Shown here: piece after piece, positions 1-64,000 of the stretch | Position numbering within the stretch: position 1 is the first letter of the stretch | Layout: every line of letters starts with the position of its first letter | From: an uncultured Kordia sp. | GTDB taxonomy: Bacteria; Bacteroidota; Bacteroidia; Flavobacteriales; Flavobacteriaceae | DNA length: 64,000 nucleotides | Direction of reading: 5' to 3' | Assembly: GCF_947489565.1 (NCBI RefSeq) | Contig: NZ_CANLEA010000009.1 | Coordinates: 1 to 64,000 of the forward strand | Program-made: the position numbers and the translations under genes | Notes under the pieces: model-generated | Databases searched by the model: none | What the model was told of the DNA's origin: nothing | What the model saw: only the letters and a program-made list of their open reading frames with translations

Positions 1-322
1 ATGATACACATTGTTTTTGCTCTAATTAAAAATCAAAATTTTTATCAAAATCGTTTGATTTTGTCATAGAAATCGAAGTGACGTTTTGCGGAAATTTGTT
101 GTTTTAAATGACAAATGTTGAATTTTAAATTACTTCGCAGTTAAACTCTTCAACTTATAAACTCATAAACTATAAGAAAACGATTCGTCTGATCGAGTGA
201 AAAATGTAAACACATTTTTTGTATCGAGATCTCCTATGAAACAATCGTTTTACTGAATTTTAAATGTAGAATTGTTTTTAGCTTGAATAAACTTCCCAAC
301 TCCTAAACCCATAAACTAAAAA
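1..322. other. Intergenic stretch at window edge with no recognised gene
   Basis: No convincing coding frame is seen on either strand. The stretch is very AT-rich. It holds a nested inverted repeat at 177-251 (entered separately) flanked by two imperfect direct copies of a segment: TGAATTTTAAAT occurs at 119-130 and 254-265, and each copy is followed by a related run containing ATAAACTA. What lies beyond position 1 is not visible, so this may be the 3' flank of a neighbouring gene. Confidence 0.5.
177..251. repeat. Nested imperfect inverted repeat (REP/BIME-like)
   Basis: Outer arms AAAACGATT (177-185) and AATCGTTTT (243-251) enclose a second hairpin in which AAAAATGT (200-207) pairs with ACATTTTT (212-219) across a 4-nt loop. 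Degenerate GATCGAG/TATCGAGATC sequence lies between the two. There is no U-tract, so it is not an obvious terminator. The start resembles the palindrome at 31730-31786 (both begin AAAACGATTC and continue with a TGA). Membership of a dispersed repeat family is inference. Confidence 0.45.
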
Positions 323-1063
323 TTACCAAATAATCTTATACTTTTTCAGCATTTCCTTTTCGCCTTCCCAATCGCGATTGTAGTTCTTTTTGATGAGTTT
401 TGCAGGAACGCCTCCGATTAAGATATTACTTCCTAAATCTCTGTAATCTTTGTTTACCACTGAATTGGAAGCTATCACGCAGTTTTCTGGAGTTTTGGTG
501 CCTGGCATGATGGAAATTCTATTCGAAAATGCATTGTATTTTGCCAAATGTACCGGATTTGTCATAGGATAATATTCACCTGTTTCCGTATTCATCATCG
601 GATGAAAGTTTGAATCTGTGAGTTGCGATTCGTAGCCAATTCCAACCCAATCGCTTAAAATGACTTCTTCCTTACAGATCAGTTTTACGTTGGAACCTAA
701 GCAAGACATGAATCCAAATTCGCAGTAAGCACCTTCTCCAACATGTACAAAACAATCAATTCCGATATGTGCATTTCCTTTGAATACTAGTTTTCCTTGA
801 ACCGATAGTTCTGCAATTCTTTTGGAACGTGTTGGTAATTCAAATTTTTGACCAAAACCAATCATTCCTTTTTTTATTTCGGGAACATCGAGTACAATTT
901 CACCACTGATATCGGAGAACTTTACGGAGCCATAGAAGAATATCGGTAACTTTTTCGCAATATGAAATGGAAATTTTTTGAAATTGAAATAGATTGTTTT
1001 AATCCAATTTACGGCAAAATAAAACTTCCAGATACTTCGTATTTTATTAAAAATCCGTCTCAT
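323..1063 (-). CDS. Hexapeptide-repeat (LbetaH) acyltransferase, surface polysaccharide
   Basis: 246 aa. The central and C-terminal parts show the isoleucine-rich hexapeptide pattern of left-handed beta-helix acetyl/acyltransferases (for example around VHVGEGAYCEFG and VILSDWVGIG), and the end GGVPAKLIKK is typical of the final coil and C-terminal helix of this family. Such enzymes transfer acetyl groups from acetyl-CoA to sugars in the cytoplasm. The ATG overlaps the stop of the upstream flippase gene by 4 bp, so the two are probably translationally coupled. It is the last visible gene of a minus-strand polysaccharide operon. Substrate is unknown; the N-terminal 60 residues are basic and less typical. 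Family assignment is firm, the role in O-antigen/capsule decoration is inferred from neighbours. Confidence 0.8.
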   Translation of the reverse strand: MRRIFNKIRSIWKFYFAVNWIKTIYFNFKKFPFHIAKKLPIFFYGSVKFSDISGEIVLDVPEIKKGMIGFGQKFELPTRSKRIAELSVQGKLVFKGNAHIGIDCFVHVGEGAYCEFGFMSCLGSNVKLICKEEVILSDWVGIGYESQLTDSNFHPMMNTETGEYYPMTNPVHLAKYNAFSNRISIMPGTKTPENCVIASNSVVNKDYRDLGSNILIGGVPAKLIKKNYNRDWEGEKEMLKKYKIIW

Positions 1064-2547
1064 GAGCGTTTTGAAAGCTTATTTTTTATCAATTGTTTGA
1101 TGTTCATTTTTTTCTGCAATTGCGAATATGTAAAGATATAAGAAAGTAACATTATGACAATTATTCCGCCATATTTCAGGTAATTACTTTCTAAAAACGT
1201 ACAGGCAAATGCCAATCCGCACAACAATACACATTGTATAAATAGTTTGTAAAATGAACTTTTAAAGTGTAAACCGTAACTTATTTTTGTGATGATAAGC
1301 AATCCTACAAAGTGAATGATATAATAAGCCAAGACACTAATTCCCAAACCTGTCAATCCGCCAAAATAATAGCCTGCACAATTCATTGCCAGCATTAACA
1401 AACTGAATCCGATAGCGGTTTTTACAAATATTTTAGAATCACCTTTGGCTAAAATCACATATCCAACAGACCAAGAAACGGCTTTAAATGCCATTCCTAA
1501 AACGCCCCAAGAAATTAATCCTACAATGACTAAAAATTCTTTTGAGTATAGAATTTTCACCACTAATGGTGCAGCAATAAAGAATGTGGTTATAATTGGT
1601 GTAATCAATAAAATAGCAATTGTAGCTTGATTTCGAACTGCAATTTGCACCTGCGCATTGTCTGTATGAATTGAGGATAATCTTGGAAAATAGTCAGTTC
1701 CCATCGCATTAAAAACCATTCCCACATACGAGTTTATGATTAAAAATCCTGCGGTGTAATATCCAACTTCATCCAAGCCGCCCATGTATCGAATGTAAAT
1801 TTGCAAGAGATATGTTGTCATAAAAATGACAATTCCGGTAATACTCAACACAAAACCTAAGTGCAACATCTCTTTTCCCTTGGTGTATGCTTCTTTGATT
1901 CCGAGAGAAATGCGTTGAATTTTCAGTGTGTTTTCAAAATACCAAAAGAATAAAAAGATTATTATGGCTGTAATAATAATGGTAGGCACAATAGCTTCTA
2001 ATCCGTAGATATAATACAACGGAACTGAGACAATTAAACCTACAGTGCTTCCAAATATATTGGCAACCGCCAGTTTTTTGAGTGCTTGCGTTCCTTGCAG
2101 AATGGCGATTTTTCCATTGGTCAGTTGCATGAAAAAGATAGCGATGGCCAACCAAATGAATTCAAAAGTATAGTCCGTATTCCCAAACGTAAGTTGACTT
2201 AATAAAGCCGAAAATACAATCGTGAAAATTGCGCCAATAATTGCTGTAATTGCGATGAATTTTTGCAGAATACTTACCGTTTCTACAACCGATTTTTCAT
2301 CTTTAGAAGCATGAACATGCGCCAATTCTTTTACGGCACTTGTATCCAATCCTAACTTGGCAATTTCGCTTACAACCTGAATTGTACTATTGAAAAGACC
2401 AATAATTCCCATTCCGACTCCGCCCAATAAAATCGCAACAATTTTTACACGAATGATCGAAATCAGAATCTTAAATACCTGAACTCCGCCAAATAACGAT
2501 GTCGCTTTTAAGATATGCGTGTATGAAAACTGCTGCTTTTCTGCCAT
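1060..2547 (-). CDS. Wzx-type oligosaccharide flippase (polysaccharide biosynthesis protein)
   Basis: 495 aa integral membrane protein with about 12-14 hydrophobic segments spread over the whole length. The N-terminus (LLGGVGMGIIGLFNSTIQVV) matches the pattern of the MVF/MATE-like polysaccharide flippase superfamily (Wzx/RfbX), which moves undecaprenyl-linked repeat units across the inner membrane. Length is normal for the family. It lies 16 bp downstream of the aminotransferase gene and overlaps the acyltransferase by 4 bp, so it is in the middle of the operon. The C-terminus is basic and cytoplasmic. Whether it serves O-antigen or capsule cannot be told from the window. Confidence 0.85.
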   Translation of the reverse strand: MAEKQQFSYTHILKATSLFGGVQVFKILISIIRVKIVAILLGGVGMGIIGLFNSTIQVVSEIAKLGLDTSAVKELAHVHASKDEKSVVETVSILQKFIAITAIIGAIFTIVFSALLSQLTFGNTDYTFEFIWLAIAIFFMQLTNGKIAILQGTQALKKLAVANIFGSTVGLIVSVPLYYIYGLEAIVPTIIITAIIIFLFFWYFENTLKIQRISLGIKEAYTKGKEMLHLGFVLSITGIVIFMTTYLLQIYIRYMGGLDEVGYYTAGFLIINSYVGMVFNAMGTDYFPRLSSIHTDNAQVQIAVRNQATIAILLITPIITTFFIAAPLVVKILYSKEFLVIVGLISWGVLGMAFKAVSWSVGYVILAKGDSKIFVKTAIGFSLLMLAMNCAGYYFGGLTGLGISVLAYYIIHFVGLLIITKISYGLHFKSSFYKLFIQCVLLCGLAFACTFLESNYLKYGGIIVIMLLSYIFTYSQLQKKMNIKQLIKNKLSKRS

Positions 2548-2563
2548 AAATGCATGGAACTAA

Positions 2564-3673
2564 TTATTCGGGTTTATAGTTATTGAGTACTGAAATGATT
2601 TGTGTTACTTCTTCGGTTTCTAAAATTGGACTTATGGGCAAACTCACACATTCTGCATGAATCTTTTCTGTGATCGGAAAGTGCAAATGATTCCATTCTT
2701 TGTATGCTTCTTGCTTGTGTGGCGGAATTTCGTAATGAATTAAAGTTCCAATCCCATTTTCTTGTAAATATGTTTGCAATCCAGCTCTATCTTTTGTGCG
2801 TATGACAAATTGATGAAATACATGAGAAGCATCTTGTTGATAGTTTGGCAATGTAATCAACGGATTTTTTATTTCGTTTAAATATCTCAATGCAATTTGC
2901 CTTCTCGTTTCATTATCAGCATCTAAATGTGGTAATTTCACCCTCAAAAAAGCTGCTTGCACTTCATCCAAACGATTGTTTACACCTTTGTACTGATTTA
3001 CATATTTTGACGAACTTCCATAGTTGCGCAATTTTGCAATAATTTCAGCCAATTCTGAATCGTTGGTTGTTACGGCACCAGCTTCACCCAACGCACCTAA
3101 GTTTTTGGTTGGATAGAAACTAAATCCTGCGGCATCACTTATATTTCCTGCTCTTTTTCCTTCTGAATTCATGGCTCCATGTGCTTGTGCTGCATCTTCC
3201 ATGACTAATAAATTCTGTTTCTTTGCAATGCTTTGGATGTCACTCATATCTGCCAATTGCCCGTACAAATGTACTACTAGAATAGCTCTTGTTTTCCAGG
3301 TAATGGCAGCTTCTATTGCTGAAGCTTCTATGTTGAATGTTTCCGTATTTGGTTCAACCAATACAGGTTTTAATCCTGCTTTTGTGATTCCTAAAATACT
3401 AGCAATATAAGTATTTGCAGGCACGATAATTTCGTCACCTTCTTGAAGTTTTCCTAGTATTTTATACGCTTCTAAGATTAAAATTAAAGCGTCTAATCCG
3501 TTGCTGACTCCAATACAATGTTTCGTTCCGCAATACGCAGCATATTCTTTTTCAAATGATCTTACATTATTCCCCAATACATAATATCCTGAATCCAGAA
3601 ATTTATTGAATTCTTGTTGAAATTCTGCTTCAAATCGCGCATTGAGTTTATGTAAGTCTAGAAATTTTATCAT
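2564..3673 (-). CDS. DegT/DnrJ/EryC1/StrS sugar aminotransferase
   Basis: 369 aa PLP-dependent aminotransferase of the DegT/DnrJ/EryC1/StrS family. The Schiff-base lysine is K190 in [17 protein letters not shown], and D160 in [10 protein letters not shown] is the expected pyridine-nitrogen partner. These enzymes convert a keto group of a nucleotide-linked sugar to an amine; FdtB/QdtB-type dTDP-3-keto-sugar transaminases are the closest kind I can suggest, but the substrate cannot be fixed. The ATG overlaps the stop of the upstream GNAT-like gene by 4 bp and the Wzx gene follows after 16 bp. Together they point to an amino-sugar-containing surface glycan. Confidence 0.88.
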
Positions 3674-4605
3674 ATAAAAATCGTTTCCAATTTGTGACTG
3701 TTTTGCACGTCTATTTCATAGAAATCCTGCGTCATAGTTCGCGCACCAAAACCTTCTTTCCAATAGTGCAAACCTTCGTTGATATTTTTCCCTTGGTTTT
3801 CGTTTGATATGCCAAAGTCAAAGTACATTTTGTCTTGAAATATTTCATTGAGCAAATACACATGTAAAAAGTCTAGACTTCCCAACGTGTTTTTATCTTC
3901 GTTTCCAGAAATGTATTGCGAATGTGCCACATATTCGGTTTCAAAAATAGTCGTTCCTGCAACAATAACATCATCTTTATACACATTAAATTGTCTGATA
4001 TCCTTTGGAAACGCTGCTTTTAATTGTTGAATTTCAGCTAACGAATGTACTGGTTTTGCAGCGTGTTTTTGTGCTAAGTTTGGAATTAATATTTGATTCC
4101 AGAATGCATCAAACGTATGGACTTCTTTGATCACCAAACCATGTTTGATTGCTCTTTTATTTCCTGCGATTCTGTCTTTTGACATTTTTGGTCTGTGCTG
4201 CATATTCACTACCGAAAGTGCATCTCTTCGTACTAATTTCGCTTCCAAAATAAAAAACAAATAGTTGAGTTCGTCATATGGAAACGGACTGTACATGGAC
4301 GGCAATAATTTTACGTGCAACTTTTGAAGATTGTTTTCTTTCAAATGCTCTAAAATCAGCTGCAAACATTCCTTCACATCACGCAGTTTTAAATCTTTAT
4401 GAATGATCAATCCGCCGTACGTTAATCCTTGATGCGAATACAAAACATTTTCGTGTTGATTTGCAGGAAATAGTGCTACTAACTTGTCTTTTTTATAAAG
4501 TAATAGTGAATGATCTTTGAAACGATCTTGATGATAGTCCATAAAGTCTCGATAGAACAAAAACGTACTATTCTTTGCTTCCGAGACAAAGGTATCCCAG
4601 CGCAA
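3670..4605 (-). CDS. GNAT/FemAB-like acyltransferase, polysaccharide locus
   Basis: 311 aa. The layout resembles two GNAT folds as in FemAB-type peptidyl/aminoacyl transferases: an N-terminal part with [11 protein letters not shown], a middle basic helix [14 protein letters not shown], and a C-terminal part ending in [27 protein letters not shown], where the FGI-N-GL--WKEGFG pattern is typical of the FemAB/GNAT group. Probable role: acylation of an amino-sugar precursor made by the downstream aminotransferase (4-bp overlap). The only start before an in-frame stop is a TTG at 4603-4605 (or a rarer ATT further up), so the exact N-terminus is uncertain. No signal peptide. It is the first gene after the toxin-antitoxin insertion and may have its own promoter. 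Confidence 0.7.
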
Positions 4606-4733
4606 TTTCGATTCACTTGTATATTTGGTTAGTGTGTAAATTTAGGTTTGGTTTATTTAGAAAAAGTGAATTTACTAATTTAAACGTGAGATTTGCAGAT
4701 GTAGTGTGTGAAATAAGGTTAGAAAACTATTTT

Positions 4734-5033
4734 TTATTCATTTATTCTATTTTCCAAATCCATCCGCTCGTGTAAAATTCTAACGATCTCAATTAAATCT
4801 TTTGAAATTTTCTGATAAAAAATAATATGTTTCCCCGATTTTAAACCAAATAACGCATCATTTATATTTTCATATTTTTTTCCAGCAGCAGTATTTTGAG
4901 CAATTTTATTACATCCAAATTGAATCAATTTATAATAATGATCTGCTTGCTTTTCAGACCATTCTTGTACTGTATAATTCCAAATATCTGATAAGTCGTC
5001 AATGGCTTTTTGCCGAAACACAATTTTAGCCAT
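4734..5033 (-). CDS. parE: RelE/ParE-family toxin
   Basis: 99 aa. The opening (AKIVFRQKAIDDLSDIWNYT) and the C-terminal strand IVRILHERMDLENRI match the RelE/ParE fold, where the last strand carries the conserved R-ILHERMD motif. ParE-type members poison DNA gyrase, RelE-type members cleave ribosomal mRNA; this sequence looks ParE-like but the target is not proven. The start codon directly abuts the antitoxin stop (TAAATG), the usual antitoxin-first operon. The module sits inside a polysaccharide operon that runs in the same direction, so it looks like an insertion. Confidence 0.88.
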   Translation of the reverse strand: MAKIVFRQKAIDDLSDIWNYTVQEWSEKQADHYYKLIQFGCNKIAQNTAAGKKYENINDALFGLKSGKHIIFYQKISKDLIEIVRILHERMDLENRINE

Positions 5034-5276
5034 TTACTTTTTTTCTGATTTTAGTTTTTTTAGATGTTTATCAAAATCAAAATTTTCAACAATTGGACTA
5101 TTTATACCTTCTTGAATTGCATTTCGTAAAGCTGCAACTTTATTTTCTTCGTTTTCTAATAAACGAAGTCCAGCTCTAATGACTTCACTAACGTTTTTGT
5201 ATCGTCCTTCAGAAACTTGTGCTTTTACAAAATCGTCAAAATAGTTCCCAAGCAATATGGATGTATTTTTACTCAT
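5034..5276 (-). CDS. parD: ParD-family antitoxin
   Basis: 80 aa. The N-terminal 45 residues form the ribbon-helix-helix seen in ParD/CC2985 antitoxins (LGNYFDDFVKAQVSEGRYKN followed by VSEVIRAGLRLLE); the charged C-terminal tail is the part that normally wraps the toxin. It should repress its own promoter through the 17-bp palindrome at 5296-5312. The adjacent parE begins immediately after the stop codon. Length is typical for the family. Confidence 0.88.
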   Translation of the reverse strand: MSKNTSILLGNYFDDFVKAQVSEGRYKNVSEVIRAGLRLLENEENKVAALRNAIQEGINSPIVENFDFDKHLKKLKSEKK

Positions 5277-5290
5277 TATTTAGTTTTATA

Positions 5291-5322
5291 TAAAAATACC
5301 AATAATTGGTATCTTTTACAAA
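5291..5322 (-). promoter_or_regulatory. parDE promoter with palindromic operator
   Basis: On the minus strand a TTTG -33 element (5322-5319) is followed after 20 bp by TATTTTTA (5298-5291), a 7/8 match to the Bacteroidota -7 TAnnTTTG, 15 bp before the parD ATG. The perfect palindrome ATACCAAT-A-ATTGGTAT (5296-5312) lies between and overlaps the -7. This is the expected place for the ParD ribbon-helix-helix dimer to bind and repress. Confidence 0.6.
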
Positions 5323-5372
5323 TTAGAACATGAAACATACAATTTTTATATTGCAGCTTATTTACAAAACGT

Positions 5373-6026
5373 ATGATACATATAACCGATGTATTAAATA
5401 AAAAATTATCCAAGATTGGTTCTACATTAAGTTTTGATAAAGAATCAAATGAAATTGGTGAGCAAATTGCTTACGAAAATATTGAAGATCGATCTATCGA
5501 AATCATTCGTTTTCCCAAGGAAAAAGAAATTTGGGTTTCTTTTCGATATCAAAGTGTTTCGCTGCCAAGTCTCAATTCTTCAGATATAGAAAAAATAACC
5601 AAGATTGTTTTTGAATTTTTAGAGTTAAAAATTAGTCTTAATGATTTTTTTGGCAATTATATTAAATCACCTATAGACATTTCGAATCTTGCTAACGATA
5701 AAGAAATTTTACTTGAATTATCATGGTTTAATTTTCTTCAGCCTTCACAATATGATCATTTGGGTCCAAAAGAACATATAATTCTTAGAGAATTTGCTAA
5801 AGCAATTGAGTCGATTGCAAAAGCTAAAAAATTAAATCCTTATTGGAGTCATACAAGATTATGTTTTACTTTAGATAGGAAATTCAAAACAGGTAATTTT
5901 CCTAGTATTTGGGTTTCATCTCAAGAAAAAGAGATTCCAATTTTTACAATTGTTGATTATGATGGTGTTAAATTAAGTAGTGGAACTGCGGAAGAAATTA
6001 AAGACATATTTAAAGAAATCATTTAA
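5373..6026 (+). CDS. Unrecognised 217-aa cytoplasmic protein
   Basis: I do not recognise this family. The protein is soluble, acidic and without signal peptide or membrane segment. Mixed alpha/beta composition, with a C-terminal part around WSHTRLCFTLDRKF and IFTIVDYDGVKLSSGTAEEI that looks like alternating strands and a helix. Coding is supported by a full-length uninterrupted frame with normal codon use for the region and an ATG start. It is divergent from parDE (about 96 bp between starts) and convergent with the sulfatase-like gene (19 bp between stops). It travels with the toxin-antitoxin pair as the only plus-strand gene in the polysaccharide locus, so both may have arrived together. 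No function is proposed. Confidence 0.65.
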   Translation: MIHITDVLNKKLSKIGSTLSFDKESNEIGEQIAYENIEDRSIEIIRFPKEKEIWVSFRYQSVSLPSLNSSDIEKITKIVFEFLELKISLNDFFGNYIKSPIDISNLANDKEILLELSWFNFLQPSQYDHLGPKEHIILREFAKAIESIAKAKKLNPYWSHTRLCFTLDRKFKTGNFPSIWVSSQEKEIPIFTIVDYDGVKLSSGTAEEIKDIFKEII

Positions 6027-6045
6027 TCAAGAAAGAAATAACATT

Positions 6046-7554
6046 TTACTTTTCAACCTTCTCAAAAACCACATTTCCATCCGAATCGATATACTCGTAC
6101 ACATCACCAAAGAATCCATTGGTAATGATAGAATGACTCGTGTCTTCTTCCCTATTTTGTAATAATGCTTCGTTGTCGGATAGATGCGCGAAAACCGTTC
6201 GGAACAAATTGACAGGCGTTTTGAGTTGTGTATCATAATTAGAACCGCGTCTGTTTGGCCATTTGATCGCTAAAGCAGCTGAAAAAGCAGAATAGACTAG
6301 CTTTTCATCGGTTTGTTTTTGAAAGAGTTCTTTGGTGTAATTGAATCCTACATAACCACCATGATCGGCCGCAATGATGATGAGACTGTTAGGATCATTT
6401 TTTACGATGGTTTCCGTGATTTCTTTGAGCCATTGGTTTGCTGCTTCTACTTGCGCGAGATAGTTTTCGCGTTCTGTTGCAACTCCTTTGGAAGCATTTT
6501 TAAACGTTGAAATATGTCCTGGGAGAATTTTTTCAATGAAATAAAAACTACGCTTTCCTTGTTGTTTTTTGATCGTTTCCGCTAAGGGTTGAATCATTTT
6601 TTTATGAATTCCAAACGCGCCAATTCCAAACCAAGGAACTTCCTCCATTGTGTAGTTACAAAAATCGTATTTAACTTCTGGTCGGTTTAATAATAAATAC
6701 GGATTTTCCATGAAGAGAAACGTCTCGTATTGATTGTTTTTTAAGGTTTCAATCACGGGATTATCGCCCATAATGACTTCTCTTGCGCCAAATAACTGTT
6801 TGCCTTTGTAATGATGTTTCATCGCAAACATAGAACTGTTTGACAATACCGTAGACGTATAATTGCTTCGGAAATTATTGTATAATTGGAATCCGCTGTT
6901 TTTTAGATACGATTCAAATGTATCATTCTGAAAGTTATACGGATCTTTCGCCAATTCCCTAAAATTCACATAACCATCTGGCTGAATGACATATATATTT
7001 GGAAATTGATTGAACTTTGTTTGTACAATTTCTTCAGGTGCATTTCGCCATTCTTTGGAGTTAAATACTGCATCATAAAGCGTTGGCAATAACGTTATGA
7101 AAGCTACAAATGCCATGATGAATTGCAACACCACAATCTTTTTGTATTGCTTTCTGAGCAGAATCGCGAGCAACGCACAAACTATGACAACTGCCAAGAT
7201 GATTTTCCGTTGTTGAAAGCTGTATATCCTTCCCACAAAGTAAAATCCAAAAAACATTGCGTTTAATACTGGCAATAGATATTGCTGGAATTTGCTAAGG
7301 AATTTGAGTCGTTTTGTAGCTTCCCAAGAAATTGTAAAAACAACCACAGGAAGTACAAGATACGCACAGAAAATGACTAGAAATTGAAACGCCGAATTGA
7401 CCAACATAAAGTTGGAATGATATACATAGATAAACGAATACAAACCTGCTGCCACCGCAAAAACGATTGGATATTCTTTGTTGCTTGCAACGAAGTTTGC
7501 TATGTATTTTTTGAGTTTATCCACGATTCTTGTTCTTACATAAATATAAAACAC
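6046..7554 (-). CDS. Membrane-anchored sulfatase-like (alkaline phosphatase superfamily) protein
   Basis: 502 aa. The N-terminal about 170 residues hold four to five hydrophobic helices; the rest is a periplasmic alkaline-phosphatase-superfamily domain. Visible metal-site motifs are IYVIQPDGY near the domain start and LIIIAADHGGYVGF near the end; a Thr/Ser-rich NYTSTVLSNSS probably carries the nucleophile. The layout is that of phosphoethanolamine or phosphoglycerol transferases (EptA/LtaS/OpgB-like) and membrane sulfatases, so decoration of a surface glycan with a phospho-group is a reasonable inference. The ATG lies 38 bp inside the upstream methyltransferase gene; a GTG at 7522-7524 would give a shorter overlap. 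It is the last gene of the upstream half of the polysaccharide operon before the toxin-antitoxin insertion. Confidence 0.75.
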   Translation of the reverse strand: MFYIYVRTRIVDKLKKYIANFVASNKEYPIVFAVAAGLYSFIYVYHSNFMLVNSAFQFLVIFCAYLVLPVVVFTISWEATKRLKFLSKFQQYLLPVLNAMFFGFYFVGRIYSFQQRKIILAVVIVCALLAILLRKQYKKIVVLQFIMAFVAFITLLPTLYDAVFNSKEWRNAPEEIVQTKFNQFPNIYVIQPDGYVNFRELAKDPYNFQNDTFESYLKNSGFQLYNNFRSNYTSTVLSNSSMFAMKHHYKGKQLFGAREVIMGDNPVIETLKNNQYETFLFMENPYLLLNRPEVKYDFCNYTMEEVPWFGIGAFGIHKKMIQPLAETIKKQQGKRSFYFIEKILPGHISTFKNASKGVATERENYLAQVEAANQWLKEITETIVKNDPNSLIIIAADHGGYVGFNYTKELFQKQTDEKLVYSAFSAALAIKWPNRRGSNYDTQLKTPVNLFRTVFAHLSDNEALLQNREEDTSHSIITNGFFGDVYEYIDSDGNVVFEKVEK

Positions 7555-8905
7555 GTTCGGAATCTGCGATTTCTTTTTTCGCTATAATTTCAAAATGTTC
7601 TGAATAGGTATTTTCAAAATTCTCCAGATTGTAATGTCCAAACTGATCTTTGAATTCCGCTTTTGCATTGAGCAAACGTGTTGCATACGAATCGGCTCGT
7701 TTTGGGAATTCAATGATGAGGTTTTTAGAAAACGCTGCAAAAAATGCTGCAGAGTTTTCAAAAGGGACATTTCCCGTCAAGGATAAATGATGAATTAATG
7801 CTAATGCTAATGTTGCATCGGGTTGAAATTCTTGAACGCGCTGTACAAACGAGAAACGTTCTGTATTTTGAAAACCAATAGCTGCTGACGGATTGAGCAA
7901 ATCGATAACAAAAGGCAGCATGTTTTGTTCTTTGTTCTTTTTGACTTGAAAATGGTTTTGATCTACAGCATTGTTATCAATATCACCAACTAACGCTACT
8001 TCAATATCATTTGTAATTTGACGGACAAATGTTCCATCATTTCCACCGACATCAATAACTGTTTTTGCTTGTAGTTCTTGCATCCAATCGTTGATAATAG
8101 TTGATTTTTGCTGAAAAGCCGTATCAGAATAATTCGTTTTCTGATAGTAATTTCCCCATTCCGATTGTTCTTTGAGTTGCAGTTTTTTGATATAATTGTA
8201 TAAACTGTCTATGATGTTGAACAGTCCTTTTTTAGACAGTGAAGCTTGCTTGCTTTCTTTTACACTTTCCTCTTGATGCTTGTTTTCATATTTTGCCAAT
8301 AAGTGAATGTTGGTGTATAAAAACGGATTTAATTTTGTCTTTCCTGGCAATAACGAAGCGATCAGTTTTAATGGAATTCCATCCATGAAGTTTGACATTG
8401 TTTTTAGGAATTCAGCGCCGTGATATTTTGCAACAATCAACGGACCTAAAAAGTGTGTAATGAATTGCTTGTATGCACGCCAAGGTGTGTTTTCGGTATA
8501 AAAATCGAGCGAAAGCGTGTCAATAAACACAGCGTTTCCTTTGTGAAATGCAATATTATATGCCGTTGCATCTTTTAATGAAAAGTTGTGTTGCAGCGCA
8601 TATTTTTGCAGTTTTAGCGTGTGTAAAGCGGCTTCTTTGTATTGCTGAAAACTCCATTCGTACGGATAGGTTATGAACGGAATTTGCTCAGGCTGAATAC
8701 AAATTTGAGTTGCTGAGTTTTCAATTTCTTCATGTGGAATCAACAATTTGTGTTGAAACGCTTTTTGAAAGAATCCAGAAGTTTTTAGTTTTTCGTATTG
8801 TGGAAAATAACTTGGAAATATGATTCGTTTTATCATACCATTTTCAACATATACATGTCCACTTGGATCACGATATGAGGAAGCATGTCGGGAATTATTT
8901 GTCAT
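7517..8905 (-). CDS. Class I SAM-dependent methyltransferase
   Basis: 462 aa. The N-terminal about 280 residues are an accessory domain that includes AYNIAFHKGNAVFIDTLSLD, a kinase-like nucleotide-pocket pattern seen in some glycan-associated methyltransferases. The C-terminal part is a Rossmann methyltransferase with motif I VIDVGGNDGTFVRQI, acidic VGDIDNNAVD and post-motif ALALIHHLSL. The longer size compared with stand-alone methyltransferases (about 250 aa) comes from the N-terminal domain. It overlaps the small membrane protein gene by 11 bp upstream and the sulfatase-like gene by 38 bp downstream, a tightly packed operon. Substrate unknown; probably a surface-polysaccharide component. 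Confidence 0.8.
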   Translation of the reverse strand: MTNNSRHASSYRDPSGHVYVENGMIKRIIFPSYFPQYEKLKTSGFFQKAFQHKLLIPHEEIENSATQICIQPEQIPFITYPYEWSFQQYKEAALHTLKLQKYALQHNFSLKDATAYNIAFHKGNAVFIDTLSLDFYTENTPWRAYKQFITHFLGPLIVAKYHGAEFLKTMSNFMDGIPLKLIASLLPGKTKLNPFLYTNIHLLAKYENKHQEESVKESKQASLSKKGLFNIIDSLYNYIKKLQLKEQSEWGNYYQKTNYSDTAFQQKSTIINDWMQELQAKTVIDVGGNDGTFVRQITNDIEVALVGDIDNNAVDQNHFQVKKNKEQNMLPFVIDLLNPSAAIGFQNTERFSFVQRVQEFQPDATLALALIHHLSLTGNVPFENSAAFFAAFSKNLIIEFPKRADSYATRLLNAKAEFKDQFGHYNLENFENTYSEHFEIIAKKEIADSERVLYLCKNKNRG

Positions 8906-9107
8906 CTTGCGACGCGTTTTCTATCGTAGAATCGTCTATATTGATATCGTCAAACACTTCACTATCGGAAGTATTTTTATTCAATCCGAAAATGGTTTTT
9001 ATTTTATGCGTAATGCTTTTGTAAAATAGTGCAATTCCAGCGACAGCAGCAACCAGTGCTTGTACCAACATCGCTCCTAATCCTGCATCAAAATAAAGAA
9101 ATTCCAT
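8895..9107 (-). CDS. Small membrane protein, first gene of polysaccharide operon
   Basis: 70 aa. One strong hydrophobic helix (residues about 8-29, GLGAMLVQALVAAVAGIALF) is followed by a basic stretch and then an acidic, Asp-rich tail. Short proteins of this type are common at the head of flavobacterial exopolysaccharide operons next to similar methyltransferases. The 3' end overlaps the methyltransferase start by 11 bp, supporting expression as one transcript. No catalytic motif; function unknown. Confidence in coding is good because of the coupling and topology. Confidence 0.65.
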   Translation of the reverse strand: MEFLYFDAGLGAMLVQALVAAVAGIALFYKSITHKIKTIFGLNKNTSDSEVFDDINIDDSTIENASQDDK

Positions 9108-9209
9108 AGCTTAGTATTTCCGTAAAGATATAAAAATTTACTTTTTAGTAACGATTCCTTTATGTAAACTAGATTAAGAGAATTGAATACCCTTGATTGT
9201 GCTCCGAAA

Positions 9210-9638
9210 TTAATGTTGTTTCCCAGTTTTTGTTCGCAGTGTTATTTTCCCAATGTTGATTTTTTGAGCAGGTTTTAAATTGATAACTGCACCACTTTCC
9301 CAAACAATATATTTGTCCTTATAATAGTTTTTCTTGCCTGAAGGTAAATGCTCGTAGGTATAAGTTACTTTGTATTGAATTCCATCTACGGGCGTTTTTG
9401 AAAAATCACGATTCATTAAATGACCGCTAGTCTCTTTTGCTGTTATTTCAACATAAAATTTATAGTCCTTTTTAGTGTTCAACATTACTGTTCCTTCTTT
9501 TAACTCAAAATTAGTTTTGCTTAAACGTTCAGAGCTTTTCACAATATATATTGTTGTTTTTTGCAGGTTATCAGAATGTGTAAAGCCAAATAGAAAATTA
9601 CAAATAAGAACTAAAAAGAATAGTTTTTTAAGATTCAT
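9210..9638 (-). CDS. Secreted hypothetical protein, 142 aa
   Basis: A signal peptide is clear (KKLFFLVLICNFLFGFTHS), with no lipobox Cys. The mature part is a small beta-rich domain of about 120 residues ending in a basic tail. I do not recognise the family. The gene is separated by 103 bp from the polysaccharide operon and by 102 bp from the preceding small membrane protein gene, so it is probably its own unit. Its frame is intact and codon use matches neighbours. Confidence 0.6.
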   Translation of the reverse strand: MNLKKLFFLVLICNFLFGFTHSDNLQKTTIYIVKSSERLSKTNFELKEGTVMLNTKKDYKFYVEITAKETSGHLMNRDFSKTPVDGIQYKVTYTYEHLPSGKKNYYKDKYIVWESGAVINLKPAQKINIGKITLRTKTGKQH

Positions 9639-9740
9639 AGCATTGTGTGTTTTTTGATAATTATCGCTAAAGCTATGATACTATTTTTGTTAAATCAAAT
9701 AAATAACAAGGAATTAACACAGTACAAAAACTGTAAAAGG

Positions 9741-9980
9741 TTACGCTTTTTTTCGTGTCAAATGATAAATATTGATTCCGAAGATTGCTAAATTAGTAAT
9801 GATAATAGGCAAACCTACTCTTAAACTAGGTATCATAAATCCATATAATACAAATAGCAAACATCCAACTCCGTTGATCATTCGTAGTTTTCTTAAATCT
9901 TTCATAGTGAATGAAATTAATACTGCGAGTGACGCTAAATATCCTACCCATTCTAATGTTGTTATTCCTAGTATTTCCAT
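9741..9980 (-). CDS. Small YgjV/SemiSWEET-like membrane protein
   Basis: 79 aa with three hydrophobic helices (about residues 10-27, 34-52 and 55-73). The pattern WVGYLASLAVLISFTMKDLR-LRMINGVGCLLFVLYG is that of the YgjV family and of half-size (three-helix) PQ-loop/SemiSWEET-like proteins, which act as dimers; related flavobacterial proteins are often misnamed uroporphyrinogen decarboxylase. A transport role is possible but no substrate can be given. It lies just downstream of the typA terminator and is transcribed in the same direction. Confidence 0.65.
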   Translation of the reverse strand: MEILGITTLEWVGYLASLAVLISFTMKDLRKLRMINGVGCLLFVLYGFMIPSLRVGLPIIITNLAIFGINIYHLTRKKA

Positions 9981-10073
9981 GTTTTTCTTTTTGTTTATTT
10001 GTTTGTCGCTTTGCTCCTTTTTGTTTTTTTGTCGATTTGGCTTTTGTCATGACACCTTCAAAACCAAACAGCA

Positions 10074-10110
10074 AAAAAGGTTTCACTACATAGCGTAATG
10101 AAACCTTTTT
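10074..10110 (-). terminator. Rho-independent terminator of typA
   Basis: AAAAAGGTTTC (10074-10084) and GAAACCTTTTT (10100-10110) form an 11-bp perfect stem with a 15-nt loop. It has A-tract and T-tract on both sides, so it can work on either strand; the 3' end of typA is 21 bp away. Confidence 0.85.
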
Positions 10111-10130
10111 AATATTGTAAATCTTGTTTA

Positions 10131-11930
10131 TTAGATTGTTTTGTTACGCTTTCTTTCTACTTCCGTTAAGAATACTTTTCGTAAACGTAAGAAGTTTGGC
10201 GTTACTTCTACATATTCATCTTTTTGAATATATTCTAACGCTTCTTCTAATGAAAATTTGATTGCAGGAACAATTTTTGCTTTGTCATCTGCTCCAGAAG
10301 AACGTACGTTTGAAAGTTTTTTCGTTTTCGTAACGTTTACTGTCATATCATCTCTACGAGAGTTTTCGCCAATTACCTGACCTTCGTAAATATCTTCTCC
10401 TGGATCTACAAAGAACTTTCCTCTATCTTGTAATTTGTCAATAGAATATGGAATTGCAGTTCCTTTTTCCATAGATACTAACGAACCATTTTGACGTTCT
10501 GGAATTCCACCACGTAATGGTTGGTATTCTTTATATCTGTGTGCCATGATTGCTTCTCCAGCAGTTGCTGTTAACAATTGGTTACGCAATCCGATGATTC
10601 CTCTTGATGGAATTAAGAATTCGCATACCATACGCTCTCCTTTTGCTTCCATACTTAGCATTTCACCTTTACGAAGTGTTACCATTTCGATAGCTTTTCC
10701 AGATACATGTTCTGGTAAATCGATGGTTAACTCTTCAATTGGCTCACATTTTACACCATCAATTTCTTTGATAATTACTTGTGGCTGACCAATTTGCAAT
10801 TCGTATCCTTCTCTACGCATCGTTTCAATTAGTACTGATAAGTGTAATACACCTCTACCAAATACAATAAATTTATCTGCGCTATCAGTTTCGTTTACAC
10901 GTAAAGCTAAGTTTTTTTCTAGCTCTTTCATTAAACGATCTTTGATGTGACGTGATGTTACAAACTTTCCATCTTTTCCAAAGAAAGGTGAATCGTTAAT
11001 TGTGAACAACATACTCATTGTTGGCTCGTCAATAGCAATTGTTTTTAATCCTTCCGGATTTTCTAAGTCAGCAATTGTATCTCCAATTTCAAAACCTTCC
11101 AAACCAACTATTGCACAAATATCTCCCACTTGGATTTCAGAAACTTTCTTTCTTCCCAAGCCTTCAAATGTGTGCAATTCTTTGATTTTTGATTTGATGA
11201 TTGATTTATCGCGCTTTACTAGAGCAACTTGCATTCCTTCTTTTAATGATCCTCTTTGTAAACGACCAATAGCGATACGTCCTGTAAAAGAAGAATAATC
11301 TAAAGATGTAATCAACATTTGCGTGCTTCCTTCTTCAAATTCTGGTGATGGAATGTGTTCCATTACCATATCTAACAAAGGCTCAATGTTTTCAGTTTCA
11401 TTTTTCCAATCGTCAGACATCCAGTTGTTTTTAGCAGAACCATATACTGCTGGAAAATCTAACTGCCATTCTTCTGCTCCTAATTCGAACATTAGATCAA
11501 ATACTTTTTCATGTACTTCATCAGGCGTACAGTTTTCTTTGTCAACCTTATTAATAACCACACAAGGTTTCAATCCTAAATCAATTGCTTTTTGTAATAC
11601 AAAACGCGTTTGTGGCATTGGACCTTCAAAAGCATCAACTAATAATAAAACTCCATCAGCCATATTCAATACACGCTCTACTTCTCCACCGAAATCGGCG
11701 TGACCAGGTGTATCAATGATATTGATTTTAGTTCCTTTATAGTTTACAGATACATTTTTAGAGGTAATCGTAATTCCACGTTCACGTTCTAAGTCGTTGT
11801 TGTCAAGAATTAAATCTCCTGTATTTTCATTTTCACGAAATAATTGACAGTGATACATTATTTTATCAACCAACGTTGTTTTCCCGTGATCTACGTGCGC
11901 AATTATTGCAATATTTTTAATTGAAGTCAT
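10131..11930 (-). CDS. typA: Translational GTPase TypA/BipA
   Basis: 599 aa, full length for the family. Domains in order: GTPase with G1 AHVDHGKTTL (residues about 10-19), switch region RERGITITSK, G3 DTPGHADFGGE and G4 NKVDKENCTP, then EF-Tu domain 2-like barrel, EF-G domain III/V-like parts (FGRGVLHLSVLIETMRREGYE), and the TypA-specific C-terminal domain. It binds 70S ribosomes in a GTP-dependent way and assists 50S assembly and stress adaptation. It is a single-gene unit with its own -7 element (11953-11960) and a strong terminator (10074-10110). Confidence 0.97.
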   Translation of the reverse strand: MTSIKNIAIIAHVDHGKTTLVDKIMYHCQLFRENENTGDLILDNNDLERERGITITSKNVSVNYKGTKINIIDTPGHADFGGEVERVLNMADGVLLLVDAFEGPMPQTRFVLQKAIDLGLKPCVVINKVDKENCTPDEVHEKVFDLMFELGAEEWQLDFPAVYGSAKNNWMSDDWKNETENIEPLLDMVMEHIPSPEFEEGSTQMLITSLDYSSFTGRIAIGRLQRGSLKEGMQVALVKRDKSIIKSKIKELHTFEGLGRKKVSEIQVGDICAIVGLEGFEIGDTIADLENPEGLKTIAIDEPTMSMLFTINDSPFFGKDGKFVTSRHIKDRLMKELEKNLALRVNETDSADKFIVFGRGVLHLSVLIETMRREGYELQIGQPQVIIKEIDGVKCEPIEELTIDLPEHVSGKAIEMVTLRKGEMLSMEAKGERMVCEFLIPSRGIIGLRNQLLTATAGEAIMAHRYKEYQPLRGGIPERQNGSLVSMEKGTAIPYSIDKLQDRGKFFVDPGEDIYEGQVIGENSRRDDMTVNVTKTKKLSNVRSSGADDKAKIVPAIKFSLEEALEYIQKDEYVEVTPNFLRLRKVFLTEVERKRNKTI

Positions 11931-11952
11931 GTTGCCTCTATTTTTAAGCGTG

Positions 11953-11960
11953 CAAATGTA
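11953..11960 (-). promoter_or_regulatory. typA promoter -7 element
   Basis: On the minus strand TACATTTG, a perfect TAnnTTTG, lies 22 bp upstream of the typA ATG. A clear -33 TTTG at the usual distance was not seen. Confidence 0.5.
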
Positions 11961-12192
11961 CTGTTTATTTACTAGAGAAAAGAATTTTACTCACTTTTTA
12001 GGTTAATTTACTATTAATTAACATTTTAGACATTAGTTTCATGAATTGGTTTTTGACTTGATTTTGAATATTTTTTTGATGATATCTACTTATAACTGTA
12101 ACATTTTTGCTTGGTTGCAGTCTTATGTAAGGTAGCCAACGTAAATATTAATATTTTTATCGTGTTTTTATTTCAAAACATATAGATATTGT
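11961..12192. other. Divergent intergenic region between typA and DUF4836 gene
   Basis: Together with the flanking promoter elements this makes a 331-bp gene-free stretch (11931-12261). It is AT-rich and has no coding frame that I can support. Both neighbouring genes are transcribed outward with TAnnTTTG elements close to their starts. No conserved RNA structure or further operator was recognised. Confidence 0.5.
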
Positions 12193-12200
12193 TAAATTTG
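12193..12200 (+). promoter_or_regulatory. -7 element for the DUF4836 gene
   Basis: TAAATTTG followed by C matches TAnnTTTG and lies 61 bp upstream of the ATG at 12262. No convincing -33 element was found. Confidence 0.4.
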
Positions 12201-12261
12201 CATTCCTCCACTGATTAATGATAATAATAAACTATTGTAAACCTTTAAGACTTCATTTAAT

Positions 12262-13917
12262 ATGAAAAAAATTTTATACCTATTCGCAATCGCCATTTTG
12301 GTTGTTAGTTGTGGACAGAAGAGTTCTGAATCGTATTTTATTCCTAAAAATGCGATTGGAGTTATGTACATTAATCTAGAATCACTTTCAAAGAAGAGTA
12401 GTGATGTAGATTTTAAGAGTTTGAGCATTCATAAAATGATAGAGGAAAATGCTCCAAAAGAAATGAAACAATTCATGGATGAGCATATGACTGCTGAAAA
12501 CATCAATGCTACATTCCGTAAAGAACTTGTTTTAGGATTTATGTCAGTGAATCAAATGACGCCAATGGGAGGATTAATTTTGCCTATTAAAGATGCTGCT
12601 TCTTTTGAGAAAATGATAAAGCCAATGTTAGATCAAGCACCAGGAATTGAAAAACAAGAAGGTGTTGGAAAAGGTAGTGGATTTACAGTATATTCAAATA
12701 GAGAAATGGCCATTGGTTGGGACAATACAACTGCCTTAATTATTGGAGCACAAAATTTTGCAGGACAAGAGTTAATCGATTTAACGAATTTAAGTTCTGA
12801 TGAAAGCATCAATTCAGCTAATTATTTCAGTAGCTTTTTAGATAAAGGAAAAGATATGGGACTTCATATTTCATCTACTCCTTTAAGCAGATTAGCAGCT
12901 CCTTTCTTAATGGGATCTGGCGTAAATATGGATTTAAAGAATAATGATTTTGTATACTATAGTACGTTCGAAGAAGATCGTGTACTTACGGAAGCAAAAT
13001 TAAAAATGAATGATGACTTTAAGGAGGTTTCAGGTTATGAGAAATGGATGTCTACAGATTACGATGCTTCTTTATTAAATATGATGCCTAATGACGCTTC
13101 AATGGTCATGAAGTTTTCTGTTGATCCAACAGCAATGTACAAGCATTTTGAAGGACTTCAAGACAGTAAAGTATTTCCAGAAATGGCTAAAGGACAGTTA
13201 AAAATGGGACTTCGTCAAATGAATCGTGAAATGAAGCGTGAAATTGGAATGACCATGGAAGAAGTTGCTGGTATTTTTGAAGGAACAATGATGATGGGAA
13301 TGACCAAAGGTGTTAAAGTTAAAGATAGTGTATATACTTATAACTACGACGGTCCAGAATATGAAGTGTACGAAAGAGAAATGCCATATATGTATGTTGC
13401 CCTTTCTATTAAAGATCAAGCAAAGTTTGATAATATATTAAACATGATCATGAAAAAAGAGGCGCCAATGGAAACTAAAGGAAAGAATTATTTTCAGTTA
13501 GAAAAAGATGCCTTTTTAGTAATTAAAGATGGGAAGCTTTTCTTCACAAATAATGGTGCTAAAGCAGATGAAGTTTATAATAGTGGAAAATTAGCATCAA
13601 ATCTTTCTGGTTTCGAGCACAAATCAAAAATGAGCAACTCTATGTACATGTACATGAAGTCTGATTTTTACAAAGCGTACAGCGGTATGCTTGATGGATT
13701 AAATCCTTATGCAAGATATGGAAACGGAGGTTTAGACATGGCTTCTATGAGCGATACTTACATGCAATACTTTGGTGATAGCCATGTAACTATGGGAACT
13801 GATGGAATGGAAATGTATTCATACACAAAAGGTGAAGGAAATTCATTAGTACGTATGATTATGTATTCAGATGCATTGGTTAAAGAAATGTCTAAAATGA
13901 TGCCTTCTTCTTACTAA
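12262..13917 (+). CDS. DUF4836 family lipoprotein
   Basis: 551 aa. SPII signal with lipobox VVSC (Cys17) followed by the typical start SYFIPKNAIGVMYINLESLS of the DUF4836 family, a Bacteroidota-specific group of outer-membrane-associated lipoproteins of unknown function. The mature part is rich in methionine (many MMMGM/MYMYM runs), which is a feature of the family's repeats of a beta-alpha fold related to outer-membrane assembly chaperone-like modules. It is followed after 28 bp by an ABC transporter pair on the same strand and may be co-transcribed with it. Confidence 0.88.
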   Translation: MKKILYLFAIAILVVSCGQKSSESYFIPKNAIGVMYINLESLSKKSSDVDFKSLSIHKMIEENAPKEMKQFMDEHMTAENINATFRKELVLGFMSVNQMTPMGGLILPIKDAASFEKMIKPMLDQAPGIEKQEGVGKGSGFTVYSNREMAIGWDNTTALIIGAQNFAGQELIDLTNLSSDESINSANYFSSFLDKGKDMGLHISSTPLSRLAAPFLMGSGVNMDLKNNDFVYYSTFEEDRVLTEAKLKMNDDFKEVSGYEKWMSTDYDASLLNMMPNDASMVMKFSVDPTAMYKHFEGLQDSKVFPEMAKGQLKMGLRQMNREMKREIGMTMEEVAGIFEGTMMMGMTKGVKVKDSVYTYNYDGPEYEVYEREMPYMYVALSIKDQAKFDNILNMIMKKEAPMETKGKNYFQLEKDAFLVIKDGKLFFTNNGAKADEVYNSGKLASNLSGFEHKSKMSNSMYMYMKSDFYKAYSGMLDGLNPYARYGNGGLDMASMSDTYMQYFGDSHVTMGTDGMEMYSYTKGEGNSLVRMIMYSDALVKEMSKMMPSSY

Positions 13918-13945
13918 TACTTGGGTTTCCAAGATTTCTTAGAGC

Positions 13946-14578
13946 GTGACGATACAAATAGAATCAATAATTCCAACATACTTTACTCCAGCTTCATCAG
14001 AAGTCTGGAGTAAAGTTTTTTCTTTAGAATCTGGTTCAAGGTATTTAGTGAAAGCTGCTTCTGGAAGTGGTAAAAGTTCGTTCTTTAATTTTTTATACGG
14101 TTTAAATAATAAATTCACAGGCACCATTCAATTTGATGCAAAAGATATTGCATCGCTTACAGAACCTGAATGGACACAACTTAGACGCGAAAAAATAAGC
14201 ATTGTGTTTCAAGGATTGCGCTTGTTTCCTGAATTGACCGCACTTGAGAATATTCAGCTTAAAAATCAATTGACACAACATAAGACGGAAGCGGAGATTT
14301 TAGCGTATATGAAACGCTTAGATGTGGATCAATTGGCGCATAAAAAAGCAGATACTTTATCGTATGGACAACAACAACGCGTTGCCATTGTACGTGCTTT
14401 GTGTCAACCTTTTGAATTATTATTGTTAGATGAACCTTTTAGTCATATTGACGATGTTCAGATTGATAATGCCACTTCGCTTATTTTGGAAGAAGTTGCA
14501 CAACGAAATGCTACTTTGGTCATTGCCAGTTTAGGGAATTCGTATAATATTGACTATACAAAAACATTGCTATTGTGA
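13946..14578 (+). CDS. ABC transporter ATP-binding protein (LolD/MacB-like), H-loop atypical
   Basis: 210 aa with Walker A AASGSGKSS (residues 37-45), Q-loop IVFQGLRLFPEL, signature LSYGQQQRVAIVRAL and Walker B LLLLDEPFSHID. The usual switch histidine after Walker B is not visible: the position expected to read 'THD' reads IASLGNS. It starts with GTG and its stop overlaps the GTG of the permease gene (GTGA), so the two subunits are coupled. With an FtsX-like partner it probably forms a MacB/LolCDE-type mechanotransmission complex rather than a substrate channel. The substrate is unknown. The N-terminus is shorter and less conserved than in LolD. Confidence 0.8.
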   Translation: MTIQIESIIPTYFTPASSEVWSKVFSLESGSRYLVKAASGSGKSSFFNFLYGLNNKFTGTIQFDAKDIASLTEPEWTQLRREKISIVFQGLRLFPELTALENIQLKNQLTQHKTEAEILAYMKRLDVDQLAHKKADTLSYGQQQRVAIVRALCQPFELLLLDEPFSHIDDVQIDNATSLILEEVAQRNATLVIASLGNSYNIDYTKTLLL

Positions 14579-15768
14579 TTGGGAACTTGCTACATAAACA
14601 AATTCACTTTTCGCAATTGTTATTTTTTGCGTTGACTTCTAGTTTAGGGCTGGGAATTTTACTTGTTGTTTTTCAGCTTTTCATTGATACGCAATCACTT
14701 TTTAATTCTTCTAGTGATTTATTAAGTAATCAAACCGTTATTATTTCAAAAGAAATAGGCCGTGACAATGCGTTTACCAAAGAGGAAATTGAAATTCTGA
14801 AACAACAAGAATTTGTAAAAAAAGTTGGTGGTTTTACCAATGGAACTTACAGAGTGAAAGGAAGTGTTGCTTTAATGGGAATGGGCGGAATTAGTACGGA
14901 TATGTTTTTAGAATCGGTTTCTGATCGTTTTATTGATGTTCAGAATGAGAACTGGAAATGGACACCGAGTTCAAGAAAGGTTCCGATTATCATTCCAAAA
15001 AATTATATTGATTTATACAATTACGGATTTGCGCCTGGCGCAGGTTTGCCACAGATTGACACTAATATAATTCGAGAAATTCCTATTGAACTCAATCTTA
15101 TTGGAACTTCCGAAAGAAGAATATACAACGCTTATATTCTAGCGACTTCCGAAAAAATCAATACGATATTGGTGCCAAAGTCATTCTTAGATTATACCAA
15201 TAACTTACTGAGTCCAGATAAAGAAGTGAATATTTCACGCGTTATTATGGAAGTTACCAATCCTTCTGACCCAAAATTGTTAGATTTTTTAGAAAAAAAC
15301 AAGTATCAATACTTTCAAAGTGAGCTTTTAAGTTCGCGTATAAGCTACTTTTTACAATTGGTTTTAAGCATTGTTTTAGGGATTGGAATTTTGATCACAA
15401 TATTATCTATTACCTTGGTAATTACCAATATCAATCTTCTTATTTTAAAGAACAAACAAACCATTTGTCAGTTATACTTCTTAGGCTTTTCGCGCAAGCA
15501 AATTGCTGCTGTATATCACAAAATATCTTATAAAATTTTAGCAGTTTCTATTTCCTTTGCATTCATTCTTGTCGTGATTTGTAAATTTTCTTTTGCGCCA
15601 TTTTTTGATAATTTAGGTGTAAAAACAAATGCTTATTCATTGATATATGTTTTCATTGCTGCTATTGTATTGTTTGTTGTTCTGGCTTGGTATTACACCA
15701 AACATACCAATAAGAAAATTGCACAAATGACTGCTGTAAATACAAGCTTACTTACTACTGAAATTTAG
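14575..15768 (+). CDS. FtsX-like ABC transporter permease
   Basis: 397 aa. One N-terminal TM helix (about residues 12-36), a periplasmic domain of about 210 residues (MacB-PCD type), then three C-terminal TM helices (about 255-285, 305-335 and 345-372) with KQTICQLYFLGFSRKQIAAVY, the coupling region typical of FtsX/LolC/MacB permeases. The GTG start overlaps the stop of the ATPase gene. A single such permease would act as a homodimer. It ends only 2 bp before the kdsA -7 element, so kdsA is a separate unit. Function inferred from fold only. Confidence 0.8.
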   Translation: MIGNLLHKQIHFSQLLFFALTSSLGLGILLVVFQLFIDTQSLFNSSSDLLSNQTVIISKEIGRDNAFTKEEIEILKQQEFVKKVGGFTNGTYRVKGSVALMGMGGISTDMFLESVSDRFIDVQNENWKWTPSSRKVPIIIPKNYIDLYNYGFAPGAGLPQIDTNIIREIPIELNLIGTSERRIYNAYILATSEKINTILVPKSFLDYTNNLLSPDKEVNISRVIMEVTNPSDPKLLDFLEKNKYQYFQSELLSSRISYFLQLVLSIVLGIGILITILSITLVITNINLLILKNKQTICQLYFLGFSRKQIAAVYHKISYKILAVSISFAFILVVICKFSFAPFFDNLGVKTNAYSLIYVFIAAIVLFVVLAWYYTKHTNKKIAQMTAVNTSLLTTEI

Positions 15769-15770
15769 TG

Positions 15771-15778
15771 TATCTTTG
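15771..15778 (+). promoter_or_regulatory. kdsA promoter -7 element
   Basis: TATCTTTG, a perfect TAnnTTTG, followed by CA, lies 17 bp upstream of the kdsA ATG and directly after the permease stop codon. Confidence 0.55.
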
Positions 15779-15795
15779 CAGCAAATTTACAATTT

Positions 15796-16614
15796 ATGCA
15801 ACTGAGTTCTATTCCAAAAATAAAACATACTACATCCGACAATTTCTTTTTATTAGCAGGTCCATGCGCTATTGAAAGCGAAGATATGGCATTGCGCATT
15901 GCTGAAAAAGTTGTTGCAATCACAGATAAATTAGAAATTCCGTATGTATTCAAAGGAAGCTTTAAGAAAGCCAATCGTAGTCGTATTGATAGTTTTACCG
16001 GTATTGGCGACGAAAAGGCTTTAGAGATTCTTAAAAAGGTTTCTGAGACCTTTGACGTACCAACAATTACTGACATTCATGAAGCATCTGATGCTGCAAA
16101 AGCTGCGGCTTATGTAGATGTATTACAAATTCCAGCCTTTTTAGTGCGTCAAACCGATTTAGTCGTTGCTGCTGCAAAAACTGGAAAAGTGGTGAATTTG
16201 AAAAAAGGACAATTTATGAGTCCTGAAAGCATGCAACATGCCGTAAAAAAAGTACATGATGCTGGAAATGAAAATGCTTGGATTACCGATAGAGGAACCA
16301 TGTTTGGCTACCAAGATATGATTGTAGATTTTCGCGGAATTCCAACCATGAAACAGTTTGCGCCAACTGTATTGGATGTTACGCATTCATTACAACAACC
16401 TAATCAATCGAGCGGTGTAACTGGTGGAAGACCTGAAATGATTGAAACTATTGCACGTGCTGGTGTCGTAAATAACGTAGATGGATTGTTTATTGAAACA
16501 CATTTTGATCCAGCAAATGCCAAAAGTGATGGTGCAAATATGTTACATTTAGATCATTTGGAGAATTTATTGAGCAATTTGGTTAAGATTCGTAAGACGA
16601 TTAAGTCTCTTTAG
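15796..16614 (+). CDS. kdsA: 3-deoxy-8-phosphooctulonate synthase
   Basis: 272 aa, normal length. KdsA condenses arabinose-5-phosphate with phosphoenolpyruvate to Kdo-8-phosphate, the first step toward the Kdo of lipopolysaccharide. The active-site start LLAGPCAIES, the phosphate-binding YVFKGSFKKANRSR, the KGQFM loop and ITDRGTMFGYQDMIVDFRGI are all present. Cys24 in AGPCAIES is the metal ligand of the metal-dependent class of KdsA (metal-independent enzymes have Asn there). It has its own -7 element and a terminator after a TTAGACTT-rich tail. Confidence 0.96.
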   Translation: MQLSSIPKIKHTTSDNFFLLAGPCAIESEDMALRIAEKVVAITDKLEIPYVFKGSFKKANRSRIDSFTGIGDEKALEILKKVSETFDVPTITDIHEASDAAKAAAYVDVLQIPAFLVRQTDLVVAAAKTGKVVNLKKGQFMSPESMQHAVKKVHDAGNENAWITDRGTMFGYQDMIVDFRGIPTMKQFAPTVLDVTHSLQQPNQSSGVTGGRPEMIETIARAGVVNNVDGLFIETHFDPANAKSDGANMLHLDHLENLLSNLVKIRKTIKSL

Positions 16615-16661
16615 ACTTTGTTAGACTTCTTAGATTATTAGACTTGTTGGAATTTTAGACA
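16611..16661. repeat. Degenerate TTAGACTT short repeats
   Basis: TTAGACTT occurs at 16611, 16621 and 16638, with variants at 16630 and 16655, giving a rough period of 8-10 bp after the kdsA stop. Probably a simple sequence that expanded between the gene and its terminator; no function is evident. Confidence 0.4.
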
Positions 16662-16677
16662 AACTTTTAGATATATG

Positions 16678-16706
16678 GCCGTTAGTAAAAACTAGCGGCT
16701 TTTTTT
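16678..16706 (+). terminator. Bidirectional terminator between kdsA and the DUF1801 gene
   Basis: GCCGTTAGT and ACTAGCGGC pair around an AAAA loop, with one G-T pair, and are followed by seven T. The stop codon of the minus-strand gene (16682-16684) lies inside the stem, so both convergent genes share it. Confidence 0.75.
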
Positions 16707-17029
16707 ATGACTTCAAAGAAAATATTGTCATTGATATCATTTACTGTTGTGTATCGTAATGAAGCCATGACTTTTCTTTTTTCTGTGACGAGATATTCTT
16801 TATGAATATGTATTTCGCCACCTTTTACAATGCCTACATCTACAAACTTCTTTTTATGGCTTGCGTTGAGATAACAAAATGGTTTTCCTTTGTAGTAGTA
16901 AAACGGAATTCTGTATTTATACTTTAACTCTACTTCTGGTACCACATGTTCCATCAATACTTGTATTTCTAGTAAGATTGATTTGTACGGTTCTGGTTGT
17001 TCTAATATGTAGGTTTCTGCCGGATTCAT
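16682..17029 (-). CDS. DUF1801 domain protein
   Basis: 115 aa. The start (NPAETYILEQPEPYKSILLEI), the central VPEVELKYKYRIPFYYYKGKPFCYLN and the later VDVGIVKGGEI match the DUF1801/YdhG-like fold, a small cytoplasmic domain of unknown function that is common in Bacteroidota and related to frataxin-like folds. No catalytic residues known. It converges with kdsA and is divergently separated by only 27 bp from the upstream lipoprotein gene end, so it may be the distal gene of that transcript. Confidence 0.8.
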   Translation of the reverse strand: MNPAETYILEQPEPYKSILLEIQVLMEHVVPEVELKYKYRIPFYYYKGKPFCYLNASHKKKFVDVGIVKGGEIHIHKEYLVTEKRKVMASLRYTTVNDINDNIFFEVIKKAASFY

Positions 17030-17056
17030 AACGGAAGATAAAGTTAGGATATTTTT

Positions 17057-18043
17057 TTATTTTAACTTTAGCGTACTCGTTAACTTTTTGATTTCTTTTA
17101 AATTCTCTTCAAAGTCAGACTTAACAATTCCTTGTATCGTAATTATTCTTTCATAATCAGCAGCAACCATTACATACATGATCATTTTTTCACCTTTAAA
17201 AGTTCCATGTACGTCTATTTCGTAGGTTCTGACGTCATCGACTACTTTCGTTGATTTATTTTTAATTTCTGATACTACCAAGCTTTTCTTTTCCAAACCA
17301 CTTATAATCCTTTCTGCTGTGCTTCTGAGCGTCATGCTTCCATCAATTGGTAAAGTGTTTACCATTACCATCGGTTCATTTCCATAAGATTCTTTATCAA
17401 CACCATCAATAGTATACATCATGATACTTGCGGCTGCTTTTGCAAACTTAAATTTAGAACTGCTGTCATCGAGTGTAAACTGTGCCGTTTCTAATGGATT
17501 TATTGTAAAATCTTTATCGTAGTAAATTGTTTGTAATGATTTTTTAAGTTCAGCACCAGTATGCTTATCAGAAGCAGGAAATACTGCCATGACCATGGTG
17601 CAAAATGTAGTATCTCCAAAAATTAAATTAATTACTTTCAAATTATTATCACCTTCTATTATTGAATATTTAGCGGGATAATTATTGGCTTTCATTTCTT
17701 TATATTCATATACTTTTACACCGCTATTTTTTAAAGCTTCTTTGCTATATGTTTTTCCATTTGAGTAGAAATCTCCTCCTATAAGATCAAAAACTTGAAT
17801 GCCCATATCATCTTTTTCTAAGCCAGACATTGACTTGGATACTTTAAAACCTTTTGGAGGAATGATAAAAAGACGCGTTCCTGGAATATTGATATGTTTA
17901 CTTGTTTTTTTATTGATTGTAAATTCTTCTTCACTAGCGACACTTGTTTCTTTCGCTTCATTTTCATTTTTTGTTGTCTTACCTTTTTCAGTACAGGCAG
18001 ATACAAAAACAACAAGTAACACTAGCAGGATTCTAATATTCAT
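17057..18043 (-). CDS. Lipoprotein of unknown function
   Basis: 328 aa from the preferred start at 18043, which gives a clean SPII signal (NIRILLVLLVVFVSAC, lipid Cys at about residue 17); an upstream ATG at 18076 would add 11 residues before the signal and is less likely. After a Lys/Glu-rich linker comes a domain starting HINIPGTRLFIIPPKGFKVS, followed by two further beta-rich parts. I do not recognise a named family, although the IPGT-LF--PP-GF opening recurs in flavobacterial lipoproteins. The gene is probably outer-membrane-anchored facing the periplasm. Confidence 0.7.
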   Translation of the reverse strand: MNIRILLVLLVVFVSACTEKGKTTKNENEAKETSVASEEEFTINKKTSKHINIPGTRLFIIPPKGFKVSKSMSGLEKDDMGIQVFDLIGGDFYSNGKTYSKEALKNSGVKVYEYKEMKANNYPAKYSIIEGDNNLKVINLIFGDTTFCTMVMAVFPASDKHTGAELKKSLQTIYYDKDFTINPLETAQFTLDDSSSKFKFAKAAASIMMYTIDGVDKESYGNEPMVMVNTLPIDGSMTLRSTAERIISGLEKKSLVVSEIKNKSTKVVDDVRTYEIDVHGTFKGEKMIMYVMVAADYERIITIQGIVKSDFEENLKEIKKLTSTLKLK

Positions 18044-18130
18044 AGTATAAGTATTGATTCTCTTTATGTGTGCCAATGTATCTATTTTTGTTACAATTTA
18101 GCAGCTATGTTTTTTGAATTGTTTTCAAAT

Positions 18131-18162
18131 AAAAAAGAGCTTACAAATGCAAGCCCTTTTTT
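18131..18162 (-). terminator. Terminator of the Cys-rich peptide gene
   Basis: On the minus strand AAAAAAGGGCTT pairs with AAGCTCTTTTTT with one mismatch and an 8-nt loop, ending in a T-tract. It lies 31 bp after the stop of the 18193-18489 gene. Confidence 0.75.
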
Positions 18163-18192
18163 AATATGGTAGTTTTCTTCAAATTTTAATTT

Positions 18193-18489
18193 TTAACAAA
18201 CATGTCTTGTCTCAAAACATCCAGTTCTAGTCACATCTCCTGTTCCGCATTGATCAGACTCAGTTGTTCTAGTTGGCCTAGGACATCCTGTATTATCACA
18301 TGTAACACAAGTATGTTGATTGTCTTTTGTGTTACATGCTAATAATGTTTCACAAGTCAAACCATTTACAGAAATAGGGATTGTATCTACATTAACTAAC
18401 TGTCCTCCATTAATACTTCTCATAGCTTTAAAGGATACAATAGTCGTTTTTTGAAATTGGAGTTTTGAGGTAAATTGTTTTTTCTTCAT
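18193..18489 (-). CDS. GG-leader, Cys-rich RiPP-like precursor peptide (8 Cys)
   Basis: 98 aa from the ATG at 18489 (an ATG two codons upstream at 18495 is equally possible). The N-terminal 29 residues form a Bacteroidota-type leader, Lys-rich and hydrophobic, ending in MRSINGG, the double-glycine site cut by C39-peptidase exporters; the style fits the Bacteroidota GG-leader natural-product precursors, sometimes labelled class I lanthipeptides. The remaining about 69 residues contain eight Cys, many directly after Thr or Gly (HTC, VTC, TGC, TGC), and the last residue is Cys. No modifying enzyme lies in the window, so modification is unproven. It has its own promoter/operator (18517-18578) and terminator, and lies directly downstream of a TPR-AraC regulator gene. 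Confidence 0.65.
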   Translation of the reverse strand: MKKKQFTSKLQFQKTTIVSFKAMRSINGGQLVNVDTIPISVNGLTCETLLACNTKDNQHTCVTCDNTGCPRPTRTTESDQCGTGDVTRTGCFETRHVC

Positions 18490-18516
18490 AATCATTAAGG
18501 TTTCATAAGTTAGCCT

Positions 18517-18578
18517 CAAATATATATCCAGAAAAGGTATTTCTATTAAAATACATCTAGAAATTCATAAATTTCGAG
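18517..18578 (-). promoter_or_regulatory. Promoter with palindromic operator for the 18.2-kb peptide gene
   Basis: The -7 element TATATTTG (minus strand, 18524-18517) is identical to those of the peptide genes at 22.9 and 23.3 kb. Thirty-two bp upstream lies a 22-bp palindrome (18557-18578; 9 of 11 pairs match): arms CTaGAA/TTCgAG around an ATTCATAAAT core. It begins 12 bp after the stop of the TPR-AraC gene. The arms differ from those of the other peptide operators while the core is nearly the same. Confidence 0.55.
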
Positions 18579-18589
18579 CATTACAAAAT

Positions 18590-20398
18590 CTACTCAATAC
18601 CTTGGTTATCAAGGTTTTTTATGTAATACGACGGATACAAGCCTGTTTTATTTTTGAATGCCTTAGAAAACGACTCTGAGCGATTAAAACCAATCTCTCT
18701 TGCAATAGAATCAATGGTATAAGATCTAAATTTCTTATCTTCTTTTAAACGTCTAATCGCATAATTGATTCGTAAATCTGTAATGTATGCTGAAAAAGAT
18801 TTCCCTTTATGTGCATTCACCAATTTTGACAAATAGGAAGTATTGGTCTTGAGTTTTTTTGCCACTTCATTCAAACTACTGTTTTTACTTAAGTACAATT
18901 CTTTGGTTTCAAAATTTTCTAATTTCTTTAACAATCGTGCTTTGGTTTCATCAATAATTTCAACTTCTTTTAAGACTGCTTCCTTTATAGTTTCTTTCTT
19001 AGTAAGGATTTCTGTTGATTGTGCTTTTTCAGCAATTTCTTGCTGTGCAAGTATCATTTTTTCTTTCTCTTCTTCCAGACTTTGCAAGATTGCCGAAAAT
19101 TTTTGCTGGTTATCTTTTTCACGTCTTTTGTATACATAAATTAAACCAACAATAATTAATAATGCTAAAAAGATACTAATATATAAGGTGATTTTTGTTT
19201 TTAATGTTTGTTGCTCAGCTTGATTTAATTCGGTTTTTAAAGATTGTAAATCGTATTCTTTAATAATTTCTATCCCTATTTGATTTTGTTTTTTATCATT
19301 TAAAGCATACACCTCATTAGCTTTTTCAAAATACAGCAAACTCTTTTCAGTATCACCTATTTCCTTGTATGATTTTCCTAGATACTTATACATGTCTTCT
19401 AAGCTGAAAAAATTTGTTTTTTTCTGTTGTTGATTAACAGCTATCTTTTCTAAAATAGCAATCGATTTATTGTATTTTTTTTGATAATAAAGGGTTTTTG
19501 CTATGTTTAAATTTATAAAAGTTAATTGAGAACTTGAGGTTTGGATTGTATTAGCATAGTTCGATGCCTTATTTAACAATTGAAGTGTTTTCTGATATTT
19601 CTTTTGTGCTAAATATATTTCTCCTAAATAATTATACAAATACGCTTTGGCATCTTCATCCATGTACTTATCACTAAGTTCAATACCTATATTTCCATAA
19701 TATTCAGCCTTTGTATAATTTTCTAAACGCATGTATGATTTTGCAAGCGCTATATAGATACTTACCTCTAGTCTTTTGAATCTTTTAGGTTCTTGTTCTT
19801 CTATAATTTTTAGTGTTCCTTCTAATAATTCAACAGCTCCTTTGTAATCCCCTACATCAATTTTTAACAGTGCAATATTGTGAGATATTACCAATTGTCT
19901 CCCTAAATCCTTTACTTCCTTGGCAAATTGTATAGCCTCAAGATAGCTCTCCATAGACTCTCTATATTTTCCATAGTCATAATAGAAATTACCTTTATTA
20001 ATAAAAGTTGTTAATTTCAAATCACTGCTATTTAATTCTTCAGCGATCTCATATAATTTATCTGCATAAATTATTGATCGTTCAAAATCTAATTTATCAT
20101 TATACCAATGTGCTATTGCATAGTTCCCCCAAAACTGTGTCAACAAATCTTCTGACTGCAACATAATATTTTCTATATGTTTCAAACATATACTAACTTT
20201 TAAAGAATCTTGCTGGCATTCTCGTCTAAAGAAAAAAGCAAAATCTTTAGGGGACATTTTCTGAAAAGAAGCTTTAAATTCTTCCGCATTAAATTGAGGA
20301 ACTGTATCTTGAAAAACTGTACTAGATACAACTTTCTGACTGCAGCATAAAAAGAAGACAAATAGTAAAAGGGGAATGCGTTTTTGTAGTAACAACAT
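18590..20398 (-). CDS. TPR-TM-AraC membrane regulator (copy 1)
   Basis: 602 aa. Order: signal peptide (about residues 1-25), periplasmic tetratricopeptide-repeat region (about 50-390; repeats such as NYTKAEYYGNIGIELSD and AYLYNYLGEIYLAQKKYQKT), one TM helix (about 398-420, LYISIFLALLIIVGLIYVY), a coiled linker and a C-terminal AraC-type double helix-turn-helix (about 500-598) with the final SESFSKAFKNKTGLYPSYYIK. This is a one-protein transmembrane regulator: outside signal to TPR, DNA binding inside. It is about 60% identical by eye to the gene at 20511-22247, including the 53-bp leader. It lies directly upstream of a GG-leader peptide gene, which is its most likely target. Confidence 0.88.
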   Translation of the reverse strand: MLLLQKRIPLLLFVFFLCCSQKVVSSTVFQDTVPQFNAEEFKASFQKMSPKDFAFFFRRECQQDSLKVSICLKHIENIMLQSEDLLTQFWGNYAIAHWYNDKLDFERSIIYADKLYEIAEELNSSDLKLTTFINKGNFYYDYGKYRESMESYLEAIQFAKEVKDLGRQLVISHNIALLKIDVGDYKGAVELLEGTLKIIEEQEPKRFKRLEVSIYIALAKSYMRLENYTKAEYYGNIGIELSDKYMDEDAKAYLYNYLGEIYLAQKKYQKTLQLLNKASNYANTIQTSSSQLTFINLNIAKTLYYQKKYNKSIAILEKIAVNQQQKKTNFFSLEDMYKYLGKSYKEIGDTEKSLLYFEKANEVYALNDKKQNQIGIEIIKEYDLQSLKTELNQAEQQTLKTKITLYISIFLALLIIVGLIYVYKRREKDNQQKFSAILQSLEEEKEKMILAQQEIAEKAQSTEILTKKETIKEAVLKEVEIIDETKARLLKKLENFETKELYLSKNSSLNEVAKKLKTNTSYLSKLVNAHKGKSFSAYITDLRINYAIRRLKEDKKFRSYTIDSIAREIGFNRSESFSKAFKNKTGLYPSYYIKNLDNQGIE

Positions 20399-20410
20399 GT
20401 AGGGCTTTAA

Positions 20411-20463
20411 TTTGGTTTTTTAAATTATATATGGTAGGTAGAATGCCAAAAATAATGGTTTTC
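20411..20463 (-). repeat. 53-bp duplicated leader, copy 1
   Basis: The 53 bp upstream of the regulator gene ending at 20398 are identical to 22259-22311 upstream of the paralogous regulator. It contains GGCATTCTACC on the minus strand. The identity shows that the gene was duplicated together with its promoter/leader and that the leader has been kept unchanged while the proteins diverged. Confidence 0.85.
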
Positions 20464-20510
20464 AAACAATCAATGTAATGTTTTCAATAACATTATAAAA
20501 ATTATATTTT

Positions 20511-22247
20511 CTATGTATTGTTGAGTTGTTTTATAAAATACGAAGGATACAATCCCGTTTTAGCTTTAAATGCTTTAGAAAAAGGTTCGGTACTTTTATA
20601 ACCTATTTCTTTTGCTATTGCTTGTATTGTATAGGCTCTAAATTTTTTATCATTTTTTAAACGATGTATTACATATTCTATTCGCAAGTCTCTAATATAA
20701 TTACTAAAGGTTTTATTTTTGAATGTATTGATCGTCTTAGAAAGGTATTTAGGGTTTGTTTTTAATTTAGAAGCTACATGATTTAAACTTGAATCTTTTT
20801 TGAGATACATTTCTTTGATTTCAAAAGCCTTTAGTTTTTCTAGTATTTCTGAAGCTATTTTATCAGAAATATCACTTGTATTATTTTTAGGGACATTGGA
20901 AACAAGTATTTCTTTTTTAGATTCCGTACCAGAAATTAACTTTTCAAAGTTCTTTTTATTTTGTGTTTCCTTATGCTTGTATATAAAGATAAAACTAGTA
21001 ATTAATATAAGTATTAAAGAAAGTGATGCATATAATAAGGTACTTTTATTTTTGGATTTTACCTGTTCATTATCTAATTCTGCTTTGAGTTCTGCTAGGT
21101 CGTATTTTTTGATGATTTCTATCCCAATAGCACTTTGCTGTTTGTCATTCTCAGTATATACTTCATTTACTTTTTCAAAATAAAAGAGACTCTTTTCTGT
21201 ATTACCTATAGCCTTATAAGATTTGCCCAAGTACTTATACATATCTTCTAAACTAAAGAAATTAGTATTTTCCTGTTGCTGGTTAACCTCTATTTTTTCT
21301 AAAATAGCAATCGATTTATGATATTCTTTTTGGTAATAAAATATTTTTGCTCTGTTTAAATTTATAAAAGGTAGTTGAGGACTTGAAGTTTTTATCGTAT
21401 TTGCATAGTTTGATGCTAAATCTAAAAATTGAATAGCCTTTTGATATTTGTGTTGAGCAAGATATATTTCTCCTAAAAAATTATAAAAATATGTTTTTGC
21501 ATCTTCATCTCCATATTCATCACTAAGGTCTATTCCTTTATTTCCAAAGTATTCAGCCTTTGTATAATTTTCTAAGCGCATATATGATTTAGTCAACGCT
21601 ATATAAATACCCACTTCTAGTCCTTTGAACTTCTTTTGCTGCCCTTTCTCTACAATTTCCAGAGTTCCTTCTAATAATTCAACAGCTCCTTTGTTGTCAT
21701 CAACTTCAATTTTTAACAATGCAATATTGTGAGATATTCCTAATTGTCTCCTTAAGTCTTTTAATTCCTTAGCAAGTTTTATAGCCTTAAGATAACTTTC
21801 CATAGATTCCTTATACCTTCCATATTCGTAGTAAAAATTACCTGCATACAAAAGTGCTGTAAGTTTAAAATTATTATTATTTAATTTTTCAGCTATTTCA
21901 TATAGTCTATTAACATAAATTATGGATTGTTGAAAATCTAGTTTATACTTATACCAATGCGCTAAAGAATAATTTCCCCAAAATTGAGTCAATAAATCTT
22001 CAGATTGCAACATATCATTTTCAATAAATGACAAGCTCATGTTTACTCTCAACGAATCTTGTCGATACTGTTGCGTAAATAATCGAGCAAATGTTTTGGG
22101 CTCCATTTTTTGTAAAGAAGTTTTAAATTCTTCCGCATTAAATTGAGTAACTGTATCTTGAAAAACTGTACTAGATACAGCTTTATGACTACAGCATATA
22201 AAGAAGGCAAACAGTAAAAGGGAAATACGTTTTTGCAGAAGCAACAT
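20511..22247 (-). CDS. TPR-TM-AraC membrane regulator (copy 2)
   Basis: 578 aa, same layout as copy 1: signal peptide, periplasmic TPR array (for example SLAHWYKYKLDFQQSIIY, NYTKAEYFGNKGIDLSD), single TM helix (about 395-415, LLYASLSLILILITSFIFIY), linker and C-terminal AraC HTH ending SKAFKAKTGLYPSYFIKQL. The linker is about 25 residues shorter than in copy 1. Unlike the other two regulators, no peptide gene follows it; copy 1 lies 112 bp downstream. It is therefore either an orphan, a regulator of the distant peptides, or has lost its partner gene. Confidence 0.88.
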   Translation of the reverse strand: MLLLQKRISLLLFAFFICCSHKAVSSTVFQDTVTQFNAEEFKTSLQKMEPKTFARLFTQQYRQDSLRVNMSLSFIENDMLQSEDLLTQFWGNYSLAHWYKYKLDFQQSIIYVNRLYEIAEKLNNNNFKLTALLYAGNFYYEYGRYKESMESYLKAIKLAKELKDLRRQLGISHNIALLKIEVDDNKGAVELLEGTLEIVEKGQQKKFKGLEVGIYIALTKSYMRLENYTKAEYFGNKGIDLSDEYGDEDAKTYFYNFLGEIYLAQHKYQKAIQFLDLASNYANTIKTSSPQLPFINLNRAKIFYYQKEYHKSIAILEKIEVNQQQENTNFFSLEDMYKYLGKSYKAIGNTEKSLFYFEKVNEVYTENDKQQSAIGIEIIKKYDLAELKAELDNEQVKSKNKSTLLYASLSLILILITSFIFIYKHKETQNKKNFEKLISGTESKKEILVSNVPKNNTSDISDKIASEILEKLKAFEIKEMYLKKDSSLNHVASKLKTNPKYLSKTINTFKNKTFSNYIRDLRIEYVIHRLKNDKKFRAYTIQAIAKEIGYKSTEPFSKAFKAKTGLYPSYFIKQLNNT

Positions 22248-22258
22248 GCAGTACTTTG

Positions 22259-22311
22259 TTTGGTTTTTTAAATTATATATGGTAGGTAGAATGCCAAAAA
22301 TAATGGTTTTC
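22259..22311 (-). repeat. 53-bp duplicated leader, copy 2
   Basis: Identical to 20411-20463. Placed 12 bp upstream of the regulator ATG at 22247, as in copy 1. Sequence upstream of 22312 is unrelated between the two copies, so the duplication boundary is at 22311/22312. Confidence 0.85.
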
Positions 22312-22433
22312 CTTGTAACAACGATAGTATCTGCAATGCTAATTTAATTTATGACTACAGAATAGAATGTTGATAAGAGTATTTTTTTATACTACTAACA
22401 CCGTAAATAATTTGTATAGAAAAGTTTATAAAA

Positions 22434-22465
22434 AAAACTCCTAAGGAAATTTTCTTAAGAGTTTT
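22434..22465 (-). terminator. Terminator of the GG-peptide transcript
   Basis: AAAACTCCTAAG and CTTAAGAGTTTT form a 12-bp stem with one mismatch and an 8-nt loop. On the minus strand it is followed by a run of T. It lies 56 bp after the last peptide gene and upstream of the regulator at 22247. Confidence 0.8.
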
Positions 22466-22520
22466 AAATTTTTAGAGGAATCGTTAATATGAAGTTATAC
22501 TTCAAATATTATTGACATGA

Positions 22521-22709
22521 TTAACATCTTTCAATACTGTCGGTAGCTGTTAAAAAAGTTTTGCATTCATCATCATCTGTTTGGGTACAAATAGTTGAGT
22601 ATGCACAAGGCAAATCGAATGATGTTACTGGATCGCCTCCTTTTATATCATTCAATTTAGAGATGCTTACTTTTTTAATTTCTAATCCTACTGTTCTCTT
22701 TTTTTTCAT
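22521..22709 (-). CDS. GG-leader RiPP-like precursor peptide A
   Basis: 62 aa. Leader MKKKRTVGLEIKKVSISKLN followed by DIKGG; core of 37 residues with Cys in LPC, TIC, DEC and at the C-terminus, and the shared stretch TFLTATDSIE before the last Cys. The family resemblance is to Bacteroidota GG-leader natural-product precursors (often annotated class I lanthipeptide). It follows peptide B after 34 bp with no promoter of its own, so both are on one transcript. Ser/Thr and Cys content would allow thioether rings, but no LanB/LanC or radical-SAM enzyme is within the window. Confidence 0.75.
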   Translation of the reverse strand: MKKKRTVGLEIKKVSISKLNDIKGGDPVTSFDLPCAYSTICTQTDDDECKTFLTATDSIERC

Positions 22710-22743
22710 AATACTTTTTTTAAAAATTATTGTTTTTTTTTGA

Positions 22744-22929
22744 TTAGCATTTTTCGATACTATCCGTTGCTGTTAAAAAAGTTTGACACAAGTCTTCATC
22801 CAGTTTTGAGCAAATCATCGTGACAACACAAGGCAAATCAAATGATGTTCTTGGATTTCCTCCTTGTATATCTCTAAGTTTAGAAACACATACTTTCTTA
22901 AGAACTAATCCTACTTTTTTCTTTTTCAT
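22744..22929 (-). CDS. GG-leader RiPP-like precursor peptide B
   Basis: 61 aa, paralogous to the flanking peptides. Leader ends DIQGG at residue 24; the core shares TSFDLPC, a second Cys after about six residues, a third Cys and TFLTATDSIEKC at the end. It differs from the others by an extra Cys in the leader (VCVSK). It has its own promoter with the palindromic operator (22955-23020) and leads the two-gene transcript B-A. Confidence 0.75.
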   Translation of the reverse strand: MKKKKVGLVLKKVCVSKLRDIQGGNPRTSFDLPCVVTMICSKLDEDLCQTFLTATDSIEKC

Positions 22930-22954
22930 ATGTTATTTTGATTTTATGTTCCCT

Positions 22955-23020
22955 CAAATATAAATACAAAATGAAGTTCGGTAGAATGCTTTTTTGTCGT
23001 CATTTATAAATCACGACAAA
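22955..23020 (-). promoter_or_regulatory. Promoter with long palindromic operator for peptides B and A
   Basis: The minus-strand -7 TATATTTG (22962-22955) lies 25 bp from the peptide B ATG. Exactly 33 bp upstream of it begins a palindrome: TTTGTCGT (22993-23000), one base, ATTTATAAAT (23002-23011), one base, ACGACAAA (23013-23020). All bases pair except the two single spacers. Spacing is identical to the peptide C promoter. Confidence 0.7.
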
Positions 23021-23071
23021 CTCCATGTTTTTAATCGTTGGATTTGAATTATTTTTACAAAATGAAAAGCA

Positions 23072-23257
23072 CTAGCATCTTTCAATACTGTCTGACGCCG
23101 TTAAGAAGGTTTTGCAATTAACTCCAGCTATGGAACAATATTCAGTGTATATACATGGTAAGTCAACTGACATTACTGGATCGCCTCCTTTAACACTATT
23201 AAGTTTTGAAATGCTTACTTTTTTAATTTCTAGACTTAGGTTTGTTTTTTTCTTCAT
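23072..23257 (-). CDS. GG-leader RiPP-like precursor peptide C
   Basis: 61 aa. Leader MKKKTNLSLEIKKVSISKLN followed by SVKGG; core with SVDLPC, YC, NC and the conserved TFLTASDSIERC ending. The four core Cys and the C-terminal block are the same as in peptides A and B, while the middle (IYTEYCSIAGVN) varies, a pattern usual for families of secreted peptides. It sits between its regulator-proximal promoter (23286-23349) and the promoter of peptide B. Confidence 0.75.
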   Translation of the reverse strand: MKKKTNLSLEIKKVSISKLNSVKGGDPVMSVDLPCIYTEYCSIAGVNCKTFLTASDSIERC

Positions 23258-23285
23258 AATATTTTTTGTTTCGTTTATGTAACAT

Positions 23286-23349
23286 CAAATATAACTAGAA
23301 AACAAAGTTTGACTTTAAAAGAGCTAGTCGTGATTTATAAATAACGACT
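23286..23349 (-). promoter_or_regulatory. Promoter with palindromic operator for peptide C
   Basis: The -7 TATATTTG (minus strand, 23293-23286) is 28 bp from the ATG. Exactly 33 bp upstream starts the palindrome AGTCGT (23326-23331), one base, ATTTATAAAT (23333-23342), one base, ACGACT (23344-23349). It begins 17 bp after the stop of the TPR-AraC gene. It lacks a U-tract for termination, and the same spacing as at 22955-23020 favours an operator. Confidence 0.7.
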
Positions 23350-23365
23350 GATTCAATTTTATAAC

Positions 23366-25132
23366 CTATTGTTTTTCAAGCTCTTTAATGAAATACGAAG
23401 GATACAACCCTGTTTTCACCTTAAAAGCTTTGGAGAAAGATTCGGAACGCTTGAACCCAATTTCTTGTGCAATAGCTCCAATGGTAAATGATCTAAATCT
23501 ACGATCTACGGACAGTCTTTCGATGGCATAATCTACTCGCAAATCCGTAATATAAGCTGTAAATGATTTTTGTTTGTGTGTATTAATTACTTTAGATAAG
23601 TATGTAGTGTTTGTCTGAATCTTTTTAGCAACTTCGACCAAAGTACTTTCTTGACTTAAGAATAATTCTTTGGCTTCAAACTCGTCTAAATTTTTGAGAA
23701 TTTCTGCTGTTTTATCATCAATTTCCAGCGTTTCTGTTGTGGTTGCGGGAGCTTTTTTAGTTGTGGCCGTAGCTGTTTTAGTATTTTCCGGATGCTTTTC
23801 TTGTTCACGCTTTTCTTTCAATTCAGCCATCAAATTATCAAACAGCACTTTATTTTTTCGTTGTTGTTTTTTGTAATATACAATCAAACCTAAAATTATA
23901 ATGACTAGAATTCCTATTCCAATTATATAAAAATATTTAGTGCGTTGTGATTCTTTTTCTAAATCGTCAATTTGTTCTTTTAAATTCCCTAATGCTTCTT
24001 GCGTAATGCGTGAATTTAAAATGGCACGTATTTTATCATTTCTCTCATCAATTTCATGAGATTTTTTATAGTATTTAGAACTTTTTTCAATTTCGCCAAT
24101 AGCAGAATATGAATCTGCCAAACCTATGTAGATACCTTGAATACTTAAATAATCAACATCATCTGCTATTAATAGTTGTTCTCCTTCAAGAAATTCTTTT
24201 ACAGCGAGTTCATGTTTGTTTTGAGCAGCATAATTCCTCCCGATATACAATTTTAAAAATATATCTAATGCTCTGTTCCCACCAGCTTTGGCAATCAATT
24301 CTTTAACCTTTCCAAAAAGTTTCTCTGCTTTTTCGTGATTTCCATTCTCGGATTCAATTTCACCTAAAAATGTATTGAAATATGCTTGGAATACTAGATT
24401 TTTTTGTGCTAGACTCATTGCATATCCTTTTTCTACATAGTTTCTAGCTTCCTTATGTCTATCTAAATCAATATACGCTTTAGACATATTAAGATAGATT
24501 GTCATTATTTTGCTTTTTAAACTTTCATCATTTGAAGCTTCTATTTGGCGCAAGTTTTCATGAAATAAATCTAAAGCACCTATATCATCTTTCACTTGAA
24601 GCTGAATAAGTGCAATATTATTTTTCATTTCTATCTGCCATTTCTGTGAATTCTCTTCTTTGGCTAATTCGTAAGCTTTCAAAAAACTTTCTAATGCAGG
24701 TACATTTTTCCCTTTATAAAATAGATATCCACCTTTTTTCTTGTAAGCTTCATATAACAATACATTATTCTTTTGTTGCATTGCATATTCAATTCCATGA
24801 TCTAAACTTTGTACCGATGATTTTAAGTTTCCGATTTTATTCTGCCAACTCGCTATGGTAATGTATGCTTCGGCTACAACATTTTTATCTTTTGCTGTTG
24901 TGTAGTTGCTTTGCAAATAATTAATCACCGTAGCAGCTTTTGTTGAATCTGACCTTATATTGTCATAATATTTATCTACAACAGCTTCAAAAGGCATCTT
25001 TTTCAATGAGTCTTGAAAAACATTTACAGCTGTATCCATCTGATTTTGAGAAAGTACCGAAGTTGTAAAACAATAGATGCAAAAGCACGTTATGAAAGTG
25101 CTCCATTGTTTGAAACGAAATTTTGTTATCAT
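23366..25132 (-). CDS. TPR-TM-AraC membrane regulator (copy 3)
   Basis: 588 aa, more diverged from copies 1 and 2. Signal peptide (about residues 1-28), periplasmic TPR array (about 60-380), TM helix (about 392-412, YFYIIGIGILVIIILGLIVYY), a Thr/Ala-rich linker (TKTATATTKKAPATTTE) and a C-terminal AraC HTH ending SESFSKAFKVKTGLYPSYFIKEL. It stands immediately upstream of the peptide genes C, B and A, whose two operators share the same palindrome, and is the best candidate to bind it. A TACTTTTG -7-like element lies upstream of its start. Whether it is an activator or repressor cannot be told. Confidence 0.88.
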   Translation of the reverse strand: MITKFRFKQWSTFITCFCIYCFTTSVLSQNQMDTAVNVFQDSLKKMPFEAVVDKYYDNIRSDSTKAATVINYLQSNYTTAKDKNVVAEAYITIASWQNKIGNLKSSVQSLDHGIEYAMQQKNNVLLYEAYKKKGGYLFYKGKNVPALESFLKAYELAKEENSQKWQIEMKNNIALIQLQVKDDIGALDLFHENLRQIEASNDESLKSKIMTIYLNMSKAYIDLDRHKEARNYVEKGYAMSLAQKNLVFQAYFNTFLGEIESENGNHEKAEKLFGKVKELIAKAGGNRALDIFLKLYIGRNYAAQNKHELAVKEFLEGEQLLIADDVDYLSIQGIYIGLADSYSAIGEIEKSSKYYKKSHEIDERNDKIRAILNSRITQEALGNLKEQIDDLEKESQRTKYFYIIGIGILVIIILGLIVYYKKQQRKNKVLFDNLMAELKEKREQEKHPENTKTATATTKKAPATTTETLEIDDKTAEILKNLDEFEAKELFLSQESTLVEVAKKIQTNTTYLSKVINTHKQKSFTAYITDLRVDYAIERLSVDRRFRSFTIGAIAQEIGFKRSESFSKAFKVKTGLYPSYFIKELEKQ

Positions 25133-25271
25133 GTTTGGTTAGTGATTGTCATTAGTGGGAATACTCAAAAGTAAAAAAATTAATGGCATATTGGTATAAT
25201 CATTGTAATAATTCTGTAACAAGTACTATAACTATGATACCTATTTTATAACTTTTTAAACTCCCATCGCA

Positions 25272-26246
25272 TTGAAAACGTATTGTATTATATTTTTATT
25301 TTTTGTGTGTAATTATTTTGCATCTGCGCAAGATTATACATCTGTTGATAAGGTAGTCGCAACATATCCTTCAACATTTCAATCTGTTGAAGAGTTTGCC
25401 AAACGCATTGAAAAAGATTTTACTACTGATGCGGATAAAGTCCGTGCTGCCTATTATTGGATTTCCAATACCATAACCTATAATCACAAAGGTTTGCGTA
25501 CTGGTAGAGATCCTTATCCTAAAATTGTGATTCGAGATGCGGTGAGTCAGGAAGACTTCGAATATAAATACAATAAAAGGTATGCTGCCTATGTGTTACA
25601 ATACAAAACAGCAGTATGCGAAGGCTATTCGCAATTATTATTTTTCACCTGTGAATATATGAACATTAAAGCCAAAGTGATTGAAGGAAATGCCATGACA
25701 GATTTACGTGATATTGGGAAAATTCCACATGATACCGATCATGCTTGGAATGCCGTTTTTTTTAATGAGAAATGGAATTTGATTGATGCCACTTGGTCTA
25801 CAGGAAATGAAGAAGAAAACCCGAATGCGTTTGATTTTACCGATTCTTATTTTTGTATCGCTCCTGAAAAATTGATCCTAAGTCATTTTCCTAAAAATCC
25901 TAAATGGCAGTTGTTAAAAGAGCCGAAAAGTAAAAAAGAGTTTTACAATCAGCCTATTATTTATGAAGAGTTTTTGAGAGCAAATGCTATGCTAGCTCCT
26001 AAGATGAAAGGAACTATCAGAGCAAAAATAAACGATTCTATTACTTTGCGTTTTCAACAGATTGACACGACAAAGTCATATTTTTATGCGTTTTCTAAAG
26101 ATCAATATTCAACCAAAGTAAAAATCGAAAAAGATAAAGGCGGTTTTATTTTAAAAATTCCATTTAAAGGCACAAAAAGAGATCAATTAGAAATATTTAG
26201 AAATACTAAAGGCATACTTGCTTTTCGTATCATTCCTACGCGTTAA
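25272..26246 (+). CDS. Secreted transglutaminase-like protein
   Basis: 324 aa. Signal peptide KTYCIIFLFFVCNYFASA after a TTG start; no better start is present. A transglutaminase-like/papain-fold domain carries the triad Cys116 (TAVCEGYSQ), His157 (DTDHAWN) and Asp172 (LIDATW). Members of this family act as proteases or peptide cross-linkers in the periplasm or outside. The C-terminal about 100 residues form an extra beta-rich domain. It is convergent with the histidine kinase gene with no gap between the stops, and 139 bp separate it from the divergent regulator gene. Confidence 0.82.
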   Translation: MKTYCIIFLFFVCNYFASAQDYTSVDKVVATYPSTFQSVEEFAKRIEKDFTTDADKVRAAYYWISNTITYNHKGLRTGRDPYPKIVIRDAVSQEDFEYKYNKRYAAYVLQYKTAVCEGYSQLLFFTCEYMNIKAKVIEGNAMTDLRDIGKIPHDTDHAWNAVFFNEKWNLIDATWSTGNEEENPNAFDFTDSYFCIAPEKLILSHFPKNPKWQLLKEPKSKKEFYNQPIIYEEFLRANAMLAPKMKGTIRAKINDSITLRFQQIDTTKSYFYAFSKDQYSTKVKIEKDKGGFILKIPFKGTKRDQLEIFRNTKGILAFRIIPTR

Positions 26247-27560
26247 TTATTTTCTTGGAATGGTAAATATAAAAGTAGCACCTTCGCCTATAGCACTTTT
26301 TAAGTAGATTTTTCCATCATTGCGTTCAATGATTTTTTTCACCAAAGCCAGTCCAATTCCAATGGCTTCTCCGTCAGTATCGACTTGTAACTTTTGAAAG
26401 AGTTCAAAGATTTTTTCATGGTATTTTGGGTCAATTCCTGGTCCATTGTCTTTGATATAAAATTTATGACGCAATTTGTTTGCCTCGTAATCAATAGCAA
26501 TTTCTATGGTTTCTTTGTCATTATGCTTGATGGCATTTCGTAGTAAATTTAGAAAAACCTGTTGCATTTGCAATTCATTGAAAATGAGTCTTGGCAATTT
26601 TCGTTCCAGTGAAATGGAAATATGATCTTCTGAAATACTATTGATAATACGTTTTACCAATGTATGTACATTGATTTCTTTTGCATCTTGATTTGGCTCC
26701 GCTTGCAACGAATAGTTCAATATACCTTCTACCAACAAATCCATTTGTGTTACTTGATTTTTGATTTGCTGTAAACTTTTCTTGGCTTCGGTATTTAACT
26801 GTTCATCTTCATCTTCAGAAAGCCAATCGGTTAAAGTGTATATATTTCGCAACGGTCTTTTTAAATCATGAGAAACTACATACGCAAACTCTTCTAAATC
26901 TTTGTTTTTGTCTAATAGTTCTTTCGCGCGAAGTTCCAAGTCAAGCGTACGTTGTTTTACAGTGTCTTCAAGGCTTTCGTTGAGAGCTTCCATCTTTTTC
27001 CGGTATCGAATAAATATATTCATCATCCAAAAAGAACAGATAAAAATAGCTGTTGTAGAGAGCAATATGGCAGTTTTTGAAACTGTGTCTAAATCCGAAA
27101 AATATACCTGATATGCTAAATGCAAGGTTTCCGTAGTACTGTAAATTAAGACTAAAATCCGATTACTGAGCAACAATACAGATCCAAAAATAAACACGTA
27201 CGTTACCAACAAAAGATCAAGTGAAAAATTATTTAAATATGCTGTATACGTTAAGTAATGCTGAAAAGCCATGGTTGTAAAAAACACCAACCATCCGTAG
27301 TTTTTTAGAATTAATTTTGACTTAGAATATACCGAGAGTCCAACAATTAAAAAGAGAATTGAAAAAATAATATTTCCGTAAAAAGGCACGATGACTTCTG
27401 GATTATAATATTTCATTATTTCCAGATAAACAAACGTACTTGGCGCACCAAGACATAGCGTTATATAGCTATTCCTAATCTCAAAAGGTTCTAACGCTCC
27501 AAGGTTTTTAAATACGTTTTTTGTCATCTTAAAATTATGCCCTCTTTTTAACAAAATCAT
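26247..27560 (-). CDS. Membrane histidine kinase (HisKA/HATPase), copy B
   Basis: 437 aa. N-terminal membrane sensor with about six TM helices (residues about 30-190), a coiled coil, then HisKA with the phosphoacceptor His in FAYVVSHDLKRPLRNIY and HATPase with N-box LLRNAIKHNDKE, G1 IKDNGPGID, and G2 AIGIGLALVKKIIERNDG. It overlaps its paralog's stop by 4 bp (ATGA), so the two are coupled. The internal ATG at 27527 (MTKNVFKNL) aligns better with the start of the paralog, so the first 11 residues may not be real. No response regulator is next to them. Confidence 0.88.
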   Translation of the reverse strand: MILLKRGHNFKMTKNVFKNLGALEPFEIRNSYITLCLGAPSTFVYLEIMKYYNPEVIVPFYGNIIFSILFLIVGLSVYSKSKLILKNYGWLVFFTTMAFQHYLTYTAYLNNFSLDLLLVTYVFIFGSVLLLSNRILVLIYSTTETLHLAYQVYFSDLDTVSKTAILLSTTAIFICSFWMMNIFIRYRKKMEALNESLEDTVKQRTLDLELRAKELLDKNKDLEEFAYVVSHDLKRPLRNIYTLTDWLSEDEDEQLNTEAKKSLQQIKNQVTQMDLLVEGILNYSLQAEPNQDAKEINVHTLVKRIINSISEDHISISLERKLPRLIFNELQMQQVFLNLLRNAIKHNDKETIEIAIDYEANKLRHKFYIKDNGPGIDPKYHEKIFELFQKLQVDTDGEAIGIGLALVKKIIERNDGKIYLKSAIGEGATFIFTIPRK

Positions 27561-28852
27561 TGTTTTACTTCCGTTAGAACGGTAAAAACAAAGGTTGTTC
27601 CTTTTCCTACTTCGCTTTCAATAGCAATAGTTCCACCATTGCGTTCAATGATTTTCTTTACCAACGCTAGTCCTATTCCAATGGATTCTATTTCTGATTT
27701 GACTTCGAGTTTTTGGAATAATTCAAAGATTTTTTTGTGATATTTTTTATCAATTCCAGGTCCATTATCTTGTATTGCAAATTGATGTCCATTTTCTATT
27801 GGTTGATATTTGATATGAATTTCCACCAATTCTTTGTCATTGTGCTTGATGGCATTTTGAATCAAATTTTGAAAAACTTGTAGTAATTGTGATTCGTTAA
27901 AAGTTACTTTTGGCAGTGCTTCTTCTACATGAATTTTTACAGTTTCGCTAGCATTCACTTTTATAATTCTGTCCACTAATATCTGCGCATCTACAATATT
28001 TACAGATCGTTCTTTATCCATTTGTAACGAATAATTCAGAATTCCTTCTACCAGTAAATCCATTTGAGTTACTTGCTCTTTGATGAGTCGTAAACTTTGA
28101 TTGGTTTCGTCATTAAATTGATATTCCGTATCGTCCGTAAGCCAATCGGTAAGTGTATAAATATTTCGTAACGGTCGCTTTAAATCGTGTGAAACGACAT
28201 AGGCAAACTCTTCTAAATCTTTGTTTTTACGAAGTAATTCTTTGGCTCTGTTTTCTAAATCTACCGTACGTTGCTGAATGCGTTCTTCCAATTCTACGTT
28301 GACAGCTTCTAATTTTTTTCTGTAGCGAATCAGTCCGTTCATCACCAAAAAAGAAAAGATAAAAATGGTACTCATTGATACCAAAATTGCACTTTCCGAC
28401 ATGCTGTCTAAGTTAGAATGATAGACTCGATATGATAAATGAATTAATTGTGAAGCACTAAAAATGATGACCAATAAACGATTGCTCAACAATAAAACAG
28501 CTCCAAAAATAAATACATACGTAACCAGTAAATAGTCTAGCGAAAAATCGTTTAAAGCCGTAGTATATGTGAGATAATATTGAAATATCATCAGACTTAC
28601 AAATGTAATCCAACCGTAAATTTCATCGAGGAATGCATTTTTGAAATACGGAATAATTCCTACCAAAACAAACCACGCAGAGAATACAATTTCGCCTCTG
28701 TATGGAATGATAAGATCGGGATTATAATACAGCATGATCAACACATATATGTAGGTACTTGGTCCTGCCAGTAGAAATGTGAGTCCGCTGTTTTTGATTT
28801 CAAAACGTTCTAGTCGCCCAATATCTCTGAGATATTTTAAAACTTTTGTCAA
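27557..28852 (-). CDS. Membrane histidine kinase (HisKA/HATPase), copy A
   Basis: 431 aa, paralog of the downstream gene with the same order: six-helix membrane sensor, coiled coil, HisKA (SHDLKRPLRNIYTLTDWL) and HATPase (IQDNGPGID, SIGIGLALVKKIIERNGG). It starts with TTG at 28850-28852, directly preceded by an in-frame TAG, and this start matches the MTK start seen in the paralog. The two sensors are most similar in the kinase half; the membrane half is similar in pattern with fewer identities. They could form heterodimers and signal to a response regulator encoded elsewhere. Confidence 0.88.
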   Translation of the reverse strand: MTKVLKYLRDIGRLERFEIKNSGLTFLLAGPSTYIYVLIMLYYNPDLIIPYRGEIVFSAWFVLVGIIPYFKNAFLDEIYGWITFVSLMIFQYYLTYTTALNDFSLDYLLVTYVFIFGAVLLLSNRLLVIIFSASQLIHLSYRVYHSNLDSMSESAILVSMSTIFIFSFLVMNGLIRYRKKLEAVNVELEERIQQRTVDLENRAKELLRKNKDLEEFAYVVSHDLKRPLRNIYTLTDWLTDDTEYQFNDETNQSLRLIKEQVTQMDLLVEGILNYSLQMDKERSVNIVDAQILVDRIIKVNASETVKIHVEEALPKVTFNESQLLQVFQNLIQNAIKHNDKELVEIHIKYQPIENGHQFAIQDNGPGIDKKYHKKIFELFQKLEVKSEIESIGIGLALVKKIIERNGGTIAIESEVGKGTTFVFTVLTEVKQ

Positions 28853-29204
28853 CTAATTAATTTATAGGTTAAGTTTTTAAAGTTATGGAAATGATTTTAA
28901 ATAACATTCATTCTGAGTAAATTATATAACAGTAGAATTATTTTTAAAGAAAAATCGTTTTTAGATTTCAGAAAAAAGAAATAAAATGATTGTTTTTTTA
29001 AAATTACATTAATCGTTAAGCATTACGTTTTCATTTATGCCTTTTTTAATTATATCTATTACAGACCTGTCTATGCCAATGATATTTTACATTATAACAA
29101 TCATGTAAATAGTCTAAATGCTTCTGATATAATTTAATTAAAAATGACTTTGCTTGTACAATTCACATTTTTTATTTTACTTTGTATTTCAAAGTACTTT
29201 TAAA
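28853..29204. other. Divergent intergenic region upstream of kinases and the CreD locus
   Basis: 352 bp without a supported gene. AT-rich; its right end contains the operator of the membrane-protein/regulator operon (29179-29195). No RNA structure or further repeat was recognised. A TTG-started extension of the downstream gene from 29154 is possible by frame but would place the operator inside the coding region and is rejected. Confidence 0.5.
29179..29195 (+). promoter_or_regulatory. Operator/promoter O1 of the winged-helix regulator operon
   Basis: ACTTTG-N5-CAAAGT inverted repeat (29179-29195) directly followed by ACTTTTAAA and the ATG at 29205. The 26-bp block matches the creD operator at 24 of 26 positions. 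TTACTTTG at the left arm is close to TAnnTTTG, so a protein bound here would cover the -7 element. Predicted ligand: the winged-helix protein encoded at 29846-30142. Confidence 0.65.
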
Positions 29205-29843
29205 ATGACATCACCAGACTATCTAGAAGACATCAGAGAAATTAGAAACCTTATGAATAAATCCTCACGATTTATTTCATTAAGTGGACTTTCGGGAATT
29301 ATGGCAGGAATTTATGCCTTAATAGGCGCTTGGTTTGCTCGAGGAGAGTTGATTAGAGCCTATGGAAAGAGAGATAATTTATACGAAAACGGAAGCTATG
29401 TCGCAACCGAAGATATTACCATCAGACTGATTACAATTGCAGCAATTGTAGTGTTTTTAGCTGTGGTTACAGGAATTATTTTGACACAACGAAAAGCGCG
29501 AAAAAATGGTGAAAAAATCTTTGATAAAACCGCTTTGAAACTATTGGTAAACTTTTTGATTCCACTAGTCACTGGAGGAATTTTCACATTGATTTTATTA
29601 CAAAAAACAGCAATTGGACTCGTAGCGCCCGCAACACTTATTTTTTACGGACTCGCTTGTGTGAATGCTAGTAAATATACACTCGGACATATAAAGTATT
29701 TAGGGTATGCCAACATCATTTTAGGACTTATTGCAACGCAATTTGTCGGATATGGTTTGTATTTTTGGGCCATTGGTTTTGGTATTTTCCATATTATTTA
29801 CGGAGGATTGATGTATATTCTCTTAGAACGAACAGCTAAGTAA
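29205..29843 (+). CDS. Multi-TM membrane protein, regulator-linked
   Basis: 212 aa from the ATG at 29205, chosen because the operator ends 9 bp before it. A soluble N-terminus (TSPDYLEDIREIRNLMNKSS) is followed by five to six TM helices. Proteins of this kind regularly precede a winged-helix regulator in flavobacteria and are of unknown function. The regulator gene starts 2 bp after its stop, so both are one transcript. It may sense a membrane signal and pass it to the regulator; that is inference. Confidence 0.7.
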   Translation: MTSPDYLEDIREIRNLMNKSSRFISLSGLSGIMAGIYALIGAWFARGELIRAYGKRDNLYENGSYVATEDITIRLITIAAIVVFLAVVTGIILTQRKARKNGEKIFDKTALKLLVNFLIPLVTGGIFTLILLQKTAIGLVAPATLIFYGLACVNASKYTLGHIKYLGYANIILGLIATQFVGYGLYFWAIGFGIFHIIYGGLMYILLERTAK

Positions 29844-29845
29844 TT

Positions 29846-30142
29846 GTGAGCATAATAAATAACATAAATAAAGCATTTGATCATCGAATTCGACTTGGTA
29901 TTATGTCCATTTTGATGGTGAATGAATACGCCGATTTTAAGATGCTGAAAGAGCTACTTTCAGTGACTGATGGAAATTTGGCTAGTCATACTAAAGCCCT
30001 TGAAAAAGTGGAATATATAAAAGTCGAAAAACAATTTATTGGGCGAAAACCGAATACACGTTATAGCGCAACGCCTTTAGGAAAATTGGAATTTAAAAAA
30101 CATATTGACGCTTTGGAACAGTTAATCCGAAAGAGCGAATAA
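29846..30142 (+). CDS. Winged-helix transcriptional regulator
   Basis: 98 aa, a stand-alone winged helix-turn-helix of the ArsR/MarR-like HTH_34 type. The core is FDHRIRLGIMSILMVNEYADF, LLSVTDGNLASHTKALEKV for the recognition region, and the wing KQFIGRKPNTRYSATPLG. The start is GTG, 2 bp after the membrane-protein gene. The same palindrome before its own operon (O1) and before creD (O2) makes it the obvious repressor of both. In Bacteroidota such regulators are often next to creD. Confidence 0.88.
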   Translation: MSIINNINKAFDHRIRLGIMSILMVNEYADFKMLKELLSVTDGNLASHTKALEKVEYIKVEKQFIGRKPNTRYSATPLGKLEFKKHIDALEQLIRKSE

Positions 30143-30238
30143 TGAAACTACAAACACTCATGAAAAACTACATTACATACATAAATACAATACGTTAGGC
30201 TTCACTCCTAACTACTAGCAATTATTTTTTTATCTATT

Positions 30239-30257
30239 TACTTTGAAATTCAAAGTA
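30239..30257 (+). promoter_or_regulatory. Operator/promoter O2 of creD
   Basis: TACTTTGAA-A-TTCAAAGTA is a perfect 19-bp palindrome, followed by CTTTTAAA and the creD ATG 18 bp further on. It matches O1 at 24 of 26 positions. TTACTTTG at its left end resembles a -7 element, so binding would block the promoter. Confidence 0.7.
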
Positions 30258-30275
30258 CTTTTAAATACTAATAAA

Positions 30276-31658
30276 ATGGAAACACATCAAACAGAAAAAA
30301 ACAACAAAAAGCTATTGAATTGGATCAAAACATCCATCACAGCAAAGCTTGTTATGACAGGCGTATTGACCTTATTACTTATGATTCCGCTTTCGCTGAT
30401 TCAAGATTTGATTACAGAACGCGAAACACGACAACAAAGCGTGGTAAGTGAATTGAATGATAAATGGGGAAATGAAATTCTTTTATACGGACCTATTTTA
30501 AAAGTTCCTTATAAAATCTATCATGAAACCGTAGTCTACGAAGAAGAAACTCAGCAAAGAGTGACTAAGAAGTCAGCTACTATTAAATACGCTTACTTTT
30601 TTCCAAAAACACTCGATATTAATTCAGATGTAAAAACAACTGCTAAGAAGCGAAACAACTTTGAAACAACTGTTTTTACGACAGATATTGTAACTACGGG
30701 AAGCTTTGAAACTCCTGATTTTTCTATGAAATCTATTGCAGATGAGGACATTGTATGGGAAAAAGCTTCACTTATTATTAAAACCACCAATTTAAAAGGA
30801 TTGAAGAGTGAAGTAAAGTTGAGCATGAATGGAAATACTTATAATTTTGAACCGTTGCCTGCCGATCATTCACATATAGATACGCTTGAAAGTTCTTTTT
30901 TGAAATCAGAAGATTTGCCTGCAACTGCAACACGTTCTTTTGATTTTAAACTGACGTATAACGGTAGCAAAAGTATTCGTTTTATTCCGATTGGAAAGAT
31001 TACAAATGTGCATATGACTTCCGATTGGAAGCACCCGAAACATACGGGAAGTTTTATTACCCAAAGCAAACGTACTACCGAAAATGGTGGATTTGAAGCC
31101 AATTGGAAACTTTTACACACCAATCGTTCTTTTTCGCAACAATATTTTAAAGTATTGCCAAATTTAGATCAGTATGCATTTGGAACTGACTTTATCATTC
31201 CGCTTGACGAATACCAACAAAGTGAACGCGCTGCCAAATATGGCTTTTTAGTTATTGGATTGACCTTTTTAGTCTTTTTCCTCATTCAGACTTTGAGTAA
31301 AATTTCTATTCATCCGTTTCAGTATTTAATGATCGGAATTGCACTTGTGATGTTTTACACTTTGCTTATTTCTATTTCTGAGCACAGTAGCTTCTTTAAA
31401 GCGTATCTCATTGCAGGAATTGCCGTTATTGTGATGATTACACTCTATTCTAAATCCATTTTAAAGAATTGGAAATTTCCAGTACTGATTGGTACAACTT
31501 TGACGGCTTTGTATAGCTTTATTTTTGTGATTATTCAAATGGAAAACTATGCATTGCTTGTGGGAAGTATTGGCTTATTTATCATCCTTGGAATTGTCAT
31601 GTTCGTATCACGTAAAATTGATTGGGATTTTGACGCTTCAAAGCCTGTTGCTGCATAG
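30276..31658 (+). CDS. creD: Inner membrane protein CreD family
   Basis: 460 aa from the ATG at 30276; the frame also opens at a TTG at 30243 but that would run through the operator. One N-terminal TM helix (about residues 23-45, LVMTGVLTLLLMIPLSLI) with ERETRQQSVVSELNDKWG right after it, a large periplasmic domain of about 260 residues, and five to six C-terminal TM helices starting ERAAKYGFLVIGLTFLVFFL. This is the CreD layout; in E. coli CreD belongs to the CreBC regulon and affects envelope integrity. Here it is controlled by a winged-helix repressor rather than CreBC. Confidence 0.92.
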   Translation: METHQTEKNNKKLLNWIKTSITAKLVMTGVLTLLLMIPLSLIQDLITERETRQQSVVSELNDKWGNEILLYGPILKVPYKIYHETVVYEEETQQRVTKKSATIKYAYFFPKTLDINSDVKTTAKKRNNFETTVFTTDIVTTGSFETPDFSMKSIADEDIVWEKASLIIKTTNLKGLKSEVKLSMNGNTYNFEPLPADHSHIDTLESSFLKSEDLPATATRSFDFKLTYNGSKSIRFIPIGKITNVHMTSDWKHPKHTGSFITQSKRTTENGGFEANWKLLHTNRSFSQQYFKVLPNLDQYAFGTDFIIPLDEYQQSERAAKYGFLVIGLTFLVFFLIQTLSKISIHPFQYLMIGIALVMFYTLLISISEHSSFFKAYLIAGIAVIVMITLYSKSILKNWKFPVLIGTTLTALYSFIFVIIQMENYALLVGSIGLFIILGIVMFVSRKIDWDFDASKPVAA

Positions 31659-31729
31659 TTACTGGTTAGAACCTAAAAAATAGTTCACAATCTCATAACA
31701 CACAAAAATCTAGTTAGTTAGTTTGGTGA

Positions 31730-31786
31730 GAAAACGATTCCTGACTTTTTGGAATCCGAGTGCTAAAAAGCTCAGGTTTCGTTTTC
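31730..31786. repeat. Long imperfect palindrome (possible dispersed repeat)
   Basis: GAAAACGATTCCTGA (31730-31744) pairs with TCAGGTTTCGTTTTC (31772-31786) at 13 of 15 positions, and inside it CTTTTT pairs with AAAAAG around a 14-nt loop. There is no T-tract. Its beginning resembles the inverted repeat at 177. It lies between creD and the exosortase operon and could insulate the two transcripts. Confidence 0.55.
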
Positions 31787-31828
31787 ATCCTTAAAATTAA
31801 TTTCAACTTCAAATTCCGTTTTAAACAC

Positions 31829-32140
31829 ATGAATATTCCATTCGTATATAATTTATTAAAAGCTGCAAAAATCACGGCGATTCTCAGTTTTTTGGGCGGT
31901 ACTTTTTTATTGATTGCTTATTTCTATAATGAAGGTTCCATTGCAATTTTGAATCTTGGCATTTATTATACGTTGTTTGCCATACTGATCAATAGCATTC
32001 TGTTTTTCACACTTTTTATTACACTAATGCATAGTAAAGTGAAACGAAAAAAGATACTTAGGTCTTTAATTTTAATGATTCTCAATGTTCCTATTGGCTT
32101 TTGTTATGTAGGTGTTATTGTGAGCTATCATCTTCCTTAA
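31829..32140 (+). CDS. Small membrane protein upstream of exosortase K
   Basis: 103 aa from the ATG at 31829; a longer frame from 31760 would run into the palindrome region and lacks a signal. Three hydrophobic helices (about residues 13-33, 39-65 and 78-100). No recognised domain. It lies 9 bp before the exosortase gene, so it is the first gene of that operon. A role in the exosortase system is suggested only by position. Confidence 0.65.
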   Translation: MNIPFVYNLLKAAKITAILSFLGGTFLLIAYFYNEGSIAILNLGIYYTLFAILINSILFFTLFITLMHSKVKRKKILRSLILMILNVPIGFCYVGVIVSYHLP

Positions 32141-32149
32141 ACGCTTGTC

Positions 32150-32659
32150 ATGAAAAAAATAATAATCAAAACAAGTGTCGTTTTAGGACTTATCATAGTG
32201 TTGAAAGCTTTGTATAGTATTGTTTCTTTAGCAATGCTGAAATGGTTTTTGTATCCTATGATTCCTGTGATTGAGTTATTTACCTATAGTAATTTTGAAT
32301 GGATTCCCGAACTCGGTTTTAGTGCTCCATCAGGAATTATTATTGAAAAATCGTGTGCAGGAGGAAACTTTTTCATCATTTGCTTTGCTTTTTTATGTTT
32401 CAAATTATGCAAGTTTCAAAGAATTACAGATACACTCGTTCGTATGATTTTCTTAGGAATCTGCAGTTATTTTATCATGATTATTGCCAATACCGCACGT
32501 ATTATCAGTGCTATAAAGTTGGCTGATTGGGAATGGACACACACCATAATTGATCCGAAAACTGCACACTTTGTACTTGGCAGCATACTATACATTTTCA
32601 CCTTACTTTTTCTAAATCATTTTATCTCATCAAAACATGTTACCATTCAAACTACATAA
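32150..32659 (+). CDS. xrtK: Exosortase K
   Basis: 169 aa, short membrane form of the exosortase/archaeosortase superfamily. The expected triad is visible: Cys69 in IEKSCAGGNFF, Arg117 in IANTARIISAI and His140 in DPKTAHFVLGSILY, with TM helices between. Exosortases cut C-terminal sorting signals and transfer the protein, as part of PEP-CTERM-like systems; XrtK works on one dedicated target with an MSEP signal. That target is the next gene, which overlaps by 23 bp. No general PEP-CTERM proteins are seen in the window. Confidence 0.85.
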   Translation: MKKIIIKTSVVLGLIIVLKALYSIVSLAMLKWFLYPMIPVIELFTYSNFEWIPELGFSAPSGIIIEKSCAGGNFFIICFAFLCFKLCKFQRITDTLVRMIFLGICSYFIMIIANTARIISAIKLADWEWTHTIIDPKTAHFVLGSILYIFTLLFLNHFISSKHVTIQTT

Positions 32660-35312
32660 GTCTTACGTATATTTTATTACGTTAATTCTGTTCCAATTAC
32701 TCTTAGGTTGGTTTCTATATTCTGCGTTCAATTCTCCGAACGGAAATGTATTCGATTATACCACAATTGCCATCTATTGGGGAACATTAATCGTTCTGTT
32801 TTCAGTATTCATTATACTTGAAACACATCAAATCATCAAACCGTGGATTGTTCCCGTCGCCATTCTTGTTTGTTATGCGGTATTTCTTTTTGCCTTGTAT
32901 GAATCGTCCATATTCCATAGAATACCACGTTTAAATTCTGCGTATCTCAATTATGAAATTATTCCGTTGTATTTAACAATTCCTGCGATGTTTCATGCTA
33001 TTATTGATATCATTTTCAAGTATTTTAAACCTTCTGGAACTAAAGCAGAAAACATTCAAAATTTTGCGTTATCAGTTGTCATTCCTTTGTTTTTATACAT
33101 TCTCATCATTGTTATTATTCCTATATTTAACCGTGGTTATATTGGTTATTTTAGACTTGATTTTTTTATCGCTAAAATTGTCATTTGCATTGCAATAGCA
33201 TCTTTTTTGTTCTTCTTTTTCCGTTTTATTCTTGGGTGTTTGGTTAAAAAAAACTTTCAACAACACAGTCCTTTATTACTCATCCTTTTTGCTTTTATTT
33301 TCCCGTTTGTCGGATTGCTCTTAAGTTTGGAATTTAACTTTTTTGGCGATTTCAATTTCCCCTTGATTCACGCTTCCATTACCATCAATGCGCTTGGTTT
33401 AGGCTTGTTGTTAAGCAAGAATGTTTTATTAAAACTGATTGGTTTTTTAATGGCTTCTATCGGAGTTCCAATTGTACTCTACTTTTTCATTGTTTTTTTA
33501 CCATACGTACCTTTAGCATTTGTTGCTTTACTTATTGTTGGCGCAGGTTTATTGATGTTAACACCCACAGTTTTGATCATTCTTCAGTATAAAATTATGA
33601 GACAAGAATTCCCTGCGATTGTACAAAAATATGGAAGAAAAAAAGTAATTATCTGGAGTAGTATTTGCATATCATTTTTGCCGTTGAGTTTTGTAGGTTT
33701 TTGTATGGATCATAGAAGTTACCTCAACGAAGTGATTGCCGAAACCGATCAATTTGACGCTTCTAATAGAAGTTATAAAGATCATGATGTTGAGAAACTA
33801 ACATATATTTTAAAACAAATGAAGACCAAAACATATAGACGTTCTTTTGGTTTCTCACACGATCAACTGCCTATACTTTCTGCTTTTTACGATTGGTATG
33901 TGTTTGATAATTTGAAGATTTCTCGACAAAAAACAGATGAAATACGGACTTTATTTTTCGGAAAAAATATTGCTTCATGGAACCGTTATATTCCACCACA
34001 AAAAGCAAATTCAAATGTAACGTATACGTATGAAACAACTTATGTTCCTGAAGATGATTTTTATAAAACAGAGATCCATTTATCTATTACAAATTTAGAG
34101 GATCGAAATATGCGTGAGTTTCGCAGTGAATTCAGATTGCCAAAAGATGTTTTTATCACTGATTATTATTTAGATATTGAAGACCGAAGAACGTATGGAA
34201 TTTTGGCTGAAAAGAAAGCTGCCAATTGGATTTACGAGCAAATTACCACCAGACGTCGCGATCCTGGAATTTTACAATATTTGTATGACGATGTGCTTTC
34301 GTTAAAGATTTTTCCGTTTGCAGCAAATGAAACGCGTACTTCCGGATTTACGTTATATCACAGAACGCCAGTACATTTTTCACTCAATGAAACACCTATT
34401 GATATAGATGTAGAACCCTTAACACAACATGTGATCGAACTGAGTGAAAATTCATTTTATATTCCGTCAGAAATAAAGAGCGAATTGCCCAAAGTATCAT
34501 CGCCAGTAGATTATTATTTTGTTGTAGATAATACAACCAAAGGTGCTGAATTTAGACAACAATTCCATCAAGATTTTAAGAGTTTACCTGCTACGATTCA
34601 AGAAAAAGTGAATGTGTTGTATGTAGATGTTGATGTGAATTGGGAAGCTCCGACACCACCAAAAACGAGCGGATTTAACTATAAAAAAGCATTAAAGCAA
34701 ATTCAATATTTACATCGAGATCAGAAGCGGATTCCGTATGTGATTGTGTATGCGCCTTATGAGAATCGATATACTGGAAAATACTTTTCTTGGGAGATGG
34801 AAAAAGCGTTTCCTTATTATAATTTGGTTGAATGTTCGCATTGGAAACGTGAATTACCAGAAACGATTGAATTGTTAGAATTTTCTAGAAATGAACAATC
34901 GTATTTTATTCGAAATAACAATAAACCTTCTTTAATTAGCTTGAATGAAACCGCAACTTTTGAACGTGATTTTTCAGGAAATCCATACTTGAATGCACTG
35001 CAATTACGACTGTTTCACGACCTAAACGATTTGAATCCGAAACATACAAAAAATCATTGGTTAGCTGCTTTACGCGAGAGTTTTACTCAAAATATTCTCA
35101 CACATAGCACTACGTTTATTTCACTTGAAAATAAGGAACAGGAAGAACGTTTACTCAAAAAACAAGAAGCCATTATCAATAAAGATTATTCCAAAAACGT
35201 TGCAGCAGAAACACGCCGTATGAGCGAACCTTATTTTTGGGTATTGCTACTTTTTATCACTTTCATTTTAGGAAGACAATTTTATAACTCAAAACACCAT
35301 TTAAAAGTATGA
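32637..35312 (+). CDS. MSEP-CTERM sorting protein with VIT-like domain
   Basis: 891 aa. The N-terminal about 360 residues contain around ten TM helices. A long soluble part includes a VIT-like domain (about 465-565; VTYTYETTYVPEDDFYKTEI, then ANWIYEQITTRRRDPGIL). The C-terminus shows RRMSEPYFWVLLLFITFILG followed by Arg, i.e. an MSEP motif at about residue 862, a TM helix and a basic end: the sorting signal for exosortase K. The start overlaps the xrtK gene by 23 bp, and the DUF1361 gene overlaps its end by 4 bp. Function of the target is unknown; processing by XrtK is expected at the MSEP motif. Confidence 0.9.
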   Translation: MLPFKLHKSYVYFITLILFQLLLGWFLYSAFNSPNGNVFDYTTIAIYWGTLIVLFSVFIILETHQIIKPWIVPVAILVCYAVFLFALYESSIFHRIPRLNSAYLNYEIIPLYLTIPAMFHAIIDIIFKYFKPSGTKAENIQNFALSVVIPLFLYILIIVIIPIFNRGYIGYFRLDFFIAKIVICIAIASFLFFFFRFILGCLVKKNFQQHSPLLLILFAFIFPFVGLLLSLEFNFFGDFNFPLIHASITINALGLGLLLSKNVLLKLIGFLMASIGVPIVLYFFIVFLPYVPLAFVALLIVGAGLLMLTPTVLIILQYKIMRQEFPAIVQKYGRKKVIIWSSICISFLPLSFVGFCMDHRSYLNEVIAETDQFDASNRSYKDHDVEKLTYILKQMKTKTYRRSFGFSHDQLPILSAFYDWYVFDNLKISRQKTDEIRTLFFGKNIASWNRYIPPQKANSNVTYTYETTYVPEDDFYKTEIHLSITNLEDRNMREFRSEFRLPKDVFITDYYLDIEDRRTYGILAEKKAANWIYEQITTRRRDPGILQYLYDDVLSLKIFPFAANETRTSGFTLYHRTPVHFSLNETPIDIDVEPLTQHVIELSENSFYIPSEIKSELPKVSSPVDYYFVVDNTTKGAEFRQQFHQDFKSLPATIQEKVNVLYVDVDVNWEAPTPPKTSGFNYKKALKQIQYLHRDQKRIPYVIVYAPYENRYTGKYFSWEMEKAFPYYNLVECSHWKRELPETIELLEFSRNEQSYFIRNNNKPSLISLNETATFERDFSGNPYLNALQLRLFHDLNDLNPKHTKNHWLAALRESFTQNILTHSTTFISLENKEQEERLLKKQEAIINKDYSKNVAAETRRMSEPYFWVLLLFITFILGRQFYNSKHHLKV

Positions 35313-35971
35313 ATTCAAGTTTTTTTCAACTGCATCGCATCACGTTTTTAAGTTGTGCTTTTTGTGCCTCATTGCTAATTTTCAGGTTTTATGTAGCGCA
35401 TAATTTTGAATATTTGTTTATGATTTGGAATTTATTTTTAGCCTTAATTCCATATGTGATTTCTTCATGGCTTTCACAAACCCATTGGATAAAAAAGCAA
35501 GGATTACCATTGTTATTCATTTTAGGCTTTTGGTTGTTGTTTTTGCCTAATGCGCCATATTTGATCACCGATTTAATTCATTTACGAAATACCGCAGCAT
35601 CGATGCTTTGGCTAGATCTTTTCATGCTATTTTCTTTCGCTTGGACAGGCTTACTTCTGGGCGCTATTTCTATGCATCAGGTTTTTTGTGTATTGACTGA
35701 AAAGTGGAATGTAACTGTAGCGAAACGTATCTTATTTTTGATTGTATTTTTATGTGGATTTGGAATATACTTGGGGAGATTTCAACGTTGGAATTCATGG
35801 GAATTGTTCAGTGATCCAATTATTCTATTTAAAGATTGTTTGCGTTGCATTTCGCATCCAGAATACAGAACACGTACTTGGGGAACTACTCTAGGTTTTG
35901 GAAGTTTACTTTGGATGTCCTTTTTAACTATACAAACATTTTTATCTATAAAAAAAGCATCTCGTTCGTGA
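35309..35971 (+). CDS. DUF1361 membrane protein
   Basis: 220 aa with five to six TM helices. FWLLFLPNAPYLITDLIHL and the later WNSWELFSDP match the DUF1361 family of unknown function. It overlaps the MSEP-CTERM gene by 4 bp (ATGA) and so completes the exosortase K operon. Its last codons lie inside the terminator hairpin at 35952-35981. Confidence 0.88.
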   Translation: MNSSFFQLHRITFLSCAFCASLLIFRFYVAHNFEYLFMIWNLFLALIPYVISSWLSQTHWIKKQGLPLLFILGFWLLFLPNAPYLITDLIHLRNTAASMLWLDLFMLFSFAWTGLLLGAISMHQVFCVLTEKWNVTVAKRILFLIVFLCGFGIYLGRFQRWNSWELFSDPIILFKDCLRCISHPEYRTRTWGTTLGFGSLLWMSFLTIQTFLSIKKASRS

Positions 35972-35981
35972 GATGCTTTTT
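35952..35981 (+). terminator. Terminator of the exosortase K operon (bidirectional)
   Basis: AAAAAGCATCTC pairs with GAGATGCTTTTT around a 6-nt loop. The DUF1361 stop codon is inside the hairpin. It also serves the convergent lipoprotein gene that ends at 36006. Confidence 0.9.
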
Positions 35982-36005
35982 ATACTTATATTTTTAATGT
36001 GTTTT

Positions 36006-39000
36006 TTAACAACCTGAATCCACAAAAAGAATAATATCTCCTACTGTAAAACAACCCGTTACTGGACTTGCTACACGTACAAATATTGTTTGTTGATCGT
36101 TGACTATATTTGTATACGAATCAGGAATAGCATTCACGTTATTGTTTGCATCTTGTGCGGTTTCATGATATGTTACAATTAATCCTGATTGTCCTTGTAC
36201 TACTTGTGCTTCTAACTGACTTAAATCAAAAGTAGCAAAACCGTCTCCGTCACCATCACATTCTGTCATTGTAACACCAATAACTTCAGCTGGAGCTGGA
36301 TTTAGAATACAGTTTAATGTGGATACTTGGAAAGTACCTGAATTTATGTTTTCAATTCTCACATAAAGGATTGCAGTATCAAATAATTGGTATGGAGAAC
36401 TTAAAGCTCCCACATTGGCTTGTGCATCTGCATCTGTTAAATGATAACTTATAATTACATTAGTATCGCCACCAGCGTAATAGGTATCCATGGCTGTTAA
36501 ATCTATGAAAGCACCATTAACATCCGCACAAACTTCTAGCTCGCCTGTAGCTGGATAAGTCGCTGTATCATTGTCTAAAATTGTAATAACACCTTCTGAT
36601 TGATGGCTTGAAACATTATCTGTAAAACCTGAACCATATACTAAGAACACTTCATCTGTTTCAAAAGTAGTATCGTCTATTATAGGAACGACAACATTCG
36701 CGGACATTTGTCCCGCTGGAATGGTTAATGTTTGCACCGTTGCCGTATAATCCATTGCTTGTATGGCAGTTTCATCTATTGTAGAAATACTAACCTCCGT
36801 ATTAATTGTTGCTGGATTATCTAATGTTACTGGTACGGTGACGGTTCCAGCATTTTCATCGACAGTTACATTACCAATACTGAACGTATTTGATATTTCA
36901 TTGTCTACGATAATTACTGCTGCTGAGATGGCTACTCCAGGTGGATTTAATAAGTTTCCTGAAACAATATCTACAGATACCGTAAATTCTTCTGTTTGTT
37001 CATAGTTAGCATCATCTAAGATTGGCACTGTAAAATCAACTGATAATTGACCTGCTGGAATGGTTAATGATTGTACCGTTGCCGTATAGTCTAAATTTTG
37101 TGAAGCACTTCCGTTACCGGTAGAAACATTAATTACAGTATCTATATCACTTGGTACATCTAATGTAACGGGAACTGTAGCTGTTCCGTCTCCTTCATTT
37201 ACCGTTACATCATTGATACTTAATGTAGCTTCTGGTTGTGTATTTGGATCGTTCGGATCGTTTGGATCACTTGTTCCATTTGGCACTAAAGCAGTACTTG
37301 GATTATCGATTCCTGTGATTTCTTCACAATCAGTGAGTCCATCACCATCAGTATCTTCATAACTCCAGTATAAAAATACGTTTCCAATAGCAGTTTGGCT
37401 AGAATTGTTATTCGTAGCTACTACATATATTTGTTGCGTATTGTTATTTAAATCGGCTATAGATACTCCAAAAGGAGAACTTAGCGGACTTGATTGTGCT
37501 ATTGCGTCGGCTTCTGTAAGATAGAAAGCGTAGGTATGTAAATCATTTCCATTATCAGTAATAATAGCATCTAAGTCAAATTCTACAGGATCGCAACCCG
37601 TTCCTAGTGCATCTGTTGAAAATACTACTACATCTTCGGCATCTAAATAATCTGGTATTTGATCGCCATCACTATCATCATTGGTAGGATCGTTGTCTCC
37701 ATCATAATCTTCATCTGCTGTGTTTACACCATCGCCATCATCATCTGCATCTTGATAGTTTGGAATTCCATCATCATCTGTATCGTCATTTTCAAGATCA
37801 TTATCGCCATTGACATCTTCAAACGTATCAAAAATGCCATCGCCATCTGTATCTACAAATCCTGTACATGAACTTAATGCGCCTAAATCGATTGTTTCAG
37901 TTCCGTCTAAAGTTCCCGTAATAATTTCAGTGATTTGATTGTTGATGACATCAACACCTTTTAAAGAGTATTCTATAGTATCACAATATGAAATTGTATA
38001 GTTGATAGTCCCGTCTGTCACAGGAATAATTTCTGAGTTTCCATTGATGAATAATTGAACATATCCATCGGTTACATTATCTCCATCACAATTGACAAAT
38101 GTTCCTTGTAGTGTTGTTGTATTTTGACCAGATGTGACTGTAACAGTAATGGTTGTATCTGTTGAAAAAGGTCCTACAGTTGTTGAAAAAGGCTCTCCTG
38201 GACACAATGGATTTGGCACTGTAATTGTTAGTTCTTCATTGGCAGGAACATAGCTACAATCTTCTCCATTTCCATTTGTATATCCTGTTCCTACTGTATT
38301 TAGCAAACTAGAATATACATTAAAAAGTGTGTATCTTAATGGTCTGCCTAACTCATCTTCTAGTTGAATGCATAAATAAATTGGTGGATACGGATAATCG
38401 TAATTCCAAAAAGAAAAGTGACCTACTTCTCCAACATACATGTTTCCTTGTAATGTAGCTTCTCCTTCTTCTACCCAATATCCTAGTTCTTCATCAAAAT
38501 GCCATAACGGAATTGTTGCTGGCGGATTTGTAGTACCTGCTGGTATTGGCATCGATATTTGTGACATACTTCCTTCTGCTAATTGCAATGCTTCTCCTCC
38601 ACTACTTTTAAGTTCTACGGCAAGCATACCATACGTTTCTAAAGTAACGGCATCACCATTACCATCTTGTGCAAATAACATTCCTGGCATCATTGCCTCC
38701 ATATTATCATCGTCTGGACTTAAATGTTTTAGTACAACATCTACTTGTCCATTGTATGGTGTTCCATCTTCACGGGTATAGTTTCCTGTAAAAGATACTT
38801 CTGTTCCGTTACTTAGGTTTACCATGGAAGTTTCTCCAGAAGTAATTGTTGCAATAATTTCTTCTTCCAGTAACATAATTTCGATACGATTTACATCAGT
38901 GATAGAAGGAGCCATCGCTCTTGAACCTTTGATATACCCCATTTTTTCAGCGGTGATATATGCAAATTTTTCAAATACTTCTGAACTTGACGCAGAGAAT

Positions 39001-39254
39001 GTACCAAACAGATCGGTGGTTGTTACGGTAGTTCCAATACGAATAGTTACACCTTGAAGTGGATTGTTATCTTCATCGACGACACGTCCTATAAAACGTG
39101 CAGTTACGGACGAACCAAAATTTTCTTCAAAGTTAATTGGTGTTACGGGCTGTTCTTCTTCGGCAACTTGTTGTGGGATAACATTGTCATCATTTTCACA
39201 AGAAAACATACACAACAATAGCAAACAGCTTAGGGATACTAGTAGTTTTTTCAT
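36006..39254 (-). CDS. Large surface lipoprotein with Calx-beta and thrombospondin type 3 repeats (paralog 1)
   Basis: 1082 aa. SPII signal with lipobox LLCMFSC (Cys about 19) followed by ENDDN, an acidic start typical of surface-exposed Bacteroidota lipoproteins. Then: a carboxypeptidase-regulatory-like beta sandwich (about 50-125), an unnamed region with HFDEELGYWVEEGEATLQ, Asp-rich Ca-binding type 3 repeats (about 470-545, DTDGDGIFDTFEDVNGDND and similar), two Calx-beta-like modules (about 675-795 and 795-905), and two C-terminal repeated modules ending CFTVGDIILFVD. No T9SS sorting domain. It is likely an adhesin or matrix-binding protein. It is a paralog of the next gene, which has one Calx-beta module fewer. 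Confidence 0.8.
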   Translation of the reverse strand: MKKLLVSLSCLLLLCMFSCENDDNVIPQQVAEEEQPVTPINFEENFGSSVTARFIGRVVDEDNNPLQGVTIRIGTTVTTTDLFGTFSASSSEVFEKFAYITAEKMGYIKGSRAMAPSITDVNRIEIMLLEEEIIATITSGETSMVNLSNGTEVSFTGNYTREDGTPYNGQVDVVLKHLSPDDDNMEAMMPGMLFAQDGNGDAVTLETYGMLAVELKSSGGEALQLAEGSMSQISMPIPAGTTNPPATIPLWHFDEELGYWVEEGEATLQGNMYVGEVGHFSFWNYDYPYPPIYLCIQLEDELGRPLRYTLFNVYSSLLNTVGTGYTNGNGEDCSYVPANEELTITVPNPLCPGEPFSTTVGPFSTDTTITVTVTSGQNTTTLQGTFVNCDGDNVTDGYVQLFINGNSEIIPVTDGTINYTISYCDTIEYSLKGVDVINNQITEIITGTLDGTETIDLGALSSCTGFVDTDGDGIFDTFEDVNGDNDLENDDTDDDGIPNYQDADDDGDGVNTADEDYDGDNDPTNDDSDGDQIPDYLDAEDVVVFSTDALGTGCDPVEFDLDAIITDNGNDLHTYAFYLTEADAIAQSSPLSSPFGVSIADLNNNTQQIYVVATNNNSSQTAIGNVFLYWSYEDTDGDGLTDCEEITGIDNPSTALVPNGTSDPNDPNDPNTQPEATLSINDVTVNEGDGTATVPVTLDVPSDIDTVINVSTGNGSASQNLDYTATVQSLTIPAGQLSVDFTVPILDDANYEQTEEFTVSVDIVSGNLLNPPGVAISAAVIIVDNEISNTFSIGNVTVDENAGTVTVPVTLDNPATINTEVSISTIDETAIQAMDYTATVQTLTIPAGQMSANVVVPIIDDTTFETDEVFLVYGSGFTDNVSSHQSEGVITILDNDTATYPATGELEVCADVNGAFIDLTAMDTYYAGGDTNVIISYHLTDADAQANVGALSSPYQLFDTAILYVRIENINSGTFQVSTLNCILNPAPAEVIGVTMTECDGDGDGFATFDLSQLEAQVVQGQSGLIVTYHETAQDANNNVNAIPDSYTNIVNDQQTIFVRVASPVTGCFTVGDIILFVDSGC

Positions 39255-39383
39255 CGGTTTTGATTAGTTTGTTTGTTAAGATAACAACTAAATCGCTTAT
39301 TTTCCTACCAATGACAAATTATTTACTTCTAATTTAGATTTGAATAAGAATTTTCTTTCTAAGAAACCCTAAATCACTATAAA

Positions 39384-39415
39384 AAAAGCTGCCTAAAATA
39401 TTTTAGACAGCTTTT
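39384..39415 (-). terminator. Terminator between the two paralogous lipoprotein genes
   Basis: AAAAGCTG-C-CTAAAAT pairs with ATTTTAG-A-CAGCTTTT with one internal mismatch and almost no loop; T-tract on the minus strand. It ends the transcript of the 39450-42389 gene, so the two paralogs are separate units. Confidence 0.8.
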
Positions 39416-39449
39416 GCTTTATTTCAATTTCGAGTTATAACATTCACAA

Positions 39450-42389
39450 TCAACAACTTGGATCTACTTCTAACAAAATATTTCCTACATTGTAACAACC
39501 TGTATTTATATCTTCTACTCTATAGAATATATTTTGAGGGCTTGATGTGTTTGTATATATATTAGGAATTGGATTTGTATTATTATCGGCATCTGTTTCC
39601 GTTAAATAATAAGTAACTATTAATTCTGTTTGTGTTTGAATGATATTAGCATCCATTTGAGATAAATCGAAAGTTGCAATACCATCTCCGTTTCCATCAC
39701 ATTGTGTAAAGACTAATCCATCTGGAGCTATTGGCGTTGGATTTACAACACATAATAATGTTGATATTTGAACCTCTCCCGTTGGAGAAGTAATACGAAC
39801 AAATATTGTAATAATACTTACAGTATCTACAACAAATGGAGACACTAATGCATTCATATCAGCATCTGCATCCGCTTGTGTTAAATGATATGTTACCGTA
39901 GTTGTACCAGCAACTCCGCCTTCCATAAAATATTGATCCATAGCATTTAAATCAAAAGCGCCTAAACCATTTTCATCACCACATACTTCCAAAGTTCCTG
40001 TAGCTGGATATGATGTTCCTCCATCGTTATCTTCTATATTTATGAATGATTCTATAGTTGGATTGGTAACCGCTCCCGAAGTTACCGTCGAAATAATAAC
40101 AATAACTTCATTGGCTTCTGGATCTGTATCATCAACTATGCTTATTTCTACTGGATATCCTGCAGTTAGTTGTCCTGCTAGAATTGTGATAGTTTCATTT
40201 ACTGGTAAATAATCATCTGGACTCACTGCGCTTCCATTAGAAGAAACGATATTAATTACTGTATTTTGACTGCTTGTTTGGCTTAACGATACTGGAATCA
40301 TAATGGTTCCTGCACTTTCTGAAACTGAAAAACTATCTACAATTAATGTTGTATCTGGTTGTACATTTGGATCGTTTGGATCATTTGGATCACTTGTTCC
40401 ATTTGGAACTAAAGGTGTTCCTGGAATATCTACACCTGTTGTTTCTTCACAATCTGTTAGTCCGTCTTGATCCGTATCTAAAAAGTCATAAAATAAATAG
40501 ACCATCGCGACAGCAGATTGTCCTGTAATAGTACTTGTTCCCTTTATAAAGATTATTCCTGGAGTTGTAAGTACACTAGCTAAATCAGTTTCATACGTAG
40601 GTGTTGTGATTGGATTGGTTTCGGAAGTAGCATCTGCTTCATTTTCATAAAATACATACGACATATTCGCTGTTCCTGGACCGTTGAAATTTGCTGTAAC
40701 TATATCATCTAAATTGAATACTAAAGGATCGCAACCTGTTCCTGCTACTTCAGTTCCGTATACGATTACATCTTGTGCATCTAAGTAATTTGGTATTCCA
40801 TCTTCATCAGTATCATCATTTGTTGGATCGTTATCGCCGTCATAATCTTCATCAGCCGTATTGATTCCGTCTCCGTCGTCATCTTCATCTAAATAGTTTG
40901 GTATGCTATCTTGATCAGTATCATCATTTGTAAGATCATTGTCTCCGTTTAAATCTTCAAACGAATCAAAAATACCATCGCCATCTGAATCAACGAATCC
41001 TGTACATGAACTTAAGGTTCCTAAATCTACCGTAGCATCTCCGTTAAGCGTTCCTGTTATAATTTCTGTTACTTGATTGTTTGCAACATCTATTCCTTTG
41101 ATAGAATAGTCTAATGTTCCGCAATACGATGCTGTATAACTGATGGTTCCATCTGATACTGGAATAATTTCAGAGTTTCCATTGATATATAGTTGCATAT
41201 ATCCGTCTGTAACATTAGCGCCATCACACGTAACAAATGTTCCTGTTATGGTTGAGGTATTTTGATTTTGAGAGTTTACCGTGACTACAACTGTAGCATC
41301 TGAAGTAAACGGACCTATCGTTGTTGTAAATGGTTCATTAGCACATGAAACTCCTGGTACAATTACCGTCAGTTCTTCTCCTGAAGGCACCAATCCGCAT
41401 TCAACTCCATTTCCATTGGTATATCCGTACGTTCCTGTAGAGTTTAGTAAAGAGGAATATAAATCTAAAGGCGCATACGACATTGGATTTCCGTTTTCAT
41501 CTTGTAATTCAATACATAAAAATACGGATGGATATGGATAGTCATAATTCCAAAATGAAAAATGGCTTACCTCTCCCACATACTTATTTCCTTGTAAAGT
41601 TGCTTCTCCTTCTTCCACCCAATATCCTTCGGTTTCATCAAAATGCCATAAAGGAATGGTTGCCGGTGGGTTTGTCGTATTTGCTGCTAAAGGCATTGAT
41701 ATTTGAGAAGTGCTTCCTTCTGCCAATTGCAATTCTTGATCTGCGCCACCTTTCAGTTCCACTGCTAACATTCCGTAAGTTTCTAAAGCAACAGCATCGC
41801 CACTTGCATCTTGAGCAAATAACATTCCTGGCATCATTGCTTCCATGTTTTCATCATCTGGACTTAGGTGTTTTAGGATGACTTTTACATCGCCGCTGTA
41901 TGATGCTCCGTTTGCATCTGTAAAGTTTCCGTCGAAGGTAACTTCTGTACCGTTTGGTAAGTTCACAGTAGCTTGTTGACCTGAATTGATCGTGGCAATC
42001 ACGTCTTCTTTGAGTAGCATGATTTCTACACGATTTATTTCTGTAGCAGAAGGTGCCATTGCTCTGGAACCTATGATGTATCCGTCTTTTTCTGCAGTGA
42101 TGTATGCAAATTTTTCAAAAGCATTTACATCAGATACCGAAAATATTCCGAAAATATCTGTTGTTGTCACTGTACCTCCAACACGAATGGTTGCACCTTG
42201 AATGGGTTCGTTTTGTTCGTTTACCACACGTCCTAAGAAACGTGCATTGATAGCATTTCCGAAGTTTTCTTCGAAATTGATATTTACTTCTGGATTTTCA
42301 GTTGGAATTGTTGTAGCATTGTCGTCATTCTCGCAAGAGAAAAAACTTAATACTAATACACTAAATACTAGTGAAATTATTTTTTTCAT
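39450..42389 (-). CDS. Large surface lipoprotein with Calx-beta and type 3 repeats (paralog 2)
   Basis: 979 aa. Lipobox SFFSC (Cys about 19) then ENDDN. Order as in paralog 1: carboxypeptidase-regulatory-like domain, an identical-looking region LWHFDETEGYWVEEGEATLQ, Ca-binding type 3 repeats, one Calx-beta-like module (about 690-790) and two C-terminal modules ending NVGNILLEVDPSC. The first about 550 residues are much more similar to paralog 1 than the Calx-beta region is, and paralog 1 has an extra Calx-beta unit. The DPNDPNDPN linker is shared. Likely anchored to the outer membrane with an exposed stalk. Confidence 0.8.
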   Translation of the reverse strand: MKKIISLVFSVLVLSFFSCENDDNATTIPTENPEVNINFEENFGNAINARFLGRVVNEQNEPIQGATIRVGGTVTTTDIFGIFSVSDVNAFEKFAYITAEKDGYIIGSRAMAPSATEINRVEIMLLKEDVIATINSGQQATVNLPNGTEVTFDGNFTDANGASYSGDVKVILKHLSPDDENMEAMMPGMLFAQDASGDAVALETYGMLAVELKGGADQELQLAEGSTSQISMPLAANTTNPPATIPLWHFDETEGYWVEEGEATLQGNKYVGEVSHFSFWNYDYPYPSVFLCIELQDENGNPMSYAPLDLYSSLLNSTGTYGYTNGNGVECGLVPSGEELTVIVPGVSCANEPFTTTIGPFTSDATVVVTVNSQNQNTSTITGTFVTCDGANVTDGYMQLYINGNSEIIPVSDGTISYTASYCGTLDYSIKGIDVANNQVTEIITGTLNGDATVDLGTLSSCTGFVDSDGDGIFDSFEDLNGDNDLTNDDTDQDSIPNYLDEDDDGDGINTADEDYDGDNDPTNDDTDEDGIPNYLDAQDVIVYGTEVAGTGCDPLVFNLDDIVTANFNGPGTANMSYVFYENEADATSETNPITTPTYETDLASVLTTPGIIFIKGTSTITGQSAVAMVYLFYDFLDTDQDGLTDCEETTGVDIPGTPLVPNGTSDPNDPNDPNVQPDTTLIVDSFSVSESAGTIMIPVSLSQTSSQNTVINIVSSNGSAVSPDDYLPVNETITILAGQLTAGYPVEISIVDDTDPEANEVIVIISTVTSGAVTNPTIESFINIEDNDGGTSYPATGTLEVCGDENGLGAFDLNAMDQYFMEGGVAGTTTVTYHLTQADADADMNALVSPFVVDTVSIITIFVRITSPTGEVQISTLLCVVNPTPIAPDGLVFTQCDGNGDGIATFDLSQMDANIIQTQTELIVTYYLTETDADNNTNPIPNIYTNTSSPQNIFYRVEDINTGCYNVGNILLEVDPSC

Positions 42390-42467
42390 GAGTTATCGGT
42401 TTGATTGTCTTTGGTACTAAAACAACCAAGTTTATAAAACTCCGACAAAAATATTTTTGACTAGTTC

Positions 42468-43673
42468 TTATTTTCCATCTACATAATCTTGCAAATACGC
42501 GTAACGTTCTGTAAGTTTTCCATCGCTTGTTGTCATACGTGCTCGCGCTAATACTCCGTCTTTATCTCCGTTGTAAAAAGCTGGAATTACGTGTTTTAAA
42601 AACATATCTCCAAAACCTTCACTGGCGTCTTTTGGCAACTCACAAGGAAGATTATCTACGGCCATCATTGTGATTGCATTTTCAGCATCAAAAGAAACTT
42701 CTTTTTCTGTTTGCGCGTCATATCCATAAAACGGATCGGCAATTGTTGAAGGGCGAATGGTACTTGCTACAGGACCATCAATATCACAAGAAATATCGGC
42801 CACTAAATTAATTTTGAAGTCTGGATGTTTGGCATCTTCTCGTGTGAATAAAAATGGTGCGCCATCTCCATAAAAATGACCTGCGATAAAGAAATCGGTT
42901 ACTTTTGCATATGCCATAAAGTTACTTTTGTAACCACTTGGATCTTTATAGAATTCATACTTATCGCCTACTTTTCCATCGACACGTACATTGTATTCCA
43001 TGACATCAATCATACAGTATACAGGTTCCGTGAATTCTGTTGTTAAGTAGATAGCATCGGTTACTTCTTTGATTCCTAAGTGATCTAGAATTTCTTTGGC
43101 TCCATAGGCTACTTTTCCAGTTCCTGAGAGCACAATTTTCATATTTGAAATCGTAATTTTATCTAATTCTTTTTTTACTTCATCTAAATCAGCAAGTGTT
43201 TCTACTTTTGGCAGATTGAACAATCCGTCTCGTAATCCTAACGCACGAAAACCGTTGTAAGCTCCTACTAAACCTGCATAACGCCCAAAACCGATCAAGC
43301 GTCCGCCATTTTCTTTTGTAATGACTTCATGATCGTACATTTCAATGTTTTTTGCCAACATTGCTTGTAGTAGTTTGCGGTTGTATGGTTGCTTTTTGAT
43401 AGTATGTGAAAAGTAAAAGTATTTTTTGTTGGGAATTAAATGATCGAGTGGTACTTCTTTAACGCCAATCATTACATCACAATCTGTTACATCATCAGTT
43501 ACTTCAAATCCTTTTTCCGCGTACGCATCATCTGAAAATACACGAATATCGGAAGCTTCTACTTTAAAAGTTGCTTCTGAGAATTGTGATTTGGCTTCTG
43601 CTAATTTCTCTGGAGAGAATACGACACGTCTGTCTGGTGGATTTTTACGTTCTTTGATGATAGCGAATTTCAT
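42468..43673 (-). CDS. Saccharopine dehydrogenase / alanine dehydrogenase-PNT family NAD(P) enzyme
   Basis: 401 aa. The N-terminus (KFAIIKERKNPPDRRVVFSP) and MYDHEVITKENGGRLIGFG belong to the alanine dehydrogenase/pyridine nucleotide transhydrogenase N-terminal domain; the Rossmann glycine loop is KIVLSGTGKVAYGAKEIL (about 180-197). The overall arrangement, including VADISCDIDGPVASTIRPST, fits the NAD-dependent lysine-forming saccharopine dehydrogenase (LYS1-like) group that is common in Bacteroidota. The true substrate is not certain. Soluble, single gene, divergent from ssrA. Confidence 0.75.
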   Translation of the reverse strand: MKFAIIKERKNPPDRRVVFSPEKLAEAKSQFSEATFKVEASDIRVFSDDAYAEKGFEVTDDVTDCDVMIGVKEVPLDHLIPNKKYFYFSHTIKKQPYNRKLLQAMLAKNIEMYDHEVITKENGGRLIGFGRYAGLVGAYNGFRALGLRDGLFNLPKVETLADLDEVKKELDKITISNMKIVLSGTGKVAYGAKEILDHLGIKEVTDAIYLTTEFTEPVYCMIDVMEYNVRVDGKVGDKYEFYKDPSGYKSNFMAYAKVTDFFIAGHFYGDGAPFLFTREDAKHPDFKINLVADISCDIDGPVASTIRPSTIADPFYGYDAQTEKEVSFDAENAITMMAVDNLPCELPKDASEGFGDMFLKHVIPAFYNGDKDGVLARARMTTSDGKLTERYAYLQDYVDGK

Positions 43674-43793
43674 AGGCTTTTTCTTTTATTTAATCAGCAA
43701 CATGACTTACTGACATGATTTTGTTTTGGTATATTTTTTGTTCTAAAATAGTAGTATTTGGAACAAAAAACACAAAACTATTAAAATTTGTGT

Positions 43794-43801
43794 TATGTTT
43801 G
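43794..43801 (+). promoter_or_regulatory. Possible ssrA promoter -7 element
   Basis: TATGTTTG followed by C matches TAnnTTTG. Transcription would start about 36 nt before the mature tmRNA 5' end, requiring 5' processing. No clear -33 was seen. Confidence 0.4.
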
Positions 43802-43844
43802 CTGTCCTTTTTACGATTTAAAAGTAAAAGTTCTTAAACATATT

Positions 43845-44238
43845 GGGGTCGACTGGTTTTGACAGCGAGTCGAATTGAAGTGTAAGCACGTCGAGCGCTG
43901 AGACATAGCTCGTAAATCTCATATTTCACACTTTTTAAATGGCGAAAATAACTACGCTTTAGCTGCCTAATCTGAATTATAGTAGGATAAGCCCAGTTTC
44001 CGTTAGACGGAAAAGCTGAATATCTCCCGGTAGCCCTTGTTGATGGCGACCGATTTAGAGATACCATAAAAGTCAACATCGAAACTGTATAGCTTCGCTA
44101 CAGTTTTTACAACTAAGAAGCTAAGCGAATGGTGGGCGGTTTTTGGTCAGCTATTCGTCGAAAATTAAACAAGAACTAAGCGTGTAGAAAGCATTTTAAT
44201 TGCTTGTTTGGACGAGAGTTCGATTCTCTCCGACTCCA
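43845..44238 (+). ncRNA. ssrA: Transfer-messenger RNA
   Basis: About 394 nt. The ends form the tRNA-like acceptor stem: GGGGTCG at the 5' end pairs with CGACTCC at the 3' end (one G-U), followed by discriminator A at 44238; CCA is not encoded. A T-arm GAGTTCGATTCTC is just before. The tag reading frame at 43941-43970 is GGC GAA AAT AAC TAC GCT TTA GCT GCC TAA, giving GENNYALAA, possibly preceded by Asn (AAT). tmRNA rescues stalled ribosomes and tags the nascent chain for proteolysis. A terminator follows at 44257-44289. Confidence 0.97.
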
Positions 44239-44256
44239 CAAAGTAATTTCTTTATT

Positions 44257-44289
44257 AAAAAATCCTGACAGCAATGTTGGGATTTTTTT
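44257..44289 (+). terminator. ssrA terminator
   Basis: AAAAAATCC pairs with GGATTTTTT around a 14-nt loop, followed by further T. It lies 19 bp after the tmRNA 3' end and just before box array A. Confidence 0.85.
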
Positions 44290-44301
44290 GTTATGATTTT
44301 A

Positions 44302-44369
44302 TACGTACCACTACGTATAACATCCGTATTGCTACTTATTGAAATATTTTTCATTTGACTATATCTTGC
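44302..44369 (+). promoter_or_regulatory. TACGTA box array A and promoter of the kinase operon
   Basis: Four boxes: TACGTA (44302), TACGTA (44312), TCCGTA (44323), TACTTA (44333), i.e. offsets 0, 10, 21 and 31. The -7 element TATCTTGC starts at 44362, exactly 60 bp from box 1. The first kinase ATG is at 44443. No -33 TTTG at the usual distance, so activation by a bound regulator is likely. Confidence 0.7.
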
Positions 44370-44442
44370 GATCAAATAGAAAAAATTATCATCTTAAGAT
44401 TTCGTATTTTTAGTAAATCTTTGATTTAACTTCTACTAAATT

Positions 44443-46251
44443 ATGGTAAAAAAAATAATCCTCTCACTTCTTCTTTTCTTTTGTCTTGGCACGATGTTGT
44501 CTTTTGCTCAACAAGAAAAAGATACTGTAATTCTCAATTTAGAAAGAGAACTAAAAGAAGCTAAAATTGATACTGTAAAAGCCGATATTTTATTCAATAT
44601 AGGTTCACGTTTATTTGGCAGAGATAATCCGCGCGCTAAAAACCTTTTAAACGAAGCCGTAGATTTATTGCCTGAGGCATCTCTAAATAATGGCTTGCGA
44701 GGTCAAATTTACCAATACCTTGCCGCTATTAATAATGATCAAGGAAATTATCCTATTGCTATGACTCAGTTTATAAAAGCAAAAGAGCAATTTGATATTA
44801 CAAACGATTCTCTCCGAATTGCCAACCTACATCACAATATGGCTATTCTTCATAACTTTCAAGGGAATTTTGAACTTGCCAAAGAAAATTTATTCAAATC
44901 AATTCATATCAATACGATCTACAAAGACACGATTAGTCTTGCGCATAATTATAATACTTTGGGTGAAGATTATGGAATGACAAAAAAGCCTGATTCTGCG
45001 CTCTTTTATTTTGATAAATCTAAAAAACTATTTGCTGCATTAAACGATCAAAGAGGATTAAATAATGTAAAAGCACAGTTAGCTAAATTCTATTTAGGAT
45101 TAGGAGATTATAAAAAAAGTATTGCTTTGTTTAAAGAGTGTGTTGATTTTGGTGTTAAAAATGAGATTCCTATTTATCAAATTATCTATTCTAATAAATT
45201 AGCCTGGGCTTACAAAGAAGCTAAGGATTATAAAAATGCATTGAAATACTGCAAACAATCTTTAGATTTAGCATTAAAAAATCAGCATAGACAATGGATT
45301 TTTAATGGATATTTACAAAAAAGCGAAATTGAAGAAGCTATAGGTAATTATAAAGATGCCTATGCTAGTGCTAAGCTTCACAAAATATATTCTGATTCTA
45401 TATTTAATAAAAAAAACATTCGTAAAATAAAGGAACTCGAACTTACGTACGCCTTTAAAAAACAAAAATTAAAAGATAGTTTGCTCTTTGCCAAAGAAAA
45501 AGAATTTGCTGAAGTTGAAATCGAAAATCTGTCCATAAAAAACAAAGTAAAAAATCAATGGTTGCTATTTGGCGGATTAGGATTGCTAACTTTATTTCTA
45601 ATTATATACTTAGTTCGATCTCGTAAATTTGCTATTTCTAAGAAGAAACTTCAAGAACAGTTTTCGCAAGATTTGATCAACGGTCAAGAAGAAGAACGTT
45701 CTCGCCTAGCTAGAGAATTACATGATAGTGTTGGACAAAAATTGATGTTGCTAAGCAAAACCACTAAAAACTTAGGCAATGAAAATGCAGAACAATTGGC
45801 AAGTTCAACCTTAGAAGAAGTCCGCACCATTTCACGTGGTTTGCATCCTTCTAATTTAGAACGTTTGGGACTTACAGAAGCTGTGAATGCCTTGGTATAC
45901 GACATTAACGCAAATACAGACTTATTTTTTACAGAAGAAATTGATAATATAGACAATACACTTTCCAAGGAAGCAGAACTCCATCTATACCGAATTATTC
46001 AAGAGAGTTTAAGCAATATTGTAAAGCATTCAGAGGCAAAAGCTGTGAAAATGGAGATTCAGAAAAAAGAGAATAGTATCAACATTTTAGTAAGTGATAA
46101 TGGTAAAGGCTTTGATATTGAATCAAAATATAAAAACATGAGTTTGGGATTAAAAACTCTGTTTGAACGTGCCAGAATCATTGGAGCTTATATAAACCTA
46201 GTAAGTAACCATAATCAAGGAACAAAATTGATTTTGGAAATTGACTATTAA
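44443..46251 (+). CDS. TPR sensor histidine kinase 1 (NarL-type partner)
   Basis: 602 aa. Signal peptide (about residues 1-22), periplasmic TPR array (about 50-340), TM helix (about 373-392, LLFGGLGLLTLFLIIYLVR), HisKA_3 domain with the phosphoacceptor His in RLARELHDSVGQKL (about 430), and HATPase with NIVKHSEAKAV, LVSDNGKGFDIES and SLGLKTLFERARI. This is the UhpB/NarX/DesK-like class that pairs with LuxR-type response regulators. First of four tandem paralogs followed by the regulator; expressed from array A. Its kinase part is nearly identical in DNA to that of kinase 2. Confidence 0.9.
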   Translation: MVKKIILSLLLFFCLGTMLSFAQQEKDTVILNLERELKEAKIDTVKADILFNIGSRLFGRDNPRAKNLLNEAVDLLPEASLNNGLRGQIYQYLAAINNDQGNYPIAMTQFIKAKEQFDITNDSLRIANLHHNMAILHNFQGNFELAKENLFKSIHINTIYKDTISLAHNYNTLGEDYGMTKKPDSALFYFDKSKKLFAALNDQRGLNNVKAQLAKFYLGLGDYKKSIALFKECVDFGVKNEIPIYQIIYSNKLAWAYKEAKDYKNALKYCKQSLDLALKNQHRQWIFNGYLQKSEIEEAIGNYKDAYASAKLHKIYSDSIFNKKNIRKIKELELTYAFKKQKLKDSLLFAKEKEFAEVEIENLSIKNKVKNQWLLFGGLGLLTLFLIIYLVRSRKFAISKKKLQEQFSQDLINGQEEERSRLARELHDSVGQKLMLLSKTTKNLGNENAEQLASSTLEEVRTISRGLHPSNLERLGLTEAVNALVYDINANTDLFFTEEIDNIDNTLSKEAELHLYRIIQESLSNIVKHSEAKAVKMEIQKKENSINILVSDNGKGFDIESKYKNMSLGLKTLFERARIIGAYINLVSNHNQGTKLILEIDY

Positions 46252-46319
46252 TTCTCTAATACTATGCTAATTACAACCAAAATAAGTCATTCAACCCTAT
46301 AATTTCAAAAATAGAAACA

Positions 46320-48338
46320 ATGAAAAAGATAGTTATACTATTGCTGATGTTTAGCACTATATCTGTGTTTTCGCAAAAAGATTCATTGCAATTAAAAGTA
46401 GATGCATTTACAGCACGTATTCAAAAAGCTGAAGGTCTTGAAAAAATGCTTTTGTTAGATACTTTGTGTGGACTTACCATAGATGTTCCTAGATATAAAT
46501 ATGATTCTATTTCCAAAGTCACCATCGCACATGCTATAAAATTAGATTCTATTAATTTTGCCACAAAACATTTAGCGACACTTCTTTATTTATTTAATAA
46601 GCAATATGAAAGACCAGAAGAAGGACTTCAAATATTTCAGGAATTTCACCAAAAAAAATTACGAATAACGGACACACTTGCACTTGCGTACCTTTACTTA
46701 GAAGCGTCTGAATCTTACTTTAACTCTGGATTTGAAAAAAAATCGATTGTTTGGTACGATAAAGCTATGAAAATGGCATTAAAAGCCAGCGACTCTAGTT
46801 TGCATGGCAGAATTATGGGACACAAAGCCTATGCGCTTTCAGAAATGGGAGATTTTGCAACTGCTTCTACCACATTTCAAAAGGCATTAGTGTTTTTCAT
46901 GAAAAAGAAAGACACGACTAATATCATTAGAATACGCGGAGGTTTATCAATTATTTATGGAAAAAATGAATTCTTTAACGAATGCTTACAAGAACTAGAT
47001 GAAATAGAAAAATTAGCAAAAGCTGCCAATAATATTCCTGCACAAATTGTAACACTGGGCAACATGGCAAACGCATATCATGGACAACAAAATTATGCAA
47101 AAAGTATTGAAAGTAATCATAAAGCATTGCAATTTATTGAGCAATACCCGATGTTTCAAAGTTTGGAAGATTCTCGACTTCTAGGTCAAATTACGAATTA
47201 TTTAGAAGTAGACAGTCTGCAAAAAGCGAAACAAATGTTACTAAGATTAGAAAAGATATTACAAGCTTCTAATAACGATTATAGTATCCAAACAAAATAC
47301 ATGGCTTCATTGGCAAGAATACACTTTAAAGAAAAAAAATACACTAAAGCCAAAGAAGTGGCTATCCAGTTACTTAGTTTATTGAAGAACTCTTCTAGTT
47401 ATGAAGATGATATGGAAGCCAATAATATATTACATAGCATAGAAGAGAAACTTGGAAATAAAGAAGCAGCCTACAACTATTACAAAACATACACCAAAAT
47501 TAAAGATTCCATTGAGTCTGTTAAAAAAACTAATGCGCTCGCCTACTACCAAACATTGTATGAAACGGAGAAAAGAGATGCCACGATTCAACATCAAGAA
47601 GCTGAAATTACATTGTTAGATACCAAAAATAAAATAAAGTCGCAATGGTTATTATTAGGCGGACTTGGATTGCTTTCTCTTTTTATAATTGCATACTTGA
47701 TACGCGCTCAAATGTTTGTAAAAAAACAACAAAAACTCCAAAAGCAATTCTCTCATGATTTAATCAAAGGACAAGAAGAAGAACGTTCTCGCCTAGCAAG
47801 AGAATTACATGATAGTGTTGGACAAAAATTGATGTTGCTAAGCAAAACCACTAAAAACTTAGGCAATGAAAATGCAGAACAACTCGCAAGTTCTACCTTA
47901 GAAGAAGTCCGTACCATTTCAAGAGGCTTGCATCCTTCTAACTTAGAACGTTTGGGACTTACCGAAGCTGTGAATGCATTAGTATATGACATTAATGCGA
48001 ATACGGATTTATTCTTTACGGAAGAAATTGATAATATAGACAATACACTTTCCAAAGAAGCAGAACTACATTTATACCGTATTATTCAAGAGAGTTTAAG
48101 CAATATTGTAAAGCATTCTGGAGCAAAAGCGGTAAAAATGGAAATTCAGAAAAAAGAAAACAGTATTGATGTACTCGTAAGTGATAATGGAAAAGGATTT
48201 GATTTTGAATCGAAATATAAAAACATGAGTTTGGGATTAAAAACCTTGTTTGAACGTGCCAAAATAATTGGTTCAAAATTAATTTTAAAAAGTGAAATAA
48301 ATCAAGGAACTGTAATTAGTTTGAATGTTCCAATTTAA
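46320..48338 (+). CDS. TPR sensor histidine kinase 2
   Basis: 672 aa. Signal peptide (about 1-18), longer periplasmic TPR region than kinase 1, the coiled segment ALAYYQTLYETEKRDATIQH, TM helix (about 440-460), HisKA_3 (LARELHDSVGQKL) and HATPase (VSDNGKGFDFES). The C-terminal about 220 residues differ from kinase 1 at only a few positions, whereas the TPR half is only distantly similar. It lies 68 bp after kinase 1 and ends before kinase 3. Confidence 0.9.
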   Translation: MKKIVILLLMFSTISVFSQKDSLQLKVDAFTARIQKAEGLEKMLLLDTLCGLTIDVPRYKYDSISKVTIAHAIKLDSINFATKHLATLLYLFNKQYERPEEGLQIFQEFHQKKLRITDTLALAYLYLEASESYFNSGFEKKSIVWYDKAMKMALKASDSSLHGRIMGHKAYALSEMGDFATASTTFQKALVFFMKKKDTTNIIRIRGGLSIIYGKNEFFNECLQELDEIEKLAKAANNIPAQIVTLGNMANAYHGQQNYAKSIESNHKALQFIEQYPMFQSLEDSRLLGQITNYLEVDSLQKAKQMLLRLEKILQASNNDYSIQTKYMASLARIHFKEKKYTKAKEVAIQLLSLLKNSSSYEDDMEANNILHSIEEKLGNKEAAYNYYKTYTKIKDSIESVKKTNALAYYQTLYETEKRDATIQHQEAEITLLDTKNKIKSQWLLLGGLGLLSLFIIAYLIRAQMFVKKQQKLQKQFSHDLIKGQEEERSRLARELHDSVGQKLMLLSKTTKNLGNENAEQLASSTLEEVRTISRGLHPSNLERLGLTEAVNALVYDINANTDLFFTEEIDNIDNTLSKEAELHLYRIIQESLSNIVKHSGAKAVKMEIQKKENSIDVLVSDNGKGFDFESKYKNMSLGLKTLFERAKIIGSKLILKSEINQGTVISLNVPI

Positions 48339-48342
48339 AAAT

Positions 48343-50367
48343 ATGATGAAAAAAATACTTGTTTTAGCACTTATCTTACATGGCTATTTTATGGCTGCAC
48401 AAGATGATGTAGAAACAAAAATAAAAACCCTAAAAAATACAATCACAACTTCGGAAGGCATTCAAAAACTGGTTGCATTAGATAGTTTGACAAGTTTGGT
48501 ATTGAACAAAACTGAATATGCATACGATTCTATTGCTAAAGTGACTATTGCATATGCGCTAAAACTAGATTCTGTCAATATTGCTGTAGCTAATACTTCT
48601 TCGCTGATTCGTTATTATGCCTACAGCGGAAATAAAACGAAAGAAGCCATAACAACTTTTGAAGAATTCACTTCAAAAAATATAGTACAAAAAGAACCTT
48701 CGAAACTTGCCAAATTATATCTAAATGGTGCAAATAGTTATTTCTTTAATGGAATGATTAAAAAAGCAATTTCGACATATACTGAAGCGGAAAACTTAGC
48801 ACTTTTAAACAATGACAGTACCACTTATGGACAAGCTAGAGCTTACAAAGCTTCTGCCTATTCTGAAAATGGAGATCAAGTTACGGCCTCTAAATTATTG
48901 AAAGAAACTGCCAATCTCTTCACCCGAAAAAAAGATACCACTAACCTATTAGAATCTCGCATGATTTTATCGACTGTGTACGGTAGAGTGAATTTCACCA
49001 AAGAAGCACAGGAAGAAATGAATGAAATTATTAAGATTGCTAAAGTTTCAAAAAAATACGGTTTACTTTTATCTACCATGTATAATTCTTCTATCAATTA
49101 TCATGAATTGGAACAATACGATAAGCGATTGGCTATCTTGAAAGAAGCATATCGTTATATTACAGATTTACAACTCAAAAATCAACGCGTAGCGCCGCTC
49201 ATCAAATATTCATTATTATCTGCGTATACTACTGCAGACAGTTTACCGCAAGCAACCAAACTTTACCGTGCCATTGAACAAGAAGTAACGGATGAAGAAG
49301 CACTGTATTTTAAAGAAAATTATTTAAAGGCTAAAGCAGACTACTTTATCTTCATAGGAAACTACGACGAAGCACTCAAAATTTCTAAAAAACTATTATC
49401 GAGCAGACTAAAGTCAAAGAATGTCGAAGGAATTTATAAAGCGTATGAAAAGCTATCTGTTTGTTATAAAGAACTCAACGACTACGAAAATGCGTACACA
49501 TATTTCACCAAATATGAAGCGCTCAAAGACTCTGTAAACACCGTTCAAAAAGTAAAGGCGCTTTCGTACTACCAAACCTTGTATGAAACAGAAAAACGTG
49601 ACTTTAAAATAGCTTCTCAGCAAAATGAAATTACGGTGCTGGATGAAAAAAATAAAATCAAACAACAGTGGATTATCTTTGGGAGTTTAGGATTGCTTGT
49701 TACATTTATTATCATCTATTTGATGCGCTCGCAAAAATTTGTAAAAAAACAGCAAGTATTACAAGAACAATTTTCACAAGACTTAATCAAAGGACAAGAA
49801 GAAGAACGTTCTCGATTGGCAAGAGAATTACATGATAGTGTTGGACAAAAACTCATGTTGCTTTCCAAACAAACCAAAAAATTAGAAAATCCAAATATGG
49901 AAAACTTGGCAAGTTCAACCTTAGAAGAAATACGTACCATTTCAAGAGGCTTGCATCCTTCCAATCTAGAACGTTTGGGATTAACCACAGCCATCAATGC
50001 ATTGGTATATGACATCAATGCAAGTACTGATTTATTTTTCACAGAAGAAATTGATAATATAGACAATATACTTTCCAAAGAAGCAGAACTCCATTTATAT
50101 CGTATCATTCAGGAAAGTTTGAGTAATATTGTAAAACATTCAGAAGCGAAAGCGGTAAAAATGGAAATTCAGAAAAACGAAAGCAGTATTGATATACTGG
50201 TAAGTGATAATGGAAAAGGGTTTGACTTTGAATCGAAATTGAAAAATCTAAGTTTAGGTTTAAAAACCTTATTTGAGCGTGCAAAAATATTAAATGCTGT
50301 ATTGAGTTTGGATGGAAAAAAAGGAGAAGGTACTATCATGAAGTTAAGCATCCCGATACAAAATTAA
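48343..50367 (+). CDS. TPR sensor histidine kinase 3
   Basis: 674 aa from the ATG-ATG at 48343 (preferred; an ATG at 48325 overlaps the previous gene by 14 bp and would put six residues ahead of the signal peptide). Signal peptide, TPR array, the segment ALSYYQTLYETEKRDFKIAS, TM helix, HisKA_3 (LARELHDSVGQKLMLLSK) and HATPase (VSDNGKGFDFES). Most similar to kinase 2 in its sensor half. Tightly packed in the operon, with kinase 4 starting 3 bp after its stop. Confidence 0.9.
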   Translation: MMKKILVLALILHGYFMAAQDDVETKIKTLKNTITTSEGIQKLVALDSLTSLVLNKTEYAYDSIAKVTIAYALKLDSVNIAVANTSSLIRYYAYSGNKTKEAITTFEEFTSKNIVQKEPSKLAKLYLNGANSYFFNGMIKKAISTYTEAENLALLNNDSTTYGQARAYKASAYSENGDQVTASKLLKETANLFTRKKDTTNLLESRMILSTVYGRVNFTKEAQEEMNEIIKIAKVSKKYGLLLSTMYNSSINYHELEQYDKRLAILKEAYRYITDLQLKNQRVAPLIKYSLLSAYTTADSLPQATKLYRAIEQEVTDEEALYFKENYLKAKADYFIFIGNYDEALKISKKLLSSRLKSKNVEGIYKAYEKLSVCYKELNDYENAYTYFTKYEALKDSVNTVQKVKALSYYQTLYETEKRDFKIASQQNEITVLDEKNKIKQQWIIFGSLGLLVTFIIIYLMRSQKFVKKQQVLQEQFSQDLIKGQEEERSRLARELHDSVGQKLMLLSKQTKKLENPNMENLASSTLEEIRTISRGLHPSNLERLGLTTAINALVYDINASTDLFFTEEIDNIDNILSKEAELHLYRIIQESLSNIVKHSEAKAVKMEIQKNESSIDILVSDNGKGFDFESKLKNLSLGLKTLFERAKILNAVLSLDGKKGEGTIMKLSIPIQN

Positions 50368-50370
50368 ACA

Positions 50371-52227
50371 ATGAATAAAATCATCGTACATATACGTTGT
50401 ATCCTATTTTGGACATTCGTTCTCTTTTCAGTGAATGTACTTTCGAAAACAAGCACACATAACATTCAAGATTCTTCTATTAAAAATAAAGATACAACCT
50501 TACTACGATTAAACAGTAACTATCAAAAGGCAAAAAATGATTCTATTAAATGCCATGTTTTATTAGAAATTGCTGCGTATCAAATGCACAGAGATGTCGA
50601 TGATGCAAAAAGAGTTTTACAGGAAGCAAACCAAATTTATCAATCGGGCAAGTACAATTTTAAACCAATTACAGAAGCCACAATTCAACGATACTATGGT
50701 ATAACTTATAGACGTTCAGGATATTTTAAAGAAGCACTAGAAGCATATCAAAAAACAAAAGATATTTATATAAAAGTAGGTGATTCTATCGATATTTCTA
50801 GAATAGATCATCTGTTTGCTGTTTTGTACTCCAGCATGGGAGATGATGAAAAAAGTGAAGCATATGCCAGAGAAGCCATTCGAATTAATACACGAATCCA
50901 TGAGAAAAAAGGACTTGCGTTCAATTATAGTTTAATTGGTGATATTTTCAAACAAAAAGAAAACATAGATTCAGCACTATACTATTATCAAAAATCGAAA
51001 CAACTCTTTCAAAAAATAAACAGAGAAGATGGATGGCGCAGAATCAATAGTAAAATAGCTAAAATATTAGAAGAAAACGGAAAGTATGCGGAAGCTTTAA
51101 AATACTATTTTGAAGATTTAGATAATAAAATGAAAGTGGGTTATGATCAAGGAATATCTTCAGCTTACGCTAGAATTTCGAATGTCTATATAAAATTGAA
51201 TAACTATAAAAAGGCAGAAGAGTTTGCAGAAAAAGGGCTGAAAGCTGCGCAAGAAGGCAAACTTATACGAATGATTTCTAGCTCATATTTACAAAAAGCA
51301 AAAGTCTATGAAAAGTTTAAAAATTATAAGGAAGCATATTTAAACAAAGAGCTGTATTATACATATAGAGATTCAACTTTAGATATTGAAAATGTCAAGA
51401 AAATTCAAGAATTAGAACTGACGTATGAATTTCGCAAAGAAAAAGTAAAAGACAGTATGCAATTGGTGAAAGAACGTGAAATTGCAGAAACCAACGTACA
51501 TTTACTTGAAGCAAAAAACAAGCTCAACCGACAATGGCTACTCTTTGGCGGATTGGGATTAGTTGCGTTATTTTCTATTATCTACTTGGTGCGTTCTAGA
51601 AGATTTGCCATCTCAAAACAAACATTGCAAGAACAATTCTCTCATGATTTAATCAAAGGACAAGAAGAAGAACGCTCACGATTGGCCAGAGAATTACATG
51701 ATAGCATAGGACAAAAATTGATGCTACTTTCCAAACAAACCAAAAGAATAGACAATCCAAATATGGAAAATTTGGCAAGTTCAACCTTAGAAGAAGTTCG
51801 CACAATATCACGCGGCTTGCATCCTTCTAACTTAGAACGTTTGGGTCTTACTGAAGCGGTGAATGCTTTGGTATACGATATCAACGCAAATACGGATCTA
51901 TTTTTCACAGAAAATATTGAAAATGTTGATAATCTATTATCCAAAGAATCAGAACTGCATTTATATCGTATAATTCAAGAAAGTTTGAGTAATATTGTAA
52001 AACATTCAGAAGCGAAAGCGGTTACATTAGACATTCAAAAAGAACAGCAAAAAGTAACCGTTTCTATCAATGACAATGGAAAAGGATTTGATATTGACTC
52101 CAAACGAAAAAGTATCAGTTTGGGAATCAAAACCTTATTTGAACGTGCACGTATCATCAATGCTTCTATTGATTTGGAGAGTAACATAGGGAAAGGGACA
52201 AAACTAACCGTAAGTATACCAATATAA
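50371..52227 (+). CDS. TPR sensor histidine kinase 4
   Basis: 618 aa. Signal peptide (about 1-26), TPR array (for example YRRSGYFKEALEAYQKTKD, YKKAEEFAEKGLKAAQE), TM helix (about 385-405), HisKA_3 (LARELHDSIGQKL) and HATPase (INDNGKGFDIDS). The sensor half most resembles kinase 1; the kinase half is the most diverged of the four but still closely similar. It starts 3 bp after kinase 3 and is followed after 2 bp by the response regulator. Confidence 0.9.
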   Translation: MNKIIVHIRCILFWTFVLFSVNVLSKTSTHNIQDSSIKNKDTTLLRLNSNYQKAKNDSIKCHVLLEIAAYQMHRDVDDAKRVLQEANQIYQSGKYNFKPITEATIQRYYGITYRRSGYFKEALEAYQKTKDIYIKVGDSIDISRIDHLFAVLYSSMGDDEKSEAYAREAIRINTRIHEKKGLAFNYSLIGDIFKQKENIDSALYYYQKSKQLFQKINREDGWRRINSKIAKILEENGKYAEALKYYFEDLDNKMKVGYDQGISSAYARISNVYIKLNNYKKAEEFAEKGLKAAQEGKLIRMISSSYLQKAKVYEKFKNYKEAYLNKELYYTYRDSTLDIENVKKIQELELTYEFRKEKVKDSMQLVKEREIAETNVHLLEAKNKLNRQWLLFGGLGLVALFSIIYLVRSRRFAISKQTLQEQFSHDLIKGQEEERSRLARELHDSIGQKLMLLSKQTKRIDNPNMENLASSTLEEVRTISRGLHPSNLERLGLTEAVNALVYDINANTDLFFTENIENVDNLLSKESELHLYRIIQESLSNIVKHSEAKAVTLDIQKEQQKVTVSINDNGKGFDIDSKRKSISLGIKTLFERARIINASIDLESNIGKGTKLTVSIPI

Positions 52228-52229
52228 TT

Positions 52230-52874
52230 ATGGACAAAAAAATTACAATAGTTACCGCAGACGATCATCCAATGCTTTTAAAGGGCTTAACGGAAGAACT
52301 CACTACCAATGGTTATAATGTGATTGGACAAGCTACCAATGGAATTCAAGCCTTAGAACTTGTCTTAAAACTTCAACCTGCCATTGCACTATTAGACATT
52401 GACATGCCAGTCTTAACAGGATTTGAAGTCATTAAAATGGCACGTGAAAAAGGAGCGAAAACCAAATTTATCATTCTATCATTTCACAAAGAATCCTATT
52501 ATATTGTGCAGGCAAAAGCTTTTCAAATTGATGGCTATTTGCTCAAAGAAGATACTTTTTTTGAAATAGAACACTGCATCAACGAAGTCCTAAACGGCAA
52601 TATATACTTTAGCAAATCTATTGACGATCAACCCTTGCAAAATGCCAGTGAGGAATTGAAGCGTTTGAATTTATTGACACTCTCCGAAACTAAAATTCTA
52701 AAACTCATTGCGCAAGAAATCTCCAATCAGGAAATTGCGGATACACTTTCGGTTTCCATTCGAACTATTGAAAAACATCGTAGTAACATCATAGAAAAGT
52801 TAGGACTCAAAAAGGGAAATAACGTATTGACCAATTGGGCTTTGTTAAATCGAAATGTAATTCTTTCACAATAA
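52230..52874 (+). CDS. NarL/FixJ-type response regulator
   Basis: 214 aa. Receiver with acidic pair Asp11-Asp12, phosphoacceptor Asp56 (IALLDIDMP) and conserved Lys in YLLKED; C-terminal LuxR-type HTH (about 145-205) with LTLSETKILKLIAQEISNQE followed by IADTLSVSIRTIEKHRSNI. It is the only full regulator in the kinase operon, 2 bp after kinase 4, so all four kinases are expected to phosphorylate it. LuxR-type dimers commonly bind TAC-GTA-like sites, making it the best candidate for binding the TACGTA arrays, including the one that drives its own operon. Confidence 0.93.
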   Translation: MDKKITIVTADDHPMLLKGLTEELTTNGYNVIGQATNGIQALELVLKLQPAIALLDIDMPVLTGFEVIKMAREKGAKTKFIILSFHKESYYIVQAKAFQIDGYLLKEDTFFEIEHCINEVLNGNIYFSKSIDDQPLQNASEELKRLNLLTLSETKILKLIAQEISNQEIADTLSVSIRTIEKHRSNIIEKLGLKKGNNVLTNWALLNRNVILSQ

Positions 52875-52877
52875 AAA

Positions 52878-52945
52878 TACGTACCAACACGTAGTATTTA
52901 CGAGTTGGTGCTTATAGGATTCGCTTTGCGCACATGTTATCTTGC
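52878..52945 (+). promoter_or_regulatory. TACGTA box array B and promoter of the pseudo-receiver gene
   Basis: Boxes TACGTA (52878), CACGTA (52888), TACGAG (52899) and TGCTTA (52909) at offsets 0, 10, 21 and 31; -7 TATCTTGC at 52938, 60 bp from box 1. It begins 3 bp after the response-regulator stop. The pseudo-receiver ATG follows at 52974. Confidence 0.7.
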
Positions 52946-52973
52946 AGTACTTTGAAACATGAATGAACTGTAG

Positions 52974-53291
52974 ATGAAAATAGTACTCGCACATAGTGAT
53001 ATCAACTACATGAAAAAGTTAAAAATATTCTTCCTAAACAAAGGAGTTACGGATATTCATGCCTTTTCTAATGGCTTTAATGCCTTATCACATATTATCA
53101 AATCCCGAAGTAATATCGTAATAATTGAAGAAACACTGCCTGGTTTAAATGCTACTGACATACAAAATGCACTTGTATTCAAACATCTAAAACCAGAAAT
53201 TATCATCCTCAAACCTTACAGAAATATTCCGCCTGAAAAAGTCATTTCCAAAATAAAATCTGAATTTAGTCTAGACAAAACAACTTTTTAA
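52974..53291 (+). CDS. Stand-alone pseudo-receiver (REC-like, Asp replaced by Glu)
   Basis: 105 aa. The overall pattern matches a CheY-like receiver: strand KIVLAHSD, strand SNIVIIEETLPGL where the phosphoacceptor is expected, and IIILKPYR with the conserved Lys80-Pro. The phosphoacceptor Asp (four residues before Pro) is Glu52, and only one Asp (Asp9) remains of the acidic pair. It therefore probably cannot be phosphorylated and may act as an adaptor, or Glu52 may mimic the phosphorylated state. It is driven by array B and closed by a terminator, so it is a single-gene unit under the same control as the kinases. Confidence 0.7.
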   Translation: MKIVLAHSDINYMKKLKIFFLNKGVTDIHAFSNGFNALSHIIKSRSNIVIIEETLPGLNATDIQNALVFKHLKPEIIILKPYRNIPPEKVISKIKSEFSLDKTTF

Positions 53292-53378
53292 TGCTATGGT
53301 AGCAAATAGTATTGTGTTTAAAATTTTTGAAGACATAAAAGTGTAAGTGTAGGTTAGTTAAGCACATTACTATTTACG

Positions 53379-53411
53379 AAAGGTTATTCACTATTTGAAT
53401 AACCTTTTTTT
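53379..53411 (+). terminator. Terminator of the pseudo-receiver gene
   Basis: AAAGGTTATTC (53379-53389) pairs perfectly with GAATAACCTTT (53397-53407) around a 7-nt loop, followed by T-tract. Confidence 0.9.
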
Positions 53412-53427
53412 ATGACACTAATTTTCA

Positions 53428-53495
53428 TAAGTACTACTACGTAAAATCTACGAGTCATCCCGTATTTTATAAAAATCGCTTCGCTCCTATCTTGC
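53428..53495 (+). promoter_or_regulatory. TACGTA box array C, no protein gene directly downstream
   Basis: Boxes TAAGTA (53428), TACGTA (53438), TACGAG (53449) and CCCGTA (53459) at offsets 0, 10, 21 and 31; -7 TATCTTGC at 53488, again 60 bp from box 1. Downstream there is only a five-codon frame and then a hairpin-like sequence ending in GCGTTTTTTC near 53611. Confidence 0.65.
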
Positions 53496-53501
53496 AACCA
53501 T

Positions 53502-53612
53502 GAAAAATAAGACATAATAAGATTATCAGATTGTTTAGTTTACGATAAAAACGCTGCGATATACTATTTTTTTTCGGGCAAAAAGAAATACGGATATTGT
53601 GGCGTTTTTTCA
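53502..53612 (+). ncRNA. Candidate small RNA from array C promoter
   Basis: A transcript starting about 7 nt after the -7 element would run to AAAAACGC (53547-53554), which can pair with GCGTTTTTT (53602-53610), giving a T-rich end after about 110 nt. The stem is weak and the loop long. No protein frame longer than a few codons is on this strand. It may be a small RNA, a decayed gene, or a long leader of the BspA-like gene. Weak evidence. Confidence 0.25.
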
Positions 53613-53620
53613 TCCCAACA

Positions 53621-53668
53621 CCAAAAACCCAAGACCAAAAACCCAAAACCCAAAACCCAAAACCCAAC
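53621..53668 (-). repeat. GGGTTTT tandem repeat (G-quadruplex-capable on the minus strand)
   Basis: CCC runs at 53642, 53649, 53656 and 53663 with exact 7-bp period, and another at 53628. On the minus strand this is (GGGTTTT)4, sufficient for a three-layer G-quadruplex. It lies between arrays C and D, upstream of the surface-protein gene; the tract produces an artificial frame upstream of the real start. Confidence 0.75.
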
Positions 53669-53673
53669 AAACA

Positions 53674-53741
53674 TACGTACCACTACGTAGTATCTACGTA
53701 TCGTCTCGTATTTCCTAGATTTTACTTCCAAAGTACCTTGC
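53674..53741 (+). promoter_or_regulatory. TACGTA box array D and promoter of the BspA-like gene
   Basis: Boxes TACGTA (53674), TACGTA (53684), TACGTA (53695) and CTCGTA (53705), offsets 0, 10, 21 and 31; -7 TACCTTGC at 53734, exactly 60 bp from box 1. The surface-protein ATG follows at 53765, giving a leader of roughly 20 nt. Confidence 0.7.
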
Positions 53742-53764
53742 ACTTGATTTTTAAACTAAACATC

Positions 53765-56700
53765 ATGAAAGCAAATTTACTTGTCAAAACTTTTATAGTA
53801 TTTCTATCTATGACAGGAATAAACCACGCTATGTATACTAATACAATAGCTAAACACAAAGAATGTAATGATGAAACATCTTTAGAAAACTACCCGTTAA
53901 TAATTACAGGAATTATATCTAAAAACAGTGAATCTTTAGGTGCTATAGAATTGTATGTAGTCAATGATATACCAGATTTAAGTATCTATGCTGTAGGTGT
54001 TGAGACTGGCAACAATGGTTCAGAAGGCGCAGAATACTATTTATCAGGTTCAGCTTCAGCAGGAGATTTTATATATTTAGCAGAATATCCATCTGCATTT
54101 CAAAACTTCTTTGGTTTTGCACCAGATTTTGATATGGGTGGAACAAACGGCTTACTTCCATCGGGAAATAATGCAGTGGAATTATTTGTAAATGTAAACA
54201 GTACACCAACGCTTGTTGATGTTTTTGGGAATCCAAATGAAAACGGATTTGGAACCGCATGGGCATACAAAAATAGTTGGGTGTATCGTAAAACAGGAAC
54301 AGTAGCCAATGGAAGCTTTGTACTAAATGATTGGAGAATTCCTGGTCCAGAAATTATTTCCAGTGTAAGTATTACGAATAGCAATGCTCCTGTACCTTTT
54401 CCAACCGGAACCTATGGACAACCGTATGATGAAATTCCTCCTGTAGCAGTTTGTCAAGACATTACTTTTGAAATCGATCAAGGTAATTTTACAGTAGATG
54501 CGAATCTTATAAATAATGGTTCTTCTGATGATGTTGGAATTACATTTATGAAATTAGACGACAGTTCGTATTTCTGCTCTGACACAGGAGATAATCTAGT
54601 AACTTTAACAGTGTATGATGCTGCTGGAAATAAAGATACCTGTACCGCTACTATTAACATCGTACCAGCAGCACCTCAACTTATTTGCCAGAATATCACA
54701 GTTGATTTAGGTTTTAATGGACAAGCTTCTGTAACATTTTATGACATTACGAATGGAATGAGCGGCGCATGTATTGGCGAAGGAACTCTATTCTATATAT
54801 CTACTACAGATCCAAATAGTGGTGGAACTAGTAATTTATTTGACGGAGCAACGACCACGAATAGTCCAACTGATGATGTACTTGGTGATGGCAATGCACA
54901 ATATTATGAGACATTCACTTTTACTGTACCAGAAGATGGAAACTATCTACCAAGTTTTAATTTTAATTCTTCCACCACAGACGATTTATTATTTGCTTTT
55001 ATAAGCGACCAACCCATAGCTCCTAATACAGCTCCAGCTCCAAGCAGACCTGGATTTTTAGATGGATTTGTATATCAAGCACCTTCAACGTATCTAGGTT
55101 CTTTTAGCAACAACGATGAGGTAGCATTAACTGCTGGAACTACGTATTACATGCAAGTTGCAGTCATAAATCAAGATGACAGTTCATTACTATCTACGGC
55201 AACCTATACTGGCGGTTTTGGAGGTACATCTCAAAATTTAGACGAATATACCTATACTACTGCTGATTTAGGCGATAACACCTTATACGCCTATTTTACA
55301 GACGATTTAGGTCGCATAGCCTCTTGCGCAGCAACAGTTACTGTTGTAAATGCTGATCCTTTTATCACCACTTGGAAAACAGACAATCCAGGAGATTCTA
55401 ATGACAATCAAATCTTATTACCTACGGTACCTGGAGGCAGTTACAACTTTGATGTCGATTGGGGTGACGGAAACTTCGATTATGGAGTCGGAAGTTCTAA
55501 CGTTGTCCATTCGTATACAACACCTGGAACCTACACAGTAAGAATCACAGGTGATTTCCCAAGAATGTATTTTAATGGAGGTGGAGATGCTGAAAAGCTA
55601 CTTACTATTGAACAATGGGGAGATATTGAATGGTCTTCTATGGACAGTGCTTTTGAAGGTTGTTCCAATTTAAACATTACCAATCCAGCAATTGATACTC
55701 CCGATTTATCAAACGTTACGAATATGCAAGACATGTTCTACGATTGTACTTCTTTTAATGGTGATGTCACCAATTGGGATGTAAGCAATGTGCAAGATTT
55801 TAATGAAATGTTTGGCTATTGTGAAGCATTCAATCAACCTATTGGAAACTGGAACATGAGCAGTGCTACAGACTTATCGTATATGTTTTATGAAGCATTG
55901 GCGTTCAACCAACCATTAAACAATTGGAATACAAACAATGTATTGCTTATGGAAGGTGTATTCTCTGAAACAGAATCATTCAATCAAGATTTAAATAATT
56001 GGAATGTTTCAAATGTAACTTCTATGTACGAAATGTTTGATACCGCTGAAGCATTTAATGGAAATATATCTTCTTGGAATGTAAGCAATGTGGAAGATAT
56101 GAGAGATCTGTTTGACGGAGCTTTTGCATTCAATCAAGATATTTCTGGATGGAATGTAAGTAGCGTAACAACTATGGAAAATATGTTTGATGGTGCTGAT
56201 GTATTCAACCAAGATATCAGCAACTGGAATGTAAGCGTTGTAACAGATATGGAATCTATGTTCAATGGTGCAAATGCTTTTAATCAAGACATTGGGAATT
56301 GGAACGTAAGCAATGTTACAAACATGTCAGATATGTTTAGAGGTGCAGACGCATTTGATCAAAACCTTGGAAATTGGGATTTAAGCAATATTGTAGACAC
56401 TGGAAGTTCATCTTCAGGATTGAGAAACATGTTTGGCTCAGGTCCTAGCGGAATTAGTATTTCTCGACCGAATTATGACAGTACATTAATCGGCTGGAAC
56501 ACAGACAGTAGTGGCATTCCTAATGACGGAATTGACGATATTCCTTCTAATATTATATTTGGAGGAGGAAAAAGTAATTATTGTGATAGCGAAGCACAAA
56601 GGCAAAATTTAATAGATACACATAGCTGGTCTATTAATGATCAAGGGAAAGCATGTTTAACATTCAGAGTTAAAGTATATTTACAGGGCGCTACTTTAAA

Positions 56701-57370
56701 TAATGGAGGAGGAAGTTTAAACCAAATGCGAGACGATTTAAGAGTCGCAGGTATACTTCCGACTACAAGTCCTTATCCAGATGCGTTAACCTGTGATCCT
56801 AATATATTTACTGATTTTGATGACGAAGAAGCTGCTGTAGATTGGGTTTGGATGGAATTAAGAGATGCCACAGACAACACAAACATTGTATTTAGTCGCT
56901 CTTTCTTATTGGATCGATTAGGAAATATATATGACAATACTTTAGATACAATTGAACTAAGCGTACCTGATGGTGATTATTATGTAGTTGTAAAGCATCG
57001 CAATCATTTAGGCATTATGAGTGCAACTCCTATGAGCTTAAGTGCTACAAACATTACAACTGTTGATTTCACGGATGGCTCTACTCCAACCTATGGAACC
57101 AACGCGCAAACAACTTTTGGAATGCCAGCAGGTATTATGGGAATGTGGGCAGGAAATGTAAATAATGATACTGTAATACAATATTCAGGGACAACGCCGG
57201 ATTCACCAACAATTCTATCCGAAGTATTAAATGACGCTGGAAACTTCTTGAATTTCACAACATATACTGTAAACGGATATAAAAATTATGACCTCAGATT
57301 TAATCATACGCTGCAATATCACTTTCAAAGTACAATACTTGCTTCTATAAACTACTATATCTATATTTGA
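53765..57370 (+). CDS. BspA-like (DUF285) repeat surface protein with HYR- and PKD-like domains
   Basis: 1201 aa from the ATG at 53765, which begins a signal peptide (about residues 1-27, [20 protein letters not shown]); the frame upstream runs through the GGGTTTT repeat and promoter D and is not coding. Order: an LTD-like N-terminal domain (about 40-200), HYR-like modules (about 210-330), a PKD-like domain ([13 protein letters not shown]), about ten DUF285 repeats of about 24 residues (55690-56450; WNVSNVTNM and AFNQDIGNW units), and a C-terminal domain including [20 protein letters not shown]. The second expected unit of that last domain is degenerate, and no T9SS sorting signal is present. 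It is likely secreted or surface-exposed and regulated by array D. Confidence 0.82.
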
Positions 57371-57383
57371 GAAAAAGCTTTGC

Positions 57384-59474
57384 ATGCGCGTTTTTCAACT
57401 ATTTTTTCTGTCTATTTTTTTATTGCTGATTTCTTGTTCAGAAACCACAAAAGAAACACACAAATACACCAATGCTCTGGTCAATGAGTCAAGTCCGTAT
57501 TTGTTACAACATGCGCACAATCCTGTAAATTGGCAACCTTGGAACTCCAAAATTCTAGCAAAAGCGAAAAAAGAAAATAAACTCATCTTATTTTCCATTG
57601 GCTACGCTTCTTGTCATTGGTGTCATGTCATGGAAAAAGAAACTTTTGAAGATGAAGCAGTCGCAAAATTCATGAACGAAAACTTTATCAATGTAAAAGT
57701 CGATCGTGAAGAACATCCGGATATTGATAAAACCTATATCAAAGCTGTGCAACTTATGACAGGAAATGCAGGCTGGCCACTAAATTGCATCACACTTCCA
57801 AGTGGCGAACCTGTTTGGGGCGGAACATATTTTACCAAAGAAAATTGGATGAATTCGCTGGAACAAATCGTTAAAATTCAAAAAGAAAATCCTGAAAAAA
57901 CAATCGAATTTGCACGAGCACAAGCCAAACGTTTGAATTCGCTACAGACATTTACAGATAAAGACATAGATCTTTCTAAAGTTTTAACAGATAGTATCAT
58001 CCACACATGGAAAAAAGAGTTGGATACAGATGCTGGTGGACTTAAAGAAAATGAAAAATTTCCAAGACCTAGCAATTACAATTTTCTACTTCGCTACACA
58101 GCTATTAAAAAAAGTGAAGAGCTAATGTTTCATGTGAATGGCACGCTTCAAAGTATTGCCAATCGTGGATTGTTTGATCATATAGAAGGCGGATTTGCAC
58201 GTTATACAATCGATAAAGATTGGAACATTCCGCATTTTGAAAAGATGTTGTACGACAATGCGCAATTAATTTCCCTGTTTTCATATGCCTACCAAATTCA
58301 CAAAAATGAAACTCATAAAGATGTAGTATATCAAACCTTAGATTTTATTCAAAAACAACTAACGCGCAAAGACCATTTGTTGTATGCTTCACTCAATGCT
58401 GATAGCGAAAATGAAGAAGGCAATATGGAAGAAGGCGCTTATTATGTTTGGGAAAAAGAAAAACTCAAAGAAGCAATCAAAGAAGAGTTTGTGCTATTCT
58501 CTGACTATTTTGGGATTGATACAATTCCAACGACGGAAGACGGGAAACATGTGTTGGTAAAACAATATTCCGATTCGAATTTCATTCAGAAACACGGATT
58601 GACTCTACCAGAATTACAACAAAAAATTGCACAATGGAAAGCAATTCTTTTAGAGGAACGAAAAAAGAGAGTAGCTCCTGAAACAGATACCAAAGTAATT
58701 ACTTCGTGGAATGCCTTGATGTTAAAAGCATACGCAGATGCATACAAAGTTTTTGGTGATGAAAATTTAAAAACGAAAGCAATCAATACTGCAAATTCGA
58801 TCAAAGAAAACTTGATTACAGACGATTGGAAAGTCTTGCGAAGTCTAGAAAATCAGAATATTAATGGTTACTTAGAAGATTATGCTTATTTGATTGATGC
58901 GTTTGTAGCAGTATATCAAATTACCTTTGATGAACAATGGCTGAACCATGCCAAATCATTGACAGAATATGCGATTGCTCATTTTTACGATGCAGAAAAA
59001 GAGCTTTTTGCTTTTTCGGAAACAACTGCCAAAGGACTTGCTTTTAAAGAGTTTGATGTAGAAGATGGCGTAATGCCTTCCGCAAATTCTGTAATGAGTC
59101 ACAACTTATTCAAACTAGGACACTATTTTGGCAATGAGGATTTCTTATCGAAAAGTAAAAAAATGCTACAGCGTGTGTTGCCAGATGCAATTGCGTATCC
59201 GTATTTATACGCCAATTGGTTGCAGCTGTATCTAAACGTATCCAATCCGTATTATGAAGTAGTAATCAATGGAAAAGATGCCATCGCGAAAGCCAAAGAA
59301 TTACATCAAAACTATTTACCAAATATCATTCTTTGCGGAAGCACCACTGAAAGTACATTGCCATTGTTAGAAAATCGTTTTTACGAAGACAAAACTTTTA
59401 TCTATGTCTGTGTGAATAGAGCGTGTAAATTGCCCACAGAAAGTGTAGAAAAAGCAATTTCGTTAATGAAATAG
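57384..59474 (+). CDS. DUF255 thioredoxin-fold lipoprotein (YyaL/SPATA20-like)
   Basis: 696 aa. SPII signal with LLISC (Cys18). The thioredoxin-like domain carries Cys77-His-Trp-Cys80 in [13 protein letters not shown], preceded by NPVNWQPW, and [20 protein letters not shown] follows. The C-terminal two thirds are an alpha/alpha toroid of the N-acylglucosamine epimerase-like type ([32 protein letters not shown]). Family: DUF255/YyaL, function poorly known. As a lipoprotein it would work in the periplasm, unlike cytoplasmic members. Starts 13 bp after the BspA-like gene and may be read from the same transcript. Confidence 0.88.
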
Positions 59475-59481
59475 TTCTTAT

Positions 59482-60192
59482 TTATTGTACTTCATGAAAC
59501 TCTGTCCCTGTCCAAACTTCATGATTAACATCACAATAAGCACAAAGTTCAATTAAATTAGTGTTCGTATCAATTGCTCCAACATTTCGTATAATCATTT
59601 TGCTATTCTTTCTAAATTCAGCTCCTAATGCTGTTCCATATCCGCTATATATGACTCCTGTTTTTCTATCGACCACTACTCCACTTTGACAAGCAGATCC
59701 ACAACCCCAAGTTACTAACGTATAATGACCTGCAAAGTTGATTCCTTTTTTACACGCTTCTTTAATTCGAGTAACAAATCGTTTTGTACTTGGATTCGAT
59801 GAAAAATCTGGAGCTGCTAATTTACCATTGTAAATAGTTACTTTATAGTCTTCAAAAGTTGATGTGAGATTATATTTTCGATACATTTTAACATCATCAT
59901 AATCAATATTTTCTCCTATAATGATATCATTTCCATTCCCAATAAGAATTTCAAAAGTTGGGAAATTTTCAACTTCATTTGATTGCACAACTTTTATTTT
60001 AGCCATTTTTTTTCCAAGAACTAAATAATCGTTTGTATTTAAAAGTGTATCAAGTTCAATACTTTTTTTGCTGACTTCTGCCAATACATTTTTGTTATGT
60101 TTTGACTCATCTTTTTTTGATTGATTAGTTTTTGATTGACAAGACAATACTAAAACACAAATTAGACATATAACTATTTTATTCATTTTCAT
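59482..60192 (-). CDS. Lipoprotein with a conserved Cys-containing domain, unknown function
   Basis: 236 aa. SPII signal KIVICLICVLVLSCQS (Cys about 18) followed by a Lys/Ser-rich linker. The C-terminal half shows KKGINFAGHYTLVTWGCGSACQSGVVVDRKTG, with two Cys that could form a disulfide, and later LCAYCDVNHEVW. I recognise this NFAGHY-WGCG-C pattern as recurrent in bacterial hypothetical proteins but know no named function. It begins 2 bp after the SRPBCC gene stop, so the two are one operon. Confidence 0.65.
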   Translation of the reverse strand: MKMNKIVICLICVLVLSCQSKTNQSKKDESKHNKNVLAEVSKKSIELDTLLNTNDYLVLGKKMAKIKVVQSNEVENFPTFEILIGNGNDIIIGENIDYDDVKMYRKYNLTSTFEDYKVTIYNGKLAAPDFSSNPSTKRFVTRIKEACKKGINFAGHYTLVTWGCGSACQSGVVVDRKTGVIYSGYGTALGAEFRKNSKMIIRNVGAIDTNTNLIELCAYCDVNHEVWTGTEFHEVQ

Positions 60193-60194
60193 TA

Positions 60195-60779
60195 TTAATT
60201 TTTCTCTGCTTCTTGTTTGAGTTCTCTATTGAATATTGGATAACTTTTTGCAGTACGACTTGCAATATCATACGAAGTCATATTGCTCTCACCAATAGGT
60301 TTAAAATCGTCTGTTTGAATGAATTTTGTTTTGGAATCTGAAATCTTTTCTACGATATATTTATGATTATCTCTGAATCCTTTTAATGGTCCACCTAACG
60401 GATCTGACCAACCAAATTCTTTGCCTTCGGTATAACTTAAGGTATGTGGTATTTCTAGTTTTTGTCCATTAAAAATATACAAAACCGTGACCTTACTTTC
60501 ATCCACTAATTCTTCTTTGATTCCTTGAAAAGAAGAACTCCAATTAGGTGCATTTTCAAAATCCATCAGTGTTTTCCAAACTTTTTCTACAGGAGCATCG
60601 ATGATAATATCTGTGTAGATTTTCCAATGCTTTTCTCCTAGTTTCTTGACTTCTACTTTCTCTAACTGTGCTACCTTTTGTATGGATTCTTTTGATTTTT
60701 TACTATCAGAACAAGCTACTTGTAAACAAGCAAACAGCGCTACCAAAAGTCTAAAGGCAAATATTCTTCTACGTTCCAT
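60195..60779 (-). CDS. SRPBCC (START-like) lipoprotein
   Basis: 194 aa. Basic N-terminus and SPII signal with lipobox LQVAC (Cys23). The mature part is an SRPBCC/polyketide-cyclase-like fold: IIIDAPVEKVWKTLMDFENAPNW at the start, FGWSDPLGGPLKGFRDNHKY in the middle and a long C-terminal helix SRTAKSYPIFNRELKQEAEK. Such domains bind hydrophobic ligands in a deep pocket. Membrane anchoring as a lipoprotein is less usual for the family. Operon with the downstream lipoprotein. Confidence 0.8.
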   Translation of the reverse strand: MERRRIFAFRLLVALFACLQVACSDSKKSKESIQKVAQLEKVEVKKLGEKHWKIYTDIIIDAPVEKVWKTLMDFENAPNWSSSFQGIKEELVDESKVTVLYIFNGQKLEIPHTLSYTEGKEFGWSDPLGGPLKGFRDNHKYIVEKISDSKTKFIQTDDFKPIGESNMTSYDIASRTAKSYPIFNRELKQEAEKN

Positions 60780-60875
60780 AATTCATCACTTTAAGTCGTT
60801 AACTTGCAAAAAGATACTATATTTTAAAATAATATCGCAGAAAACTTTACATTTAGTCAGTAATTCAATCCATAC

Positions 60876-62048
60876 ATGAATCCTCCCAAATATATACTTC
60901 CTATCATCGTACTTTCACAATTCTTTTGCACTTCGTTGTGGTTTGCTGGAAATGGAGTTATGACCGATTTGAAAGTAGCTTTTTTACTCGGAGAAAGTGC
61001 TTTAGGCTATATCACTTCCATGATTCAATTTGGCTTCATCATAGGAACGCTCATTTTTGCTATTTTATCGGTGGCAGATCGGTATGCGCCCTCTAAAGTA
61101 TTCTTTGTCTGCGCTTTGTTGGGAGCACTATTTAACATCGCTCTAATTTGGAAAGGAAACACCTATGCAAGCATTCTTATCTTTCGTTTTTGTACAGGGT
61201 TTTTCTTGGCGGGAATTTATCCTGTCGGAATGAAAATTGCTGCAGATTATTATGAAAAAGGACTTGGAAAATCGCTTGGTTTTCTGGTTGGCGCCTTGGT
61301 CATAGGAACAGCTTTTCCGCACTTATTGAAAGAACTCAAAGGCAACTTTCCTTGGGAATTTGTATTAATCACGACTTCTTCTTTGGCAGTCTTTGGAGGC
61401 ATTTTAATGTTAAGTTTTGTTCCGAATGGTCCATTTAGAAAACCTTCACAAAAAATAAACCTTACTGCCATTCCAAACATATTCAAAAAGAAAGATTTTA
61501 GAACAGCTGCCTTTGGATATTTTGGACATATGTGGGAATTGTATGCATTCTGGGCATTTGTTCCGTTGATGCTTCAAATGTATAGCGAACTACACCCGGA
61601 AATAGTATTTAATATTCCGCTAGTATCGTTTATCGTTATCGGAATTGGTGGTTTTGCATGTGCGCTTGGTGGTTATCTTGCCCAAAAAGTAGGTGTAAAA
61701 CGAGTTGCCTTCATATCATTATTAGCATCCTGCGTATGCTGTTTAGTGTCACCTATTATGTTTATGCTTAATTCAACAATGCTGTTTTTTTGTTTTTTAC
61801 TGTTTTGGGGAATGGTCGTCATTGCGGACTCTCCACTCTTTTCAACTTTAGTGGCAAAAAACGCGCCTGTAGCACTGAAAGGTACTGCATTAACCATCGT
61901 AAACTGTATTGGCTTTTTTATCACCATTATCAGCATTCTACTTATGAATACGTTGAGAGCAACCACAAATTCAACGACGATCTTAATGATTTTAGCTATT
62001 GGTCCTGTACTAGGTTTGCTAGCACTCTATAAAAACAAAAAACTGTAA
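60876..62048 (+). CDS. MFS transporter
   Basis: 390 aa with twelve predicted TM helices; residues such as FGFIIGTLIFAILSVADRYAPSK carry the MFS loop 2-3 signature (D-R) after helix 2, and FCTGFFLAGIYPVGMKIAADY follows at helix 4. Length is normal. Substrate unknown; the sequence around helix 4 resembles the nitrate/cyanate-like branches but not decisively. Divergent from the SRPBCC gene, convergent with the next transporter. Confidence 0.82.
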   Translation: MNPPKYILPIIVLSQFFCTSLWFAGNGVMTDLKVAFLLGESALGYITSMIQFGFIIGTLIFAILSVADRYAPSKVFFVCALLGALFNIALIWKGNTYASILIFRFCTGFFLAGIYPVGMKIAADYYEKGLGKSLGFLVGALVIGTAFPHLLKELKGNFPWEFVLITTSSLAVFGGILMLSFVPNGPFRKPSQKINLTAIPNIFKKKDFRTAAFGYFGHMWELYAFWAFVPLMLQMYSELHPEIVFNIPLVSFIVIGIGGFACALGGYLAQKVGVKRVAFISLLASCVCCLVSPIMFMLNSTMLFFCFLLFWGMVVIADSPLFSTLVAKNAPVALKGTALTIVNCIGFFITIISILLMNTLRATTNSTTILMILAIGPVLGLLALYKNKKL

Positions 62049-62062
62049 ATACGATTGGCTAA

Positions 62063-63889
62063 TTATTCTTCTTTGGCGCTTTTCGCTGCACGTCTTTCCG
62101 CCAGTGTAGCTTCAATTTCTTTCATCTTTTTAGCAGTCAATGGATAAAACCATAACGCAATAATTCCAACCAATACAAATACGGCTGGCACAATGCTCAT
62201 ATTCAATTTAATTCCTTCTAACATTTCTGGAGTTTTTACAGCGACTTCTCCATCATAATTATATAAATTTAAGATCATTAATGTTAGAAATCCTGCCATT
62301 CCGCCACCAAATTTCATAGCAAAAGTACCCGCCGAATAAATCAATCCTGTGGCACGGCGTCCGTTTTTATATTCTGAATAATCGGCAGCATCACCCAACA
62401 TGGCAAAGAACAATACTGGCATCAATCCTGCTCCAAACTCAGAAAGGATTCCCAAGGTAAAAATACTTCCTACCTCATTGGCTTCCAACCAATACATGGC
62501 TCCAGCTGTAATCGCTGAAAATAAAATACTTATGATAAACAATCGTACTTTTCCAAATTTTCGTGTCAACGCAGGTGCAAATACTGTAGAAATCATAGAG
62601 ATTACTAGTAGTGACAATAAATACAATCCTGCCAATCCATTTTCTCCGCCCCAAGCAGTTAAACTACCAAAAATATTATCTTGATCTTGTACATAATGTG
62701 TAAAATAATACATTGTTGTACTTTGCTTGATTACATTGTAGGTTACAAATACAAAACCTATAAATAATAAAATAAACCAAGCTCTATTTTTACATAAATC
62801 TATATAATCTTCTTTTAAATCTTCATCCGTAACATCGATTAATGCTGTGCATAATATTGGTAAAAGCATCGATCCAATCACTAAAATTAGTGTAGAAGTC
62901 AGCATTTTAATTTCTGGTTGATCTATTTCTATCCAGTATATTAAACCAATAGCGATTATAAAAAATAGACCACCTAAACTATACAATGTTTCTTTTTTAA
63001 ATATTCGCTTCAACGATGGAACAAATTTTGAAGGAATTAATGCAATAAGTATGGAAACTATAATTCCGAGTATTGAAATTCCCAACGAAACAAAGCTACT
63101 AAGAATAGTTCCTGATTCAGCGATAGATGGTTGCATATAATCAATAACTATATTATAGTGAAATACATAACCAATAATTGTTAAAATGACACTGATAGAT
63201 AGTAATGCAAACAAAAGACTATTTTTATTTTCTTTCTTTTTAGGAGTAACTTCAATCGCTGGCACACGTTCACGTGTGGTATAAAAGGTAATTAACGAGA
63301 ATCCCGCTAAAATAAACGCCAACACATACATCGTATATTGATACCCTATGTTTTGATCTCCTTGTCCTAAATAATCTACCAAAGCAATCACTCCAATAGT
63401 AGCAATGATTCCCCCAAAATACGCTCCAAAGAAACGATAGGAAGAAAGTTCAGTACGTTCTTTTACATCGCTCGTCATCACGCCCATTAATGCCGAATAC
63501 GGAACATTATTCGCCGTATAAGTCAGTGTGTAAAATATAGAAGTGGCGTATGCCCAAATTATTTTCCCTGTCAAGCCTAAATCGGGTGTGGTAAATTGTA
63601 ATACCAAAGCAATTCCAAAAGGCAACGCTGTCCACAACAACCACGGTCGAAATTTTCCATATTTACTTTTGGTACGATCGGCAATATTTCCCATGATCAA
63701 ATCAGTAATACCATCACCCAAACGAATGACAAATAAAAGTGTAGCTGCTACGGCTGCTTCTAACCCAAAAACATCTGTATAGAAAATAGGCAAAAACGGT
63801 CCAATAGTACGCCAAGCAATATTTGCTGCCGTATCTCCTAATGCATATCCTATTTTTTCCTTGAACGTTAATTTCGCTTGTGTTGACAT
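62063..63889 (-). CDS. GPH-family sugar:cation symporter with central membrane insertion
   Basis: 608 aa from the ATG at 63889 (an upstream ATG at 63934 is less likely; the segment from 63889 aligns to the family start LTFKEKIGYALGDTAANIAW). The core is a glycoside-pentoside-hexuronide symporter (MFS-related), with RLGDGITDLIMGNIADRTKSKYGKFRPW, the family's hallmark loop 2-3. Family members are normally about 450-500 aa. Here about 150 residues with around four extra TM helices (about 225-375) lie between helix 6 and the usual loop DLCKNRAWFILLFIGFVF. Likely sugar uptake. It starts 16 bp after a partial gene, so they probably share a transcript. Confidence 0.85.
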   Translation of the reverse strand: MSTQAKLTFKEKIGYALGDTAANIAWRTIGPFLPIFYTDVFGLEAAVAATLLFVIRLGDGITDLIMGNIADRTKSKYGKFRPWLLWTALPFGIALVLQFTTPDLGLTGKIIWAYATSIFYTLTYTANNVPYSALMGVMTSDVKERTELSSYRFFGAYFGGIIATIGVIALVDYLGQGDQNIGYQYTMYVLAFILAGFSLITFYTTRERVPAIEVTPKKKENKNSLLFALLSISVILTIIGYVFHYNIVIDYMQPSIAESGTILSSFVSLGISILGIIVSILIALIPSKFVPSLKRIFKKETLYSLGGLFFIIAIGLIYWIEIDQPEIKMLTSTLILVIGSMLLPILCTALIDVTDEDLKEDYIDLCKNRAWFILLFIGFVFVTYNVIKQSTTMYYFTHYVQDQDNIFGSLTAWGGENGLAGLYLLSLLVISMISTVFAPALTRKFGKVRLFIISILFSAITAGAMYWLEANEVGSIFTLGILSEFGAGLMPVLFFAMLGDAADYSEYKNGRRATGLIYSAGTFAMKFGGGMAGFLTLMILNLYNYDGEVAVKTPEMLEGIKLNMSIVPAVFVLVGIIALWFYPLTAKKMKEIEATLAERRAAKSAKEE

Positions 63890-63905
63890 GTTTCGAGTTT
63901 TAAAT

Positions 63906-64000
63906 TTATTTGATGAATGATAGTATAATGACAATCGTAAAACTAACCAAAGCTAGAATTGTTGTCATCACTGTCCAACTTTGAAAGGTTTGTTTTTCGT
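63906..64000 (-). CDS. Partial CDS, C-terminal membrane helix of an unidentified protein
   Basis: Only the last 30 codons are inside the window; the frame ends at the stop 63906-63908. It ends with a hydrophobic helix (VMTTILALVSFTIVIILSFI) and a final Lys. It lies 16 bp upstream of the GPH symporter gene on the same strand and may be a membrane partner or another transporter. Family cannot be named from this fragment. Confidence 0.5.
   Translation of the reverse strand, partial: EKQTFQSWTVMTTILALVSFTIVIILSFIK

Follow-up and report, generated by a model that had tools for sequence, protein, structure and literature searches.

The stretch of DNA analysed here, 64,000 nucleotides in length and referred to as the window, carries, 3′ of the tmRNA gene ssrA, genes for four TPR sensor histidine kinases, a response regulator of the NarL/FixJ type (the 52230 regulator, named after its first position), a small pseudo-receiver and a large surface protein (Table 1). 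A Pfam scan identified the domains of the regulator as Response_reg (4.2e-19) followed by GerE (3.5e-11). Its best solved relative is NarL, and the phospho-acceptor aspartate is present, with LLDIDMP aligned to LLDLNMP of NarL. In the pseudo-receiver the corresponding region (IIEETLP) is without the aspartate, reading IIEE where the regulator has LLDID; the Pfam scan gave no match for this protein, and its match to the PorX receiver is weak. Structure prediction returned a receiver fold (pLDDT 84), with receiver domains as the top PDB matches. That it is a truncated copy of the regulator is not supported, as the two proteins have no significant pairwise BLAST match despite the predicted fold. 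In two distant relatives (G120 and G378) the same slot holds a protein of 218–219 aa that has a GerE HTH and matches the receiver domain below threshold. The pseudo-receiver could compete for the kinases or for the regulator. The surface protein scores 309.8 bits for DUF285/PARCEL repeats (cut-off 25) and 113 bits for TIGR02167 (cut-off 30).

Table 1. Features of the locus and the fifth array of the same genome. R1, sequence-only model built from 26 arrays; TSS, transcription start site.
Feature	Position	Strand	Details
tmRNA gene ssrA	43845–44239	+	Left neighbour of the cassette
Proposed inserted cassette	44240–57317		From comparison with congener G004, which has a Thioredox_DsbH-type gene next to ssrA
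Array 1	44302–44338	+	Distal 7-2-7 palindrome 44302–44317, proximal 44323–44338; R1 E 8.3e-12; precedes kinase/regulator operon
Array 1 −7 element, TATCTTGC	44362–44369	+	SM5-type class; predicted TSS ~44374
TPR sensor histidine kinase 1	44443–46251	+	602 aa
TPR sensor histidine kinase 2	46320–48338	+	672 aa
TPR sensor histidine kinase 3	48325–50367	+	680 aa
TPR sensor histidine kinase 4	50371–52227	+	618 aa
NarL/FixJ-type response regulator, proposed array ligand	52230–52874	+	214 aa; receiver and GerE HTH
Array 2	52878–52914	+	Palindromes 52878–52893 and 52899–52914; R1 E 3.5e-11
Array 2 −7 element, TATCTTGC	52938–52945	+	Predicted TSS ~52950
Pseudo-receiver	52974–53291	+	105 aa; predicted receiver fold; no HTH
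Array 3	53428–53464	+	Palindromes 53428–53443 and 53449–53464; R1 E 2.8e-13; precedes predicted gene-less transcript
Array 3 −7 element, TATCTTGC	53488–53495	+	Predicted TSS ~53500
Predicted short gene-less transcript	53500–53613	+	3′ end is a terminator-like hairpin, z −3.2
Array 4	53674–53710	+	Palindromes 53674–53689 and 53695–53710; R1 E 1.9e-14; precedes DUF285 surface-protein gene
Array 4 −7 element, TACCTTGC	53734–53741	+	Predicted TSS ~53746, 19 nt 5′ of the ATG at 53765
DUF285/PARCEL-repeat (BspA-like) surface protein	53765–57370	+	1201 aa; one scan started at 53768
Fifth array	G000:C2:288955–289022	−	Other contig; 2 mismatches; TATCTTGC at +60

The initial annotation had described four arrays of TACGTA-like boxes at offsets 0, 10, 21 and 31, each with a −7 element TAyCTTGC exactly 60 bp from the first box, and had placed them before the kinase/regulator operon, the pseudo-receiver, a predicted gene-less transcript and the surface-protein gene. 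Direct reading bears this out, including the −7 element in four of the four arrays. The TACGTA consensus is matched imperfectly (boxes 2–4 of array 2 are CACGTA, TACGAG and TGCTTA), and array 2 begins 3 bp past the stop codon of the 52230 regulator. An Rfam scan of 43700–58000 returned the tmRNA only, and gave no match for the short transcript.

The spacing of the boxes stands as it was described. However, their reading as four independent units does not, as the units are two tandem 7-2-7 palindromes. Column counts over 25 arrays show that boxes 1 and 2 together form one 16-bp inverted repeat and boxes 3 and 4 another, with centres 21 bp apart and consensus sequences of approximately TAMGTAC-YR-GTACGTA (distal) and TAMGWRY-YR-nYnCKTA (proximal). 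The Y-R step is central to both in 25 of 25 arrays. The proximal palindrome is the less symmetric, with a dyad similarity of 0.48–1.0 as compared with 0.72–1.0 for the distal one. The geometry of inverted heptamers around a 2-bp centre is that of a NarL-type 7-2-7 operator. A gap of 23 bp separates the end of each array from the −7 element, so that the palindromes overlap neither this element nor the predicted start. Offsets 37–39 are T-rich, and no TTG-like −33 element is conserved among the arrays.

A scoring matrix built from 20 arrays of seven other genomes (L013–L019), own arrays excluded, gave the window arrays the top four plus-strand scores (45.9–58.1); the next position scored −5.4, and the best score across 100 dinucleotide-shuffled windows was 6.3. 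When the whole 6.42-Mb genome was searched with a degenerate array pattern at up to three mismatches, the four window sites were returned at zero mismatches, along with four opposite-strand mirror images and a fifth site at two mismatches, which lies 23 nt 5′ of the gene for a 1247-aa protein with DUF285 repeats. The reversed control pattern gave one match. This search and R1, with which 150 of 6290 first-look candidates were scored, together gave five full arrays in the genome, four of them inside the cassette. A broad regulon is not supported: what was found is a small regulon, confined almost entirely to the cassette. Among 107 distinct matches to the array alone, with both strands counted and mirror images included, 43 have a −7-like TAnnTT[GT][GC] at offset 60, and no other offset has it in more than five, a count that leans towards 60 because many of the loci were fetched with a model containing the −7 element.

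The initial annotation had named a lack of enrichment in related genomes as an outcome that would refute it, and the search of relatives did not refute it. Close orthologs of the 52230 regulator (81–85% identity) are present in seven genomes, comprising two Psychroserpens, two Winogradskyella, one Lacinutrix, strain ALC-1 and one uncultured Flavobacteriaceae (L013–L019), and all seven lie by an array with a −7 element at +60. R1 matches at E ≤ 1e-6 are confined to one contig in each of these genomes, within ~3–40 kb. Across 397 genomes of the family, R1 arrays at E ≤ 1e-5 were found under stricter filters in 12 and a regulator at least 59% identical in 19, the two occurring together in nine (9/19 vs 3/378; Fisher p 3e-11, or 5e-10 with the own genome excluded). 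R1 had not been trained on the 11 array-bearing family genomes other than the own; in 10 of them the matched regulator homolog is followed, 13–530 bp further 3′, by an array on its strand, and these include G434 and G236, where the homologs are just 46–48% identical. In the remaining genome, G124, no regulator homolog was found beside the array, whose position is close to a contig start. A class-wide sample of 395 genomes, partly of the same family, gave under the stricter filters a match at E ≤ 1e-5 in the own genome only.

The pairing can also be followed from the side of the regulator. Of 29 regulator loci (L110–L138) scored with a matrix that includes the five own arrays, 15 have a downstream array scoring at least 20, down to ~51% regulator identity; eight of these 15 come from genomes already counted in the 397-genome comparison. 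Weaker, recognisable arrays occur in four further loci (L128, L131, L132 and L136). Among the 29, box 3 is poorly kept in the most distant loci (L131–L133, L135 and L136). No array was found in 10 of the 29, among which L130 keeps one palindrome, nor near the regulator in any of 17 Aequorivita loci (L020–L036; regulator 62–66% identical). In one of the latter, L023, a 954-aa gene that is sensor-kinase-like by eye precedes the regulator, and no surface gene of the array type is adjacent. Sites with a single palindrome and a −7 element were also seen, near pfk-like genes, in two Aequorivita genomes and elsewhere, with no common gene set among those read.

From this linkage and the type of site, the 52230 regulator probably acts through the 68-bp control sequence beside it, in a pairing that recurs in related genera. 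The initial annotation had named this regulator as the ligand of the arrays, a proposal that is supported by this linkage and the type of site. The recognition helix (RT[IV]EKHRSNI and close variants) was tried as a predictor of arrays and rejected, as it is the same or nearly so in array-less homologs. It follows that the HTH by itself does not predict arrays and that other regulators bearing this helix could bind them; the assignment accordingly rests on linkage and not on helix identity. The arrays might thus be occupied by a different protein, for example a NarL-type paralog encoded elsewhere, with the 52230 regulator a mere neighbour or one of the targets. The genome offers 112 regulator-like candidates in a loose first look, though only one match at E ≤ 1e-30. 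We consider such a protein unlikely, since the arrays track the 52230-type regulator across genera, even at ~50% identity, and the own genome yielded just one full array beyond the cassette.

The −7 elements place the arrays within a described promoter landscape. A transcription start map of Flavobacterium psychrophilum, as far as its available text goes, distinguishes TAnnTTTG (sigma-A) from TAnnTTGY (motif SM5), both at −12 to −5, and the contribution of an SM5 promoter to transcription of the SprB adhesin operon was confirmed there by mutagenesis (PMC9723704). TAyCTTGC matches the SM5-type class and not the sigma-A one, and an SM5 box is present in five of five own arrays. Among eight genomes (the own and its seven relatives), TAnnTTGY occurs in 23 of 25 non-kinase arrays (two begin GA) vs one of eight kinase arrays. 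Of the kinase-gene arrays, seven have TAnnTTT[GA], the window's own being the exception. The split between the two types has a p value of 6e-5, which is optimistic because arrays of related genomes are not independent. This count leaves out 3 of 36 near-genome rows, namely two mirror images on the minus strand and a decayed array (L019 10649). More distant genomes show a mixture of the two types.

If the F. psychrophilum rule for start sites applies, offset 72 would be +1 and the palindrome centres would lie near −43.5 and −64.5. This would put the proximal palindrome near class II spacing and the distal one where class I activators sit. The absence of a conserved TTG-like −33 element makes the array promoters look activator-dependent. 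We hold with considerable confidence that the array is the operator of the 52230 regulator, on which two phosphorylated dimers would bind the tandem 7-2-7 palindromes and activate promoters of the SM5 or TAnnTTTG type. The TPR kinases may sense an envelope or protein signal and phosphorylate the regulator, two dimers of which would then occupy one face of the DNA, with centres two helical turns apart. The proximal dimer (~−43.5) would abut RNA polymerase as in class II activation, and the distal one (~−64.5) would take the class I position. Together they would stand in for a good −33 element and recruit polymerase to a TAnnTTGC (SM5-type) or TAnnTTTG −7 element. The predicted output comprises the kinases and the regulator themselves, the pseudo-receiver, the short transcript and the large surface proteins, all of which would be switched on.

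In this scheme the sign of control is deduced from the position of the sites only. As the sign cannot be read from sequence and autoregulated regulators are often repressors, the 52230 regulator might instead repress the array promoters. This is improbable, as the sites end 23 bp short of the −7 element and clear of the predicted start, their distance to the −7 element is fixed, and no conserved TTG-like −33 element accompanies them.

Scoring with the matrix that includes the five own arrays shows three classes of gene behind the arrays in the eight genomes. A TPR histidine-kinase gene 5′ of the regulator is preceded by an array in all eight, the own included, its domains having been confirmed. 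The pseudo-receiver lies 3′ of the regulator in most of them, being decayed in L018 and L019 and absent in L013. The array-preceded surface proteins range from ~250 to >3000 aa, several being open at the end of the locus, and have a signal-peptide-like start by eye; those scanned carry DUF285, HYR, C-type lectin, P-proprotein, PKD or Por_Secre_tail domains. According to a script, the first long ORF has its ATG 22–25 nt past the −7 element in 12 of 17 surface arrays.

The surface-gene arrays share a transcribed leader and, often, the start MKAKTPLI, and the promoters of the two own DUF285 genes, which may be paralogous, share more than the other own arrays do (55% in the spacer and 62% downstream). 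The 68-bp module might therefore have been kept by copying of promoter-plus-leader blocks along with surface genes, and not by constraint on the sites. The initial annotation had argued for site constraint over recent duplication, and the five own arrays agree with it: their mean identity is 71% over offsets 0–36 as compared with 38% over offsets 40–59 and 30% upstream, chance being 28%. With the boxes kept while own spacers stand little above chance, with other leaders behind the kinase and pseudo-receiver arrays, and with the spacing kept at ~50% regulator identity, block copying is very improbable as the explanation.

To our knowledge, the operators of Bacteroidota response regulators have been little mapped. 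Judged by the available text of the source, NarL sites are 16-bp 7-2-7 inverted heptamers with a 2-bp centre, beginning and ending in TA, with the 7-2-7 site of napF at −40 to −49 (PMC4549865). The regulator here shares the receiver and GerE HTH of the NarL/FixJ (LuxR-type) family, and its proposed sites share this form. Their heptamer is TAMGTAC, whereas that of an engineered NarL site is C-rich (PMC4549865), and unlike NarL sites they come as two palindromes at a fixed pitch of 21 bp and a fixed distance from the −7 element. The likeness to F. psychrophilum SM5 promoters lies in the TAnnTTGY box, for which placement at −12 to −5 is predicted here. In contrast, no upstream operator is described in the available parts of that study (PMC9723704), and the TAnnTTTG-like type stands at the kinase-gene arrays of seven of seven relatives.

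In function, the closest system on record is FimS-FimR of Porphyromonas gingivalis, where, in the part of the report available, a TPR-repeat sensor kinase and a response regulator control the surface fimbria cluster (PMC5706477). The NCBIfam FimS model matches kinases 1, 2 and 4 weakly, at 45.9, 17.7 and 39.5 bits against a cut-off of 600. Unlike FimS-FimR, the present system has several kinases, and its output consists of DUF285, HYR, lectin and T9SS proteins instead of fimbriae; the comparison covers kinases, regulator and output. Horizontal spread has been proposed for the DUF285/PARCEL repeats, which the window's surface protein also has, in a paper whose main text, where available, lacks the words promoter, upstream and response regulator (PMC2996958). 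Titles and abstract openings yielded no paper on either the array operator or its regulon, in a search whose coverage left out most subscription journals. To the extent searched, the component parts are of known kinds, and the fixed two-palindrome operator, the family-wide linkage to a regulator and the apparently mobile surface-protein cassette are undescribed. The arrays offer an operator defined to the base and tied to one regulator by cross-genus linkage. They would predict which large adhesin-like T9SS/DUF285 proteins switch together, provide a test of activator action at the unusual −7 promoters of Bacteroidota, and mark repertoires of surface proteins that move together with their switch.

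The limits of the cassette come from G004, the congener whose ssrA matches best (95%), in which a Thioredox_DsbH-type gene lies at most 360 bp past ssrA. This gene is 84% identical over 380 aa to its counterpart in the window, which begins at 57384. Because homology to G004 breaks at 44239 and resumes at 57318, with ~290 bp unmatched between the two in G004, the segment 44240–57317 is best read as an insert. It contains the four arrays and the genes for the kinases, the regulator and the pseudo-receiver, together with almost the whole DUF285 gene, whose last ~17 codons lie in the flank common with G004. The extra DNA between ssrA and the congener's neighbouring gene was seen with one of ten congeners (G004); in the other nine, no Thioredox_DsbH-type gene was found in the 1.5 kb of sequence retrieved downstream of ssrA. 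R1 found no array at E ≤ 1e-5 in the ten, G007 giving a weak partial match (E 6.7e-4, model positions 13–60), and their regulator homologs reach no more than 53% identity (n = 10), vs 81–85% in L013–L019. The cassette appears to have been acquired horizontally. A deletion in G004 would account for the ssrA junction, but not for the absence in the other nine congeners. The window holds a single copy of the ssrA 3′ end at up to three mismatches, with no second, att-like copy. Although surface genes vary between genomes and the cassette looks mobile, it is scarcely credible that the palindromes are recombination sites exchanging these genes, as a promoter −7 element stands at a fixed distance from them, arrays also lie 5′ of kinase genes, and no integrase or recombinase was found among the seven main cassette ORFs scanned.

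Returning to the arrays as operators of the 52230 regulator, we suggest tentatively, as a possibility open to considerable doubt, that the cassette forms a mobile regulon complete in itself, in which a two-component system travels with operator-tagged surface-protein genes, the effectors being expressed from the SM5-type promoter and the sensors of the relatives from the sigma-A-type one. Were this so, a surface gene landing behind an array-plus-leader block would come under the control of the two-component system, and lineages would assemble different surface repertoires on one conserved switch. The number of array-preceded surface genes ranges from one to five per genome among the eight.

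In the window, one NarL/FixJ-type regulator is preceded by four TPR histidine kinases (44443-52227). Among the loci of close regulator orthologs in related genera, apparently two kinases, the second of them putative, lie between array and regulator in L013, and apparently one in L019. A large version of the same array/regulator system is present in one Flavobacteriaceae genome (G138; loci L100-L105), with 11 array matches at E <= 1e-5 spread over several contigs, and three regulator homologs of 60-62% identity.

The pseudo-receiver genes of L018 (~10740-10830) and L019 (~10740-11080) look decayed by eye, with an apparent frameshift in the former and the usual start codon missing from the latter. 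The L019 array at 10649 is likewise degenerate.

Predicted transcripts without a gene are found behind arrays in the window and in L019, each ending in a terminator-like hairpin (identified by eye in L019). The predicted start site of the window transcript is the A of ATG AAA AAT AAG ACA TAA. By eye, the two transcripts share no obvious similarity.

Many surface-gene arrays have a transcribed leader in common, approximately ACATGATTTAAAA..TAATCATGAAAGCAAAAACCCCTTTA, with the protein start MKAKTPLI. This leader is kept even where the downstream gene makes no use of it: in L093 it forms a short ORF whose end, TAATG, overlaps the next start, and in L017 the CCCCTTTAA block lacks an ATG. Block exchange or a leader peptide are possible explanations.

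Predicted gene-less transcripts and shared surface-gene leaders
Feature	Locus	Position
Gene-less predicted array-driven transcript	window	53500-53613
Gene-less predicted array-driven transcript	L019	11203-11352
Shared surface-gene leader	window	53742-53790
Shared surface-gene leader	L015	11192-11236
Shared surface-gene leader	L093	
Shared surface-gene leader	L017	11208-11240
Shared surface-gene leader	L016	from 17596

The DUF285 surface-protein gene may be truncated 3′ at the cassette junction, since its final ~17 codons (57318-57370) fall within flank common to G004, a congener lacking the cassette. A domain scan found no Por_Secre_tail domain in its product.

Finally, lone TACGTA-type palindromes with a -7 element 21-23 bp downstream occur in four further loci (L054, L061, L063 and L142), for example ahead of pfk-like genes in two Aequorivita genomes. 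Such single palindromes may belong to another regulator.
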